DNA of 64,000 bases. Source: Hyalangium gracile. Lineage in GTDB: Bacteria > Myxococcota > Myxococcia > Myxococcales > Myxococcaceae. Below the pieces are notes generated by a model that saw nothing but the letters and a program-made list of their open reading frames with translations, did no database searches and was not told the DNA's origin. Position 1 is the stretch's first letter. Each line of letters opens with the position of its first letter. Below are positions 1 through 64,000 of the stretch, in pieces. A program made the position numbers and the translations under genes. The stretch lies in NCBI RefSeq assembly GCF_020103725.1, contig NZ_JAHXBG010000041.1:1-64000 (forward strand), read 5' to 3'.

Positions 1-713
1 GCCGGAGTCATCCGCGCCGTGGGCATTGGCCCCGCCTCCGCGCCTCCCTGCACGTACGTCAGCTCCGCGCCCAGCACCGGCTGCTCCGGAGCGCTCCAGC
101 TGCGCAGCCGCGTCTCGAACGTGGAGAGCAGCTCCGAGGCGTCACCCCCTCGGCCAGGCAGCAGGTGCCAGGACAGTCGGTCCGAGAAGGAGTCCCCGCC
201 ACCTCGCAGCGCCGTCGCCGTACGCCGCGCCAGCTCTTCCACCTCGGCGCTTCGCTCCTTCAGGCGGGCTCGCTCCCGCTCGAGTCGGGCGAGCAACTCC
301 TCCTGTTGAGGAGCGCCCTTCAGCAGCGTCTCCACCGCGTCGAAGTGGCGCATCGCCGCGTTCTGGCTCTGCGTGAGTGTCGAGGAGAGCTGCTCCGTCC
401 GCTCGGCGGCGCTCCGACAGGCGTTGAGCGTCTCAACCGAGTCTGTCCCTCCTGGCAGCAGCCGTGCCCAGAAGCCCGGCGGCTCCGCGCACAGGGCCCT
501 CGCCGAGCTCAGCACCTCCAGGGTACCCGTCGGTGCCAGATGCTGTTCCGAAGCCTGGTGTCTCGCGCGATGCTCTTCGAAGCGGCGCGTTCGCTCCTGG
601 AGCACCTGCATGTCCACCTGCACTCGAGGAGGCGGTGGAGTGAAGTCCAGCTCGCGTGAGGCGGACGGGGTGGGCGACAGGGCGGCGAGGGCAATGAGCA
701 GGACAGGGACCAT
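1..713 (-). CDS. Secreted coiled-coil protein, 3' end beyond window
   Basis: The frame is open from the ATG at 713 to the left edge, so only the first 237 codons are present. A GGGAGG ribosome site lies six bases upstream of the ATG, which fixes the start. Residues 1-19 form a short hydrophobic signal peptide ending SPTPSAS, so the product is probably exported. The mature part begins with a proline-rich stretch, and residues about 130-165 are rich in Glu, Arg and Leu in a pattern expected of a coiled coil. No enzyme motif is visible and the family was not recognised. It is divergent from the kinase gene to its right across 237 bases. Confidence 0.7.
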   Translation of the reverse strand, partial: MVPVLLIALAALSPTPSASRELDFTPPPPRVQVDMQVLQERTRRFEEHRARHQASEQHLAPTGTLEVLSSARALCAEPPGFWARLLPGGTDSVETLNACRSAAERTEQLSSTLTQSQNAAMRHFDAVETLLKGAPQQEELLARLERERARLKERSAEVEELARRTATALRGGGDSFSDRLSWHLLPGRGGDASELLSTFETRLRSWSAPEQPVLGAELTYVQGGAEAGPMPTARMTP

Positions 714-834
714 GGAGTGCCTCCCAGGCCCCGGAAGTCAGGACAGGGCTTGAGGTGGCTTCCCCCTGTGCAAGCCCCGGACCCTCCCGAATTCCAAGGG
801 GATGCCTGCTCGCCCACGGGGGGGAGTCCAGCTG

Positions 835-854
835 CGTGGACGGTGCAGTCCACG
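835..854. other. Inverted repeat between divergent genes
   Basis: Seven-base arms CGTGGAC and GTCCACG flank the six-base loop GGTGCA. The site lies in the 237-base gap between the divergent secreted-protein and kinase genes, about 100 bases before the kinase start. It could be an operator or a structured leader. No recognisable regulator site or promoter was identified, so function is not assigned. Confidence 0.3.
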
Positions 855-950
855 GAGTGAGACTCCCTTCAGCCTCGGGCTCGCCGGCCGGCTCCACGGG
901 AACCTGTATGCTTGTAGGACAGGTTTGGACGGACCGCGGAGCCCCTCTTG

Positions 951-2357
951 ATGAGCCCACACGTGCACACGGCGCACCCGGACGCTCTTCCCCCTGGGAC
1001 CGAGGTGGGGCCGTGGCGCGTCGAGGCCTGGGCAGGGCAGGGCGTCCATGGTGCCGTCTACCGGGCGGTAAGGGTCGGTCAGGAGCAGGCGGGCCCCGTG
1101 GCCCTCAAGCTGGCCTTGACCCCGGATGATCCACGCATGGCTCGCGAGAGGGCTCTCCTCTCGCTCGTGGACCACCCCAGCATTCCGCGCCTGCTGGACT
1201 CAGGTGAATGGCGGCATCCCCATGGGACGCGTCACCCCTATCTGATCATGCAGTGGGTGGACGGAGCCCCCCTGTACCTGTGGGCCGAGTTCCACTCCAC
1301 GAGGGGGCGGCCCGTGCTCCGCATGCTGGCCCAGCTCGCCCGAGCACTCCAGACTCTCCATGCCCAAGGCGCCGTCCACCGCGACGTGAAGGGTGGCAAC
1401 ATCCTCGTGAGACACACGGACGGTCGCGCGGTCCTGACCGACTTCGGCTCGGGCTTCCAGGCGGGGGCCGCCACCCTGACTCCTCCTGGCGTGTTCCCCG
1501 GCACCCCCGTCTACCGGCCGCCAGAGGCAATGCTGCACGAACTGCGCTCGGTTCGGGGAGCCCGGACGGGCTACTCCGCTGGGCCCGCGGATGATCTGTA
1601 CGCGCTGGGAGTCACGGCCTGCCGACTCGTCACCGGTGAGTACCCTGCACCTGGTGAACCCACTCGGGATGAGGCAGGGAACTGGCGGCTGGAGACCGTG
1701 GTGCCGCCTGCCGCGCTGTTCCGCGATAGGCATGTGGCTCCACCTCTTCGCGCGTTGATCCTCCGCATGCTTTCTGTACGCCCGGAGGAGCGCGGCACCG
1801 CGGCGGAGCTGGCCGACCTCCTGGAGGAGGCAGAGGCGCACCTTCAGGAGGTCGCCACGAGCGCGCACTCCAGAGGCGTTGCAGGGCCCGCCATGGCTCG
1901 CGCAGACGCTCGGCCTTGGCGGCGCTGGCTTCCGGCAGTCGCTGCGGGACTGGCCCTGATCTCCGGGATGTGGTGGGCAGGTGAGTGGTGGCCCGTAGAG
2001 CAGCTCATCCTGGCAAGGGAAGAGGTCGCGGGGGAAGACAAGGCGGATGCGGGCACCTCGGGGCTCGGTGAGGCGGTAGCGACCGCCTTCGAGGAGGATG
2101 CTCCCGAGTCTTCCATGCCAGACACATTGGCCGAGGACTCGCTCCCCAGGCCCTTGCCGGGGCAGACGCGACCTGATTCCAAGGGCCGATGTCCTCGCAA
2201 GCGGCAGGTGGCTCTCAACGGAGGATGCTGGTTGGAGGTCCCTCTGGAAGGCGGGGAATGCGCTGAAGTCAACGGGCAGATGTTCAAGGGGCAGTGCTAC
2301 GTGCCCTTCATCGCGCCTGGGCGCCACCCTGCATCGAGCCCTTCGGATCCGCCGTGA
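951..2357 (+). CDS. Membrane-anchored Ser/Thr protein kinase
   Basis: A Hanks-type Ser/Thr kinase of 468 residues from the ATG at 951; a TTG directly before it is the alternative start. The kinase motifs appear in order: glycine loop GQGVHGAVY (29-37), ATP-binding lysine in VALKLAL (K53), catalytic HRDVKGGN (143-150), metal-binding DFG (164-166) and activation-segment end GTPVYRPPE (184-192). A single transmembrane helix follows at about 327-345. Beyond it is an extracytoplasmic tail with four cysteines in the last 60 residues, perhaps disulphide-bonded. All key catalytic residues are present, so it should be active. The HRD arginine marks it as an RD kinase. Substrate and ligand are unknown. 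Such receptor-like kinases are numerous in myxobacteria. Confidence 0.93.
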   Translation: MSPHVHTAHPDALPPGTEVGPWRVEAWAGQGVHGAVYRAVRVGQEQAGPVALKLALTPDDPRMARERALLSLVDHPSIPRLLDSGEWRHPHGTRHPYLIMQWVDGAPLYLWAEFHSTRGRPVLRMLAQLARALQTLHAQGAVHRDVKGGNILVRHTDGRAVLTDFGSGFQAGAATLTPPGVFPGTPVYRPPEAMLHELRSVRGARTGYSAGPADDLYALGVTACRLVTGEYPAPGEPTRDEAGNWRLETVVPPAALFRDRHVAPPLRALILRMLSVRPEERGTAAELADLLEEAEAHLQEVATSAHSRGVAGPAMARADARPWRRWLPAVAAGLALISGMWWAGEWWPVEQLILAREEVAGEDKADAGTSGLGEAVATAFEEDAPESSMPDTLAEDSLPRPLPGQTRPDSKGRCPRKRQVALNGGCWLEVPLEGGECAEVNGQMFKGQCYVPFIAPGRHPASSPSDPP

Positions 2358-2419
2358 CCTGCGCCTCGTGGGCTCGAAACTTCGCGCCGCGTCGGCGGGT
2401 TTGTGCGAGCTTCCAGTCC

Positions 2420-3085
2420 ATGTCTCTGCCCAAGACTCGCTTCGTTGAGACCACGCTGCGTTCTCCGCTGATGCACCTGCCCGTGCGTACCGCGATCTTC
2501 GAGCTCGAGAATGCGCGCATCCTGTTCTCCCCGGGCTCGATGATGACCGCCGAGCAGCTTCGAGAAGTCGGTGCTGTCACCGACATCGTGGCTCCGACGC
2601 TGATGCACACCGGTGGCATGAAGGCCGCCGCGCAGATGTACCCGGACGCAAAGCTCTGGGGCCCGGCTGGCGTCAGGGAGAAACACCCCGATCTCCCCTG
2701 GCACGGCATCCTCGGCGTCGACCCCTGGCCTTTCGAGAGCGAGCTCTCGCTCATCCCGCTCCCGGGCATGCCCAAACTGAACGAGTGCGCGTTTCTGCAC
2801 CATGCCTCGAAGGCGCTCTACCTGACCGACATGGTCTTCAACATCGCCCAACCGAAAGGTCTCGCCGCCTGGCTGTTCTTCCGGATGTTCGGCACCTACC
2901 GCCGGTTCGCCGTGAGCAAGCTGTTCCTTCGGTACGCCAAGGACAGGCCCGCGCTCGAGGCGACCGTCGCGAAGATCGCCGGGCTCGATTTCCTGCACGT
3001 CGTCCCATCTCACGGCGATGCGGTGATGAACGATGGCAAGCCCAGGCTGCTCGCCGCATTCCGGGAGCGCGGGCTGCTCGCGTAG
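2420..3085 (+). CDS. DUF4336 domain protein (metallo-hydrolase-like)
   Basis: A 221-residue protein that I place in the DUF4336 family, a group distantly related to the metallo-beta-lactamase fold. The frame extends 42 codons further upstream into the end of the kinase gene, but that part is arginine/proline-rich and unlike the family. The ATG at 2420 starts a coherent family-like N-terminus (MSLPKTRFVET). Visible hallmarks are the phrase LFSPGSMM near the start, TLMHTGGMKAA, a LYLTDMVFNI segment and the C-terminal VVPSHGDAV motif, which would supply metal-ligand-like His and Asp residues. No signal peptide is seen, so it is probably cytoplasmic. Substrate unknown. Confidence 0.8.
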   Translation: MSLPKTRFVETTLRSPLMHLPVRTAIFELENARILFSPGSMMTAEQLREVGAVTDIVAPTLMHTGGMKAAAQMYPDAKLWGPAGVREKHPDLPWHGILGVDPWPFESELSLIPLPGMPKLNECAFLHHASKALYLTDMVFNIAQPKGLAAWLFFRMFGTYRRFAVSKLFLRYAKDRPALEATVAKIAGLDFLHVVPSHGDAVMNDGKPRLLAAFRERGLLA

Positions 3086-3096
3086 GCCCAGCCGCC

Positions 3097-3450
3097 TCAC
3101 GCCCTGCGCAGGGTGATGACCTTCAGCTCGGGGGGAGCACCCAGCCTCGCCGGAGGACCGGTGGTGCCAACGCTACGGTTCACGTAGAGCCACGAGCGCC
3201 CCTGCCGGTACAACCCCGCCGTCCATCGGCTGACGAACCGGGCCAGCGAGAGGCGCCGGACGCCCGGGACCGCGAGCTGGCCGCCGTGGGTGTGTCCCGA
3301 GAGCGTCAGCTCGACATCGCGCGCCTGCGCCTCGGGAAACAGGTTCGGGTCGTGTGCAAGCAGCACCGTGGGGACACCCTCGGGGCGGTCCCGGAGTGCT
3401 CGCCCCAGGTCATGGCGCGAGGTCCAGGTGTCATCCACACCGGCAACGTA
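3097..3450 (-). pseudogene. Remnant of a metallophosphoesterase, N-terminal half missing
   Basis: The minus-strand frame encodes the C-terminal third of a calcineurin-like metallophosphoesterase of the YkuE type. It shows YVAGVDDTW, a HD-containing phrase VLLAHDPNLFP and the metal-binding GHTHGGQ. Intact members are roughly 270-400 residues and begin with DxH, GD and GNHD motifs. Here the similarity stops abruptly at a TAG codon (3451-3453) immediately before YVAGV, and no N-terminal part was found in any frame upstream. A GTG inside the remnant could start a 113-residue peptide, but that would lack most metal ligands. It converges with the DUF4336 gene across only 11 bases. Most likely a truncated, inactive gene. 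Confidence 0.75.
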
Positions 3451-3572
3451 CTAACCCGCTCGCGCCGTGCCTGCTTGGGTGCGTCGGGTTCGTCGGGCCT
3501 CTAGATTGTGCCTGGCTGCTCGGTTCGCTCTCTGCTACTCCGGCTCTCCAGGTCGCTGACGAGGTGGCACGA

Positions 3573-3920
3573 ATGCTCCCCGGAACCCTGCTGACGCGGG
3601 ACGCTGCAACGGAGGTCCTCAAGCGGATAGAGGCGGAACTGGGGCAGTCTACCGCCTACGATTGGCAACCTGTCTCAGTGGATACGGCTCTGGCCTGGAT
3701 CGAGCGTTTGCCCTCCGAGGAGTTCTATCTCTACTACCAACATCCGGTTCACGACTTCATGGACCGATGCTCTCGCGTGGAGAAAGACACGGCGCTGCGA
3801 TTCGTGGAAGAGCGATTCGCTCTCGAGCAAGGAGAGGGCGTGGACCTCTACCTGACTCCCTTGAACTTCAGCACCGTGTTCGCTGGGAATCACGATGGAA
3901 GGCTCTTTCGCGCAAAGTAG
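3573..3920 (+). CDS. Hypothetical small acidic protein
   Basis: A 115-residue frame from the ATG at 3573, with an in-frame GTG at 3564 as alternative. Composition is protein-like: alternating charged and aromatic segments such as WIERLPSEEFYLYYQ and a C-terminal NFSTVFAGNHDG. No signal peptide or membrane helix is visible. I do not recognise the family. Small acidic proteins rich in aromatic and glutamate residues are common among polymorphic-toxin immunity proteins, but no toxin gene is adjacent, so this is only a possibility. It lies just past the broken end of the metallophosphoesterase remnant and may itself have lost upstream sequence. No good ribosome site is seen. Confidence 0.5.
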   Translation: MLPGTLLTRDAATEVLKRIEAELGQSTAYDWQPVSVDTALAWIERLPSEEFYLYYQHPVHDFMDRCSRVEKDTALRFVEERFALEQGEGVDLYLTPLNFSTVFAGNHDGRLFRAK

Positions 3921-4034
3921 CCCGTGCCTCAGTCCATGGTCATGGGGTTCTCGGGGCGAGCAGTGAGGAGAGATCGCGAGGAGGGGCCTCGCCATGGCTT
4001 GTGAAACGGATGGCCTCGAGGCCAGGATTCGCAC

Positions 4035-4367
4035 ATGCCAGAGCATGAGGACTTCCTGGACCATACCGGACGGACACCCCGCGAGTTTGGTGCCATCCAC
4101 GTTCATGTCGAGCCCGTGGTCCGTGGCCCCTCTGGTGCCGCGGTCGCAACGGTGTGGCTGCAGAGCGCCTTCGAGCCGCTGCTCCCGTCGGATGGCTTGC
4201 ACGTCGTCGCCCGTCTGGCGGAAGACAAAGGGGAGCTGAGCCTCGAGCGACTTCCTCTGCCGGCGCTTACCGGAGGGAAGGTCGTTCGTTGGAGTTTGCC
4301 GCTCTCGCTACCGCAGAACGTGGAGGAGCTGCAGTTCCGCATCGAATATGGAGCCGGTCGGGCCTGA
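4035..4367 (+). CDS. Hypothetical protein
   Basis: A 110-residue frame. The preceding in-frame stop is at 4002-4004 and the ATG at 4035 is the only plausible start in between, although no Shine-Dalgarno sequence precedes it. The product reads like a small beta-rich domain, with alternating hydrophobic strands such as [20 protein letters not shown] and [10 protein letters not shown]. There is no signal peptide, membrane segment or recognisable catalytic motif. It converges on the neighbouring exported-protein gene with a two-base gap. I do not recognise the family, and it could be a remnant of a longer gene. Confidence 0.5.
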
Positions 4368-4369
4368 CC

Positions 4370-5068
4370 TCAGTCCGTGTAGGCGAAGGCCCGCGCGGGA
4401 GCGGTCTCCGGGGCGCGGAAGAGCAGGATTGCCGCGTGCCCGGACAGGTTCCCCACGGCCACGAAGATGTCCGGATCCTTCAGGTTGCCATACCCGAGCC
4501 TCGCCGGCGCCTTGCCGTACTTCTTCTCCATCTCCGGCAGCGAGAGGATCTCGATGTCGTAGAGCGTGATGAGATCCGTGCGCTTCACGCGCAGCTGCTT
4601 CACCCAGGCGGCCACGAGCTCCTCGGGCGTGCCGTACCGCTTGTCCTCCAACTGGAACGGGTAGAGGAACTCCCCGGCAACTCGCCGGGCGTCTCCGTTC
4701 AGGAGGCTCTCGAAGATGAACCGGGCCGTCGACTTGACCCGGTCTCGCCGGTCGGCCTCCTCGTCGACCTCCGGCTCCGACCCCGGGGGAGACCCAGGCG
4801 GGGGCGGCATGGCCTTCGGGACAGGGGCCGCGGCCGCCGGAGCCGCCTTGGGTGTAGGTGCCGGGGCCGCCGGAGCCGGGGCGGGCGCCTTGGCCTCAGG
4901 GGCCGGCGTCGGAGCGGGTTTGGCCTCGGCCGGGGGGGCAGGGGGCGCCTGCTTCTCCTCCGCAGGGGCCGCTGTGGGCGCCGCCGGGGGGGCCGCTGCC
5001 GGCTCGGGAGCCTGGGCGAGGGCGGGGGAGGCGAGGGTGACGAGCAGGGCCAGGGACCAGGAACGCAT
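4370..5068 (-). CDS. Exported protein with long Pro/Ala-rich linker
   Basis: A 232-residue protein with a clear signal peptide (residues 1-19, ending ALAQA). About 80 residues of almost pure Ala, Pro, Lys and Glu follow, then a globular C-terminal half from about residue 105. The linker resembles envelope-spanning or cell-wall-crossing spacers. The C-terminal domain contains [24 protein letters not shown] and a strand-rich end ([15 protein letters not shown]), resembling a SnoaL/NTF2-like small alpha+beta fold, but that is a guess. It is probably periplasmic or tethered. It is transcribed divergently from carB across 135 bases. Confidence 0.75.
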
Positions 5069-5203
5069 GGGACCTCCAACAACGGGCCCACCGGTTCTAC
5101 CAGAGCCCCGCCCGGATGGCCCGGCTCACTCCTGGGGCAGGCGACGAGGCAGGTTCACTCCCCGCGTGCATGTGCGGGTGGACGTTGCTATGGGGGCCTC
5201 CCG

Positions 5204-8443
<3,240 letters not shown>

Positions 8444-8457
8444 CCCCTCGAGAGGGG
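8444..8457 (+). terminator. Hairpin after carB
   Basis: CCCCTCGAGAGGGG starts immediately after the carB stop codon. It can fold into a GC-rich hairpin but has no T-tract behind it, so it would be an inefficient intrinsic terminator or an mRNA end-stabiliser. Confidence 0.4.
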
Positions 8458-8518
8458 ATGCCCTGTTGGAACGCTGCTGACAGGGATGGCAGACTCGCGC
8501 GGCTCTGGGAGGTGCTTC

Positions 8519-9418
8519 ATGCACACGCTCACCCGCGCCGCATCGCTTGCGCTGCTATCACTGGTCGTGGCCTGCACCAGCGTTCCGCGGCCCGAGACCG
8601 TTCTCGCCTCGGGCCAGACCGGTCCGGCTTCGCTCGTCTCCGACGGGACGTACCTCTACTGGACCAACCGCACGGGCGGAGAGGTGATGCGCCTGCCGCT
8701 GGCCGGGGGGACGCCCGAGCAGCGGGCGTCGGGGCAGGTTCAGCCGCAGGGGATTGCCCTCAGCTCGACGCACCTCTACTGGGCCAACCGGGGGAACCAC
8801 ACCGTCATGAAGTTGCCGCTGGCGGGCGGCGAGCCCGTTCCGGTGGCGACAGGCCAGTCGGACCCGGAGGACGTGGCGATCGCCGGAGGCTACGTGTTCT
8901 GGTCCAATGGCTCCGCGACGATGATGAAGGCGCCCGAGGCGAGCGGCGCGGCCTCGGCGGTGAGCGACCAGACCAGCAGCCCCAGCGAGCTCGTCACCAA
9001 CGCCACGCACGTGCTCTGGGCCAACAGTGACGGCACCATCCGCCGTGCCCCGCTGGCTGGTGGGTCGGAGGAGACTTTGGCGCGTGGAGATCTCAACGCC
9101 ACCAGCCTGGCCCTCGATGACACGCACGTCTACTGGACCACGTTCTGGGGCAGCATCCAGCGTGTTCCGCTGGCCGGGGGGGGCGTGGAGAAGCTGGCGG
9201 AAGGAGAGAACCACCCGCGTGCCATCGCCGTGGACGGCTCCTTCCTCTACTGGGCCGCAGGAGGCAAGGACGGAACCATCCGGCGCATGGCCCGCTCTGG
9301 GGGAAAACCTGAGACCTTCGCCGGTGACCAGGGCGAGCCCGCGGGAATCCTCCTGCACGCCGGCCACCTGTATTGGGTCAATCAGTCCGCTGGCACTGTA
9401 GTGCGTGCACCGCGCTGA
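8519..9418 (+). CDS. Seven-bladed beta-propeller lipoprotein
   Basis: A 299-residue lipoprotein. GGAGG at 8508-8512 fits the ATG at 8519. The signal peptide ends in the lipobox LVVAC. The mature chain is built from seven repeats of about 40 residues, each with an aromatic-rich core like THLYWANR or THVYWTT followed by a strand ending in PLAGG. The repeat pattern predicts a seven-bladed propeller of the NHL/DUF5050-like kind. Proteins with this repeat are very common in myxobacteria. No catalytic residues are evident, so a binding or scaffolding role on the envelope is likely. It follows carB in the same direction but is preceded by a hairpin, suggesting its own transcription. Confidence 0.88.
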   Translation: MHTLTRAASLALLSLVVACTSVPRPETVLASGQTGPASLVSDGTYLYWTNRTGGEVMRLPLAGGTPEQRASGQVQPQGIALSSTHLYWANRGNHTVMKLPLAGGEPVPVATGQSDPEDVAIAGGYVFWSNGSATMMKAPEASGAASAVSDQTSSPSELVTNATHVLWANSDGTIRRAPLAGGSEETLARGDLNATSLALDDTHVYWTTFWGSIQRVPLAGGGVEKLAEGENHPRAIAVDGSFLYWAAGGKDGTIRRMARSGGKPETFAGDQGEPAGILLHAGHLYWVNQSAGTVVRAPR

Positions 9419-9476
9419 GCAACCTACGGCGGGGCATGCCGATAATTTCCGCAAGGTTCACACGGAGATCAATCAC

Positions 9477-10475
9477 ATGCCCCGGATCAACGGTTCCATC
9501 GTTCCCCCTCGCGCTCGCACCCTCGACGACGCGTTTTCCGCCAAGACTCCCACCGCGAAGGCGACTCAGCCCGCGGCCAAGGTGACAGGCTTCGCGGGCG
9601 TGTCGAACTTCCTGGGAGGCGCCTTCAACGGGCTCCCGTCGAAGGCGGGTGGGCCGCACGGGACGGCGCCGAGCGGCGCGCGGAAGCTGTCTCCGAACGA
9701 TCTGGGCGTGCTGGCGCAGGATCAGGGCAACACCAACGCGTGCGGTACGACGTCCCTGGCCAACGTGCTGACGCACTGGGGCCAGCCCACCACGCACGAG
9801 CAGGTGGACAAGGACATCCGCCACTTCGACATGTTCACCGCGCCGGACCGGCTCGTCGACTACGCGCGCGATCACGGGATGCGCGCCGAGCTCAAGGCGG
9901 ACGCCAGCGTCGATGACATCGCGCGGATGGTGGACCAGGGCGTGCCGCCCATCGTCCTGATGGATCCGGACAGCGGCTCCAACGCCAGCCTGCACTACGT
10001 GACGGTGTCCGGCTACAACCGGGACGCGAGCGGCAACATCTCCGAGCTGGTCATCGCGGACAGCGCCGGTGGAGATCGCTACACGATGCCCATCGAGGAG
10101 TTCCAGAAGAAGTGGGACAACCTCGAGCTGGGCGGCATCGGCACGGGGCTCAACAACGTGATGATCTCCGTGGTGCCCAACGACGGCCGGAAGATCACCG
10201 GCGGCGACGGCGTGACGCGGAGCGCCTCGGAGATCAAGCTGCCGAAGTCCAGCTTCTGGTCCAGCATCAAGAGCAGCCTGGCGCGCGGGGTGGCCAACCT
10301 CCTGTCCGACGTAACGTCGTTCGCCGGCAAGGCCTGGAACGGGATCAAGAACGTGTGGAACGGCGTCAAGAACGCCGCTGGCGCCGTGTGGGATGGCGTC
10401 AAGAACGCCGGGCAGGCCATTGGCAACGCCGCCAAGAGCGCCTGGGACACGGTGACGGGCTGGCTCGGGTTCTAG
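9477..10475 (+). CDS. C39-like cysteine peptidase-fold protein with Trp-repeat tail
   Basis: A 332-residue protein. The ATG at 9477 is chosen because the upstream extension overlaps the preceding gene. After a low-complexity N-terminus (1-70) comes a papain-like C39-type domain: Q82-D-Q-G-N leading to the NACGTTS cysteine (C89), then LHYVTVSGY with H173, and a candidate Asp at 195 (IADSAGG). That order (Gln, Cys, His, Asp) is the catalytic arrangement of C39 and Peptidase_C39_2 families. Residues about 255-332 form an unusual tail with repeated WNGIKN, WNGVKN and WDGVKN motifs and many Ala and Gly residues, predicted amphipathic helix. No classical signal peptide is seen. It may be a secreted protease or toxin-like effector. 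Confidence 0.8.
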   Translation: MPRINGSIVPPRARTLDDAFSAKTPTAKATQPAAKVTGFAGVSNFLGGAFNGLPSKAGGPHGTAPSGARKLSPNDLGVLAQDQGNTNACGTTSLANVLTHWGQPTTHEQVDKDIRHFDMFTAPDRLVDYARDHGMRAELKADASVDDIARMVDQGVPPIVLMDPDSGSNASLHYVTVSGYNRDASGNISELVIADSAGGDRYTMPIEEFQKKWDNLELGGIGTGLNNVMISVVPNDGRKITGGDGVTRSASEIKLPKSSFWSSIKSSLARGVANLLSDVTSFAGKAWNGIKNVWNGVKNAAGAVWDGVKNAGQAIGNAAKSAWDTVTGWLGF

Positions 10476-10490
10476 CGAGCCCTCGCGGCC

Positions 10491-11684
10491 TCACATGACC
10501 GGGTATTGGTGGGTGAACAGGAAGAAGAAGATGCCCTGCATCACCCCCAGCCCGCTCACCAGCAGCATGCCCACCGTCGGCCGCTTCGCCGCGAAGACGC
10601 CCAGGCCCAGGAAGGCGGGCCAGCAGGACGCGGAGTAGCGGCCGAGCCCCCACAGGCCGATGGCCCAGATGACGCCACTGAGCACGAACCCGAACGCCGC
10701 CAGCGACCACCACGAGCGCTGACGGGTCGTGAGCACCACGCCCGCGATCACCAGCGCGGCGAAGGGCAGGTACGTGTTGATGAGCTGGAAGTTCTGGTCC
10801 GGTGAGCCCATCACCTTGAGCTGATCGGTGATGCCCCAGTAGGCGGCGGGCCCCCAGTTGTCGCGCGCCTTGTAGAAGCTGAGGAAGTCGCCCCAGGCGA
10901 GCTGCTGGTACAGCGCGTAGCCCCCGAGCGACAGCCACGGCAGCGCCAGCGCAAGCCACGCCGGGCTCTTGAAGAAGCGTCCCAGCGAGGGGCGCTGCTG
11001 GATCTGCGCGACGAGCAGCCCGATCCCCGCGAGCATCGTCAGGTGCCGGGCGAGCACGCCTCCAGCGAGCGCCAGCCCCGCGCGGAAGTGCTGGCCCCGC
11101 GTGGCGTAGTCCAAGGAGAGCGCGGAGAGCAGCACCATGAGCGACTCGGGGTGCCCGGCGGCGTGGAAGAAGGCGAAGGGGTAGGCGGCGAACAGCAGCA
11201 GGCCCCAGCGCGCGCTCTGCTCGTCCGAGAGCCGCCGGAACATGCGGAACAGCACCCGGTACGCGAGCAGGCACGCGATGTTGGCGACGATGAGCAGGCC
11301 CCAGTGCGGCGGGATGCGCGTGACGAACCCCAGCGCCTTCGTCAGCATCGGCAGCAGCGGGAAGAAGTTCGTCATCGGGCCGTTCCAGTACCCGTCCCGC
11401 GCGATGTAGTAGTACCAGCCGCAGTCCCAGCGGCAGAAGGGCTCGAAGACGGGCATCAGCCCGTACTCCTTGAGCAGCCCGGACGGCTGCTGGAGCCTGC
11501 GCTCGACGGCGATGCCGGCCCACGAGGCCATGGTGAGCGCCACGCGCGAGCCGAGCCAGACCCAGAACGGGAAGGCCCAGGCCTGGAGCCCTCGCGGCTC
11601 GGGCTCGGGCGGATGCGTGGGCGCTTCGGTCAGGGCCGGGGCGGTCTCAGGGGGCGCTTGCACAGTCAGAGGGTCCTCTAGCAC
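10491..11684 (-). CDS. Polytopic membrane mannosyltransferase-like protein (PIG-V-like)
   Basis: A 397-residue protein with a Pro-rich cytoplasmic N-terminus and about nine hydrophobic helices. GTG at 11684 is the start, with GAGG five bases upstream. The motif RWDCGWYYYIA (about residues 88-98), the downstream FFPLLPML and the AAYPFAFFHAAGHPESL segment match the pattern of PIG-V (GPI mannosyltransferase 2) relatives. In those enzymes a conserved Asp in the first lumenal loop acts with a polyprenyl-phosphate sugar donor. Bacteria lack GPI anchors, so a related lipid-linked sugar transfer on the periplasmic side is more likely. It is divergent from the dipeptidase across 71 bases. Confidence 0.8.
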   Translation of the reverse strand: MLEDPLTVQAPPETAPALTEAPTHPPEPEPRGLQAWAFPFWVWLGSRVALTMASWAGIAVERRLQQPSGLLKEYGLMPVFEPFCRWDCGWYYYIARDGYWNGPMTNFFPLLPMLTKALGFVTRIPPHWGLLIVANIACLLAYRVLFRMFRRLSDEQSARWGLLLFAAYPFAFFHAAGHPESLMVLLSALSLDYATRGQHFRAGLALAGGVLARHLTMLAGIGLLVAQIQQRPSLGRFFKSPAWLALALPWLSLGGYALYQQLAWGDFLSFYKARDNWGPAAYWGITDQLKVMGSPDQNFQLINTYLPFAALVIAGVVLTTRQRSWWSLAAFGFVLSGVIWAIGLWGLGRYSASCWPAFLGLGVFAAKRPTVGMLLVSGLGVMQGIFFFLFTHQYPVM

Positions 11685-11755
11685 AGCGCCTCGGGCAAGC
11701 CCACGCCCTGTGGGCTCCGCTCACGAGGTAGTCTCCAGAAGAGCAGGAGGGCGCC

Positions 11756-12925
11756 GTGAAGAAATGGATCATCCTGGGGATCGTGGCCGTCGTGCTGGGC
11801 GGCGTGTTCATCGGGCTCGACATCAAGGCCACCCGGGTCGCCGCGCAGATGAACGGCGTCATCCGCAAGAAGCCGTACTCGCCCACCCAGCGAGGCGCCG
11901 CGCTGCACTCGGAGCTGCTCATCGCGGATCTGCACGCGGACCCGTTGTTGTGGAACCGGGACCTGAACGAGCGCTCGGCGCAGGGGCACATCGACGTGCC
12001 TCGCCTCATCGAGGGCAACGTCGCATTGCAGGTCTTCGGCGTCGTCACCAAGACGCCCAAGAAGATGAATACGGAGCGCAACGACGACACGACGGATGAC
12101 ATCCAGCTCCTGGCCTTCGCCCAGCGGTGGCCGCCGACCACGTGGTTCAGCCTGGAGGCCCGTGCGCTGTACGAGGCCAGGAAGCTCGCGAGGACCGTGG
12201 AGGACTCGGACGGGAAGCTGGTGTTCATCCGGACCCGGGCGGAGCTGGACCGGTTCCTGGCGGAGCGGGAGAAGGACAAGGGCCGCGTCGGGGCGCTCCT
12301 CGCGCTCGAGGGGATGCACGCGCTGGAGGGGAGCATCGAGGCGGTGGATGCGCTCCATGACGCCGGGTTCCGGATGCTGGGGTTCGCCCACTTCTTCGAC
12401 AACGAGGTCAGCGGGTCGGCCCACGGAGTGAAGAAGGGCGGCCTCACGGAGCTGGGCCGGGCCGTGGTGAAGCGGATGGAGGAGAAGGGGATGACGCTCG
12501 ATCTGGCGCACGCGTCCCGGCAGACGATCTCGGAGGTGCTCGCGATCGCCACCCGGCCCGTCGTGGTCTCTCACTCGGGCGTGAGGGGCACGTGCGACAA
12601 CAACCGGAACCTGAGCGACGAGCAGCTCCGGGCGATCGCTCGCAACGGTGGGGTGGTCGGCATCGGGTACTGGAGCACGGCCACGTGTGGCAAGGACGCG
12701 AAGGCCATCGCCCGAGCGGTCCGGCACGCCGTGTCGGTGGCCGGGATCGATCATGTCGGCCTGGGCTCGGACTACGACGGAGCCGTCACGGCGCCGTTCG
12801 ATGTCGCGGGGCTGGTCGAGCTGACCGACGCGCTGATCGCGGAGGGGCTGAGCGAACGGGAGATCCGCAAGGTGGCGGGAGAGAACGCCGTGCGCGTCCT
12901 GCGAGCCAATCTTCCGGCGCAGTGA
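11756..12925 (+). CDS. Membrane dipeptidase, peptidase family M19
   Basis: A zinc dipeptidase of the renal-dipeptidase family, 389 residues. A textbook AGGAGG lies five bases ahead of the GTG start at 11756. One hydrophobic helix (about 4-22) should anchor it to the inner membrane with the catalytic barrel outside. Metal and active-site motifs are present in order: ADLHADPL (HxD), LALEGMHAL (bridging Glu), VVVSHSGVRG (His) and GLGSDYDG near the C-terminus. Members cleave dipeptides, including L,D-forms, and some hydrolyse beta-lactams. Substrate here is unknown. It converges with gspC across nine bases. Confidence 0.93.
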   Translation: MKKWIILGIVAVVLGGVFIGLDIKATRVAAQMNGVIRKKPYSPTQRGAALHSELLIADLHADPLLWNRDLNERSAQGHIDVPRLIEGNVALQVFGVVTKTPKKMNTERNDDTTDDIQLLAFAQRWPPTTWFSLEARALYEARKLARTVEDSDGKLVFIRTRAELDRFLAEREKDKGRVGALLALEGMHALEGSIEAVDALHDAGFRMLGFAHFFDNEVSGSAHGVKKGGLTELGRAVVKRMEEKGMTLDLAHASRQTISEVLAIATRPVVVSHSGVRGTCDNNRNLSDEQLRAIARNGGVVGIGYWSTATCGKDAKAIARAVRHAVSVAGIDHVGLGSDYDGAVTAPFDVAGLVELTDALIAEGLSEREIRKVAGENAVRVLRANLPAQ

Positions 12926-12934
12926 CGCGCTGCC

Positions 12935-13828
12935 TCAGTTCTCCACGGTGTACGTCATGCGGACGGGCTGTCCGTCGCGCTCGACCTCGAGCTCGATGCG
13001 GGAGGTGCCCCGCAGGTGGGTGTAGGCCTCCAACGCGCGCGTCGGGTTGTCCATCGTGAAGCCGTTGATGCGCGTGAGGATGTCTCCGTTCCTCATGCCG
13101 AGCCGGGCGTACAGGGAGTCCTGCCGCATGCCGAACACCTTGAAGCCCTGGGGGCTCCCGTTGCGGAAGGTGGGCACGATTCGGGCCTGCGTGGCGATCT
13201 GGTTCATGTTGGCGAGCGCGTTGTCCACGTCCTGGCGCTGGATCGTATACGTCCCGGGTCCTGTCTCCCGGATGCTGGAACCGAGCCCCGTGGAGTTCCC
13301 GGCCGGGGCGGGAGGAGGTTGGGGTGCAGCGACCATCCCAGAAGAGGCGGGGAGGGAAGCGAGATCGAGGACCTCCATGCGGTCGCCGTTCATGAGCAGC
13401 ACCCGCGTGCGCTCGATGGCCAGGACCTGGGCGCCCTGAAGCATGCTGCCCGTCCAGACGGTTCGAGTGCGGCGCAGGGCGTCGTCGTAGACGGAGGCCA
13501 GCGACATCCCCGAGGAGGAGGACGTCATCGTCCCGAGCAGCTTGAGCGAGAGCTGCGTGGTCTGTGCGTCGGAGGGGAGCTCCGCGGGAGGCTTCGGGGC
13601 CTTGTCCAGTGACAGGCCCGTGTGCCGGGCCAGCAGCTCCGCGGAGAGTGGGGTGCTCGTGGAGTGCGGGGCGGTGGAGACTTCCTGTCGCGGCATGCTG
13701 GGCGCCGTGGGCACGGAGAAGAGCGAGCCGCTCACCAAGGTGTTGACCGTCTGCGCCACGAGCGTGCACGCGCATGCGAGCATGGCGAGGGTGAACGCAT
13801 GGAACGAGGAGCGGACGAGCGCGGACAT
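12935..13828 (-). CDS. gspC: Type II secretion protein GspC-like, PDZ domain
   Basis: A 297-residue inner-membrane protein with the GspC layout. It has a short cytoplasmic end, one helix (about 9-30), a Ser/Pro-rich spacer, a homology-region domain (about 90-165, containing LLGTMTSSSSGMSL and RVLLMNGDRMEVLDL) and a C-terminal PDZ-like domain (about 200-297, with YARLGMRNGDILTRINGF). GspC links the inner-membrane type II platform to the outer-membrane secretin. GGGAGG just before the ATG at 13828 supports this start. No other gsp genes are within the window, so it is either a detached component or a paralogue. Confidence 0.85.
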   Translation of the reverse strand: MSALVRSSFHAFTLAMLACACTLVAQTVNTLVSGSLFSVPTAPSMPRQEVSTAPHSTSTPLSAELLARHTGLSLDKAPKPPAELPSDAQTTQLSLKLLGTMTSSSSGMSLASVYDDALRRTRTVWTGSMLQGAQVLAIERTRVLLMNGDRMEVLDLASLPASSGMVAAPQPPPAPAGNSTGLGSSIRETGPGTYTIQRQDVDNALANMNQIATQARIVPTFRNGSPQGFKVFGMRQDSLYARLGMRNGDILTRINGFTMDNPTRALEAYTHLRGTSRIELEVERDGQPVRMTYTVEN

Positions 13829-14176
13829 GGGCTGCCTCCCTGAGGTGGGCGTGGATGAGTGCCATCCCAGAGCAAGGCCAGTACCAACGGAGCTACACCG
13901 GCTCGCTCCGAGGGGAGCACGGGCAGCTGGCGCGGACCTCACCTGCTTACGCGTGACAAAGTGTCCGAGGCGGCTCCGGGGAGCATGACGACTCGCCAAC
14001 CCGTCCAGCTTCGTGCGAGGGAGTCCACGGAATGAGACGCGGGAGAAACGAAATCACAGGCTTTCCGGAAGCTCTGCGCTCGGAAGTCCGGAAGATAGAC
14101 GTCTGGCCCACACCTTGCTCATGGCTCGCGTCGGGGGCGATTGACGCGCGAGCCTGTCCACCGCACGCTGACGGGC
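13829..14176. other. 348-base intergenic region without a recognised gene
   Basis: This divergent gap lies between gspC and the Uma2-like gene. It must carry both promoters, but no convincing -35/-10 pair, RNA gene or large repeat was seen. A frame for extending the Uma2-like protein upstream to a TTG at 14141 exists but has no ribosome site. Confidence 0.5.
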
Positions 14177-15097
14177 ATGGGACAGGACGCATCTGAGCGT
14201 GGAGGAACCTTCCCCCGGGCCCCCACGCAGGAAGAGTGGGAGGCGATGGGGCCCGAGGAGCAGGCCCGGGTGGTGGAGTCACTGCCCGGAGAGGTGACAT
14301 GGGACGAGATGGCGATGCCGGAGGGCGACAAGCACTCCGGAGCCAAGTCGAGGGTGAGGGATCTGCTCGAGGGTTACTTCGGTCACCAGCGGCGCAAGGT
14401 GTACCTGGGCTCCGAACTTCCCATTTACTATCCAGCAGAGCGGCGGTTCGCGCCCGACCTGCTGGCGGTGCTCGATGCGGAGCAGTACGAGCGCAACAAG
14501 TGGGTGGTGAGCCACGAGGGCAAGGGGCTGGACTGGGTGATGGAGGTCCACGTGGGCGGCGACCGCAAGAAGGACGCCGAGTACAACGTGAAGCGCTACG
14601 CCCGGCTCGGCATCCCCGAGTACTTCATCTACGACCGCAACAAGGAGAAGCTGGAGTTCTACCGGCTGGCGACTCCGGACGCGCGACAGTACACGCGCGT
14701 CGAGCCACGGCGGGGCCGCTACCTCTCCGAAGTGCTGGGGCTGGAGTTCGAGGTGGTGGGCGAGCAGCTCCGAGTCTGGTCCGGCAACGCGCTGCTGCTG
14801 GAGTCCAAGGAGCTGCTGGCGCGAGCCATCGAGAGGCTGGAGGAGACGGAGCGCCAGGCTGAAAGCGAGGCGAGACGGCGCGAGGAAGAGGCTCGTCTGA
14901 GACAAGAGGAGACGCGCCTGCGTGAAGAGGAGACACGCCTGCGTGAAGAGGAGACGCGCCTGCGTGAAGAGGAGGCGCGCCGACGAGAGGACGCGGAGCG
15001 CCGTCTCGCGGAAGAGTCGCGGCGGCGAGAGGAGGCAGAGCGCCGCCTGGCGGAGCTACAGGCCGAGATGGCACGCCTTCAGCCCCATCGAGGCTGA
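14177..15097 (+). CDS. Uma2 family (DUF820) nuclease-fold protein with coiled-coil tail
   Basis: A 306-residue protein from the ATG at 14177 (a TTG at 14141 is possible). The PD-(D/E)xK-type Uma2 core occupies about residues 25-205: FAPDLLAVLD holds the metal-binding Asp, VMEVHVGGDRKKD supplies the Glu and Lys region, and NVKRYARLGIPEYFIYD is the family signature. The rest is a highly charged Glu/Arg coiled coil partly made of perfect seven-residue repeats (RLREEET). Uma2 proteins are expanded in cyanobacteria and some myxobacteria; their cellular role is not settled. It converges with gltD, with a shared hairpin overlapping its stop codon. Confidence 0.88.
   Translation: MGQDASERGGTFPRAPTQEEWEAMGPEEQARVVESLPGEVTWDEMAMPEGDKHSGAKSRVRDLLEGYFGHQRRKVYLGSELPIYYPAERRFAPDLLAVLDAEQYERNKWVVSHEGKGLDWVMEVHVGGDRKKDAEYNVKRYARLGIPEYFIYDRNKEKLEFYRLATPDARQYTRVEPRRGRYLSEVLGLEFEVVGEQLRVWSGNALLLESKELLARAIERLEETERQAESEARRREEEARLRQEETRLREEETRLREEETRLREEEARRREDAERRLAEESRRREEAERRLAELQAEMARLQPHRG
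14906..14968 (+). repeat. Three near-identical 21-base tandem repeats inside the Uma2-like gene
   Basis: Units start at 14906, 14927 and 14948, each reading GAGGAGACGCGCCTGCGTGA plus A; the middle copy has one base change. They encode repeated EETRLRE heptads in the coiled-coil tail. A fourth partial, degenerate unit follows at 14969. Slippage at such a repeat could vary tail length between strains without breaking the frame. Confidence 0.85.
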
Positions 15098-15101
15098 AGG
15101 C
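15075..15101. terminator. Bidirectional hairpin between convergent Uma2-like gene and gltD
   Basis: Perfect ten-base arms GCCTTCAGCC and GGCTGAAGGC surround a seven-base loop. The second arm contains the TGA stop of the Uma2-like gene, and the gltD stop is 18 bases further on. There is no long T-run on either strand, but the position and stability suit a shared terminator. Confidence 0.55.
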
Positions 15102-15118
15102 GCCCCGCTCGAAGCTGC

Positions 15119-16582
15119 TCAGCCGAAGGAGGCGTCCCGGCCTCGGGTGGGCAGCGCGGAGGCCGTGCCGGAGAGCCATTCATCGCAGGCCCGCGCGGCC
15201 TCTCGTCCGTCCGAGATGGCCCAGACGATGAGGCTTGCGCCCCGGTTCGCGTCGCCCGCGCAGAACACGCCCTCCGCCGAGGTCGCGAAGCGCGAATCCA
15301 CCTGCACCGCGCCTCGAGGCGTGAGCCGGACGCCGAGCTCCTCCTGCAGCTGCGTCGTGTCCGGCCCCGTGAAGCCCATGGCGAGGATCAGCAGATCCAC
15401 CTCGTGCGTCACCTCGGAGCCGGGCAGCTCCACCAGCCGGGTGGAGCCGTTCGCCTGCCGCTCGAGCCGCACCTTCACCGCGTGGAGCTTCTCGAGCCGT
15501 CCGTCGGTCCCGGACAGGTGCTTCGTCATGAGCCCGAAGTCGCGCTCGCCGCCTTCCTCCTGGCTGGACGAGGTGCGGAACACCAGCGGCCAGAGCGGCC
15601 AGGGATTGTTCGCGGCTCGCGTCATCGGCGGAGCCGGGAGCAGCTCCACCTGCGTGACACTCCGCGCGCCCTGTCGCAGCGCCGTGCCCAGGCAGTCCGA
15701 GCCCGTGTCTCCACCGCCGAGGATCATCACCCGCTTGCCCTCGGCGTTCCACCGAGGCTCCAGCGTGGCCAGCCCCGCGACCACCCGGTTCTGGTGCTCC
15801 AGGTACTCCATCGCCTGCACCACGCCCGCGAGCTCACGCCCCGGCACCTCCAGCTCCCGGGCCCTCCGCGCCCCGATGGCCAGCACGACCGCGTCATGTT
15901 GTTCACGCAGCGCGCGGTAGCCGGGCGCCTTCGCGACATCCACGCCGGTGCGGAACTCCACTCCCTCCGCCTCCATGATCGCCAGCCGACGATCCAGGAT
16001 GCCCTTCTCCATCTTGAAGTCCGGGATGCCGTAGCGCAGCAGTCCGCCAAGCCGATCGTCCCGCTCGTACAGCGTGACGGAGTGGCCCGCCCGGTTGAGC
16101 TGCACCGCCGCCGCCAGCCCCGCCGGCCCCGAGCCCACCACCGCCACCCGCTTGCCCGTGCGACGCGCTGGCGGCTGAGGCTGGACCCAGCCCTCCGCGA
16201 AGGCGCGCTCGGCGATCTCCTTCTCCATCTGCTCGATCGTGACGGGGCTCTGATCGATGGAGAGCACGCACGCGGCCTCGCACGGCGCCGGGCACAGCCG
16301 CCCGGTGAACTCCGGGAAGTTGTTGGTGCTGGTCAGCGCGAGGAACGCCGCCTTCCAACGCCCGCGGTAGACCGCCTCGTTGAAGTCCGGGATGGGATTG
16401 CCCAGCGGACAGCCCTGCTGACAGAAGGGCACACCGCAGTCCATGCAGCGCCCCGCCTGCCGCTTCGCCTCGTCGGGAGCCAGGGGGAGCACGAACTCGC
16501 GCGAGTCGTGGATGCGCTCTTGCTTCTCCCGCTTGGGCGCGGGCACGCGGGACCACTCCATGAATCCGGTCGGCTTACCCAT
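15119..16582 (-). CDS. gltD: Glutamate synthase (NADPH) small subunit
   Basis: The 487-residue small subunit passes electrons from NADPH through FAD and iron-sulphur clusters to the large subunit. The N-terminal part carries two cysteine clusters (CMDCGVPFCQQGCPLGNP and RLCPAPCEAACVL). They are followed by an FAD-binding VAVVGSGPAGLAAAVQL (about 145-160), an NADPH-binding VMILGGGDTGSDCLG (about 285-300) and a C-terminal GVFCAGDANRGASL motif. Length and motifs are normal for GltD. It starts three bases after the gltB stop codon, so the two are surely one operon and probably translationally linked. Confidence 0.97.
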   Translation of the reverse strand: MGKPTGFMEWSRVPAPKREKQERIHDSREFVLPLAPDEAKRQAGRCMDCGVPFCQQGCPLGNPIPDFNEAVYRGRWKAAFLALTSTNNFPEFTGRLCPAPCEAACVLSIDQSPVTIEQMEKEIAERAFAEGWVQPQPPARRTGKRVAVVGSGPAGLAAAVQLNRAGHSVTLYERDDRLGGLLRYGIPDFKMEKGILDRRLAIMEAEGVEFRTGVDVAKAPGYRALREQHDAVVLAIGARRARELEVPGRELAGVVQAMEYLEHQNRVVAGLATLEPRWNAEGKRVMILGGGDTGSDCLGTALRQGARSVTQVELLPAPPMTRAANNPWPLWPLVFRTSSSQEEGGERDFGLMTKHLSGTDGRLEKLHAVKVRLERQANGSTRLVELPGSEVTHEVDLLILAMGFTGPDTTQLQEELGVRLTPRGAVQVDSRFATSAEGVFCAGDANRGASLIVWAISDGREAARACDEWLSGTASALPTRGRDASFG

Positions 16583-16585
16583 GGC

Positions 16586-21142
<4,557 letters not shown>

Positions 21143-21198
21143 CAGCTGGCTCCCTCCTGCTCTCTCTGTGATGAGGTGTCCAATGGTGTTCACTGGCC

Positions 21199-21219
21199 GA
21201 CGCACCATGGTAATGCGTC
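21199..21219. promoter_or_regulatory. Inverted repeat upstream of gltB
   Basis: GACGCA and TGCGTC arms are separated by nine bases. The site is in the 250-base divergent gap between gltB and the AlaX gene. A TTGACG on the minus strand (21221-21226) lies next to it and could be a -35 element for gltB, which would place the repeat downstream of it as an operator. No matching -10 box was convincing. Nitrogen control is an inference only. Confidence 0.3.
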
Positions 21220-21392
21220 GCGTCAACCTGGGGAAGGAGCGTTTGAGGCGAAGCTGCTCGGAAAGGTTGTCCTGGAAGCAGGAGAGCAGGCCCCTCGAGC
21301 TACTCCTCGGACTTTTGTGGATTTCGCAACGCGTCAGGCTCGTTCGATGACGCGGCGCGTGGCCCATCAGGGGTGTTATCCGTGCGGGTGCC

Positions 21393-22595
21393 ATGGCTTC
21401 CACCGAACGTTTGTACTTCTCCGATCCCTTCCTGCACCGCTTCTCCGGGCGCGTGATCTCGCACGCGATGTGGAACGGAGCTCCGTCGCTCGTCCTCGAT
21501 CGCACGGCCTTCTATCCAGAGGCCGGAGGGCAGATGGCCGATCGCGGAGTACTCGGCGGCTTCGCGGTGAAGGACGTGCAGGCGGATGACGCGGGCGTCG
21601 TGCACCACGTGCTGGAGCTCCCCGAGGGGAAGGGGCTCCCCGAGCTGGGCGCGGAGCTGGCGGGGGAGATCGACAAGGCGCGGCGCCGCGTGCACATGGC
21701 GCTGCACACCGGCCAGCACATGTTGTCGCGCGCACTCGTGGACGTAGCCAACGCGCACACGGTGTCCGCGCGTCTGGGCGAGACGCTCTGCACCATCGAC
21801 GTGGACCTGGATGTGCTCGACGAGGCGAAGGTCGCCGAGGCGGAGGAGCTGTGCAACGCCGTCATCGATGACGACGTGAGGATCCGCTCCTTCTTCCCCA
21901 CGCCGGAGGAGCTGGCGGACCTGCCGCTGCGCCGCAAGCCCAAGGTGACGGAGAACATCCGCGTGGTGCAGATCGGCGACTTCGACGTGTCGCCGTGCGG
22001 AGGCACTCACTGCACGGGCTCGGCGCAGGTGGGGATGATCCGGGTGGTGGGGGTGGAGCGCTACAAGGGCAAGGGCCGCGTGGTGTTCTCCGCGGGTCGC
22101 CGTGCGCGGGGCGAGCTGTGGCAGGAGGCCGGCACGCTCCGGGGCCTGAGCCGCTCCTTCACCTGCGGCCCGAGCGAGGTGCCAGTGGTCATCGAGAAGC
22201 TCCGCCGCGATCTCACCGACGCGCGCGAGGCGCTGGGCGCGGCCCGGGCGAAGCTGGCCGATCAGGCGGCGGTGGAGCTGGTCGCCGCGCTGGAGAAGTC
22301 TCCGGACAACCGGGTGGTGGCCGTGCTCGACGGCGCGGGCCCCGAGTCGCTGCGGGCGATCGCGGCGAGGCTCACGTCCCGGCCGGAGTCGGTCGTGCTG
22401 CTGGCCGGCCGTGCTCCCGAGGGCCTCGCGGTCCTGATTGCCCGGGGGAGCGGTTCGAGCTTCGGGTGCGGCGCCTTCCTCAAGCGCCTGGCCGAGGCCG
22501 CTGGAGGACGCGGAGGCGGTCGACCCGAGCACGCGGAGGGGCGTCTGCCGCCGGGGACGGACTTCCCGGCGCTCGTAGCCTCGCTGCTCGGCTAG
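21393..22595 (+). CDS. Alanyl-tRNA editing protein, AlaX long form
   Basis: A free-standing editing protein that removes wrongly attached serine or glycine from tRNA-Ala. The 400-residue chain has the AlaRS second-additional/editing domain with zinc ligands HTGQHMLS (HxxxH, about 109-113) and SPCGGTHCTG (CxxxH, about 206-210). It continues into a DHHA1-like C-terminal region with a helical linker and the glycine-rich end GSGSSFGCGAFLKRL. That arrangement matches the long AlaX-L type. No aminoacylation domain is present, so it is not a truncated alaS by layout. It is followed after 16 bases by the DUF2809 gene and may be co-transcribed with it. Confidence 0.93.
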   Translation: MASTERLYFSDPFLHRFSGRVISHAMWNGAPSLVLDRTAFYPEAGGQMADRGVLGGFAVKDVQADDAGVVHHVLELPEGKGLPELGAELAGEIDKARRRVHMALHTGQHMLSRALVDVANAHTVSARLGETLCTIDVDLDVLDEAKVAEAEELCNAVIDDDVRIRSFFPTPEELADLPLRRKPKVTENIRVVQIGDFDVSPCGGTHCTGSAQVGMIRVVGVERYKGKGRVVFSAGRRARGELWQEAGTLRGLSRSFTCGPSEVPVVIEKLRRDLTDAREALGAARAKLADQAAVELVAALEKSPDNRVVAVLDGAGPESLRAIAARLTSRPESVVLLAGRAPEGLAVLIARGSGSSFGCGAFLKRLAEAAGGRGGGRPEHAEGRLPPGTDFPALVASLLG

Positions 22596-22611
22596 CCGAG
22601 GCCCACGGAAG

Positions 22612-23040
22612 ATGCGCCTCTCCGCCGCCGTCTTCGCTCCCGTGGAGCCCGCGCGCCAGCGGGGGAAGCTCGTGCCGCTGCTGCTCGTGCTGCCCGTCCT
22701 GGGGATGGCCTCGCGCTCGAGCGCCATTGCCCTGCCAGCCTTCGTGGCGGCCTACGCGGGAGACACGCTGTGGACGGCGATGCTGTATGTGACGCTCCTC
22801 TTCGCCTGGCCCGGCCTCTCCGTCTCCCGGGCAGTGGGACTGGCGGTGGGGATCTCCTTCCTCGTGGAGCTCAGCCAGCTCTACCAGGCACCCTGGATCG
22901 ACGCGGTGCGTGCCCACCGGCTCGGCGCGCTGGTCCTGGGAAGGGGGTTCCTCGGGTCGGATTTCGTCTGCTACACCGTGGGAGGGCTCCTGGCTGGGGG
23001 AGTGGATGGGCTGCTTGCCTGGCGGAGGAGCGTGGAATGA
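22612..23040 (+). CDS. DUF2809 membrane protein
   Basis: A 142-residue protein with four hydrophobic segments. Family landmarks are visible: MASRSSAIALPAFVAAYAGD, LWTAMLYV, FLVELSQLYQAPWI and GFLGSDFVCYTVGG. These match the DUF2809 pattern of a small integral membrane protein with conserved Glu-Ser-Gln-Leu-Tyr and Asp-Tyr residues. The role of the family is unknown. The gene follows the AlaX gene by 16 bases and probably shares its transcript. Confidence 0.85.
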   Translation: MRLSAAVFAPVEPARQRGKLVPLLLVLPVLGMASRSSAIALPAFVAAYAGDTLWTAMLYVTLLFAWPGLSVSRAVGLAVGISFLVELSQLYQAPWIDAVRAHRLGALVLGRGFLGSDFVCYTVGGLLAGGVDGLLAWRRSVE

Positions 23041-23099
23041 GCCACACGGGGTGCGGGTTTGCTTGCATTCCCAGGGCTGACAACTGCATGTGAGGCGGC

Positions 23100-23612
23100 G
23101 TGACGACGCCAGAGACCAGCGTGACTCCATCCATCGTGGCCGAGCCGAGGCCTGCCGACGACGGGCTCTTCACGGCCTTCCGTGAGCAGCCGGTCAACCC
23201 GCGGCGCTGGCTGTACTTCGCGCTGGTGCCGCTCATCCCGCTCGTGGCCGGAGTGGCGGCCTGGGCGTCGATGCTCGGGCAGCAGGATGCGATGAAGATC
23301 ATCACCGCCCACGGCATCAAGGTGGTGAACCCGGGCATGTCCCAGAAGGACGTGGTCGGAGTGGTGGGGCGCCCGATCGGCAAGGAGACCCGGGCCGATG
23401 GCGCGGAGTGCTTCCTGCACGGCATGTTCTCCATGAACGAGCCGCAGACCACCGTCTACGTGCTCTGCTACGTGGGCGGGCAGCTGCGGGACATGACGAC
23501 GCGCCGGTACTCGCTCTGGACGGCGGACCCGAACGGGGAGTTCGCCCCCGCCGGAATCCCGATGGGCGAGACGCCCGCGCCCGCCAAGGCCGTGCCCGCC
23601 GCCAACCCCTGA
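23100..23612 (+). CDS. Hypothetical single-pass membrane protein
   Basis: A 170-residue protein from a GTG at 23100, preceded by GAGGCG. One hydrophobic helix at about 37-59 is followed by a soluble domain with the phrase GMSQKDVVGVVGRPIGKE. That reads like a BamE/SmpA-type small domain, where a PGMS/T-x-x-x-V-x-x-x-x-G-x-P motif is typical, but the match is short. Two cysteines (C101 region and VLCYVGG) sit in a hairpin. The C-terminus is Pro/Ala-rich. Role unknown; possibly envelope. Confidence 0.7.
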   Translation: MTTPETSVTPSIVAEPRPADDGLFTAFREQPVNPRRWLYFALVPLIPLVAGVAAWASMLGQQDAMKIITAHGIKVVNPGMSQKDVVGVVGRPIGKETRADGAECFLHGMFSMNEPQTTVYVLCYVGGQLRDMTTRRYSLWTADPNGEFAPAGIPMGETPAPAKAVPAANP

Positions 23613-23614
23613 GC

Positions 23615-23797
23615 GATCTGGGGGAGGCCCGTGTCGCAGACATCACCCCGCACGATGGCGTGAACCCCACCCAGCAGCACGCGCTGGAGCGGCAGGCCGT
23701 GGAGCAGATCCTCGGCAAGCTGCCGCGAGGCGCCGAGTACCTCGCGCTCTGGGAGGAGTATGAGCGTGGCGCCTCCTTCGAGGCCCGACTGGTACGA
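23615..23797 (+). pseudogene. Fragment of an HD-domain 5'-nucleotidase (YfbR/HDDC2-like)
   Basis: One frame between two intact genes reads DLGEARVADITPHDGV, then EQILGKLPRGAEYLALWEEYERG and FEARLVR. This is the middle of HDDC2-type 5'-deoxynucleotidases (HD-E-x-x-x-GDI-x-P, then a helix ending in LWEEYE and a Glu-Ala-x-x-V segment). The expected N-terminal His residues before the Asp and the C-terminal QLDRLEM-type segment are both missing. The fragment begins three bases after the previous gene's stop. It has no start codon or ribosome site of its own, so it is a decayed remnant. Confidence 0.65.
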
Positions 23798-23859
23798 CAC
23801 TCGCAGAGCTCCAGGCCCTGCGGCCTCCACGCACCCCGGGCGCGTAGCCGTCCCGCGAC

Positions 23860-24714
23860 TCAGCCGAACCAGTGGCTGGTGCTGGGGGCAAAGACCCGGA
23901 CCCGCTCCAGCAGCGCCGGCGGCACCCGCTGCCGGATGATGTCGTGCACGCGCTCGGGCCCATACGCCTGGCTGAAGTGCATCAGCACCAGCGCCTCGTT
24001 CTGGAACCGATCCGCCCTCGCGATGATCTCGTCCAGGTGCGTGTGCAGGCGCTCCTGCGTCTCCTCCACCGTGAACTTCTGATCCAGGTAGGTGCACTCG
24101 AGGATCAGCACCCGGCTCTCCATGATCGAGGGCGCCGACTCCAGCACTCGCGACAGCGTGTCCGTGGCGTACGCCAGCTCGAGTCGCTCGACCTCGTCGA
24201 ACAGCTCCGGCACGCCCTCGCGCCGCAGGCGGCCGATCTCCTCGCCGGGGAGCGTCTGGTACTCCGGCTTCAGCTTCGTGATGCGGCGGAAGAACTGGTA
24301 GCCGAGCGAGGGGCCCGCATGGTGCGTCCGGAAGGCTCGCACCCAGATGTCGCGGTACACCTTGCGCGTCTCTCCCGGGAGCAGCGGGATGGTCTTGAAG
24401 GAGACGGCGGACCGGTGCAACCGGCCGAGCGCCTCGAGCGACTCCAGGACCGCTGACTCGATCTCCGCCGGGAGGAACACCTGGGCAGGCGAGTGCTTGC
24501 CCATCAGCCCCCGGATGCCCAGGAGCGCGCCCAGCGAGCTGGCGTGATCCGAGTGGCCATGGCTCAGGAAGATGTGGTCGGTCGTCGAGAAGCTCCGCAG
24601 GGGCACTCCCGCGTCCAGCACGACGCTCAGCTCGGGGACCTGCAACGACGTGTACACGCCGGCTACCGAGATGCCTCGGATGGTGTACGGCCCGGCCTGC
24701 ACTTCGGTCAGCAT
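23860..24714 (-). CDS. RNase Z-like metallo-beta-lactamase-fold hydrolase
   Basis: A 284-residue protein from the ATG at 24714 (the frame continues upstream without family-like sequence). The zinc motif LSHGHSDHASSL (HxHxDH, about 51-56) sits close to the N-terminus as in ribonuclease Z/ElaC proteins. Later come an AYATDT Asp, an ILECTYLD segment and the C-terminal LVLMHFSQAYG His. The overall layout resembles tRNase Z but lacks an obvious exosite arm, so its substrate could be tRNA 3' ends or another phosphodiester. No signal peptide is present. It is divergent from the small membrane protein at 24842. Confidence 0.82.
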   Translation of the reverse strand: MLTEVQAGPYTIRGISVAGVYTSLQVPELSVVLDAGVPLRSFSTTDHIFLSHGHSDHASSLGALLGIRGLMGKHSPAQVFLPAEIESAVLESLEALGRLHRSAVSFKTIPLLPGETRKVYRDIWVRAFRTHHAGPSLGYQFFRRITKLKPEYQTLPGEEIGRLRREGVPELFDEVERLELAYATDTLSRVLESAPSIMESRVLILECTYLDQKFTVEETQERLHTHLDEIIARADRFQNEALVLMHFSQAYGPERVHDIIRQRVPPALLERVRVFAPSTSHWFG

Positions 24715-24841
24715 GCGGGGCAAGGCTAACGGCTCTGGTGCTCGAATGGGACCGGAATGCGCCTCTCCAACGGGCAGCAGGCCAGCCTCCGTTCGTTGGC
24801 TTGTGGCCGGAACCCCGGATGCCAACGTTCAGGGAGAGAGG

Positions 24842-25069
24842 ATGACCATGCGAAACATTCCGATTCCCGCCGCGGTGGTATGCCTTCTGTCACCCCTGCT
24901 CGCGCTCGCCCAGGCCGGGATGGGCCCGACCGACAATCAGGTCGTCGCCCAGAGTCCAGCGACCTGGTACTGGCTCGCGGTCCTGGCCATCGCGGTGGTG
25001 GCCTTCATCGTGAGCACCGCCGTCATCTCACGCCGGAACTGGCCGCCTACGCGCCGGCGCGTCGTCTGA
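24842..25069 (+). CDS. Small membrane protein, 75 residues
   Basis: The ATG at 24842 is preceded by GGGAGAGAGG. The product has a signal peptide (about 1-23, LLALAQA) and a second hydrophobic helix (about 42-63, ending VSTAVISRR) followed by a short basic tail. A periplasmic loop of about 20 residues would lie between them. No family is recognised; it could be a small envelope-stress or assembly factor. Protein-like composition and a good ribosome site support it as real. Confidence 0.65.
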   Translation: MTMRNIPIPAAVVCLLSPLLALAQAGMGPTDNQVVAQSPATWYWLAVLAIAVVAFIVSTAVISRRNWPPTRRRVV

Positions 25070-25157
25070 GCCCGTCGGCCGTGGCCTGTCCGCCAGCAGG
25101 GCAGCCTGGCTCGGCTAGGGCAGGGAGGGGGTGATCCGCTGAGGCGTTGGCTTCATC

Positions 25158-26459
25158 ATGCGTTCCGTGAAGCTCGCCTGCACCGCCACCGTGCTGCTCC
25201 TGCTCCTGGGGGCCCCTTCGCGCGCGGAGGCCTTCGCGGTGGAGTGCCACCAGGCCCTCACCGGGGCCGCGCTGGACACGGCGCGAGGCTCGAAGGCGCG
25301 AGCCCTGCTCCAGGCCCACCGTGGCGCGGTGGTGCACGGCGCCACGGCCGAGGATCTCAACCTCCACGTGAAGTGGACCGGCTGGCACCACTTCTACTTC
25401 CCGGAGGGCTCGCTCGATACGGCGATCCGGCGGGCCTCGGACGCGCGGGTCCGCGAGCTCTGGGAAGAGGCGATGGAGGCCGCCCGTCACGGCGACCTGG
25501 AGCGTGCCTTCGATCGTGCGGGGCACCTCGCCCACCACGTGCAGGACATGGCCTCTCCGCCCCACGTGGTGCCGGTGAACCATGGCCTCACCGATCGCTT
25601 CGAGCGGTACGGTGTCCGCACCTCCCTGGCCCGAGCCCCGGTTCGCGACGTGGCGCCGCTGCCCGGCGATGAGGCGCAGCGGGCGCTCGCGAGGGAGACC
25701 CTGGCCGCGGTGCGCACCGAGTCCGTGAGCACCCCCCACGGGCCCATCCCCTGGAGCGCCTTCTGGGCCGAGCCCGAACGCCACGACGCCGGCACCTTCG
25801 GCCACTATGGCGCCGAGGCCGGCAACGCGTTCGGCGCCAACACCGTGCACTGGCACGGGCGCAGGTACCGGATCGCTCCCGCGGACTACTCGGCCTTCAT
25901 GGACGCCCGGGTCTCGAGCGCCGTCGCCTACACCCGAGCCTTTCTCGAGTGGGCGAGTGAGCGCTTCGCTGAGGCAGCCTCCGCCGAGCCCGTGGCGCTC
26001 AGGGGCTTCCGCCCCGCGCCGGAACTGTCCCTGCAGGTGCTGGGGGGTGTCACCCGGGACTCCCGAGGAACCACGCCCACTCTCGGCCTGCGTGCTGCGC
26101 TGCCCCTGCCACGCTCGCTGAAGCTGTCGGTCGACTGGACCCGCCGTGTGGGCGGCGCTGGGGCTTCCTCCGGGGCCGGGGGAGGCTCTCTCTCCGTGCT
26201 CTCGCCTCCGCTATGGGCGGCCCGGCCGGGGTACCCGCTGGGACTCGATCTGCGCGCCTGCGTGGGCGTCGGACTGTTCCCGTGGGAGGGGCAGCGGCGT
26301 GTCGGGCTCCCGCTCGGGCTGCGCGCGAACGCGTCACTGGGGCGCCCGTTCACCGTGAGCGCGGAGGTGCTCTACCAGGGCCTCAAGCCTCCCGACGCGG
26401 CCTGGGCGCATGGTGTCGCTTTCACCCTGGGCATGGGTCTGGCCTGGGGCGACCGGTAG
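25158..26459 (+). CDS. Secreted zinc-dependent phospholipase C-like protein with C-terminal barrel-like domain
   Basis: A 433-residue exported protein; the signal peptide covers residues 1-25 (SRAEA). The N-terminal domain has the scattered His/Asp ligands of the zinc phospholipase C / S1-P1 nuclease fold: VECHQALTGAAL, GWHHFYFPEG and GHLAHHVQDMASPPHVVPV (a HxxxD-type helix), then RFERYG. From about residue 285 the sequence changes to alternating strands (LSLQVLGGVT, LKLSVDWTRRV, RANASLGRPFTVSAEVLYQ) that look like an outer-membrane beta-barrel or lipid-facing sheet. This suggests surface display of the hydrolase. Phospholipid or nucleic-acid substrates are both possible. Confidence 0.75.
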   Translation: MRSVKLACTATVLLLLLGAPSRAEAFAVECHQALTGAALDTARGSKARALLQAHRGAVVHGATAEDLNLHVKWTGWHHFYFPEGSLDTAIRRASDARVRELWEEAMEAARHGDLERAFDRAGHLAHHVQDMASPPHVVPVNHGLTDRFERYGVRTSLARAPVRDVAPLPGDEAQRALARETLAAVRTESVSTPHGPIPWSAFWAEPERHDAGTFGHYGAEAGNAFGANTVHWHGRRYRIAPADYSAFMDARVSSAVAYTRAFLEWASERFAEAASAEPVALRGFRPAPELSLQVLGGVTRDSRGTTPTLGLRAALPLPRSLKLSVDWTRRVGGAGASSGAGGGSLSVLSPPLWAARPGYPLGLDLRACVGVGLFPWEGQRRVGLPLGLRANASLGRPFTVSAEVLYQGLKPPDAAWAHGVAFTLGMGLAWGDR

Positions 26460-26562
26460 TCTCGCCCTTCGCTGATGTGGGGCGCGGTGCGGCAGATCAC
26501 CGGAACGTCACGGATCAGGTGGTTCCGCGCGGATCCATTTTCAGGTATTTCCCTTCGCGCCC

Positions 26563-28302
26563 ATGACCCACTCCTCCCCCCCTCCTTCTCGCGACCAGGG
26601 CCGCCGTGGCGCCCTCGCGCTCGTCGGGGCCCTCTTCGCGGGCTCCCTGCTCGTCTACTCTGGCTGCGGCGATGACAAGCCGGCTGCCACCCAGTCGCCG
26701 GTTCGCGTCCAGCTGATCGCCTTCAACGACTTCCACGGCAACCTCGAGCCGCCCTCGGGAAGCAACGGGACGATCCGGGTGCCGACCGGCACCGATGGCG
26801 GCACCACGAACGTGAACGCGGGCGGCGCCAGCTTCCTGGCCCACCACATCAACAAGCTGCGTGAGGAGGATCCGGAGCACACGGTGGTCGTGTCGGCCGG
26901 AGATCTGATCGGCGCCTCGCCCCTGGTGTCCGGCATCTTCCACGACGAGCCCACCATCGAGCTGATGAACCAGATCGGGCTGGACATCAACTCGGTGGGC
27001 AACCACGAGTTCGACGACGGCCGCGACGAGCTGCTGCGCATGCAGAACGGCGGCTGCCACCCGGTGGATGGCTGCCAGGCCAGCGCGACCTTCGAGGGCG
27101 CGAAGTTCAAGTTCCTGTCGGCCAACGTCTTCACCAACGTGGGCCAGAAGACGACGCTCCTGCCGGCCTATGACATCCGCGAGTTCGACGGGGTGAAGGT
27201 GGGCTTCATCGGGATGACGCTGGAGGGGACCTCGAAGATCGTCAACCCGGCCGGCATCCAGGGCCTGACCTTCCAGGACGAGGCGGACACGGTCAACGAT
27301 CTGGTGCCGCAGCTCAAGGAGCAGGGTGTGGAGGCCATCGTGGTGATCATCCACGAGGGTGGTTATCCCACGGGCCTGTATGACGAGTGCCCTGGCATCT
27401 CGGGTCCCATCGTGGAGCTGGCCGAGCGGTTCGATGACGAGGTGGACGTGGTCGTCTCGGGCCACACGCACCAGGCCTACAACTGCATCATCGACAACAA
27501 GCGCGTCACCAGCGCGGCCAGCTTCGGGCGCGCCATCACCGACATCGATCTGGTGCTGGATCCCGTCTCGCACGACGTGATCGAGGCGAACGCGCGCAAC
27601 ATCGTCGTCACCCGCGACAACGCGAACAACACCGTGGACACCATGGTGCGTGGGTACGTCGCCAAGGCCACGCCCCTGGCCAGCCGCGTCATCGGCAATA
27701 CCTCCATGGCGCTGCAGGCGCCCGTGCGTCCGCTCCCGGCGGGCCAGTCCGGTGAGTTCCTGCTCGGCAACGTCATCGCGGACGCGATGCTGGCGGCCTC
27801 GAAGGACGAGGCGAAGGGTGGGGCGGTGATCGCCCTCCAGAACCCGGGTGGCGTGCGCGCGGACATCAACGCCGGGGAGATCTCCTATGGCGAGGTCTTC
27901 ACCGTGCAGCCCTTCGCCAACAACCTGACGACGCTGACGCTCACCGGCGCGGAGATCGAGGAGGTGCTGGAGCAGCAGTTCCCGCCGCACCAGACGAGCG
28001 GCAACACCCTGATCATGCAGGTGTCCGAGGGCTTCTCCTACACCTGGAAGGCTTCGGGCCCGGCCGGTGACAAGATCGACCCGGCCACCATCATGCTCAA
28101 CGGCGTGCCCCTGGATCCGACGGCGAGCTACCGCGTCACGGTGAACAACTTCATGGCCTCGGGTGGCGACTCCTACACGGCGTTCACCAAGGGGACGAAC
28201 GTGCTCACCGGCCCGATCGATGTCGACGCGGTCGAGGCCTACCTGCGCGCGAACAACCCTCTGACCCCGCCCGCGCTGGGCCGTATCAAGCGCGAGCCGT
28301 AG
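26563..28302 (+). CDS. UshA-like 5'-nucleotidase / metallophosphatase lipoprotein
   Basis: A 579-residue exported phosphatase of the bifunctional metallophosphatase/5'-nucleotidase family. The N-terminus is a Tat-neutral hydrophobic signal ending LLVYSGC, a plausible though not ideal lipobox. Metallophosphoesterase motifs run in order: FNDFHGN (DxH), SAGDLIG (GD), GNHEFDD (GNHE), an IIHEGGY His and SGHTHQAYN (GHTH). The C-terminal nucleotide-binding domain (about 370-570) shows NPGGVRADI and NNFMASGGDSY. It would release phosphate from periplasmic or extracellular nucleotides for scavenging. A strong hairpin follows directly after the gene. Confidence 0.93.
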   Translation: MTHSSPPPSRDQGRRGALALVGALFAGSLLVYSGCGDDKPAATQSPVRVQLIAFNDFHGNLEPPSGSNGTIRVPTGTDGGTTNVNAGGASFLAHHINKLREEDPEHTVVVSAGDLIGASPLVSGIFHDEPTIELMNQIGLDINSVGNHEFDDGRDELLRMQNGGCHPVDGCQASATFEGAKFKFLSANVFTNVGQKTTLLPAYDIREFDGVKVGFIGMTLEGTSKIVNPAGIQGLTFQDEADTVNDLVPQLKEQGVEAIVVIIHEGGYPTGLYDECPGISGPIVELAERFDDEVDVVVSGHTHQAYNCIIDNKRVTSAASFGRAITDIDLVLDPVSHDVIEANARNIVVTRDNANNTVDTMVRGYVAKATPLASRVIGNTSMALQAPVRPLPAGQSGEFLLGNVIADAMLAASKDEAKGGAVIALQNPGGVRADINAGEISYGEVFTVQPFANNLTTLTLTGAEIEEVLEQQFPPHQTSGNTLIMQVSEGFSYTWKASGPAGDKIDPATIMLNGVPLDPTASYRVTVNNFMASGGDSYTAFTKGTNVLTGPIDVDAVEAYLRANNPLTPPALGRIKREP

Positions 28303-28310
28303 GCTGATGC

Positions 28311-28339
28311 CGCTCCTCCGAGCCTGACTCGGAGGAGCG
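28311..28339 (+). terminator. Perfect 12-base hairpin between nucleotidase and MBL genes
   Basis: CGCTCCTCCGAG and CTCGGAGGAGCG pair perfectly around the loop CCTGA. It starts eight bases after the nucleotidase stop, so it is a strong terminator candidate, but no T-tract follows. Its right arm contains GGAGGAG, which is also the best ribosome site for the next gene (TTG at 28344, six bases on), so the hairpin may instead or also hide that site. Confidence 0.6.
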
Positions 28340-28343
28340 TGCC

Positions 28344-29888
28344 TTGGGGGCAATGCGGCTCACCCTGCATCGTGGCGTCAGCCTGGCGGTCCTGGCCTCG
28401 GCTCGGACCGAGGCGGAGCACCATGAGGACCTGGGGTGCAGCATCCAGGGGCCCGCCTCCAGGCCGGTGCGGCGAGCGCACGTCGCGTTGAAGCGACAGC
28501 TCGCGGTGCTGGGAGCGGAGCGCGCGCTGCGGGAGGCGCGCTCGCTGGTTCGCTGGCTGGAGGAGACCCCGCGCTACTCCGCGCTCTGTGAGGGGAAGAA
28601 GCGGCGCGCAGGGCGCAGGGTGCTGCGGCGCGAGGTGCTCTTCCCGGACGCGCGGCGCCATCAGCCTCGGGTGCTGCACCTGCGCCAGGAGCAGCTCGGG
28701 CTGGACGTCCCCGTGGGGCGGCAAGAGTGGCCGGCGATCGCTGACCTGTTCGCGACGCTCGCGCGGGGGGCCAGTCGGGCCGAGCTCCGAGCCCTCTCCG
28801 CGGCTCCCCTGGTGGGCGAGCTGATCTCCGACATGGCGGGGGCAGGGTGGCTGGTTCGCCACGAGGGGCCGATGGCGCTGCCCGTGCCCGGAGCGCTGTT
28901 CGTCGGCCACAACACGGTGCTCGTCGCGGGCCGAGAGGGGCGGGTCCTGGTGGATCCGTACTTCCGACCGATGAGCGGGATCGATCCGCCGGGCTATCCG
29001 CCGGTGCACCCGCGCGATCTGGGGCGGATCGACGCGGTGCTCATCACCCACTCCCATGGAGACCACTTCCACCTGGGCTCGCTGCTGCAGCTGCCGAGGG
29101 ACACTCGCGTCTTCGTCCCCGCGGTGGAGCGCGAGAGCCTCTTCTCCACGGACTGCGTGCTGCGGCTGACGCAGCTCGGCTTCACGCGCGTGGAGCCCCT
29201 GCGCTGGGGCGAGGAGCGTCAGGTGGCGGATGTCACCGTCCGCGCGCTGCCGTTCCATGGCGAGCAGCCGACCGATGAGCAGGGCCTCTATCCGGACCTC
29301 TTCAACGAGGGGAACACCTGGCTGGTGCGCACGCCGGGCTTCTCGGCGGCCTTCTTCGCGGATGCCGGGCACGACGTGCGGGGCGACATGCGCGGCGTCT
29401 GCCGCCGCGTTCGCGAGGAAGGCCCCGTGGACGTGCTGTTCTGTGGCGTGCGGGGCTTCAAGCTGAAGCCCCTCTTCTTCGGATTCACCACGCTGGATGC
29501 GTTCCTGGTCGACGTGCCGCGCGACGCACTCACCCGACCGCAGCAGCTCATGGCCGGGCCCGAGGAGGCGCTGGAGTTCGGGGAGCGGCTCGGCGCGCGT
29601 TGCGTCGTCCCGTGCGCCGACGGTGGAGCCCCGTGGTACTGGCGCGAGGGCATGGGCCCGCGCTACCCGGGCTATCCCGGCGAGCCCGTGAGCGGCGCCA
29701 GCACCCTGGACGAGAACCCGGACGCCGACCCCTATCCGGAGCGGCTGGAGCAGATCCACCGGCTGCGGAGGCGAGGCCCTCGGGCGCTGCTGCTCAGACC
29801 GGGAGAAGGCCTGCTTTGGCGAGGGAGGAAGGCGCCTGCGGTCGTGCGTCAGCCGGGGTTCATCTGGCCGTTCGGTGGGCCTCCGTGA
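28344..29888 (+). CDS. Metallo-beta-lactamase-fold hydrolase with winged-helix-like N-terminal segment
   Basis: Start is TTG at 28344 with GGAGGAG six bases upstream; ATG at 28353 is the alternative. The 514-residue product has the zinc motif THSHGDHFH (235-243) and later His and Asp residues (LPFHGEQP, FFADAGHD) of an UlaG/RomA-like MBL hydrolase. Residues 1-175 are extra. Within them, about 125-172 (WPAIADLFATLARGASRAEL to GELISDMAGAGWLV) resembles a small winged helix of the PqqD kind, used elsewhere to bind peptides. That part is by eye only. It ends three bases from the convergent sulfotransferase gene. No signal peptide, so cytoplasmic. Confidence 0.82.
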   Translation: MGAMRLTLHRGVSLAVLASARTEAEHHEDLGCSIQGPASRPVRRAHVALKRQLAVLGAERALREARSLVRWLEETPRYSALCEGKKRRAGRRVLRREVLFPDARRHQPRVLHLRQEQLGLDVPVGRQEWPAIADLFATLARGASRAELRALSAAPLVGELISDMAGAGWLVRHEGPMALPVPGALFVGHNTVLVAGREGRVLVDPYFRPMSGIDPPGYPPVHPRDLGRIDAVLITHSHGDHFHLGSLLQLPRDTRVFVPAVERESLFSTDCVLRLTQLGFTRVEPLRWGEERQVADVTVRALPFHGEQPTDEQGLYPDLFNEGNTWLVRTPGFSAAFFADAGHDVRGDMRGVCRRVREEGPVDVLFCGVRGFKLKPLFFGFTTLDAFLVDVPRDALTRPQQLMAGPEEALEFGERLGARCVVPCADGGAPWYWREGMGPRYPGYPGEPVSGASTLDENPDADPYPERLEQIHRLRRRGPRALLLRPGEGLLWRGRKAPAVVRQPGFIWPFGGPP

Positions 29889-29891
29889 GCT

Positions 29892-30896
29892 TCATGACGC
29901 ATCGGGGGGCCTCGCGGCCTCCAGCGCCTCGTAGGGTGGGCGCACCCACCGCTCCACCTGCTCGCGGGCGGCGGGCTTGAGCGTCTGCTGCTTGACGGCG
30001 GTGTCGTCCTGGAAGGGCAGCACGGGGTTCTTGGCATCCAAGAGCGCGGCCTCGCGCATGCGCTCGAGCTCCTCCGGCGTGAAGTCCACGCCCCAGTGCG
30101 CGGGCAGGCTGTTCAGCACGGCTCCCGGGAGCTGGCGATAGTGCACCAGGAGCGCCGGGCTGAGCCGCTCTCGCCAGGCGCTCAGGGCGGCCTCGCACAG
30201 GCGGCCGAGCACCCGCGCGCCGTACTCCTCGAGCGTCATCGTCTTCAGGGGCTCGGGCCCCAGTCCCAGCAGGCCCGGCTCGAGCACCCCAGGCAGCATG
30301 TGGGCGCCCTTGTGCCCCTGGTGCGAGGCCATGATCTCCACGGGATCCCGATAGAGGAAGATCCAGGGCACTCCGGGGAAGGCTCGCTGGAGGAGCGGAA
30401 GCTCCAGCACGTGCCAGGCGTCGAACTTGATGAACAGGTGCTGCTCCTCCGCCTGTCGCTGGCGCCCGAGCGCCGCCACGATGCCCCTCAGCCAGTCGAT
30501 GCGCTGGGCCTCCGTGACGCCGGGCACGCGCAGGTGCGCGCGCAGCACCGAGTCGATGGGGCCAGCCTCGGAGAGGACCACGTTGCGCGGGAGCGCGGCC
30601 AGCATCTGAGAGACCAGCGTCGACCCACAGCGCGACAGGTGGAAGATGAAGCCACGAGGCCGCAGCGATGGCTCGAGGCCGCTCGGCTCGAGCAGCGACT
30701 CGACGGGTGTCTGGGGGCGGAACAGCAGGGAGAACGGGTGGCGCAGGCAGCGCTCGATGGTCTCATCGAAGAAGGGCTCGGTGAGGCGCAGCCCTCGCAG
30801 GTGGCACCAGTCCACGAAGAAGCGGGAGTCCCTCGGGTAGAGCCGGATGGGAATCCACTCGGCGGAAGGGAGGGAGGTCTGCTCCAGCCCGCTCAT
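29892..30896 (-). CDS. Sulfotransferase family protein
   Basis: A 334-residue PAPS-dependent sulfotransferase-like protein. The 5'-phosphosulphate-binding loop FHLSRCGSTLVSQM (about 95-108) and the 3'-phosphate motif WIFLYRDPVEIMASH are clear, and the intervening helix KFDAWHVLELPLL fits the fold. The frame is open upstream, but the ATG at 30896 is fixed by an ATGA overlap with the hydroxylase stop codon (TGA 30895-30893), implying coupled translation. The C-terminal end (VDFTPEELERM) is normal helix. Sulphate acceptor is unknown; the coupled dioxygenase suggests both may act on one product. Confidence 0.88.
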   Translation of the reverse strand: MSGLEQTSLPSAEWIPIRLYPRDSRFFVDWCHLRGLRLTEPFFDETIERCLRHPFSLLFRPQTPVESLLEPSGLEPSLRPRGFIFHLSRCGSTLVSQMLAALPRNVVLSEAGPIDSVLRAHLRVPGVTEAQRIDWLRGIVAALGRQRQAEEQHLFIKFDAWHVLELPLLQRAFPGVPWIFLYRDPVEIMASHQGHKGAHMLPGVLEPGLLGLGPEPLKTMTLEEYGARVLGRLCEAALSAWRERLSPALLVHYRQLPGAVLNSLPAHWGVDFTPEELERMREAALLDAKNPVLPFQDDTAVKQQTLKPAAREQVERWVRPPYEALEAARPPDAS

Positions 30897-31708
30897 ACCC
30901 ACCTCTCCCGCCAGCTGCTTCGAGCCTCCTGGAGGACCGCCTGGAGCTCCTCGGCGGTGAAGGCGTGGCCCAGCTCCGCGCCCAGGCGCTGGGCGAGCTC
31001 GGCGAAGGCCTGGGGCTGCGGCGTCTCCAGGAGCTGACGCTGGAGCGCGGGCTCGGCCAGGACGCGCTGGATGAAGCGCTCCAGCTCCGCGCGGGCCACG
31101 GCGCGTGCGAAGAGCGCTCGCAGCCAGTCGTTCAGCACGCAGTCCACCACCAGGTGGACGCGGTCGGTGCTCCCCAGGTTCTCCACGCGGTGGGGCAGGT
31201 TGAAGTCGAGGTACCAGCACTCTCCCGTCCCGAAGGGGACGCGCTGGCCCGAGAGGTGGAACTCCACCTTCGGGTTGGTGGTGATGGGGATGTGGAGACG
31301 GACCTCTCCATCCTCGTAGCCCAGGTTGTAGTCGCGGTGCTCCTTGATCCGGGCGCCCGCGGCCAGCTTCAGCAGCCGCGCCGAGAGCAGGGGACACCCG
31401 AAGACGCTCAAGGCCTCGCGGACCGCGGGGCAGCGGTCGAGCATCGGAGTGTCGGCGAACGCGTCTCCCGCCGTGGGATCGGGGTAGAGCGCATTCGCCT
31501 TGCCGCCGACGGCGCGCAGGGCCACGCCGCTCCACTCGCCCTGGTAGTAGCCCTTGTTGAAGTGCGGCACCCAGTCCTCTGGAGCCAGCCGGTCAAGATC
31601 CTCTCGCAGGCGCGCCGTATCGAAGCGCAGCGGCAGCCGGAGCCGATCCGGGATGGAGGGGCCGGGCGCCCCCTCGTTCCGTGGAGTAAGCATTGAGCGA
31701 GGAAGCAT
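30893..31708 (-). CDS. Aspartyl/asparaginyl beta-hydroxylase family dioxygenase with Nif11-like C-terminus
   Basis: A 271-residue Fe(II)/2-oxoglutarate dioxygenase. GGAG five bases before the ATG at 31708 supports the start; MLTPRNEG at 31693 lacks a ribosome site. The double-stranded beta-helix part (about 25-200) has IKEHRDYNLGYEDG with the HxD metal ligands, HIPITTNP, and the second histidine with its neighbourhood in LPHRVENLG, then a 2-oxoglutarate-arginine candidate in DRVHLVVD. Residues 206-271 (RAELERFIQRVLAEPALQ, then GAELGHAFTAEELQAVLQ) resemble the Nif11 domain, better known as a leader of ribosomal peptide precursors. It overlaps the sulfotransferase start by four bases. Confidence 0.85.
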   Translation of the reverse strand: MLPRSMLTPRNEGAPGPSIPDRLRLPLRFDTARLREDLDRLAPEDWVPHFNKGYYQGEWSGVALRAVGGKANALYPDPTAGDAFADTPMLDRCPAVREALSVFGCPLLSARLLKLAAGARIKEHRDYNLGYEDGEVRLHIPITTNPKVEFHLSGQRVPFGTGECWYLDFNLPHRVENLGSTDRVHLVVDCVLNDWLRALFARAVARAELERFIQRVLAEPALQRQLLETPQPQAFAELAQRLGAELGHAFTAEELQAVLQEARSSWRERWV

Positions 31709-31820
31709 ACACTCCAGCGCCCGGGAAGGCCGGCCTTACGGCCAAGAGAGCAGTCGTGCGTTATAGAGACGCCACCGCCGCTCCGAGGCGGCCGTGGAGC
31801 AAGGAGAGGAGCGAGACCCC

Positions 31821-32243
31821 ATGGTGGACAAGCTGACGCTGAGCGATGCCGAGTGGCGCAAGCGCCTGACGCCCGAGGAGTACGACGTGCTGCGCAAGCA
31901 CGGCACCGAGCGCCCGGGCTCCGGATGCTTCCTGGGCACGAAGGACCCGGGCACCTACGTCTGCGCGGGCTGTGGCAATCCGCTGTTCAAGTCGGGGGTG
32001 AAGTTCGAGTCCGGCACGGGCTGGCCCTCCTTCACCCAGCCCATCACCCCGGACGCGGTGACGGAGTACCGGGACACCTCGTACGGGATGGTGCGGATCG
32101 AGGTGCGCTGCGGCCGCTGCGACGGCCACCTGGGGCACGTCTTCCCGGATGGCCCGCCGCCCACGGGGCTGCGCTACTGCATGAACTCGGTGGCGATGAA
32201 GCACGTGAAGGAAGGCCAGCCCATCGAGCTGGTGAAGGCCTAG
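31821..32243 (+). CDS. msrB: Peptide methionine-R-sulfoxide reductase
   Basis: Reduces methionine-R-sulfoxide in proteins with thioredoxin as electron donor. The 140-residue product has the zinc-binding CAGCG and [12 protein letters not shown] pairs, the [10 protein letters not shown] signature and the catalytic cysteine in RYCMNS near the C-terminus. GAGGAG nine bases upstream supports the ATG at 31821; a GTG at 31794 would add nine unlikely residues. No msrA is adjacent. A TTATAG candidate -10 box lies at 31761. It is divergent from the hydroxylase gene. Confidence 0.95.
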
Positions 32244-32275
32244 GCCGTCCTCTCCCGCGCCTGACGGCCGTGGGG

Positions 32276-32297
32276 GCCGGAGCGTTCCTGCTCCGGC
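32276..32297. terminator. Bidirectional hairpin between msrB and lipoprotein gene
   Basis: GCCGGAGC and GCTCCGGC pair perfectly around the loop GTTCCT. The right arm ends next to the stop of the convergent lipoprotein gene, so one hairpin would serve both transcripts. Confidence 0.6.
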
Positions 32298-34211
32298 TCA
32301 CCTCTTCCGGTTCGGGCACCTGCCACAGTGCTGCGAGAGGTGGAGCGAGTACACCACCCCCGCCTCCTGATTGCGGGCGAGCAGCTCCTTGGGCTTCGTC
32401 TGGAGGGAGCGCGCGAAGGCCTGGACCGCCTTCCAGGCGGACTTCGGATCCGAGGAGAAGACCGCGCCGTGGGCCGAGTCCTCCCACTGCAGCGTGCTCA
32501 TCCAGTACTCCCAGCGGCCCTCGGTGGCGGACTCGGGCAGGCCCACCTCCGACACCCGGGCCTCCCTGAAGAGCGGCTTGACGGCCAGCTGGGCCTCGTA
32601 GCGCTCCACCTCGAGCGGCAGCTCGAACACGAAGAGGCGTCCGGGAGGAGAGCCGGAGGCCGTGCGCAGGCTCACCTTCATGCGAGCGGGCCGCGGGTAG
32701 GCATCCTCCAGGCGGGAGGTGGCCTTCAGGTAGTTCGTGATCACGTCCTCGTGATCGGTGAGCGCCGTGTCGACGGCGACCTTGTCGCGCAGCACGTGCT
32801 GGCGCTCCTCGGCGTCGAACTCGGAGAAGTCCGACAGGCACACGTCACAGGGGGACGAGAACCCCGTCACCAGGGCGCAGACGCTGCCCGATGGCTTCGG
32901 GAACTCCCCGGTGGGCTCGAAGTCCACCTGCTCGATCTGGGCCTCCAGGGGAGAGCCTGAGCAGCCGTAGATGCTGGTGACCGTCTCGATCTTCCACTCC
33001 TTGCCCGAGGCGTCCTTGGAATCTCCCTGGGTCGCCTCGCGGAGGCGGACGGCCGCGGCGACGGCCAGTCGGTAGCGCTCGCCCTCGAAGGCCTCGTCCA
33101 TGAGCGCCGAGGCGACCGTGGGCACCTCCTTGGGCTCGGCGACGACCAGGGCCCGCTTGAGCAGGTCCAGGCGCTGATCGCCGTGCTCCTCGCGTGAGAG
33201 GGTGTTGACCTTGGCGAGGTGTTCGGTGGCGCTCGGGCGCTTCGACTGGAGCGTGGCGAGCTGCATGTACCCGCGCGCGCGCCCGCTGCGCTGCGCCGGG
33301 GAGAGCGCAGCGGTCTCTCCCGCGGCGACCTTCGCGAGGTCTCCGAGCTCCACGGCCATCCACGGCGTCGCCTTCGCCACCAGCGCCACGTGGGCCCACG
33401 TCCCCTTGATGTCGAGCACCTCCACGGCCGCGTTCGTGGGGAGCACGGTGACGATGTCATCCCGCTCGTCCGCTCCGTCGCGGACCGGGGCGCGGTAGGG
33501 GACGACATAGCCCAGGCTGCCCTTGGCGGGAGGCGACGCGCTGGCCGCCTTCTCTCCGAACCCGAGCAGCTCCTCCTTCAGCGCGCCGGGCTCCGTCTCC
33601 GCCTGGCTGATGGCCTCCACGAGCGCGCCGCTCCTCCCGGTTCCCTCGGCCATCGCCAGGGCGGCCTGGGCGAGCTGCTTCGCCCGGGCCAGGTCTCCCT
33701 TCTTGAGGAGCTCGCTGGAGCTCGCCAGGAGGTTGCGCGTCAGGGGCTTCTCCGCGCTGAGGCCGAACTCGTCCACGTAGCCGCGCAGCGCGCCACTCCG
33801 GATGACGCCGTGGTACGTTGCCGCGCCCGGTGGATCCTGGGCCAGCAGCTGCACCTCGTCGCCCAGCTTCAGGGTCTCGACGACACGCCCCGCCGGGTCG
33901 CGCGTCACGTGGACGGGCAGCTGCTCCAGGCGGACGAACCGCGTCTCACCTCGCAGCGGGTAGGGCACCAGCCCTTCGAGCTTCGTCCACCGCGTGCCGC
34001 CCTTCGTGACGATGCGGTACCAGTCCGAGCTCTCCCAGAAGCGGGCGTTGTGGACCCGGACGCGCGTGCCCATCGGCAGCTTCTCCACCACGGTCGCGTC
34101 GTCGCGGGCTTCCGCCCGGAGCTCCAGGCCGTCCAGGGTGACGGTCATGTCCTGGGCGGTGTTGCAGGCGGAGGCAAGGAGGAGCGTGAGGACGAGGATC
34201 CGGGAGCGCAT
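32298..34211 (-). CDS. SH3-repeat lipoprotein
   Basis: A 637-residue lipoprotein with signal peptide and lipobox LLASAC at residues about 11-16. Three SH3-like segments can be picked out: about 22-90 (LRAEARDDATVVEKLPMGTR), about 90-150 (VVETLKLGDEVQLLAQD) and about 225-290 (IVTVLPTNAAVEVLDIKGTW). A helical, TPR-like spacer and a cysteine-containing C-terminal domain with a CDVC motif follow; two further cysteines end the chain (HCGRCPNRKR). Bacterial SH3 domains often bind cell wall, so an envelope sensor or wall-associated role is plausible. It is 63 bases from the metallophosphoesterase gene in the same direction. Confidence 0.8.
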   Translation of the reverse strand: MRSRILVLTLLLASACNTAQDMTVTLDGLELRAEARDDATVVEKLPMGTRVRVHNARFWESSDWYRIVTKGGTRWTKLEGLVPYPLRGETRFVRLEQLPVHVTRDPAGRVVETLKLGDEVQLLAQDPPGAATYHGVIRSGALRGYVDEFGLSAEKPLTRNLLASSSELLKKGDLARAKQLAQAALAMAEGTGRSGALVEAISQAETEPGALKEELLGFGEKAASASPPAKGSLGYVVPYRAPVRDGADERDDIVTVLPTNAAVEVLDIKGTWAHVALVAKATPWMAVELGDLAKVAAGETAALSPAQRSGRARGYMQLATLQSKRPSATEHLAKVNTLSREEHGDQRLDLLKRALVVAEPKEVPTVASALMDEAFEGERYRLAVAAAVRLREATQGDSKDASGKEWKIETVTSIYGCSGSPLEAQIEQVDFEPTGEFPKPSGSVCALVTGFSSPCDVCLSDFSEFDAEERQHVLRDKVAVDTALTDHEDVITNYLKATSRLEDAYPRPARMKVSLRTASGSPPGRLFVFELPLEVERYEAQLAVKPLFREARVSEVGLPESATEGRWEYWMSTLQWEDSAHGAVFSSDPKSAWKAVQAFARSLQTKPKELLARNQEAGVVYSLHLSQHCGRCPNRKR

Positions 34212-34274
34212 GCCCCTGGAGGAAACCCCATCGGGCCCTCAGCGACAATGGTGCTCGCTCGAATCGTGCCGCGC

Positions 34275-35126
34275 TCAGCCCCGGTAGATGTGCGTCGCGG
34301 AGGGGGTGGTGGTGGCCGGGAGAATCTGCCGGAGGCACTGATCGATGGTGCGGCGGCCCTGCCACTGCCGGGGGTAGCCGACCGACACCTCCTCGAAGCG
34401 CACCCCGTCATCCCAGAAGGTGAGGGGGATGTGCAGGTGGCCGGTGACGACGACCTCGGCTCGGAAGCGCTGGTGCCAGTCCTCGGTCCTCCGCGTGCCG
34501 CACCAGATGGAGAAGCGGGGGATGCGCGGGAGCCGGGCGTGGTGTCGCCGCAGCGGGAAGTGGTTCACGAGGATCGTCGAGCAGTCCGCGGGGATGGCCT
34601 CCAGGCGCTTCAGCGTCTGCTCGCAGCGGGCGGCGCACCACGCGGCGCGAGAGGGGTACGGATCGGGGAAGAGCAGCGCCTCGTCCGTGCACAGCACACC
34701 GGAGTCCATGGCCCACTGCACCGCGTCCTCCTCGCGGACCTCGTCGGGCCGGAACGAGTAGTCATAGAGCAGGAAGAGCGGCGCGATGACCCGCGGCGGC
34801 CCCTCGCCCGGCCACCGGGGGTACGGGTGCTCCGGCGTGAGGACGCCGTACTTCTCGCAGAGGGAGACGAACTGGAGGTAGCGGGCCTCTCCTCGAAGGG
34901 AGGTGGGATCCTGGGTGTGGGTCCACAGCTCGTGGTTGCCTGGGACCCAGATGAGCTGACGGAAGCGCGGGGTGAGGGTGCGGAGCGTGAACTCCAGGTG
35001 CTGCAGCGTCTCGCCCACGTCTCCGGCGACGATGAGCCAGTCCTCGGGATGGGGGGAGAGCTCCTCGAGGGCTTCGCGGTTCTCACGGGCACCGACATGG
35101 AGATCACTGATGGCGTAGAGCTTCAT
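34275..35126 (-). CDS. Calcineurin-like metallophosphoesterase
   Basis: A 283-residue cytoplasmic phosphoesterase with all five metal-binding blocks: AISDLHVGA (D8, H10), IVAGDVGE, VPGNHELWTH, LVNHFPLRR and VTGHLHIPLT. The spacing is complete, unlike the truncated relative near 3.2 kb. The family includes nucleotide and phosphodiester hydrolases; the substrate cannot be told from sequence. It is divergent from the flavin monooxygenase across 75 bases and lies upstream of the SH3 lipoprotein on the same strand, possibly co-transcribed with it. Confidence 0.9.
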   Translation of the reverse strand: MKLYAISDLHVGARENREALEELSPHPEDWLIVAGDVGETLQHLEFTLRTLTPRFRQLIWVPGNHELWTHTQDPTSLRGEARYLQFVSLCEKYGVLTPEHPYPRWPGEGPPRVIAPLFLLYDYSFRPDEVREEDAVQWAMDSGVLCTDEALLFPDPYPSRAAWCAARCEQTLKRLEAIPADCSTILVNHFPLRRHHARLPRIPRFSIWCGTRRTEDWHQRFRAEVVVTGHLHIPLTFWDDGVRFEEVSVGYPRQWQGRRTIDQCLRQILPATTTPSATHIYRG

Positions 35127-35201
35127 GTCCGGCGGAGGGTCCCGTCTCGAGTCGCGAATGCGGAGTTGTATGCGCGGGGCTCAGAGTCTACACCTTGGGG
35201 A

Positions 35202-36353
35202 ATGGATACGAATCGGACGGTCATCATCGCCGGCGGCGGCATCGGGGGGCTGACTCTCGGCGTGGCGCTGCGCCGGGCGGGGATCTCCGTCCGCATCTTC
35301 GAGCGCGCCGCCGCCCTGCGTCCCGTGGGGGCTGGCATCACCATGCAGACCAACGCGATGCTGGCGTTCCGGGCGATCGGGCTCGATGCGGCCGTCGCGG
35401 CGGCGGGCCATGCGATGCAGCGAGGCTCCATCCTCGACCAGCGGGGCCGTCCCCTGGGGACGATGATGGTGGGCGAGATGGCGCAGGAGCTGGGGGCGCC
35501 GATGATCGCCATCCATCGGGCCCGGCTTCAGGAGGTGCTCCAGGAGGCGCTGGGGTCCGAATCCCTCACGCTCGGTCTCAAGGTGGTGGGCTTCCGAGAG
35601 GAGCCCGAGGGCATCGTCGTCCGGATCTCCGATGGCTCGGAGGTTCGGGGGGCGCTGCTGGTAGGCGCGGATGGTCTGCGCTCCACGGTGCGCTCGCAGC
35701 TGCTGAACGATGGGGAGCCCCGGTTCGCGGGCTATACGAGCTGGCGCGGCGTGTGCGAGGTTCCGGGGCTGGCGGAGCCGTCCATCACCTCCGAGAGCTG
35801 GGGACACGGCCTGCGCTTCGGAGTCGTCCCCCTGGGGGAGGGGCGCACCTACTGGTTCGCCACGGCCAACGTTCCGGCCGGGGGCATCGATGCGCCGGAT
35901 GCGCATGGGGAGCTGCTGTCCCGCTTCTCCGGCTGGCATGAGCCGATTCGCGCACTCATCGAGAACACGCCGGCGGCGGCGATCGTGCGTACGGACATCC
36001 ACGATCGAGCGCCGGTCCAGCACTGGGCGCGCGGGCGCGTGGTGCTGATCGGAGACGCGGCGCATCCGATGACGCCGAACATGGGGCAGGGGGGAGGGCA
36101 GGCCGTGGAGGACGCGGTGGTGCTCGCCCGGTGCCTGGCGACGGAGAAGGATCTGCCCGCGGCGCTGTCCCGCTATGAGGCGCTTCGGATCCCGCGAGCG
36201 AATGACTTCGTGAGCCGGTCTCGCAAGCTCGGCGCGATCGGGCAGTGGGAGAACGCGGTGGCCTGCTGGATCCGGGATCGGCTCTTCCGGCTCGTTCCCG
36301 AGAGCAGCATGCGCACGAACCTCCGCCGTGCCCTCACGTTCACTCCGATCTGA
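35202..36353 (+). CDS. FAD-dependent monooxygenase
   Basis: A 383-residue flavoprotein of the p-hydroxybenzoate-hydroxylase fold. The start MDTNRTVIIAGGGIGG fits; the upstream open frame is antisense to neighbouring genes. FAD-binding motifs are present: AGGGIGGL near residue 9, VGADGLRSTVR (DG motif) in the middle and GDAAHPMTPNMGQGG near 280-295. The overall pattern is close to salicylate hydroxylase, zeaxanthin epoxidase and FAD-dependent urate hydroxylase types, so it could hydroxylate an aromatic or isoprenoid. No electron-transfer partner is needed for this class. Soluble, no signal peptide. Confidence 0.92.
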   Translation: MDTNRTVIIAGGGIGGLTLGVALRRAGISVRIFERAAALRPVGAGITMQTNAMLAFRAIGLDAAVAAAGHAMQRGSILDQRGRPLGTMMVGEMAQELGAPMIAIHRARLQEVLQEALGSESLTLGLKVVGFREEPEGIVVRISDGSEVRGALLVGADGLRSTVRSQLLNDGEPRFAGYTSWRGVCEVPGLAEPSITSESWGHGLRFGVVPLGEGRTYWFATANVPAGGIDAPDAHGELLSRFSGWHEPIRALIENTPAAAIVRTDIHDRAPVQHWARGRVVLIGDAAHPMTPNMGQGGGQAVEDAVVLARCLATEKDLPAALSRYEALRIPRANDFVSRSRKLGAIGQWENAVACWIRDRLFRLVPESSMRTNLRRALTFTPI

Positions 36354-36367
36354 ACTAAAGTGGGGGA

Positions 36368-37072
36368 GTGATCACCCATCGCCTCGTGCTGTGCCTCGCT
36401 CTGCTGATGGCGAGCGTTGGATTCGCCCAGTCTCCTGTAGACGCTCCGGTACAGGGACAGGAACAGGAGCAGGAGCCCGTGGCCTCCGAGCCAGTCCCCG
36501 CCGAGCCGACAGTGCCTGCCGGCGAGCTGATTCCCTACCACTACAAGCCCGAGCACGAGGCACCTCCCGATCTCGTCCTTCCGCGCGTCCTGGCCGAGGC
36601 CTTCGGAGGAGTCCTGGGAGGCGTGGGCATGGGCATCGTGGGCCTGCTGGCGGGAGCCTCCGCGCTCGAGTCCGTGGACTGCTCCGACGGAGAGACGGTG
36701 TGCGCGGCCACCGTTCTCGTGGTGACCGTTCCCGCGATCCTGGTGGGAATTCCCCTGGGCGTGCAGATGGCCGGCGAGAACTTCGGAGGCCAGGGCCGGT
36801 TCCTTCCCGCGCTGGCGGGCACGGTGCTCGGGGCGGGGCTCGGGCTCATGTATGGCCTGACCTCCGATGGCTCGGGGGATCTGGCGCTGGGCCTCATCGT
36901 GGGCCCGGTGCTCGGCTCCATCCTCTTCTACGAGATCTCCCACGCGGTCGTTCGTAACGGTGGATTCCCCGTGGGGGGCGTGTCCTCCGCCAAGAAGGGC
37001 CCTCGGGTGGTGCCCGTGGTCGGCGCTACCCCGCGCGGCGGCCTGCTCGGGGGACTGTCGGGGACGTTCTAG
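36368..37072 (+). CDS. Glycine-rich multi-pass membrane protein
   Basis: A 234-residue protein from a GTG at 36368 with GGGG upstream. A signal peptide (about 1-21, SVGFAQ) is followed by an acidic Pro/Glu-rich segment and then several hydrophobic stretches full of GxxxG-like patterns (GGVLGGVGMGIVGLLAG, LGAGLGLMYGL). Two cysteines (VDCSDGETVCA) lie in one loop. Comparable exported glycine-zipper proteins are frequent in myxobacteria and are of unknown role. It starts 14 bases after the flavin monooxygenase stop and could be in the same transcript, although no functional link is evident. Confidence 0.75.
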   Translation: MITHRLVLCLALLMASVGFAQSPVDAPVQGQEQEQEPVASEPVPAEPTVPAGELIPYHYKPEHEAPPDLVLPRVLAEAFGGVLGGVGMGIVGLLAGASALESVDCSDGETVCAATVLVVTVPAILVGIPLGVQMAGENFGGQGRFLPALAGTVLGAGLGLMYGLTSDGSGDLALGLIVGPVLGSILFYEISHAVVRNGGFPVGGVSSAKKGPRVVPVVGATPRGGLLGGLSGTF

Positions 37073-37084
37073 GCCTCACCGCGC

Positions 37085-37612
37085 TCACCCGCTGCGTGAG
37101 CCCATTCCCGGCGTACCGCTGCGCAGCCGCGTGTACAGCGTGTCCGTGAGCAGGTACCAGAACTGCACGTAGCCCACGCTCAGGATGTCGCCGTCCCGCA
37201 GCGCCACCTCGCGATTTCCTGTCGTGGTCCCGTTCAGGAACGTGCCGTTGCGCGAGCCCAGATCCTTCACCGTGCACCGGCGCTCGGCCTCGTTCCAGCG
37301 CAGCACCGCGTGCTGCTTGGACACCGACCCGTCATCCAGCACCACGTCACAGTCCGGCAGCCGCCCGATCGTCAGCGAGTCCGTCTCCCCCAGCGGCGGC
37401 AGCGTCGCCACCAGCAGGTTCTCGAACTCGAAGAGCAGCGACAGCATCCCCAGCTCGATCGTCCCCGGGTCCGCCAGCCGCGTGGGCTCCAGCACCGCCG
37501 TCGAGGCCTCGCTCGGCGGACGCTGGATCAGCGCGAATGGCCCCAGCTGACGACGGAAGCTCCCCGCCGGGAGTGAGGCGCCGAGGGCTCGCAGTTCCTT
37601 GACCGAAATCAC
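37085..37612 (-). CDS. FHA-domain protein, second of tandem pair
   Basis: A 175-residue protein with a C-terminal FHA domain (about 75-150). The phosphothreonine-binding core is intact: LTIGRLPDCDVVLDD, SVSKQHAVLRW and DLGSRNGTFLNG, which hold the Arg, Ser-x-x-His and Asn residues. The N-terminal half (about 1-70) contains SFRRQLGPFALIQRPP, shared in pattern with the neighbour. FHA domains bind phosphothreonine, linking such proteins to the organism's Ser/Thr kinases. It starts seven bases after its paralogue's stop, making a two-gene operon. Confidence 0.9.
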   Translation of the reverse strand: MISVKELRALGASLPAGSFRRQLGPFALIQRPPSEASTAVLEPTRLADPGTIELGMLSLLFEFENLLVATLPPLGETDSLTIGRLPDCDVVLDDGSVSKQHAVLRWNEAERRCTVKDLGSRNGTFLNGTTTGNREVALRDGDILSVGYVQFWYLLTDTLYTRLRSGTPGMGSRSG

Positions 37613-37619
37613 GTGGGCC

Positions 37620-38147
37620 TCAGTGGGTGGTGGCGACGCGCAGCATCGCCAGCAGGCTCGGTGTCTCCAGGAAGCAGAACTCCGCGTCCCCGAAGGTCAG
37701 CATGTCCCCGTCCTTCAACGGAGTGTTCACGTCCCGGATGAAGTCGGTGTTGAGCAGCGTCCCGTTGCGAGAGCCCAGGTCCGTCACCGTGCACTGCCGC
37801 GCCACGCGGCTCCACCGCAGCACGGCATGGCGCTTGGAAACGGACGGATCCTCGATCACCAGATCGTTGTCCGGCAGCCGGCCGACCTGCATCTCTTCGC
37901 TCCCATGAATGGGGGGAAGGGTGGCGACCTCCAGATCATCGAACTGCTGGAGCAGCTCCGCCATCACGATCTTCGATTGGGCCGGCGTGCGCGACAGCCG
38001 CGTGCGCTGATTGCCCATGCTCAGCGCCTTTCTTGCCACCTTCGGATCTGGAGGACGCCGGACCAGCACGAACGGACCGACCTGTTTCTGGAAGTCTTCT
38101 TGGGAGAGGTCCCCCGCCAGGGCTTGGACCTCACGGACCAGGAGCAT
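37620..38147 (-). CDS. FHA-domain protein, first of tandem pair
   Basis: A 175-residue paralogue of the next gene, with the same length and layout: an N-terminal phrase DFQKQVGPFVLVRRPP and an FHA domain (about 78-155) with MQVGRLPDNDLVIED, SVSKRHAVLRW and DLGSRNGTLLN. The phosphothreonine-binding residues are kept. The shared N-terminal motif suggests a second conserved domain. An inverted repeat sits one base upstream of its ATG and no good ribosome site is visible, so its translation or transcription may be regulated there. It arose by duplication with its partner. Confidence 0.9.
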   Translation of the reverse strand: MLLVREVQALAGDLSQEDFQKQVGPFVLVRRPPDPKVARKALSMGNQRTRLSRTPAQSKIVMAELLQQFDDLEVATLPPIHGSEEMQVGRLPDNDLVIEDPSVSKRHAVLRWSRVARQCTVTDLGSRNGTLLNTDFIRDVNTPLKDGDMLTFGDAEFCFLETPSLLAMLRVATTH

Positions 38148-38148
38148 T

Positions 38149-38163
38149 CCGTTAGCCTAACGG
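38149..38163. promoter_or_regulatory. Palindrome touching the FHA gene start
   Basis: CCGTTA and TAACGG flank the three bases GCC, one base upstream of the FHA ATG (minus strand). Because it occupies the ribosome-site position and no Shine-Dalgarno is present, it could be an operator over the start of a short-leader transcript. Confidence 0.35.
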
Positions 38164-38216
38164 GTTCTCGGGCCGCCACACAGCGCCCTCTTTGTCAGCC
38201 CTTTCGTCTGCTTTCG

Positions 38217-38246
38217 TTTGCCCGCTTGCCGATCGTCTCCTACATT
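38217..38246 (+). promoter_or_regulatory. Candidate promoter for greA
   Basis: TTTGCC and TACATT are separated by 18 bases, roughly a sigma-70-type pair, about 90 bases before the greA start. The match is partial and there may be other promoters in the 191-base gap. Confidence 0.3.
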
Positions 38247-38338
38247 CAGAGTTTCCCTGTAGGGTGCCTCGAACCCCCTCATCCGAGGGGACAGGCAGGC
38301 AGACACACACTCACTGGGTCGTGGAAGGAGCCGTAGAG

Positions 38339-38848
38339 ATGAGCGGGAACATCCCGATGACCCCTTATGGTCTTCGCAAGCTCAAGGAGGAGCTCAAGCA
38401 GCTCCAGACCGTGGAGCGCTCGAAGATCTCCAAGGAGATCGAGGTCGCGCGCGCCCATGGCGACCTGCGGGAGAACGCCGAGTACCACGCGGCCAAGGAG
38501 AAGCAGTCCCACATCGAGGGCCGCATCCTGGACCTCAATGACTGGATTGCTCGCGCCGAGGTCATCGACACCAGCAAGCTCAAGGGCGACGCCGTCGTCT
38601 TTGGCGCCACCGTCGTGCTGCTCGACGCGGAGACCGACAAGACGGTCACCTACCGGATCGTCGGCGAGCTGGAGGCCGACATCAAGAAGCGCTGGCTGGC
38701 CGTCACCTCGCCCGTGGCCCGGGCCCTCATTGGCAAGAAGGTGGGCGACACCGCCATCGTCCGCAGCCCGGGCGGCGAGCGGGAGTATGAGATCGAGGAG
38801 GTCCGCTTCGAGGACCCGCCGGACGAGGACGCTCCGTCCACTCCTTGA
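38339..38848 (+). CDS. greA: Transcription elongation factor GreA
   Basis: Rescues backtracked RNA polymerase by stimulating transcript cleavage. The 169-residue product has the N-terminal coiled coil with the acidic tip region (HGDLRENAEYHAAKEKQ) and the C-terminal FKBP-like domain ending in GDTAIVRSPGGEREYEIEEV. GGAAGGAG ahead of the ATG at 38339 gives the start; a longer frame upstream is unrelated. An acidic/Pro tail (about 12 residues) extends beyond the usual end. recG follows about 110 bases on. Confidence 0.95.
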   Translation: MSGNIPMTPYGLRKLKEELKQLQTVERSKISKEIEVARAHGDLRENAEYHAAKEKQSHIEGRILDLNDWIARAEVIDTSKLKGDAVVFGATVVLLDAETDKTVTYRIVGELEADIKKRWLAVTSPVARALIGKKVGDTAIVRSPGGEREYEIEEVRFEDPPDEDAPSTP

Positions 38849-38959
38849 CGTCTCTCCGCGCAGGTTGCTGCCGGGGGAGTGGGCCTCTGCTCGCTCCCCC
38901 GCTTTCATTTGGTGCGGGACGTCACCCCGGCTCTTTACGATGAGCGCTCGGACCCGCCT

Positions 38960-41650
38960 GTGAACCACCCCCTCGCCAGCCTCGTTGGACCGCTGCGCTA
39001 TGCGTGTCAGCGGGACTTCGCCCAGCTCTCCACCGTGAGGGATCTGCGCGGCGTCATCGAGCGTGCCCTGGCCGGGGCCTCGGGCATGGAGCCTCGCGCG
39101 CTGTCGCTGCTGCGGGCCGCGCTGCCCCATGTGGACCACCCCGCCATCGAGCGGCGCAAGGCCGCGCTCCGGCGCGTCGTCGCCGCGCTGAAGATGAGCG
39201 GCGTGGCGCTCCCCTCGGAGCTGGAGCAGGTGATTCGGGGCGGCCCGACCAGCTTCGAACCCGAGGTGGCGGCGGAGCCGGAGGCGAGGATGGAGGCCGG
39301 CGGGGCTCCGCGCGTGGTGGGGGCTCCAGCCCCGAGCGCCGGTGTGCCGCCCTGGAAGTCGGCCGAGCCCGTGGCGAAGCCCGCTGCGTCGCTGGTGCTG
39401 GCGCCTCCGCCAGCGGCCCGGCCCGCTCCCGCGCGCACGCCTCCTCCCGTGGTGGAGAAGGCGGAGAAGAAGGAGGCCCCCAAGAAGCGCAAGCGCGCCA
39501 CCGGGGCAGAGGAGTCTCGCGCCGAGGCGAAGCTCCTCTCCATCGCGCCGCGCTCGGGGCCGCTGTCCGTTCCGCTCAAGACGCTGGGCAAGCGGCTCGG
39601 CCCGCGCCTGCTGAACGCCCTCGACAAGAAGGGCCTGCGGCGGGTGGGCGACATCCTCTTCCTCCTGCCTCGCTGCTACGAGGACCGGCGCCAGCTGAAG
39701 ACCATCGCCGAGCTGGATCCGGGCATGCGCGGCGTCACCGTGGGCATCGTCAAGCAGGCGGACTACGTCTCCGGCCGCAACGGCAAGCGCTACTTCCGGG
39801 CGGTCATCGCGGACCGCTCCGGCAGCATCGCCTGCACCTACTTCCACGCGGGGCCCTGGCTCAAGGCCCGCTTCACCGTGGGCAAGCGCATCGTCCTCTC
39901 CGGCGAGGTCCGCGCCACCACGACGGGCCGGGAGATGGCCCACCCGGAGCTCGAGCCCGCCGAGGACCTCGAGTCCTCCTCCGTCCACTTCAGCCGCATC
40001 GTCCCCATCTACCCGGGCTTCGAGCGCGGGGATCAGCGCTCCTTCCGCGAGCTGGCCGCCCGCGTCGCCGAGTCCTACGCCCAGCACCTCGAGGAGCCCC
40101 TGCCCGAGTCCCTGCGCAAGCGCCTCAAGCTGGTGGCGCTCCCGGAGGCCCTGCGCAGCATCCACTTCCCGCCGGACGACTCGGACCTGGCGCAGCTCGA
40201 CGCCCACCTCAGTCCCGCCCACCGGCGGCTGGCGTTCGATGAGCTGTTCTTCCTCCAGCTCGGCGTGGGCCTCAAGCGCCAGGGCGTGAAGACGGAGCAG
40301 GGCATCGCCTTCAATGTCTCCCCGGAGCGCATGGAGCGGGCCCGGGGGGCGCTCCCGTTCCAGCTCACCGGGGCCCAGCGCCGCGTCATCGAGGAGATCT
40401 CCGCCGACATGGCCCGCGCCGAGCCCATGAACCGGCTCGTCCAGGGCGACGTGGGCTCCGGCAAGACGGCCGTGGCGCTCGTGTCCGCGATGCTCGCGCT
40501 GGAGGACGGCTACCAGGTGGCCGTCATGGCCCCCACCGAGATCCTCGCCGAGCAGCACGATCGCAACTTCCGCCGGCTGCTGGAGCCGCTCGGCTTCCGC
40601 GTGGGGCTCATCAGCGCCGCCGGCACGCCCAAGCAGAAGCGCGAGGTGCGCGAGGCCGTCGCCCGAGGGGAGATCCGCCTCGCTGTGGGCACCCATGCCC
40701 TCATCCAGGGCGATGTCTCCTTCGAGCGCCTGGGGCTCGCCGTCATCGACGAGCAGCACCGCTTCGGCGTGCTCCAGCGCCACATGCTCATGAGCAAGGG
40801 CCCCAAGCCCGACGTGCTCGTGATGACCGCCACGCCCATTCCCCGCACCCTGGCGATGACCATCTATGGAGATCTGGACGTCTCCATCATCGACGAGCTG
40901 CCCCCGGGCCGCACGCCCGTGAGCACCCGCGTCTTCAGCGAGCAGCACCGCGCCCGCGTCTACGAGGGCGTGGCCGCCGAGATCGCCAAGGGCCACCAGG
41001 CCTACGTCGTCTATCCGCTCGTGGAGGAGTCCGAGAAGCTGGACCTGGAGGACGCCACGCGCGGCGCGGAGAAGCTCCAGCAGGTGTTCCCCCAGGCTCG
41101 CGTGGGCCTGCTCCACGGGCGCATGAAGCCCGAGGAGAAGGACGCCGTGATGGAGGCGTTCCGCGAGAAGCAGATCCACATCCTCGTGTGCACCACCGTG
41201 GTGGAGGTGGGCGTGGACGTGCCCAACGCCTCCGTCATGGTCATCGAGGCGGCCGAGCGCTTCGGCCTCTCCCAGCTGCACCAGCTCCGCGGGCGGGTGG
41301 GGCGTGGCGCCGCCATCAGCCACTGCTACCTGGTGGCCAGTCCCGCCCGCTCCTGGGAGTCCACCGAGCGGCTCGCCGTGATGGAGCACAGCAACGACGG
41401 CTTCGTCATCGCCGAGAAGGATCTGGAGATCCGCGGGCCCGGCGAGTTCCTCGGGACGCGGCAGAGCGGCCTGCCCGAGCTGGCCGTGGCCAACCTGGCG
41501 CGGGATGGAGATCTCCTCTCCATCGCCCAGATCGAGGCCCGGCGCATCCTCGCCCAGGATCCCCTCCTGCGAGAGCCCGAGCACCAGGGCCTGGTGAAGG
41601 CGCTGGAGGAGCGCTGGGAAGGCCGCCTGGCGCTGGCTCGGGTGGGATAG
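38960..41650 (+). CDS. recG: ATP-dependent DNA helicase RecG
   Basis: Remodels stalled forks and Holliday junctions. From the GTG at 38960 it is 896 residues, about 200 longer than typical RecG; the frame stays open 27 more codons upstream. The extra N-terminal part (1-190) ends in a Pro/Ala/Lys-rich linker. After it come the wedge/OB domain (LKTIAELDPGMRGVTVG), Walker A QGDVGSGKTAVAL, DEQHRFGVLQRH motif II, MTATPIPRTLAMT motif III and the C-terminal helicase half (CTTVVEVGVDVPNA) with the TRG-region phrase QLRGRVGRG. All catalytic motifs are intact. Confidence 0.95.
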   Translation: MNHPLASLVGPLRYACQRDFAQLSTVRDLRGVIERALAGASGMEPRALSLLRAALPHVDHPAIERRKAALRRVVAALKMSGVALPSELEQVIRGGPTSFEPEVAAEPEARMEAGGAPRVVGAPAPSAGVPPWKSAEPVAKPAASLVLAPPPAARPAPARTPPPVVEKAEKKEAPKKRKRATGAEESRAEAKLLSIAPRSGPLSVPLKTLGKRLGPRLLNALDKKGLRRVGDILFLLPRCYEDRRQLKTIAELDPGMRGVTVGIVKQADYVSGRNGKRYFRAVIADRSGSIACTYFHAGPWLKARFTVGKRIVLSGEVRATTTGREMAHPELEPAEDLESSSVHFSRIVPIYPGFERGDQRSFRELAARVAESYAQHLEEPLPESLRKRLKLVALPEALRSIHFPPDDSDLAQLDAHLSPAHRRLAFDELFFLQLGVGLKRQGVKTEQGIAFNVSPERMERARGALPFQLTGAQRRVIEEISADMARAEPMNRLVQGDVGSGKTAVALVSAMLALEDGYQVAVMAPTEILAEQHDRNFRRLLEPLGFRVGLISAAGTPKQKREVREAVARGEIRLAVGTHALIQGDVSFERLGLAVIDEQHRFGVLQRHMLMSKGPKPDVLVMTATPIPRTLAMTIYGDLDVSIIDELPPGRTPVSTRVFSEQHRARVYEGVAAEIAKGHQAYVVYPLVEESEKLDLEDATRGAEKLQQVFPQARVGLLHGRMKPEEKDAVMEAFREKQIHILVCTTVVEVGVDVPNASVMVIEAAERFGLSQLHQLRGRVGRGAAISHCYLVASPARSWESTERLAVMEHSNDGFVIAEKDLEIRGPGEFLGTRQSGLPELAVANLARDGDLLSIAQIEARRILAQDPLLREPEHQGLVKALEERWEGRLALARVG

Positions 41651-41653
41651 GGC

Positions 41654-41667
41654 GGCGGGTGCCCGCC
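41654..41667 (+). terminator. Short GC-rich hairpin after recG
   Basis: GGCGGG and CCCGCC lie around TG, four bases after the recG stop and followed by TTG. Weak intrinsic-terminator candidate. Confidence 0.35.
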
Positions 41668-41715
41668 TTGCCGTCCTCGGGCGATGTGTAACGTTGATCT
41701 GAAGGAGGGTGGGCC

Positions 41716-42351
41716 ATGGGAGATCGCGAGCTGGCGGACTTTCTCGAGCGGCAGGGCATCCGGGAGCGGCGGGTGCTCGACGCGATCGCACGCCTGAACC
41801 GCGCGGACTTCATTCCCGAGCATGCGCGCCATGCCGCCACCCAGGACTCGCCGCTGCCCATTGGCCATGGGCAGACCATCAGCCAGCCCTTCGTCGTCGC
41901 GCTCATGTCCCAGGCCCTGGAGCTCCAAGGGCACGAGCGGGTGCTGGAGATCGGCACCGGCTCCGGCTACCAGACGGCCGTCCTGGCCCAGCTATGTGGG
42001 GAGGTGTACTCCGTGGAGATCGTCCCCTCGCTCGCGGAGTCGGCGAGGGTGCTCCTGGGGCGCCTGGGTTTTCCGAACGTCCACCTGCGAGTGGGGGACG
42101 GCTCGCTCGGCTGGCCGGAGGAGGCTCCGTTCGACGCCATCATCGGCACGGCGGCCCCAGAGTCCGTGCCTCCCAAGCTGCTGGGGCAGCTCAAGCCGGG
42201 CGGGCGGATGCTCATGCCGGTGGGCCCCCAGGGGGGAAACCAGGAGCTGCTGCGCATCACTCGCTCCCCGCTCGGAGGGCTGCCGAGGGTCGAGCACCTG
42301 CTCCCCGTGCGGTTCGTCCCCATGACGGGCGAGGCCCAGCACCTGGGCTGA
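41716..42351 (+). CDS. pcm: Protein-L-isoaspartate O-methyltransferase
   Basis: Repairs isoaspartyl damage in proteins using S-adenosylmethionine. A strong AAGGAGG precedes the ATG at 41716. The 211-residue product has the family N-terminal phrase RADFIPEHARH, the active-site region PIGHGQTISQPFVVALM, and the AdoMet-binding LEIGTGSGYQTAVLA. The C-terminus follows the usual LKPGGRMLMPVG strand and a short LPVRFVPMTG. Length is normal. It stands between recG and the zinc-ribbon/thrC pair. Confidence 0.95.
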   Translation: MGDRELADFLERQGIRERRVLDAIARLNRADFIPEHARHAATQDSPLPIGHGQTISQPFVVALMSQALELQGHERVLEIGTGSGYQTAVLAQLCGEVYSVEIVPSLAESARVLLGRLGFPNVHLRVGDGSLGWPEEAPFDAIIGTAAPESVPPKLLGQLKPGGRMLMPVGPQGGNQELLRITRSPLGGLPRVEHLLPVRFVPMTGEAQHLG

Positions 42352-42399
42352 GGTGACAGTGCGTTGCCCGGGGCCCCCCGGACCGATAACGTGCACCCC

Positions 42400-42977
42400 A
42401 TGATCATCTGCCCGGTGTGTGAACACCAGCAGGCACAAGGGGACGAGTGCGACAACTGCGGCAAGAAGCTCCAGGTGCCGAAGGTTGCTGCCGCTGTCGC
42501 CGTGCCGACCCTGCCTGAGCTGGAGCAGACCCACCACGCTGGCGGTCGCGTGGCGGTGGACGCTCCGACATTGCCCGAGCTGGCCCACACCCGACAGGAG
42601 GCTGGCCCGGACCTGCCGCCCCAGGTCGTGCCGGACATGGAGACCACGCGGACCGCGCCCATCGACAAGGTTGCCGTCGAGGCCGTGCCAGAGCTGGACA
42701 CCGGCCGCGCGGCCGATGACGGCGTGCGCACCGCGGCGCCCTCGGGCGCGGCGGTGTGCCGCTACTGCCGCAACGTCCAGGCCGAGGGCATGGTGTGCGA
42801 TCGCTGCGGCATGCGCCTGCCTCGGGTGAAGCCGGCGGCGGGGGCGGCCCCGGCGGGAGCCAAGGGGGCCGCGAACGCGGAGGATGTGACGTGGCTGCCG
42901 TGCCAGAAGTGCCGTACGCCCACCCGGCCGAACAAGATCTGCACGGTCTGCGGCACTCGCGTCGTGGCGGTCCAGGC

Positions 42978-42981
<4 letters not shown>
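42400..42981 (+). CDS. Zinc-ribbon protein coupled to threonine synthase
   Basis: A 193-residue protein with three cysteine zinc-ribbon pairs: CPVCEHQQAQGDECDNCG at the N-terminus, CRYCRNVQAEGMVCDRCG about residue 125 and CQKCRTPTRPNKICTVCG at the C-terminus. A long, low-complexity Thr/Glu/Pro segment with the repeated phrase TLPELE/TLPELAHTR separates the first two. ATG at 42400 is chosen because the upstream TTG has no support. The stop overlaps the next start (ATGA), so it is translationally coupled to thrC. Function is unknown; metal binding or protein contact is likely. Confidence 0.82.
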
Positions 42982-44315
<1,334 letters not shown>

Positions 44316-44379
44316 GAAGAGGGCAGAGAAGCGCTGCCGGCTCGACGGCGGGCCGGCGCTGCGCTATGTCCCCGGCCCC

Positions 44380-44721
44380 GTGAACGCCGAAACCCAAGAG
44401 GACCTGCGCTCGCAGCTCGAGCGCCTTCAGGAGAGCGTGGCCACGCGCCAGAGCATCCTGCACTTCGCCCACAGCAGCGTCTCGTTCCTGGCCGCCCTGA
44501 TCTTCTCGGGCGCGGCGGCCAAGCTGTTCTGGGACTCCGCGAAGGTGCCGTACGTGGCCTTTGGCGCCGTCGCGCTGGTGGTGCTGCTGCTGGGCTACTG
44601 CCTGGCGCACTACCTCAAGGGCCGCCGCGCGCTCGCCGAGGAGCTGAAGCGCTACGGCGACATGCTGGAGCTGCGGCGCCGGCTGCACCTGGACAACCCC
44701 TCGGCGCTGCTGCCCCGGTGA
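44380..44721 (+). CDS. Small two-helix membrane protein
   Basis: A 113-residue protein from a GTG at 44380. An N-terminal amphipathic segment rich in Glu/Gln/Leu is followed by two hydrophobic helices (about 32-50 and 56-78) and a charged C-terminal coil (LKGRRALAEELKRYGDML). No family is recognised. Its last bases overlap the tmk start (GTGA), which implies coupled translation, and it is probably part of the thrC-tmk transcript. A GC-rich stem-like sequence precedes it, but no convincing terminator. Confidence 0.78.
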   Translation: MNAETQEDLRSQLERLQESVATRQSILHFAHSSVSFLAALIFSGAAAKLFWDSAKVPYVAFGAVALVVLLLGYCLAHYLKGRRALAEELKRYGDMLELRRRLHLDNPSALLPR

Positions 44722-45380
44722 GCACGCTCCGTCGAAAGCCGGGGCGCGGTCGCTTCATCGTCCTCGAAGGCCTGGACGGGGCGGGGACCACCACGCAGGC
44801 CGAGCGGCTCGCCGCCGCCCTGCGGGCCGAGGGCCACGCCGTGCTCACCACGCGCGAGCCCTCGGATGGGCCCATCGGGACGCTGATCCGCCAGGCACTC
44901 ACGGGGCGGCTGGTGCTGCCCGGGGGCGCGGGCCCGCTGGCGCAGGAGACGCTGGCGCTGCTGTATGCCGCGGACCGGACGGACCACCTGAAGGCCCGGG
45001 TGCTCCCGGCGCTGGAGGCGGGGCAGATCGTCCTCAGCGACCGGTACGTGCTGTCCTCGCTGGCCTACCAGGGCGCCAGCCTCTCCATGGCCTGGGTGGA
45101 GGCGGCGAACGGGTACGCGGTGCCGCCGGACCTCACGCTGTTCGTCCACGTGTCGCCCTCGGTGGCGGCGCAGCGGCGCGCGGCGCGGGGTGGGGCGAAG
45201 GAGCTCTTCGAGGAGGATGCGCTCCAGCGGCGGATTGCCCGGCAGTACGAGGAGGCCATCCGCCGGCGCGAGGCGCAGGAGCGGATCGTCCGCATCGACG
45301 GCGAGCAGTCCGTCGAGGCCGTGACGGACGCGGCGCTCAAGGAGATCCACGCGATCCTGGGGCGCAAGCGGGCGCGCTGA
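44718..45380 (+). CDS. tmk: Thymidylate kinase
   Basis: Phosphorylates dTMP to dTDP for DNA synthesis. The 220-residue product has the P-loop EGLDGAGTTTQAERL, the DR(Y/H/W) dTMP-binding DRYVLSSLAYQG and an LID-like arginine-rich region (AQRRAARGGAKELFEED). GTG at 44718 overlaps the stop of the preceding gene. All expected motifs are in order. The adjacent MoaB/CinA-like gene follows 47 bases later and may be on the same transcript. Confidence 0.95.
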   Translation: MSTLRRKPGRGRFIVLEGLDGAGTTTQAERLAAALRAEGHAVLTTREPSDGPIGTLIRQALTGRLVLPGGAGPLAQETLALLYAADRTDHLKARVLPALEAGQIVLSDRYVLSSLAYQGASLSMAWVEAANGYAVPPDLTLFVHVSPSVAAQRRAARGGAKELFEEDALQRRIARQYEEAIRRREAQERIVRIDGEQSVEAVTDAALKEIHAILGRKRAR

Positions 45381-45427
45381 GCGGCTGTGCGCCTTCCCTG
45401 GAAGTGTAGGCTAGAGTCCAGGCCCGT

Positions 45428-46159
45428 ATGGAGCGCACCGGAGCAGCGGCGGTCATCATCGGCAACGAAGTCCTCACGGCGAAGGTGGTGGATGCCAACG
45501 GCCCCTACCTCATCCGCCGCCTGCGCGAGATCGGCATCCCGCTGCGCTCGGTGGAGATCGTCACGGATGACGTGGATGCCATCGTCGACGCGGTAGCGCG
45601 GGCGCGCTCCAAGGCCGCCTACGTCTTCACCAGCGGCGGCATCGGCCCCACCCACGATGACGTCACCGTGCGCGCGGTGGCGCTCGCCATGGGCCGCCAG
45701 GTGGTGCGCCTGCCCGAGATGGTGGCGCTCATCCGCCAGCGCTCCGATCACCTCTCGGAGGAGGCGCTGCGCCTGGCGGACGCACCGGAGGGCGCGGTGC
45801 TGCTCCAGCAGGAGGGGAGCTGGTTCCCGGTGCTGACGGTGGACAACACCTTCCTGCTGCCCGGAGTGCCGCAGCTCTTCAGGCTCCAGCTGGAGACGGT
45901 GCTCAAGCGCCTGCGTGGAGCGCCGGTGCACCTGCGCTGCCTGTACCTGCGGCTGGGCGAGAGCACCATCGCCGCGGTGCTGGACCGGGTGGCCCTGGAC
46001 ATGCCGCACGTGGCCATCGGCTCCTACCCGGTGTTCGACGCGGAGCTGGACTACCGCGTCAAGGTGACGGTCGAGTCCGCCGAATTGGCGCCCGTGGAGG
46101 ACGCCCTGGCGCGCATCCGCGGCGGGCTGCCCGCGGATGCCATCGTGCGCCAGGAGTAG
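45428..46159 (+). CDS. MoaB/CinA-like molybdopterin-binding-fold protein
   Basis: A 243-residue protein of the MoCF_biosynth fold that also forms the N-terminal half of CinA. The signature SGGIGPTHDDVT (about 68-79) is clear, preceded by IIGNEVLTAKVVDANG, the CinA/MoaB substrate loop. No CinA deamidase domain is attached, so it is the short form. Members either bind molybdopterin precursors or act as FAD/nucleotide pyrophosphatases, which sequence alone does not decide. It converges with the TPR gene across four bases. Confidence 0.85.
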   Translation: MERTGAAAVIIGNEVLTAKVVDANGPYLIRRLREIGIPLRSVEIVTDDVDAIVDAVARARSKAAYVFTSGGIGPTHDDVTVRAVALAMGRQVVRLPEMVALIRQRSDHLSEEALRLADAPEGAVLLQQEGSWFPVLTVDNTFLLPGVPQLFRLQLETVLKRLRGAPVHLRCLYLRLGESTIAAVLDRVALDMPHVAIGSYPVFDAELDYRVKVTVESAELAPVEDALARIRGGLPADAIVRQE

Positions 46160-46163
46160 CCGA

Positions 46164-49100
46164 CTACAGCGCCAGGCCCAGGCGCTGCCGCAGCCGGAAG
46201 AAGTCATCCGACAGCGAGAAGGACAGCAGATCCCTCAGGTCGTCGCGCGCCTTGAGCGCCTGCATCACCGGATCCGCCGTGTCCACCTTCGAGTTGGACA
46301 TGGATGGATCCTCGCGCAGCACCAGCCCCAGGCCCACGGCGATGTCGCCGCACATGAGCATGCCGGCCCGGTCCGCGGACAGCGAGAGCCCGTCGCTCAG
46401 CTTCTTCAGATCCGTCTTCGGATCGGTCGTGAGCGCCATGGCGGGCACCTCCAGCGCCTTGAGCGCCTTGCGCGAGTACAGCTTGCGCAGCTGCTTCACC
46501 ATGTCCTCGTTCTTCCGGCCCAGCCCGGCGAACTGCGACGCGTGGATGCGGACGGAGTTGCCGAACAGGTCCGCCGTCTCGCCCTGGGAGAGCTTCGAGA
46601 GCACGGCCGTCTTGTTGAGCAGCCCCAGCACCGCGCGGCCGATGAGGAACTTCTGCTCGCGGGCGTTGAACTTGCGCACCACGTCCTGGCCCACGCACAC
46701 CGACAGCGGCTCGGTCGTCTCCAGCGTCATCAGCCCGCGGCGGGACATGTAGACCTCGAACTCCTCCACGCCGAACACCTGGGCGACGGAGCGGATGGCC
46801 TTGAACACCGCCGAGTCCGGCTTGAGCTTGTCCGCCTTCTTGTCCACCCCGAGCATCTCGAACTGGGGCGGGTGCAGCTTGCCCAGCTGATCGCCGATGG
46901 CGCGCAGCACCTCGAGCAGCGGCCCGCGCGTGGCCGGGTGCAGCAGCATGCCGTCCAGGTCCGCCGCCGCCAGCTTGTCCTGGGCGTCCGTGGCCAGCCG
47001 CGCCTTGGCCTCGTTGTAGAAGACGACCTCCACCTCGTTGGCCGAGCGCAGGAACTGCAGCACCGATGCCGCGGCGAAGGCCTTGTCGTGCTGCTTGAGG
47101 CCCTCCCACAGCTTGAAGAGGGCGTGGAGGCTGTCCACCCGGGTGGGATCCAGCTTGAGCAGCTGGCGGTGCTCCTCGATGGCCATCGCCGTGGACGCGG
47201 AGTCGCGCGTGTACAGCTCCGCGAGCGCCGCGCGGGCCGGGATGTTCGTCGGCTCGTGCTCCAGCACCTGACGGAAGACGGCGGTGGCGCGCACCGGCTG
47301 ATCCAGCTGACGGGCATACAGCTCCGCCAGCCGCATGCGCACGGACTGGGCCCGCTTCGGGTCCACCGAGGCCAGGGTGCCCACCTGCGCCTCCAGCATC
47401 TGCGCCAGCTCCGGCAGGTTGTGGGCGCGCTCGTACAGGGTGACGAGCCGGTCCACCAGCTCCGAGTCCCCGGGGATCAGCTCCAGCGCCTTGCGGTACA
47501 GCGCGGAGGCGCCCGCCGTGTCGCCCAGGCCCTCGTCATGGATGCGTGCCAGCTCCACGGTGTGGCGCGCCCGGTCCGCCGTCGTGAGGTCCAGCTCCAG
47601 CAGGCGCTTGAGGCAGTCCACCGCGCCGGACCAGTTGCGGCCCTGCGCGTGCAGGGTGGCGAGCCGATCCAGGGCCTCCTCGTTCCTCGGCATCGCGGCG
47701 AGCGCCGTCTGCAGGTGCGCGGAGGCGCGGCTCGGCTCGTTGAGGTGCGTCTGGTACAGGCCACCCAGGGTGAGGTGGTGCTGCGCGAGCAGGCGCGGAT
47801 CGCCGCCCTGCTGCACGCGCTGGGCGAGCACCGCGGCGGCCTCGGCGTACTGCTGGCCCTCCAGCAGCAGCCGGCCCTTCAGCTCCAGGGCATCCGGGAA
47901 GTGGGGGATGGCGGCCAGCGCGCGCTCCACCAGCGACATGGCCTTGGCGCGATCGTTCAGCGCGGTGAGGCACAGCTTCGCGCCGCTGATGAAGGAGGCG
48001 GCGGCCGCGTTGAGATCCCGCTGGGCCAGCTTGGCCTCGCCTCGCCGCTCGTGCAGCGCGGCGAGATCCGAGGTGCCGCCGCGCTGGGCCAGCAGATCCT
48101 CCAGGCCCGAGGTGGCCACCGGGTTGAGGGGCTCCTTCTCCAGCGCCAGCCGGTAGAGGGCGGCGGCGCCGTCCAGATCGTTCAGGCGCGCGGAGGCGAG
48201 CTTCGCGGCGGCGATGAAGGCCTCCACGGCGCTGCGCGGATCGCGGCTGGCGCGGGCCTCGGCCTCCAGCGTGGCGCGGGCGCCCGCGGCGTTGCCCTGC
48301 TTGAGCTGCACGCGCCGCGAGCCCATGAGGGCGGGCAGGCACTGTGGCTGGCCCTCCAGGGCGGCCCGGTACAGCTGGCCTGCGCGCTCCAGGTCTCCCA
48401 GCTTGTGCTCGGCCAGATCGGCGCTGCGCAGCAGCAGCTCCACGCGCTCGATGGGCTCGGTCACCACCTCCAGGCGGCGGGTGTAGAGCCACGACAGGCC
48501 GGCGAAGTCCCCGGCCTGGCGCAGCGCGCGCTCCAGCGCGAAGGCCACGCGCACGTCCGAGGGGTCCTCCTGGAAGGCGAGCCGGTACTCATCCAGCGCG
48601 GCCTCGGCGGAGCCCTTGTCCTGATCGGCGGCGGCGGACAGGCGCAGCGCGGTGCGCAGGCGCGTCTCCGGCACGCGCTCGGAGAGGCGGAAGCGCAGCT
48701 CGGCGCGGCGCGGCTTGTCGCCGGCGCGGATGCGCTCGAGCATCTTCAGCGCGGTGAACTGGCCGGCATCCAGCTGGAGCACGGCCTCGCAGCACTGGGC
48801 GGCGCGGGCCGGCTCCTGGAAGCGATCCAGGTACAGGCGCGCCAGCTTGAGGTAGGCGGCCACCTTGGCGCCCGGCGTCTGGCCCACCTGCGTCTCGCGA
48901 TCCAGGATGGCCACCAGCTCCTTGGTCTTGTCCTGGGTGGTGTAGAGCCGCTCCAGGGCGCGCAGCGAGGCGGCGTGGCCCGGCGTCACCTTGAGCACCT
49001 CCTGGTAGCCCTCGATGGCCAGCTCGGAGCGCTGCAGCTGGTCCTCCCAGATGGCGGCGGACTGGTAGAGGGCGTTGGCGCGCTCCACCGGATCGATGCG

Positions 49101-51224
49101 GTTGGCGGCCTCGGCGCGCAGCACCTCGATGAGCTTCTCCCAGTGGCCGTTGGCCCGGTAGATGCGGGCCAGCGCGCGCAGGGCGGGGAAGTAGCTGGGC
49201 GCCAGCGTCAGCGCCTCCTCGTAGGCGGCGATGGCCTCGTTCTGGCCCTTGAGGCGGTGCTCGTACAGCTCGCCGATCTTGAACTGCAGCGTGGCGGCCT
49301 GCTCGGTGGACGGAGAGATCTCCGCCTCCGCCCGGTACATCTTGATGAGCTCGGCCCAGCGGCCCTCCTGCGAGTACAGGCGGCCCAGCGCCTTGAGCGC
49401 GGGCAGGTACGAGGGGGACAGGGCCAGCACGCGCTCGTACACGGAGATGGCGCCCGGGCGATCCTTGAGGTTCTCGTCGAGGATCTCCGCGTTGCGGTGG
49501 TAGAGCGACAGCACCTGCTTGGTGTCACCCGCGAACGAGGCCTCCAGCTCCTGGGACTCGATGAGCTCGCGGTAGCGCCCGGCGCGCTCGTACAGCCGCG
49601 ACAGGTTGCGGATGGTGGGCAGGTGGTCCGAGGCCAGATCGAGGATGCGCTTCATGCACTCGATGGCGTGCTCGAGATCGCCCAGGCGGTCCTCGTAGAT
49701 GACCGCCATCTTGTTGAGCGTGGAGATGAGCTGATCGCGGTCGGCGGTCTGCAGCAGATCCTGCTCGTACATGCCCACCAGCTCGGCGAAGCGGCCCTGG
49801 CGCTCGTAGAGGCGGGAGAGGGCCTTCTGGGCGGGCAGGTAGCCCGGCTGGAGCTGGAGGCAGGCGTTGTAGCGGGAGATGGCGTCCTCCTGCCGGGCCA
49901 GCCGCTCCTCGAGCACCTCGGCCGCCTTGTACATGCGGGCGGCCTTCTGCCGGGCGTCCTCGGCGGCGGCGATCTCCGCGTCGAACACGGAGACCAGCCC
50001 CTCCCAGTTCTGCAGGCGGTGGTAGAGCTTGCCCAGGCCGGCCAGCGCGGGGCCGTGGCCGGGGATGCGCGAGAGGATGGCCTGGTAGCGGGAGACGGCG
50101 TCCTGCTCGCGCTTGAGGTCCTCCTCGTAGAGCGCGGCCAGGCGCAGGTTGATGGCCACCAGCTCGCTCTCGTCGGTGATGGAGCCCACCCACGCCAGGA
50201 GCACGTCCGACAGCTCCTCGTAGCGGCCCTGCGTCTCGTAGATGCCGGCCAGCTCGGACAGGACGAGCGGCTCGTTGGGGGTGACGCGGCGCGCGGCCAG
50301 CAGCGCGGCCAGGGCGTCATCCTTGCGGCCCATGCGCTCGTAGACCTTGGCGATCTGGAGGTACGCGGGCGTGGCCTGGGTGCCCAGCACGTGGGCCTCG
50401 GCGGCCAGGGCGGCCAGCAGCTCGTCGGCGCGGTTCTCGCGCTCGGCCAGGCGCTTCATGGCCGACAGCAGCAGCAGGTCCGAGCGGTCCAGCGCGAAGG
50501 CCTGGCGGAAGAAGGCGGCGGCGGCCTCGTGCTGCTTGAGGCGCTCCTCGAGCACCAGGCCCGCGGAGGTGAGGTAGTGGGCGCGCAGGGAGGGGTTCTC
50601 CAGCGTGCTGGCCAGCAGCCGATAGACTTCGATGAGGGACTCGTAGTCGTTGCGGGCCGCGTAGTGCGCCTCGAGCTGGGTGAGCAGCGCCACCTCGGTG
50701 GGCTTCAGCTCCAGGCACAGCTTCCAGGTGGCCTTGGCGTCCGCCTCGCGAGACAGGCGCTCCTCGAGGATGGTGGCCTTCTCGAAGAGGAGCGTGGCCT
50801 TCTGGCGGGTGTCCTCGGTGCCCCCCAGCTCCGCGTCCAGCAGCTGGATGACCATCTGCCAGTTGCCCACGTCCGCGAAGAGGCGGCGGGCGGCGCGGAT
50901 GTTCACCAGGAACTTCGGCGCCAGCTTGTAGGCGTTCTGGAAGGCGACGGCCGCGTTGCGCGGGTTCTTGAGCGTCTCCTCCCAGACGAGGCCCAGCTCG
51001 TGGAAGAGGAGGGCGGCGGCCTGGGGATCGGTGGAGCTCACGGCGCGAGCTTCACGCTCGAGGGCGGCGATGCGCTCGCGGGCCTCATCCTCGGGAGTGC
51101 TGGCTGCGGGCAGGGCGCTCATGTTCTGGGCGAGGACCTCCGTCGCCGGCTTCGCGGGAACGGCTCCCGGCGCGGGGATGGAGAGAGAGGACGTGGTCCT
51201 CTTGAGATCGTTCTGCTCGCTCAT
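46164..51224 (-). CDS. Very long TPR-repeat protein
   Basis: A 1686-residue cytoplasmic protein made almost entirely of tetratricopeptide repeats (34-36 residues, with A-x-x-x-Y and A-x-x-x-Y/F-P patterns such as YEEALTLAPSYFPALRALA) from about residue 50 to 1400. It would form one or more long superhelices for protein binding. The ATG at 51224 (MSEQNDLK) was chosen because the 88 upstream codons are arginine-rich without TPRs. The last ~280 residues are not repeats and have a conserved-looking globular sequence (FLIGRAVLGLLNKTAVL, LSVCVGQDVVRKFNAREQK). It has no signal peptide or membrane segment. Partner unknown. Confidence 0.9.
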   Translation of the reverse strand: MSEQNDLKRTTSSLSIPAPGAVPAKPATEVLAQNMSALPAASTPEDEARERIAALEREARAVSSTDPQAAALLFHELGLVWEETLKNPRNAAVAFQNAYKLAPKFLVNIRAARRLFADVGNWQMVIQLLDAELGGTEDTRQKATLLFEKATILEERLSREADAKATWKLCLELKPTEVALLTQLEAHYAARNDYESLIEVYRLLASTLENPSLRAHYLTSAGLVLEERLKQHEAAAAFFRQAFALDRSDLLLLSAMKRLAERENRADELLAALAAEAHVLGTQATPAYLQIAKVYERMGRKDDALAALLAARRVTPNEPLVLSELAGIYETQGRYEELSDVLLAWVGSITDESELVAINLRLAALYEEDLKREQDAVSRYQAILSRIPGHGPALAGLGKLYHRLQNWEGLVSVFDAEIAAAEDARQKAARMYKAAEVLEERLARQEDAISRYNACLQLQPGYLPAQKALSRLYERQGRFAELVGMYEQDLLQTADRDQLISTLNKMAVIYEDRLGDLEHAIECMKRILDLASDHLPTIRNLSRLYERAGRYRELIESQELEASFAGDTKQVLSLYHRNAEILDENLKDRPGAISVYERVLALSPSYLPALKALGRLYSQEGRWAELIKMYRAEAEISPSTEQAATLQFKIGELYEHRLKGQNEAIAAYEEALTLAPSYFPALRALARIYRANGHWEKLIEVLRAEAANRIDPVERANALYQSAAIWEDQLQRSELAIEGYQEVLKVTPGHAASLRALERLYTTQDKTKELVAILDRETQVGQTPGAKVAAYLKLARLYLDRFQEPARAAQCCEAVLQLDAGQFTALKMLERIRAGDKPRRAELRFRLSERVPETRLRTALRLSAAADQDKGSAEAALDEYRLAFQEDPSDVRVAFALERALRQAGDFAGLSWLYTRRLEVVTEPIERVELLLRSADLAEHKLGDLERAGQLYRAALEGQPQCLPALMGSRRVQLKQGNAAGARATLEAEARASRDPRSAVEAFIAAAKLASARLNDLDGAAALYRLALEKEPLNPVATSGLEDLLAQRGGTSDLAALHERRGEAKLAQRDLNAAAASFISGAKLCLTALNDRAKAMSLVERALAAIPHFPDALELKGRLLLEGQQYAEAAAVLAQRVQQGGDPRLLAQHHLTLGGLYQTHLNEPSRASAHLQTALAAMPRNEEALDRLATLHAQGRNWSGAVDCLKRLLELDLTTADRARHTVELARIHDEGLGDTAGASALYRKALELIPGDSELVDRLVTLYERAHNLPELAQMLEAQVGTLASVDPKRAQSVRMRLAELYARQLDQPVRATAVFRQVLEHEPTNIPARAALAELYTRDSASTAMAIEEHRQLLKLDPTRVDSLHALFKLWEGLKQHDKAFAAASVLQFLRSANEVEVVFYNEAKARLATDAQDKLAAADLDGMLLHPATRGPLLEVLRAIGDQLGKLHPPQFEMLGVDKKADKLKPDSAVFKAIRSVAQVFGVEEFEVYMSRRGLMTLETTEPLSVCVGQDVVRKFNAREQKFLIGRAVLGLLNKTAVLSKLSQGETADLFGNSVRIHASQFAGLGRKNEDMVKQLRKLYSRKALKALEVPAMALTTDPKTDLKKLSDGLSLSADRAGMLMCGDIAVGLGLVLREDPSMSNSKVDTADPVMQALKARDDLRDLLSFSLSDDFFRLRQRLGLAL

Positions 51225-51403
51225 GGGGAAGCAGGCTCCGGCAGAGGGGAAGTCGCGGGTGCGGCTCTGGCCGTCGGGTCGTAACACGTGCCTGCCCGGC
51301 CTCTCAAGTCCCCGACTTCCTTGGTAAAAACGGGGGTTGCTTCCTGAGGAGGCAGGGGGGCTCCGGGCTTGGGGTGGGCGCCGCGGCGCGCTACGGTCCC
51401 CGA

Positions 51404-52444
51404 GTGCCCGCTCCGCTCTCACGACGAGACGTTTTCCGCGTTGGCCTGATTGGCTACGGCCTGTCTGGAGCCAGCTTCCATGCCCCACTGCTGGCCATGG
51501 AACCGGCCCTCTGCCTGAGTGGTATTGCCACCCGTAGCGCCGAGGCGGTGGCCCGGGACTGGCCGGGGGCGCGCGTCCTGTCCGTGGATGCGCTGCTGGC
51601 GGACCCGACGCTCGACCTGGTCATCGTCGCCTCGCCCAACGACAGCCACGCGGCGCTGGCGGAGCGGGCGCTGCTGGGGGGCAAGCACGTCGTCGTGGAG
51701 AAGCCCTTCACGCTGGACTCGGCGGAGGCGGTGAGGCTGGGGGCGCTGGCCCGGGAGCGAGGCCGCTGTCTGGCCGTCTTCCACAACCGGCGCTGGGACG
51801 GGGACTTCCTGACGGTGCGCCAGCTGATCGAGCAGGGCCGCCTGGGGCGCCTCTACAGCTTCGAGAGCCACTTCGATCGCTTCCGGCCGCAGGTGAAGAA
51901 GCGCTGGAAGGAGGAGGACGTGCCGGGCGGAGGGACGCTGTGGGATCTGGGCGCCCACCTGGTGGATCAGGCGCTGCAGCTCTTCGGAATGCCCGAGTCC
52001 ATCAGCGCCGATCTCGGCCGGCAGCGGCCCGAGGCGCGGGCGGTGGACTGGTTCCACCTGCTGCTGCGCTACGGCGAGCTGCGCGTCATCCTGCGCTCGG
52101 GCTCGGTGGTGCATGAGCCGTGGCCGCGCTTCGTGCTGCAGGGCGAGGCGGACGCCTATCTCAAGCACGGGCTGGATCCGCAGGAGGAGCAGCTCAAGGC
52201 CGGCCTGAGACCGGGCATGGCGGGGTGGGGCGCCGAGCCGGCGGAGCGGCACGGACGGCTGAGCCGCGGCGTGAGCGTGCCGACGGTGCCGGGCCGCTAC
52301 GAGGAGTTCTACCGCCAGCTCGTCGCCGCCATGTCGGGAGAGGGGCCGGTACCGGTGACGGCCGAGAGCGCGGGTCAGGTGATCCGAGTGCTGGAGGCGG
52401 CGCGGCGCAGCGCCTCCGAGGGGCGGAGCATTTCATTCGCTTGA
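51404..52444 (+). CDS. Gfo/Idh/MocA family oxidoreductase
   Basis: A 346-residue NAD(P)-dependent sugar-type dehydrogenase or related enzyme. GTG at 51404 is chosen; another GTG at 51374 would add ten residues. The N-terminal Rossmann motif is RVGLIGYGLSGASFHAPL, and the family's catalytic-lysine loop is GKHVVVEKPFTLDS (EKP). The C-terminal half-sheet follows, including GGTLWDLGAHLVDQAL, the usual His-containing helix. Substrate is typically a cyclic polyol or sugar; it cannot be named here. It is divergent from the TPR gene and lies next to two serine-hydrolase genes, with no obvious pathway link. Confidence 0.92.
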   Translation: MPAPLSRRDVFRVGLIGYGLSGASFHAPLLAMEPALCLSGIATRSAEAVARDWPGARVLSVDALLADPTLDLVIVASPNDSHAALAERALLGGKHVVVEKPFTLDSAEAVRLGALARERGRCLAVFHNRRWDGDFLTVRQLIEQGRLGRLYSFESHFDRFRPQVKKRWKEEDVPGGGTLWDLGAHLVDQALQLFGMPESISADLGRQRPEARAVDWFHLLLRYGELRVILRSGSVVHEPWPRFVLQGEADAYLKHGLDPQEEQLKAGLRPGMAGWGAEPAERHGRLSRGVSVPTVPGRYEEFYRQLVAAMSGEGPVPVTAESAGQVIRVLEAARRSASEGRSISFA

Positions 52445-52502
52445 GGTGACAGCCGCGCGGAGCGGCGGTGTTCCAGGGTGTGCTCGAACACAGGAGCTGC
52501 CC

Positions 52503-54302
52503 ATGCACCGCGGACATACCCTCTCACGCAGGCGGACGGTCTACTGCTGCACATTGCTGCTCGGCGTCGGCCTGCTGGTCTCGGGTTGCGATGGCGACAA
52601 GCCCGCCTCCGAGCCACCCAAGGATCCCTACGCCGAGCTGAAGACGGAGGTCAGCCAGCTCATCGAGTCTGGCATGGCGAGGGACCAGATCCGCGGGCTG
52701 AGCATCGCGCTCGTGGATGACCAGGAGGTGGTGTGGGCCCAGGGCTTCGGCCTGGCCGATCAGGGCGCGCAGCGTCCCGCCACCTCCGAGACCGCCTATG
52801 AGATTGGCTCGGTCAGCAAGGTCTTCACCGCCACGGCGGTGATGCAGCAGGTGGAGCGAGGCCGGCTCGCGCTGGACAGGCCCATCCAGGAGTTCATCCC
52901 GGGCTTCACCCTCCAGTCGCGCTTCCAGGACAGCGGCCCCATCACCCTGCGCCATCTGCTGACGCACCACGCGGGGATTCCCGAGCAGTACGTCGGGGCA
53001 TTCACGCCGAGGGCGTTGTCGCTGCCGGAGCGGATGGAGCTGCTCCGGGAGGAGCACCAGGCCTATCCGGTGGGCAAGCTGTGGGCCTACTCCAACACCG
53101 GCATCGTGATCGCTGGCCGGGCGCTGGAGACGGCCTCGGGCATGGAGTTCACCGCCGCGATGAAGCAGCACGTGCTGGGCCCGCTGGGCATGAGCCAGTC
53201 CTCGTTCCGACTGGAGCCCCACATGATGCCAGCCATGTCGGTGGGCTATGGGGCTCTGGCTCCCAGCGATGCTCCGCCGCACTGGCTGGATGGGGAAGGC
53301 CCCGCGGGCAGCCTGCGCGGCTCGGTGCTGGACGTGAGCCGCTTCATCCAGATGCTGCTGGCGGACGGCAGGGCGGGGGAGACGACGATCCTGCAGCCAG
53401 CGACTCTGCGGGAGATGTGGAGGCAGCAGAACGTCGGCGTTCCGCTGGACCTGGACACTCGCGTCGGCATCACCTGGTTCCTGGCCGACATGCCGCTGAC
53501 CAACGGCCAGTCCGCGCGGCTCGTGCATCACGGTGGCGCGACGCTGTACTTCCGCTCCATGCTGGCGCTGCTGCCCGAGCACAAGCTGGGTGTGGTGGTG
53601 CTCGGGAACACCGACACCTCCGCCGAGCTCGTGCCCTTCATTGCCCAGGAGGTGCTCGCTCGGGCCCTGAAGGCGAAGACGGGGCTGGAGGTGGCTGCCC
53701 CGGCGCAGGAGCCCCAGGTGCAGCCAGTCTCCCGGCCGGTGGAGGAGCTCCGGGCACTGGAGGGCGTGTACGCCACGGACCTGGGCCCGATGAAGGTGGC
53801 CGTGGAGAACGGAGAGCTGGCCGGCCACCTCGCGGGTCTCCGGGTCGTCCTGGTGCCTCACCAGCAGGGCCTCTTCAAGACCGAGCTCCTGGGCACGCCC
53901 ATGTGGCTCGTGTTCGATCGCATCGACGGCCATGACGTCGTCCTGCTCCCCCAGGGCCCCGAACCCATGTGGAGCGGCCGCCAGTTCCTGGGCGAGCGCG
54001 TCACCTCCTCCGAGGTGCCGGAGTCCTGGAAGAGCCGGTTGGGCCAGTACAGCCTGCCGCGGGACGCCCCCCGGGAGTTCTTCGAGAGTGCCGAGCTGAG
54101 CCTGTCCGAGGGCTTCCTCGTCCTGGAGATCTACAGCGGGATGCTGGGGGCCAGCCTCTCCATGCTGCTGAGGCCAGACGGCGAGGATCGCGCCATCGTG
54201 CTCGGGCTGGGCCGCGGCAAGGGTGAGGTCGTGCGCTTCGAGCGAGAGGGAGACGCGCGGTTCGTGATCACCAAGGGCGTCCGCATGCAACTGAAGCCGT
54301 AG
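52503..54302 (+). CDS. Serine hydrolase lipoprotein of class C beta-lactamase fold, first of pair
   Basis: A 599-residue lipoprotein: lipobox LLVSGC, then a spacer and a serine beta-lactamase-like domain (about 45-400). The catalytic motifs are GSVSKVFTA (S-x-x-K), AYSNTG (Y-x-N) and HHGGAT (H-x-G). AGGAG precedes the ATG at 52503. A further ~200-residue C-terminal part (PVEELRALEGVYATDLG onward) adds beta-strand-rich domains seen in other family members. Such proteins are usually D-alanyl peptidases, esterases or amidases, so a beta-lactam resistance role should not be assumed. The next gene is a paralogue. Confidence 0.9.
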   Translation: MHRGHTLSRRRTVYCCTLLLGVGLLVSGCDGDKPASEPPKDPYAELKTEVSQLIESGMARDQIRGLSIALVDDQEVVWAQGFGLADQGAQRPATSETAYEIGSVSKVFTATAVMQQVERGRLALDRPIQEFIPGFTLQSRFQDSGPITLRHLLTHHAGIPEQYVGAFTPRALSLPERMELLREEHQAYPVGKLWAYSNTGIVIAGRALETASGMEFTAAMKQHVLGPLGMSQSSFRLEPHMMPAMSVGYGALAPSDAPPHWLDGEGPAGSLRGSVLDVSRFIQMLLADGRAGETTILQPATLREMWRQQNVGVPLDLDTRVGITWFLADMPLTNGQSARLVHHGGATLYFRSMLALLPEHKLGVVVLGNTDTSAELVPFIAQEVLARALKAKTGLEVAAPAQEPQVQPVSRPVEELRALEGVYATDLGPMKVAVENGELAGHLAGLRVVLVPHQQGLFKTELLGTPMWLVFDRIDGHDVVLLPQGPEPMWSGRQFLGERVTSSEVPESWKSRLGQYSLPRDAPREFFESAELSLSEGFLVLEIYSGMLGASLSMLLRPDGEDRAIVLGLGRGKGEVVRFEREGDARFVITKGVRMQLKP

Positions 54303-54377
54303 ATGCAGAGGGTTTCCAGTCCTGACTCCATTTGCTTTCACCCCTATCCGCGCAGCGCGGAGAGGAGAGGTCCTGCC

Positions 54378-55817
54378 ATGATGAATCGTTCCCTGGGTGT
54401 CTTGCTTCTCGGTTCCCTGCTGGCTCTTGGATGCGACGGAACGGATGGCCCGCCTGCATCCGCGGATCCGTGCGCCGCCCTGTCCACCGAGATGCGAGAG
54501 CGGATTGATCCGTTCGTCACCGAGCGCATGGAGAAAGGACACATCGCTGGGCTCTCGCTCGTCATCCACCAGGGCGGCCAGCCTGTGTGCATCAAGAGCT
54601 ACGGCCTGGCCAGCGTGGAGAAGAACCAGGCGATGACTCCGAGGACGCGGATATCCATCGGCTCCACGACCAAGGCGATGACGGCCCTGGCGCTCATGCA
54701 GCAGGTGGAGGCGGGGGCCGTGGAGCTGACTGCTCCCGTGACGCGCTACCTGCCCTGGTTCCGCACCGCGGACGGACTCCAGGATCAGATCCGCGTCGAG
54801 CACCTGCTGTCACACACCTCGGGTCTGCCCAACAGCATGGTCTGGGATGGCGACCATGATGAGACGGCCCTCGAGCGCTCGGTGCGCGCTCTCGCCGATG
54901 TGAAGCTCCGCTTCGCGCCAGGCGAGAGCGAGGCGTACTCCAACGAGGGCTTCGCGGTGGCCGGGCTCATCGTCCAGACGGTGGCGAACAAGCCCTTCGA
55001 GCAATACATGGCCGACGCCCTCTTCGAGCCGATGGGCATGAGCCGCACCCTCATGGGGGCGGCCCCCGCGCAGGATGAAGACGTGGCCCAGGGCTACACG
55101 TGGACGCGGAGCCAGCGGCGCGCGATGGCCCCGCCCTGGTCGAGGGCGCAGGTGCCCGCGGGCGCGTCGACCTTCACCACCGCCGAGGATCTGTCCCGCT
55201 ACTTCTCGGTCCTGCTCGCCCGGGGCGACGCGCCCGGCGGCCGGGTGCTCTCCGCGCAGGGCCTGGAGCGGATGTGGCAGCCCGTGGTGGTTCCCACCAG
55301 CGGGATGGGCTGGGTCCTCTCCTCGGAGTTCGGCCGCCAGGTGGTGTCCCATGGAGGCAACACCATCATCAGCAGCTCCCACTTCCGGCTGTTTCCCTCC
55401 GAGGGAATGGCCGTGGGGGTGATGAGCAACCTCAACACGGTGGTCACGGAGGAGGTGTCCCTGGGCGTCGCCGCGCTGCTGTTCGGACAGGAGCCCGCGC
55501 CGGCCTCTCCGTCGAGGGACCGGGCGCCCAGCACCTTCGTGCCGGACACCTCCGTGTGGAAGGACTACGTGGGCACCTACGAAACGTCGCTGGTCGGCGC
55601 GGTGACCGTCTCCGCGGGGGAGGGCCGTCTGTGGATGACCGTCCAGATGGCCAGGCCCGCCGTGCGTGGAGAGCTGGAGGCCTACGGTGACAACGAGTTC
55701 GTCGAGCGGGATGACCTGGGCCTGCTCGAGGGCATGAACGTGAGCTTCCAGCGCGAGTCGGACGGCGGGATGCTCCTGCTCCTCGACGGCTACCCCATCG
55801 GCAAGCGCGTGCCCTGA
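54378..55817 (+). CDS. Serine hydrolase lipoprotein, second of pair
   Basis: A 479-residue paralogue of the preceding gene, with 75 bases between them. The signal peptide has lipobox LLALGC. The catalytic motifs are GSTTKAMTA (S-x-x-K), AYSNEG (Y-x-N) and VSHGGNT (H-x-G). AGAGGAGAGG is in front of the ATG at 54378 (an ATG follows directly as well). The C-terminal extension is shorter than in its partner (about 110 residues). The two are probably a duplicated operon. It converges with the histidine-kinase gene across one base. Confidence 0.9.
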   Translation: MMNRSLGVLLLGSLLALGCDGTDGPPASADPCAALSTEMRERIDPFVTERMEKGHIAGLSLVIHQGGQPVCIKSYGLASVEKNQAMTPRTRISIGSTTKAMTALALMQQVEAGAVELTAPVTRYLPWFRTADGLQDQIRVEHLLSHTSGLPNSMVWDGDHDETALERSVRALADVKLRFAPGESEAYSNEGFAVAGLIVQTVANKPFEQYMADALFEPMGMSRTLMGAAPAQDEDVAQGYTWTRSQRRAMAPPWSRAQVPAGASTFTTAEDLSRYFSVLLARGDAPGGRVLSAQGLERMWQPVVVPTSGMGWVLSSEFGRQVVSHGGNTIISSSHFRLFPSEGMAVGVMSNLNTVVTEEVSLGVAALLFGQEPAPASPSRDRAPSTFVPDTSVWKDYVGTYETSLVGAVTVSAGEGRLWMTVQMARPAVRGELEAYGDNEFVERDDLGLLEGMNVSFQRESDGGMLLLLDGYPIGKRVP

Positions 55818-55818
55818 G

Positions 55819-57531
55819 TCAGGTTCCGGGCTCCTGGGGGGCTGTCGGAGCCGTCTGGTCTCCACCGGTGGGCAGGGTGATGCGGAAGGTGGAGCCACGG
55901 CCTACCTCGCTCTCCACCTCGAGGGTGCCCCCCAGGGAGAGGATGATGGTGCGGCACACCGACAGCCCCAGTCCGGTGCCCATGCCCACGGGCTTCGTCG
56001 TGAAGAACGGCTCGAAGATGCGCTCCAGGTTCTCCGGAGGAATGCCGCTCCCCGTGTCGCTCACCACCACGATGACGCTCTTGCTGCCGCTGGCGCGCAC
56101 CAGCACCCGCACCTCGTTCTCTTCCGCCCGTCCCGGTTCGATGGCATGCGCGGCATTGATCAGCAGGTTGAGCACCACCTGTCCCAGTCGTGGACCGTTG
56201 CCCTGGATCGTGGGCACCTCCTGGAAGTCCTCCACCACTCGCGCGCGACCCCGCAGCTCCTGCGAGGCAATCCGGAGCGAGCCCTGGACCACGGTTCTCA
56301 GATCGACCGGGCCCAGCGTCAGCTCGTCCGGTCGGGACAGGGTCTTCAGCTCCTGCACGATGTCGCGGACACGCTCGGCACCATCGCGCGCGTCGTTCAC
56401 GGCCGTCAGCATCTCCTCCCGCTCTGGCAGGCGGGCCGCCTCCTCCCGGCCGAGCTCTCGCTGGATGAAGCGGAGGTTGCTGAGGATGTAGGAGAGCGGG
56501 TTGTTGATTTCGTGGCCCACGCCCGCCGCGAGCCGGCCCACGGCGGCCATCCGGTCCGCGAACAGGAGCTGGGATTGGGTCAGGCGCAGCTGCTGCAGGC
56601 TCTCCTCGAGCTGGTGGTTGGCTGTCTCCAGCTCGGCGGTGCGCGCACGCACCGTCTCCTCCAGCATGGCGCTGTAGCGGCGGGCCTCCCGCTCGGAGGC
56701 CTCGGCCTCGGCTTCGAGCAGGCGCTGCTTCTCCTGAAGGGTGCCACGCAGCTCGCTGGCCATGCGATTCATGGCCTGCGCCAGCAGCCCCAGCTCGTCA
56801 TTACCCCTGGCCGGCAAGGCCACCTCGAAGTCGCCCCGGCCGACGCCCTCCGCCGTGGTTCGGAGGGTTCGCAGCGAGCTCCGCAGAGGCAGGAGGATGA
56901 AGAGTGCCAGTGCGATGTTGAGCACGATGGAGCCCAGGGCCACGACCTTCGTGAGGAGCACCAGGCGGGCCATGTTCAGGTCCCATCGGCGCTGCATCCA
57001 CTCCAGCTCTTCTCGCTCCGCCGCCTCGATGGAGGTCATTCGCTGGCCGACCTCCTTCTCGTAGTCCTGGTAGAACCCCCACTCCTCCTCGGGCGGGAGG
57101 GGCTTCCTCCCGGAGTCCTGGCGCACCTTCTCCTCGGTGCGCTCCATCCAGCGCAGCAGCGCCTGGATGATCTGATTGAACTCTTCGTCTTCCCGGGCGC
57201 GGGGCTTGAACTCTCCCATGCCGTTGATCTCTTCCTCCTCCTGCTCCAGGTTCAGGCTGAGCTGCGTCTGCTCCGCGAGCACCCGCGTCGCGCGCTCCTG
57301 CAAGAGCGCGGTCGTGTCCTGCCCTTGCTCTCGCAAGCGGCTCAGCGCGTTGAGGAAGGGCCAGATGCCAGCCTTCAGTCGGGACAGGCTCTCGAGCTGA
57401 TTCTGAGAGGCAATCACTCGCTCGCGGATCTGCCGATCCATCCGCGTGGTGTAGAGAGCGGTGCCCGCCAGGATGGCGGTGATGCCAATCGCTACCACCG
57501 CGAACAGCAGAATCCTTCCGTTGACAGACAT
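55819..57531 (-). CDS. Sensor histidine kinase
   Basis: A 570-residue membrane sensor kinase. Two helices (about 7-27 and 195-217) bracket a 165-residue periplasmic domain that is mostly acidic helix, like a four-helix-bundle sensor. They are followed by HAMP (about 217-270), coiled-coil (TLQEKQRLLEAEAEASERE), the phospho-acceptor GHEINNPLSYILSN, and the ATP-binding N, G1 and G2 boxes (VVVSDTGSGIPPENLERIF, FFTTKPVGMGTGLGLSV). All motifs needed for phosphotransfer are intact. No response regulator is adjacent, so it is an orphan kinase. Confidence 0.95.
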   Translation of the reverse strand: MSVNGRILLFAVVAIGITAILAGTALYTTRMDRQIRERVIASQNQLESLSRLKAGIWPFLNALSRLREQGQDTTALLQERATRVLAEQTQLSLNLEQEEEEINGMGEFKPRAREDEEFNQIIQALLRWMERTEEKVRQDSGRKPLPPEEEWGFYQDYEKEVGQRMTSIEAAEREELEWMQRRWDLNMARLVLLTKVVALGSIVLNIALALFILLPLRSSLRTLRTTAEGVGRGDFEVALPARGNDELGLLAQAMNRMASELRGTLQEKQRLLEAEAEASEREARRYSAMLEETVRARTAELETANHQLEESLQQLRLTQSQLLFADRMAAVGRLAAGVGHEINNPLSYILSNLRFIQRELGREEAARLPEREEMLTAVNDARDGAERVRDIVQELKTLSRPDELTLGPVDLRTVVQGSLRIASQELRGRARVVEDFQEVPTIQGNGPRLGQVVLNLLINAAHAIEPGRAEENEVRVLVRASGSKSVIVVVSDTGSGIPPENLERIFEPFFTTKPVGMGTGLGLSVCRTIILSLGGTLEVESEVGRGSTFRITLPTGGDQTAPTAPQEPGT

Positions 57532-57774
57532 GCCCCCTCCGGCTGCCGATTATCCATCTCCAAGGGAAAATCGATTCCCAGACAAGCTGACAGGGAGCTG
57601 CAGGGATGGAGGTCGGACTCTTCCCGACCTGTGGGGTTACCTACGTCAGGTCCCCGGCATGTGACGCGGCAGGTCGCCAAAGCACTTGACGGATGTTCAG
57701 GTGTTCGGCTACTCCGCTGCTGCTTCGCGAGAGGCAGCTACACGCACTGGTCCACGCCGCAGAGGAGAGAAGAC

Positions 57775-58227
57775 ATGGTCAAGCCGATTCCCGATGGGTA
57801 CCACTCGGTGACGCCGTACTTGATTGTGAAGGGGGGCGCTCGCGCGCTGGAGTTCTACAAGAAGGCCTTCAACGCCACGGAGATCTACCGGATGGAGGCC
57901 CCGGGGGGGATCCTCGGCCACGCGGAGATCCAGATCGGCGACTCGCGCATCATGCTCTCTGACGAGTTCCCCGAGATGGACGCTCGCGGCCCCGAGTCGC
58001 TCGGAGGCTCACCCGTGGGGCTCTGCATCTACGTCGAGGACGTGGACGCCCTCTTCAAGCAGGCCATCGCCGCGGGCGGCAAGGAGGAGCGTCCGGTGAA
58101 GGATCAGTTCTACGGGGACCGCTCCGGCACGCTGCGCGATCCATTTGGTCACAAGTGGACCATCGCCACGCACAAGGAAGACATCTCTCCGGAGGAGATG
58201 ACGCGGCGGATGGCCCAGATGGGGTAG
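57775..58227 (+). CDS. VOC superfamily (PhnB-like glyoxalase fold) protein
   Basis: A 150-residue protein with the PhnB-like VOC pattern: VTPYLIVKGGARALEFYKKA, a central IEDGDSRIML-type strand seen here as IQIGDSRIMLSDEFPE and the C-terminal DPFGHKWTIATHKED. ATG at 57775 is set by GAGGAGAG upstream. VOC proteins bind a metal at a shared strand site; members act as dioxygenases, thiol transferases or resistance proteins. Function here is undetermined. It ends near a bidirectional hairpin. Confidence 0.9.
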   Translation: MVKPIPDGYHSVTPYLIVKGGARALEFYKKAFNATEIYRMEAPGGILGHAEIQIGDSRIMLSDEFPEMDARGPESLGGSPVGLCIYVEDVDALFKQAIAAGGKEERPVKDQFYGDRSGTLRDPFGHKWTIATHKEDISPEEMTRRMAQMG

Positions 58228-58245
58228 CAGCGCGCCGCGCGTCAG

Positions 58246-58270
58246 CCCGCCCTCTGAAGGAGAGGGCGGG
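58246..58270. terminator. Bidirectional hairpin between VOC gene and H1-like gene
   Basis: CCCGCCCTCT and AGAGGGCGGG pair perfectly around the loop GAAGG, in the 75-base gap between two convergent genes. It is a strong candidate shared terminator, without a T-run. Confidence 0.6.
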
Positions 58271-58302
58271 GTTGGCCTTCACGGGTGAAGCGTGCGCCCG
58301 GC

Positions 58303-58764
58303 TCAGCCGCGGGCGATGGCGTCCTCGACGTAGCGGATGCCCTTGGCGGTGATCGTCTTGCCCTTCTTCGTCTCCGAGGCATAGCCGGTGTGGATGCGCA
58401 GCGCCTTGGCGGCGTTGGGCGCCGCGTACGACACGCCCAGCTTGCTCCAGAAGCGCGAGGTGGTCCCGGACGTCACCTCCACGCCCAGCGAGCGCGCCAG
58501 GTAGAGCGGGATGAGCGAGCGCAGCAGCTGATCCTTCTGCTGACCGGCCGAGACGATGTCCTTCTGCTGCGGGTGGTTCTGCAGCGCGTCCACCAGCTGC
58601 TTCACGGCCTCCGCGGTGGCGGCCCTGCTGGCGCCGTTGCGCTTCGTCGCGGCGCCGCGCTTGGTGGCGGCCTTCTTGGCCGCGGGCCTGGCGGCGCGCT
58701 TTGGCGCCTTGGCGCGCGTGGGACGGGCAGTCTTCTTGCTCTGGGCTTGCTTCTTGGTGGGCAT
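58303..58764 (-). CDS. Histone H1-like Lys/Ala-rich protein
   Basis: A 153-residue protein starting at the ATG 58764. The first ~45 residues are Lys, Ala and Arg repeats (KKTARPTRAKAPKRAARPA), like eukaryotic histone H1 tails and bacterial Hc1-like nucleoid proteins. The rest (about 50-153) is a folded-looking domain with LRSLIPLYLARSLGVEV, ending in ETKKGKTITAKGIRYVED. Many myxobacteria have H1-like DNA-binding proteins. A longer frame from a GTG-type upstream region (58932) is possible but has no support. Its 5' gap contains three GGATCA direct repeats. Confidence 0.75.
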   Translation of the reverse strand: MPTKKQAQSKKTARPTRAKAPKRAARPAAKKAATKRGAATKRNGASRAATAEAVKQLVDALQNHPQQKDIVSAGQQKDQLLRSLIPLYLARSLGVEVTSGTTSRFWSKLGVSYAAPNAAKALRIHTGYASETKKGKTITAKGIRYVEDAIARG

Positions 58765-59015
58765 GATGGGCTCTGTGGGAGGGGACAGGGGACTCTCACT
58801 GCGGACTGCGGCTTGACCAACCAGCGGCTCGTCGCCCCGAGCACGCCGCAGGAGCGCTCGCATCAAGCCCACCCACTGGGTGAGGCCCACGCGCTCGAGC
58901 AACGAATCCAACCACCCGGAACTGAAGAACACCCGACGAGGCCTCCTGGAAGACGGCGGGAAGGTACTAAGCTCTGCCAGGGATGATCCAGCGTCTCGAC
59001 CGTATCAGGTAGGGT

Positions 59016-59062
59016 GGATCATACCCACAGTGGCTGGATCAGGGGCCGATCCGGCGGGATCA
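59016..59062. repeat. Three GGATCA direct repeats spaced two helical turns apart
   Basis: GGATCA occurs at 59016-59021, 59036-59041 and 59057-59062, giving start spacings of 20 and 21 bases; an opposite-orientation TGATCC lies at 58984-58989. The 312-base gap between the Nudix stop (59077) and the H1-like start (58764) holds no other gene. The spacing, close to two helix turns, is what a regulator binding along one DNA face would need. Confidence 0.45.
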
Positions 59063-59076
59063 GCCCCATTCAGAGC

Positions 59077-59565
59077 TCAGATCCGGCTGAAGGCCCAGCT
59101 CAGCGCGCGGCCGCCCGCGTAGGGCATGACGCCATGGAAGGCGCGCGGATCCGCGTCGAACACCAGCGGCAGGAAGTGCCGATCCCCTTCCCACAGGGGC
59201 AGGCTCATGATGTCCTTCACTGGCACCCAGGACAGCTCGCCCTCGGCGTTGCGCTCGAGCGGCGTGCCGGTGAAGCGGTCGATGAGGAAGACGAAGCCCA
59301 GCCAGTCCTCGCCCTTGGGACCGAAGCCGGGCCAGCTGATCGTGCCGCGCAGCCTCAGGTCCACGCACTCGATGCCGGCCTCCTCGCGGATCTCCCGGCG
59401 CATGCAGGCGACGACGTCCTCGTCCGGCTGCATCTTTCCGCCCAGGCCATTGTACTTGCCCAGGTGCGCGTCGTCCGGACGCGCGTTGCGGTGGATGAGC
59501 AGCACCCGCGCCCCGTCCGGGGACATCACGTAGCCGAGGGTGCCGATGATGGGGGTGTAGGGCAT
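59077..59565 (-). CDS. Nudix hydrolase, MutT-like
   Basis: A 162-residue protein with a perfect Nudix box, G-x5-E-x7-REVxEExG, at GKMQPDEDVVACMRREIREE (about 43-62) followed by AGI. The N-terminal TLGYVMSPDGARVLLIHR strand and the C-terminal VFLIDRFTG belong to the same fold. Members hydrolyse nucleoside diphosphate-linked compounds, including 8-oxo-dGTP; its true substrate is not shown. It starts 15 bases downstream of the hemerythrin gene and is probably co-transcribed with it. Confidence 0.9.
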   Translation of the reverse strand: MPYTPIIGTLGYVMSPDGARVLLIHRNARPDDAHLGKYNGLGGKMQPDEDVVACMRREIREEAGIECVDLRLRGTISWPGFGPKGEDWLGFVFLIDRFTGTPLERNAEGELSWVPVKDIMSLPLWEGDRHFLPLVFDADPRAFHGVMPYAGGRALSWAFSRI

Positions 59566-59580
59566 GGCCCCCGATGCATA

Positions 59581-60018
59581 TCAGGCCCCCTGCACGCTGG
59601 TGAGTCCCGCGGTCTGCGGCGCGAAGAGGGCCATCTCCTCGTGCTCGATGTCGAGCAGCACCGCCGTGGCCATGGCCTGCACCACTTCGCTCAGCCGCCG
59701 CGAGGCGTGGATGTTGTCCACGCGCTCCAGGAAGTGGGCGAGCAGCTCGCGCTGGTGGCCATGGTGGTGCTTGAACTCGTCGAGGTGGCGCGCCCAGTGC
59801 GGACTGCCGCCTCGGCTGAGGTCGGCCAGGTGCTTCTCCTCGGTCACCATGTGGTGCACCAGCGCGTCCGACAGATTATGGGCCGCCTCGCGAAGGGCCG
59901 GCTCCTGCGAGAGATCGTGCGTGGCCACCTTCTCGGCCAGATCGGTGACGAGCTCCAGCAGGGTGCGCAGCGTGTTGTGCTCCGCGAGCAGCTCCTTCTT
60001 GATCGCCTCCACCTTCAT
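59581..60018 (-). CDS. Hemerythrin-like protein
   Basis: A 145-residue four-helix bundle with the di-iron ligands of the hemerythrin HHE family: EHNTLRTLL, HHMVTEEKHL, HHHGHQRELLAHF and DIEHEEMALF. ATG at 60018 is chosen because upstream residues are Pro/Arg-rich and unlike the family. Hemerythrins bind oxygen, nitric oxide or store iron; this one could sense redox state or protect from nitrosative stress. It is followed by the Nudix gene with 15 bases between. A divergent small membrane gene lies upstream. Confidence 0.9.
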   Translation of the reverse strand: MKVEAIKKELLAEHNTLRTLLELVTDLAEKVATHDLSQEPALREAAHNLSDALVHHMVTEEKHLADLSRGGSPHWARHLDEFKHHHGHQRELLAHFLERVDNIHASRRLSEVVQAMATAVLLDIEHEEMALFAPQTAGLTSVQGA

Positions 60019-60177
60019 GGTCCTCTCCGGTTCTCGAGTCTCTGGCTCGGTTCGAAGAGCAGGGATTGCAAGGGACAGGCCACGAGGGAGCGCGCGTGGA
60101 GGCGGAGGCGCGCGGCGAAAATTCTGCGGGGGCTCGCGGTGCGGCTGCGTATCTTGCGGGGCAGCCAAGGAGGAAAC

Positions 60178-60399
60178 GTGGGAGCTGGCCGGCTGGTCGG
60201 AGTGATGCTCGCGGTGGCGGGGGCGGTGGTGCTGTGGATGGGATTGAAGGCGAAGGACTCGCTGGCGGAGCGGGCGAGCGAGGCGCTCACCGGGCGCTAC
60301 AGCGAGCGCACCACGCTCTACCTGGCGGGTGGGGGCGCGGCGGTGGCCGGCGGCGTGCTGCTGATGCTGTTGGGCGGCGGCGGGCGGCGGCGGCGGTAG
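60178..60399 (+). CDS. Small two-helix membrane protein, DUF3185-like
   Basis: A 73-residue protein from a GTG at 60178, preceded by AAGGAGG at five bases. Two hydrophobic segments (about 6-22 and 46-66) flank a short charged hinge (ERASEALTGRYSERTT), a layout I associate with DUF3185. The chain ends in GGGGRRRR, a basic anchor. Function of the family is unknown. Confidence 0.75.
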   Translation: MGAGRLVGVMLAVAGAVVLWMGLKAKDSLAERASEALTGRYSERTTLYLAGGGAAVAGGVLLMLLGGGGRRRR

Positions 60400-60437
60400 G
60401 CCCGCGTCGGCTGGCGGGCACAGGGGACGGGCTTGGG

Positions 60438-60467
60438 TTGACGCCCTTTCCGCCCTGCCAGTAGACC
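60438..60467 (+). promoter_or_regulatory. Candidate leaderless promoter of the CBS gene
   Basis: TTGACG and TAGACC with an 18-base spacer match a sigma-70-type promoter. The -10 box ends six bases before the ATG at 60474, so transcription would start at or next to the start codon. No Shine-Dalgarno is present, which agrees with a leaderless mRNA. Confidence 0.5.
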
Positions 60468-60473
60468 GGACCC

Positions 60474-60878
60474 ATGAAAGGTCACGCTCGCAACATGATG
60501 ACCGCGCCGGTGGTCTCGGTCGGTCCGGAGGCCTCGCTGGCCGAGATCGCTCGCTGTCTCGCGGCCGCGCGGATTGGCGGTGTGCCGGTGGTGGGAGAGG
60601 GAGGCCGCGTCGAGGGCTTCGTCAGCGAGAGCGATCTGCTGGATGCGCTGCTCGCGGACCGGGATCCCGCGACGCGGGCCTCGGATCTGATGACGCGCTC
60701 CATCCACTCGGTGAACGAGTTCGATCGCACCGAGGAGGTGATGAGCCTGCTGCGCCAGCATCGCATCCACCACCTGCCTGTCCTGCGGGGCGGGCAGCTC
60801 GTGGGGATGATCACCCCGTCCGACGTGGTGCGCTTCATGGTCGAAGAGGTGCTGTCGAAGCCGCCAGAGATCGGCTGA
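60474..60878 (+). CDS. CBS-pair protein
   Basis: A 134-residue protein consisting of two CBS domains (about 8-62 and 70-124), with APVVSVGPEASLAEIARCL and RIGGVPVVGEGGRVEGFVSE in the first and SIHSVNEFDRTEEVMSLLRQ and HHLPVLRGGQLVGMITPSDV in the second. CBS pairs bind adenosine nucleotides and regulate partners. It is a free-standing pair, so a partner protein or nucleotide sensing is likely. A promoter-like sequence sits right in front of its ATG. Confidence 0.9.
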   Translation: MKGHARNMMTAPVVSVGPEASLAEIARCLAAARIGGVPVVGEGGRVEGFVSESDLLDALLADRDPATRASDLMTRSIHSVNEFDRTEEVMSLLRQHRIHHLPVLRGGQLVGMITPSDVVRFMVEEVLSKPPEIG

Positions 60879-60979
60879 GCCAAAGGCAGAGTAGGGGAAG
60901 CTGCCTTTCTGTAGGTGTGGCTGATTCGACAGTGCTGGGGTCCCTCCAGGCGTCTCTCATCCACCCCTGGAGCTCCCGA

Positions 60980-62386
60980 ATGGTGAAGCGAATCGTGCCA
61001 GCGCTCGTGTCCTTCCTGATCGTCGCCTGTGGCGACGACAAGGAGTGCAAGCTGGATGATCCGGAGTCGTGCTCGGACAACCTGGTCTGCGAGAAGGTGC
61101 GGGGCCAGGAGCAGGCGATGTGCTTCGCGCCGATGCAGGTGGAGGGCAAGGTGTTCGACCTGGCCTCTGGCGCCGCGGTGGCGAACGCGGAGGTGACGGC
61201 GCTGGATGCGAACGGCGCGCCGGTCTCGGGCGTCGCGGTGAGCGGCACGGATGGTCGGTACTCGCTGCGCATCCCCACGGAGCGCTCGGATGACAAGGGG
61301 ACGCCGGTGCCCGCGCGGCTGACGCTGCGGGCCGGGGCGCGCAACTACCAGCCGTTCCCCTCGGGCCTGCGCGTGGCGCTGCCCATCGACACCGCGGCCG
61401 CCGCGAGCTCTGGCGAGGAGGAGCCGTGGGTGTTCGCCTCGGCGCAGACGGACGTGGGGCTGATCGGCCTGCCGACGACGGAGCAGGGCCGCCCCGCCGT
61501 GTCCGGCACGGTGGAGCTGGCGACGGGCAGGTCCGCGCTCGTGGTCGTCGAGGGCAACGGCCGGGCGTACTCGGCCGTGGCGGACACCTCGGGCAAGTGG
61601 AAGGTGTTCAACGTGGAGCCGGGCGGCGGGTACAGGGCCCAGGCGTACGTGAAGGGCTCCAACTACACGGCGGCGGACTTCGCCGTGCAGTCCGGGGCGG
61701 AGACCACCGGCGTGGCCATCCGCAGGGCGGGGGACTCGAACGCGACGCTGAGCGGCAGCGTGCAGCTGGTGGCGGGCGCCAACGGGGCGGGCACCAGCGT
61801 GGTGATGGTGGTGGAGAGCACCTTCAATGAGGCGCTCATCCGCGGCGAGGTGCCGCCAGGGCTGCGCTCGCCGGAGCCGGGCATCGCGCCGACCGTCACG
61901 GGGGCGTTCTCCATCACCGGCGTTCCGGACGGGAAGTACGTGGTGCTGGCGGCCTTCGAGAATGACGGCAACGTGCGTGATCCGGACCCCAACATCTCCG
62001 GCACGCAGATCTCCCGGCTCACCGTGGCCAATGGCACCCCCAGCCTGAGCCCTGCCTTCAAGGTGACGGGTGCCATCCAGATGGTGGGGCCGGGGGCGGG
62101 GGAGGCCAGCGAGGCGGTGACGGGGACGCCGAAGTTCTCCTGGAAGCCGTACTCCAGCGCCAAGTCCTACGAGCTGCGCGTGTTCGACTCGCAGGGCACG
62201 AAGGTGTGGGAGAACCTCACCGTGTCTCCCGACCTGCGTAACAGCGCGGGCGATGTCGAGCTGCCCTATGGAGGGCCGGCGCTGACCCCGGGCCTCATCT
62301 ATCAGTGGCGCGCCACCGCGAAGGGCAACGCGGGCAACCCCATCTCCAATACCGAGGAGCTGCGCGGTCTGTTCTCCGTGCAGTAG
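60980..62386 (+). CDS. Lipoprotein with carboxypeptidase-regulatory-like domains
   Basis: A 468-residue lipoprotein with lipobox LIVAC at residues about 12-16. An early Cys cluster (DKECKLDDPESCSDNLVC) suggests a small disulphide-bonded motif. Several carboxypeptidase-regulatory-like (transthyretin-fold) segments follow, with the pattern VEGKVFDLASGAAVANAEV, then GRYSLRIP, and the analogous LSGSVQLVAGANGAGTSV further on. The C-terminal part shows FSWKPYSSAKSYELRVFD, a fibronectin-III-like phrase. A GTG at 60917 would add 21 residues before the signal peptide, which is unlikely. Probably displayed on the envelope for adhesion or matrix contacts. Confidence 0.82.
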   Translation: MVKRIVPALVSFLIVACGDDKECKLDDPESCSDNLVCEKVRGQEQAMCFAPMQVEGKVFDLASGAAVANAEVTALDANGAPVSGVAVSGTDGRYSLRIPTERSDDKGTPVPARLTLRAGARNYQPFPSGLRVALPIDTAAAASSGEEEPWVFASAQTDVGLIGLPTTEQGRPAVSGTVELATGRSALVVVEGNGRAYSAVADTSGKWKVFNVEPGGGYRAQAYVKGSNYTAADFAVQSGAETTGVAIRRAGDSNATLSGSVQLVAGANGAGTSVVMVVESTFNEALIRGEVPPGLRSPEPGIAPTVTGAFSITGVPDGKYVVLAAFENDGNVRDPDPNISGTQISRLTVANGTPSLSPAFKVTGAIQMVGPGAGEASEAVTGTPKFSWKPYSSAKSYELRVFDSQGTKVWENLTVSPDLRNSAGDVELPYGGPALTPGLIYQWRATAKGNAGNPISNTEELRGLFSVQ

Positions 62387-62467
62387 GGCTGGCACCCGAG
62401 GAGGCACCGGCAACAAGGTTGCGAAGAGCGTTGAGACGGCGCGCCGGCTTTGACATGGTCCGGCCCC

Positions 62468-64000
<1,533 letters not shown>

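What the first reader, a model, noticed from the sequence alone, without database searches (positions are those of the whole stretch)
28344..31708. Three-enzyme neighbourhood: Nif11-tailed dioxygenase, coupled sulfotransferase and an MBL hydrolase with a winged-helix-like head
An Asp/Asn beta-hydroxylase-family dioxygenase and a sulfotransferase overlap by ATGA and are read together, and an MBL-fold hydrolase converges on them with a three-base gap. Two features suggest peptide-directed chemistry: a Nif11-like segment at the dioxygenase C-terminus and a PqqD-like winged-helix segment in the MBL protein. Hydroxylation followed by sulfation of one peptide or protein is a natural reading, but no precursor-peptide gene was identified in the window.
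Basis: partly seen in the sequence, partly recalled or inferred. Interest (0 to 1): 0.62.

Follow-up and report, generated by a model that had tools for sequence, protein, structure and literature searches.

The report
Hydroxylase–sulfotransferase pair sharing a Nif11 domain

Summary
At 29892-31708 (-), an Asp/Asn-beta-hydroxylase-family Fe(II)/2OG dioxygenase ends in a true Nif11 domain (above Pfam's cut-off; the only one found in the 11.7-Mb genome) and overlaps a sulfotransferase by ATGA. Relatives show a three-part cassette: dioxygenase, Nif11, sulfotransferase. In 195 Myxococcota genomes the module's Nif11 profile hits exactly the 28 genomes that hold the strong dioxygenase family, beside it. 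In 25 of 28 Nif11 is a separate ~68-aa gene between the enzymes; in 3 (window, Hyalangium versicolor, Pyxidicoccus fallax) it is fused to the dioxygenase. In Acidobacteriota/Chloroflexota 11 of 13 sulfotransferase genes have Nif11 adjacent or fused, once to the sulfotransferase itself. The Nif11 has no Gly-Gly and no core peptide, so it is best read as a leader-like recognition subunit shared by a hydroxylating-sulfating pair, not as a precursor. The substrate is unknown. The MBL protein is widespread in myxobacteria, linked to the module only in the window's genome and H. versicolor, without a detectable PqqD/RRE; it resembles the CmlA diiron oxygenase. My literature searches listed no paper describing the module.

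The parts
31097..31708 (-). Fe(II)/2-oxoglutarate dioxygenase domain (residues 1-204 of the 271-aa protein), Asp/Asn beta-hydroxylase family, nearest solved relative by sequence L-proline cis-4-hydroxylase; H124, D126, H173 and R183 invariant in 17 aligned sequences
30896..31096 (-). Nif11 domain plus a short tail ending WRERWV (residues 205-271), fused to the dioxygenase here, a separate ~68-aa gene in 25 of 28 strong myxobacterial loci
30893..30896 (-). ATGA overlap: stop of the dioxygenase-Nif11 ORF and start of the sulfotransferase; ATGA stands at the Nif11 stop in 29 of 29 loci checked
29892..30896 (-). sulfotransferase, 334 aa, with PAPS-loop-like FHLSRCGST (motif role recalled)
28353..29888 (+). 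MBL-fold protein, 511 aa; NOT part of the module: widespread myxobacterial gene whose MBL domain aligns with the diiron oxygenase CmlA

Best explanation
The locus encodes a conserved three-component module: dioxygenase, Nif11 domain, sulfotransferase. The dioxygenase (inferred from family and conserved residues) hydroxylates a side chain; the PAPS-dependent sulfotransferase (inferred) then puts a sulfate on a hydroxyl, most simply the new one. The Nif11 domain is not a precursor peptide here. It works like a RiPP leader that has lost its core and become a shared recognition or activation subunit: it docks on the sulfotransferase, sits next to or is fused to the dioxygenase, and brings both enzymes to one polypeptide target encoded elsewhere. 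Shown: domain identities, co-occurrence in Myxococcota, gene order, overlapping genes, repeated fusion to the dioxygenase and one case of fusion to the sulfotransferase. Inferred: the docking role, the order of the reactions, that the target is a protein or peptide. Unknown: the target.
For: Nif11 over the Pfam cut-off in the window, helical in a confident model (pLDDT 87.5; helices 194-218, 220-227, 232-245, 252-270). In 195 Myxococcota genomes the module-Nif11 profile hits 28 at E<=1e-4, one place each, the same 28 that carry the strong dioxygenase family; none of the other 167. In 28 of 28 of these loci Nif11 lies between dioxygenase and sulfotransferase, 25 separate and 3 fused to the dioxygenase. 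In Acidobacteriota/Chloroflexota Nif11 is adjacent or fused in 11 of 13 sulfotransferase genes, a dioxygenase is next to 8 of 13: the tighter bond is Nif11-sulfotransferase. The fused-to-dioxygenase state needs at least 2 changes on starred branches, 5 by parsimony; in L083 a Nif11-like stretch is fused to the sulfotransferase N-terminus (15.4 bits with the module profile, 0 of 2000 shuffles as high; no Pfam Nif11 hit). Flanks differ between Hyalangium, the Myxococcus-type loci and G102, only the cassette is shared. PAPS supply: ATP-sulfurylase/APS-kinase overlapping Nif11 in L080, APS kinase in Pedobacter L013 and beside the L084 sulfotransferase. A 31%-identical sulfotransferase in Azospirillum overlaps a PqqD/RRE gene in a cluster with an HprK-like and a lasso-cyclase-like protein, which supports peptide-directed chemistry.
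Against: The closest solved dioxygenase relatives include enzymes of free amino acids and small molecules, so a small-molecule target is open. No substrate gene was found. Two Acidobacteriota genomes (G196, G198) hold the dioxygenase without a sulfotransferase of this family and without Nif11 in the 5-6 kb contig held; four Pedobacter loci hold dioxygenase and sulfotransferase without detectable Nif11; so Nif11 is not needed in every member of the wider family. Outside the window Nif11 matches to Pfam's model are uneven: L009, L079, L080 and L085 pass the cut-off, L005, L078, L081 and the second L077 locus match below it, L082, the first L077 locus and L083 give no hit; these rest on the module's own profile. 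G005 has a dioxygenase-sulfotransferase pair with no detectable Nif11. Docking is not tested by any structure.
Confidence: 0.45

Rival explanations
1. Small-molecule pathway: the dioxygenase hydroxylates a free amino acid (for example a proline-like one) and the sulfotransferase makes its sulfate ester; Nif11 is a stabilising or regulatory subunit.
For: Nearest solved homologues by profile are L-proline cis-4-hydroxylase (E 5e-19; Foldseek rank 1), then a proline oxidase/proline 3-hydroxylase entry and a nucleoside-antibiotic beta-hydroxylase.
Against: Link to Nif11, a domain whose described role is as a peptide leader (PMC2887384, passages); the related Azospirillum sulfotransferase overlaps a PqqD gene in a lasso-type cluster; similarity to human AspH, crystallised with Factor X peptides, is tied by Z (16.8 against 17.0).
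Confidence: 0.25
2. The Nif11 protein is itself the substrate: its conserved C-terminal tail (R..W...W) is hydroxylated or sulfated, a borosin-like arrangement with fused and split forms.
For: Both tail Trp residues are present in 29 of 29 Nif11 sequences checked (28 myxobacterial, 1 acidobacterial); fused and split versions exist as in borosins (recalled); no other precursor gene is visible.
Against: Both Trp are kept in only 5 of 10 Acidobacteriota/Chloroflexota tails (L076, L078, L079, L085, L092) and none in L080, although the enzymes remain; in L083 the domain lies ahead of the sulfotransferase with no free C-terminus; the residue after the second Trp is partly dictated by the overlapping start codon.
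Confidence: 0.12
3. The pair decorates surface or fibre proteins: in Acidobacteriota/Chloroflexota the phage-tail-collar-domain proteins that cluster with it, in Pedobacter the giant adhesin next door.
For: Collar genes lie within 8 kb of 9 of 13 Acidobacteriota/Chloroflexota sulfotransferase genes; of the other four, two (L085, L092) lie near a contig end or on a 5.9-kb contig. Two genes annotated tail fiber, one of them scanned and a Collar match, also in the Azospirillum cluster. Pedobacter pairs follow a >2000-aa secreted-type ORF and a PorP/SprF-like ORF where the stretch reaches (L013, L015, L016; named by eye). A Diaphorobacter dioxygenase-sulfotransferase fusion overlaps a divergent IPTL-CTERM gene.
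Against: No collar gene in the myxobacterial stretches held, which are 64 kb for the window, about 8-10 kb either side for ten loci and only 1.5 kb for the rest; in the window's genome the single collar gene is on another contig, and collar genes occur in 15 of 18 myxobacteria that lack the module.
Confidence: 0.15
4. One reading: a three-enzyme unit with a peptide-binding MBL hydrolase.
For: Physical proximity in the window's genome and in H. versicolor.
Against: MBL linked to the module in 2 of 19 genomes having both; 45 of 64 MBL genomes lack the strong dioxygenase and 9 of 28 module genomes have no near-full-length MBL orthologue listed; same-genus G001, G004 and G005 keep SH3-MBL-5'nucleotidase without the module there; no PqqD match in 11 of 11.
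Confidence: 0.03

Closest known systems
Nif11-derived RiPP precursor family (N11P, TIGR03798; Haft et al. 2010, PMC2887384, passages seen)
   Same: Same leader domain, similar length class, small ORF beside tailoring enzymes
   Different: No Gly-Gly cleavage site, no variable Cys/Gly/Ser-rich core, one module copy per myxobacterial genome, fused C-terminally to the enzyme in several lineages, below the family's curated cut-off (21.8, 19.5, 25.9 against 32.3)
Aspartyl/asparaginyl beta-hydroxylase family PF05118, L-proline cis-4-hydroxylase (4p7w) and AspH
   Same: Jelly-roll fold, HxD...H and Arg conserved
   Different: Carries or is coupled to Nif11 and a sulfotransferase; substrate unknown
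PAPS-dependent sulfotransferases, PF13469; among RiPP enzymes MbnS of methanobactins (PMC3621798, passages seen)
   Same: Family assignment, PAPS-loop-like SRCGST; APS-kinase genes next to some relatives
   Different: No solved structure matched by profile at E<=0.01; MbnS is described there as PF00685; a Nif11 partner is not in the passages seen
Enzymes with a leader or core fused in cis (engineered lanthipeptide synthetase with fused leader; borosins; both recalled, not looked up)
   Same: Leader-like or precursor segment joined to its enzyme, with split forms
   Different: Different enzyme chemistry; no core peptide here

Membership tests
Nif11 domain (PF07862) | Profile match above curated cut-off | tested here: met
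   30.4 bits against 23.8 in the window protein; only match at E<=0.001 in the genome
Nif11-leader RiPP precursor (TIGR03798 / N11P) | Profile match above curated cut-off of 32.3 bits | tested here: not met
   21.8 bits; stand-alone relatives L005 19.5 and L009 25.9
Nif11-leader RiPP precursor (TIGR03798 / N11P) | Gly-Gly cleavage motif followed by a variable core | tested here: not met
   Tail is R..W...W[IVLP]-stop in 29 of 29, no Gly-Gly, no core; feature as described in PMC2887384
Nif11-leader RiPP precursor (TIGR03798 / N11P) | Peptidase-containing ABC exporter in the genome | not tested
   Not searched
Asp/Asn beta-hydroxylase family (PF05118) | Profile match and conserved metal/2OG residues | tested here: met
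   62.5 bits against 22.6; H124, D126, H173, R183 invariant in 17 sequences
L-proline cis-4-hydroxylase | Hydroxylates free L-proline | not testable with these tools
   Nearest by sequence and Foldseek, 27-28% identity
PAPS sulfotransferase (PF13469) | Profile match above cut-off | tested here: met
   27.8 bits against 27, marginal; activity untested
PqqD/RRE domain in the MBL protein | Profile match or winged-helix fold at residues 120-175 | tested here: inconclusive
   No Pfam PqqD hit in 11 of 11 homologues at E<=5; AlphaFold2 model too poor
CmlA-type diiron oxygenase (MBL protein) | MBL domain with His-x-His-x-Asp-His and a Glu in place of a usual His ligand (ligand roles recalled) | tested here: met
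   Family profile hits CmlA at E 6e-18 over the MBL domain only, LPFxGE Glu and later Asp aligned; H233, H235, D237, H238, E304, D337 invariant in 11; metal and activity untested
Borosin-type self-modifying enzyme | alpha-N-methyltransferase with its core in cis (recalled) | tested here: not met
   Enzyme is a dioxygenase; tail not kept throughout

The most novel reading that the evidence does not exclude
A RiPP-type leader that has shed its core and become a permanent, modular subunit: Nif11 moves between stand-alone, dioxygenase-fused and sulfotransferase-fused states and directs sequential hydroxylation and O-sulfation of a protein encoded elsewhere, a bacterial counterpart of tyrosine-type protein sulfation but on an enzymatically made hydroxyl.
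Probability: 0.25. Interest if true: 0.78.

Novelty: new variant of a known kind. Interest (0 to 1): 0.55.

Why it matters
Nif11 is described as a leader on peptide natural products, above all in cyanobacteria; [quoted passage not shown] Here Nif11 is a conserved part of an enzyme pair and carries no core peptide. If it is a recognition subunit, that gives a handle on how leader domains evolve into enzyme parts. It also points to a possible protein modification, hydroxylation followed by sulfation, in Myxococcota, Acidobacteriota and Chloroflexota (in Bacteroidota the pair occurs without detectable Nif11), and the fused form is a ready-made construct for testing it.

Tried and rejected
MBL as a third component: rejected. 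PqqD/RRE head on the MBL protein: no support by profile; the fold prediction from a two-row alignment failed, so this is not excluded. Collar proteins as the myxobacterial target: collar genes occur in 15 of 18 module-negative genomes, and the one in the window's genome is unlinked. Precursor ORF in the 85-base gap upstream of the dioxygenase or upstream of the Azospirillum PqqD gene: nothing convincing by eye. Nif11 in the N-terminal extension of the G005 sulfotransferase (L087) looked likely by eye but is not detected by the module profile nor by Pfam; not used as evidence. Nif11 in the Pedobacter, Oscillochloris and two dioxygenase-only acidobacterial loci: none convincing at low threshold. 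Fold comparison: the dioxygenase domain fills the list, so the Nif11 part is barely tested there. Literature: searches for Nif11 with sulfotransferase (5 papers), Nif11 with hydroxylase and fused (3), 'tail collar domain' with sulfotransferase (0), 'Nif11 domain' (6), Nif11 with nitrile hydratase, leader peptide and precursor (45, 15 listed), beta-hydroxylase with sulfotransferase and RiPP (2), Nif11 with myxobacteria (4), lasso peptide with sulfotransferase and HPr kinase (2) gave no title or abstract start that describes this module; a ninth search, on CmlA (10 papers, 8 listed), was not followed. I saw passages of PMC3621798 and PMC2887384 only, the rest as listings; the library lacks most subscription papers, so absence from print is not shown.
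Full report
What is in the sequence. The window is the first 64,000 bases of a 69-kb contig of an 11.7-Mb genome, nearest in the searches to Hyalangium versicolor (83% identical dioxygenase). On the minus strand, 30893-31708 encodes a 271-aa protein and 29892-30896 a 334-aa protein; they share the four bases ATGA. On the plus strand an MBL protein ends at 29888, three bases before the sulfotransferase stop. Pfam gives Asp_Arg_Hydrox (62.5 bits) and Nif11 (30.4 bits, cut-off 23.8, residues 206-255) for the first, Sulfotransfer_3 (27.8 bits, cut-off 27) for the second, and Lactamase_B families for the third. The Nif11 match is the only one at E<=0.001 in the genome.

The module in relatives. A profile of the dioxygenase finds 40 of 195 Myxococcota genomes at E<=1e-20. 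The 30 best-scoring matches became loci L029-L058; the first 28, L029-L056, one per genome, form a strong group at 292 bits or more, and G005 (L057, 234 bits) and G024 (L058, 228 bits) score lower. In 28 of 28 of the strong loci a Nif11 ORF lies between the dioxygenase and the sulfotransferase. In 25 it is a separate gene of about 68 aa that starts a few bases before the dioxygenase stop in another frame, with its stop 196 bases after that stop in 25 of 25; ATGA stands at the Nif11 stop in all 28 and in the acidobacterial L009. In 3 (the window, H. versicolor and Pyxidicoccus fallax) Nif11 is in frame with the dioxygenase. A search with the Nif11 profile alone finds 28 of 195 genomes at E<=1e-4, one place each: the same 28 genomes, beside the dioxygenase. 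Pfam's own Nif11 model matches 22 of 195 genomes; some of its places lie outside the module.

Outside Myxococcota. The sulfotransferase profile found 9 of 396 Acidobacteriota and 2 of 301 Chloroflexota genomes, both samples drawn from larger groups and both including the genome used as centre, 13 genes in all. Eleven have Nif11 next to or fused with them: stand-alone in L077 (first locus, about 210 bases away), L078, L079, L080, L081, L085 and L092; fused to the dioxygenase in L076 (whose dioxygenase is frame-broken), L077 (second locus) and L082; fused to the sulfotransferase in L083. Two have none detectable (L084, L086). A dioxygenase is next to 8 of 13. So Nif11 is bound more tightly to the sulfotransferase than the dioxygenase is. 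These calls rest on the module's own profile. Against Pfam's Nif11 model, of eleven module proteins scanned besides the window's, L009, L079, L080 and L085 pass the cut-off, L005, L078, L081 and L077 (second locus) match below it, and L082, L077 (first locus) and L083 give no hit. L083's extension scores 15.4 bits with a profile trained without it, against a maximum of 9.2 in 2000 shuffles; the extension in G005 (L087) is not detected.

Repeated fusion. On a dioxygenase tree of 43 rows the fused, separate and no-Nif11 states need 6 changes in all; the fused state needs 5 by parsimony and at least 2 on starred branches (quick method with long branches that meet, so counts beyond two are soft). 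P. fallax nests among Myxococcus with separate genes.

Only the cassette is shared. Flanks in Hyalangium (MsrB, SH3-like, MBL), in the Myxococcus-type loci (including G022) and in G102 showed no homology to each other, while the three parts remain. In G001, G004 and G005 of the same genus the SH3-MBL-5'nucleotidase frame exists without the module there, so in Hyalangium the module most likely sits in a formerly empty place.

The MBL protein. Near-full-length orthologues (E<=1e-100 in the listing) occur in 64 of 195 genomes, 45 without the strong dioxygenase; 19 genomes have both, linked in 2, the window's and H. versicolor (linkage read by me from the places listed). In H. versicolor a further ORF separates it from the sulfotransferase. 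Pfam finds no PqqD in 11 of 11 homologues at E<=5. The family profile hits the diiron oxygenase CmlA at E 6e-18 over the MBL domain, aligning a conserved LPFxGE and a later Asp. That these are CmlA's diiron ligands is recalled.

What the Nif11 part is. It lacks the Gly-Gly and variable core that mark Nif11 RiPP precursors (PMC2887384, passages) and, in the three proteins scored, falls below the TIGR03798 cut-off. In 29 of 29 sequences (28 myxobacterial, L009) it ends in a tail with two Trp four apart; among the ten Acidobacteriota/Chloroflexota tails that are not ahead of a sulfotransferase in one chain only 5 keep both. The window protein folds with confidence (pLDDT 87.5): a jelly roll, then a helix 194-218 running into three further helices, the last (252-270) holding the tail. 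The dioxygenase part resembles L-proline cis-4-hydroxylase (Foldseek rank 1; VIA Z 17.0, rmsd 2.6, 175 aligned), a nucleoside-antibiotic beta-hydroxylase (Z 17.7, rmsd 2.8, 158 aligned) and AspH (Z 16.8, rmsd 2.9, 162 aligned); these are tied.

Chemistry and target. PAPS-making genes stand beside some relatives: ATP-sulfurylase/APS-kinase directly before Nif11 in L080, APS kinase in Pedobacter L013 and beside the L084 sulfotransferase. A 31%-identical sulfotransferase on an Azospirillum plasmid overlaps a PqqD gene (above Pfam's cut-off) and is followed by HprK-like and lasso-cyclase-like proteins, both below NCBIfam's cut-offs, with a JmjC-type protein and two annotated tail fiber genes, one of them scanned and a Collar match. 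A Diaphorobacter plasmid holds a dioxygenase-sulfotransferase fusion next to an IPTL-CTERM protein. Collar genes lie within 8 kb of 9 of 13 Acidobacteriota/Chloroflexota sulfotransferase genes, but nothing ties them to the module in myxobacteria. So a protein or peptide target is likely but not shown, and its identity in Hyalangium is open.

Judgement. The finding is real and richer than described: a conserved dioxygenase/Nif11/sulfotransferase cassette with a mobile leader-like domain. It is a new variant built of known families. The MBL part of the reading falls away and the RRE part has no support.

Noticed in passing
window 28353-29888: The 'MBL hydrolase' is a widespread myxobacterial protein whose MBL domain aligns best with the diiron oxygenase CmlA (E 6e-18) and keeps a Glu (E304) in LPFxGE; it may be an oxygenase rather than a hydrolase.
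   Followed up: partly
L076, L077, L078, L080, L081, L082, L083, L086: Sulfotransferase genes of this family cluster with small phage-tail-collar proteins, mostly ending in G[IV][FY]PSRN; Pfam scans of members of these clusters gave GNAT (L078), DUF6916 and a periplasmic-binding-type protein (L077).
   Followed up: partly
L145 5649-12930 (Azospirillum plasmid NZ_CP039640.1): PqqD, sulfotransferase, HprK-like, lasso-cyclase-like asparagine synthase, JmjC-type and two annotated tail fiber genes together; the sulfotransferase is annotated as an Asp/Asn beta-hydroxylase, apparently a misnaming (no Pfam hit).
   Followed up: partly
L159 1621-3618, L160 1443-3788: Long open frames (666 and 782 aa, probably with a signal peptide by eye) contain an internal Nif11-like segment in G145 and G146; G131 and G136 have matches in frames of similar length: another Nif11 that does not look like a RiPP precursor.
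   Followed up: partly
L006 (Comamonas sp. KCTC 72670): The locus groups inside Myxococcus on the tree; the record is probably mislabelled or contaminated.
   Followed up: no
L002 9821-11197: In H. versicolor a 458-aa glycosyltransferase-like ORF (named by eye) lies between sulfotransferase and MBL; it is absent from that place in the window.
   Followed up: no
L076 7574-8657; L011 near 5117: The dioxygenase of G277 is split by a frame break, and the start of the Oscillochloris sulfotransferase is interrupted by a stop; assembly error or decay.
   Followed up: no
G000:C29:61820-62362 and 88032-88685: Two more distant dioxygenases of the same family (34-35% identical) lie about 26 kb apart in the window's genome, with no Nif11 or sulfotransferase of this family detected in the 19 kb around each.
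   Followed up: partly
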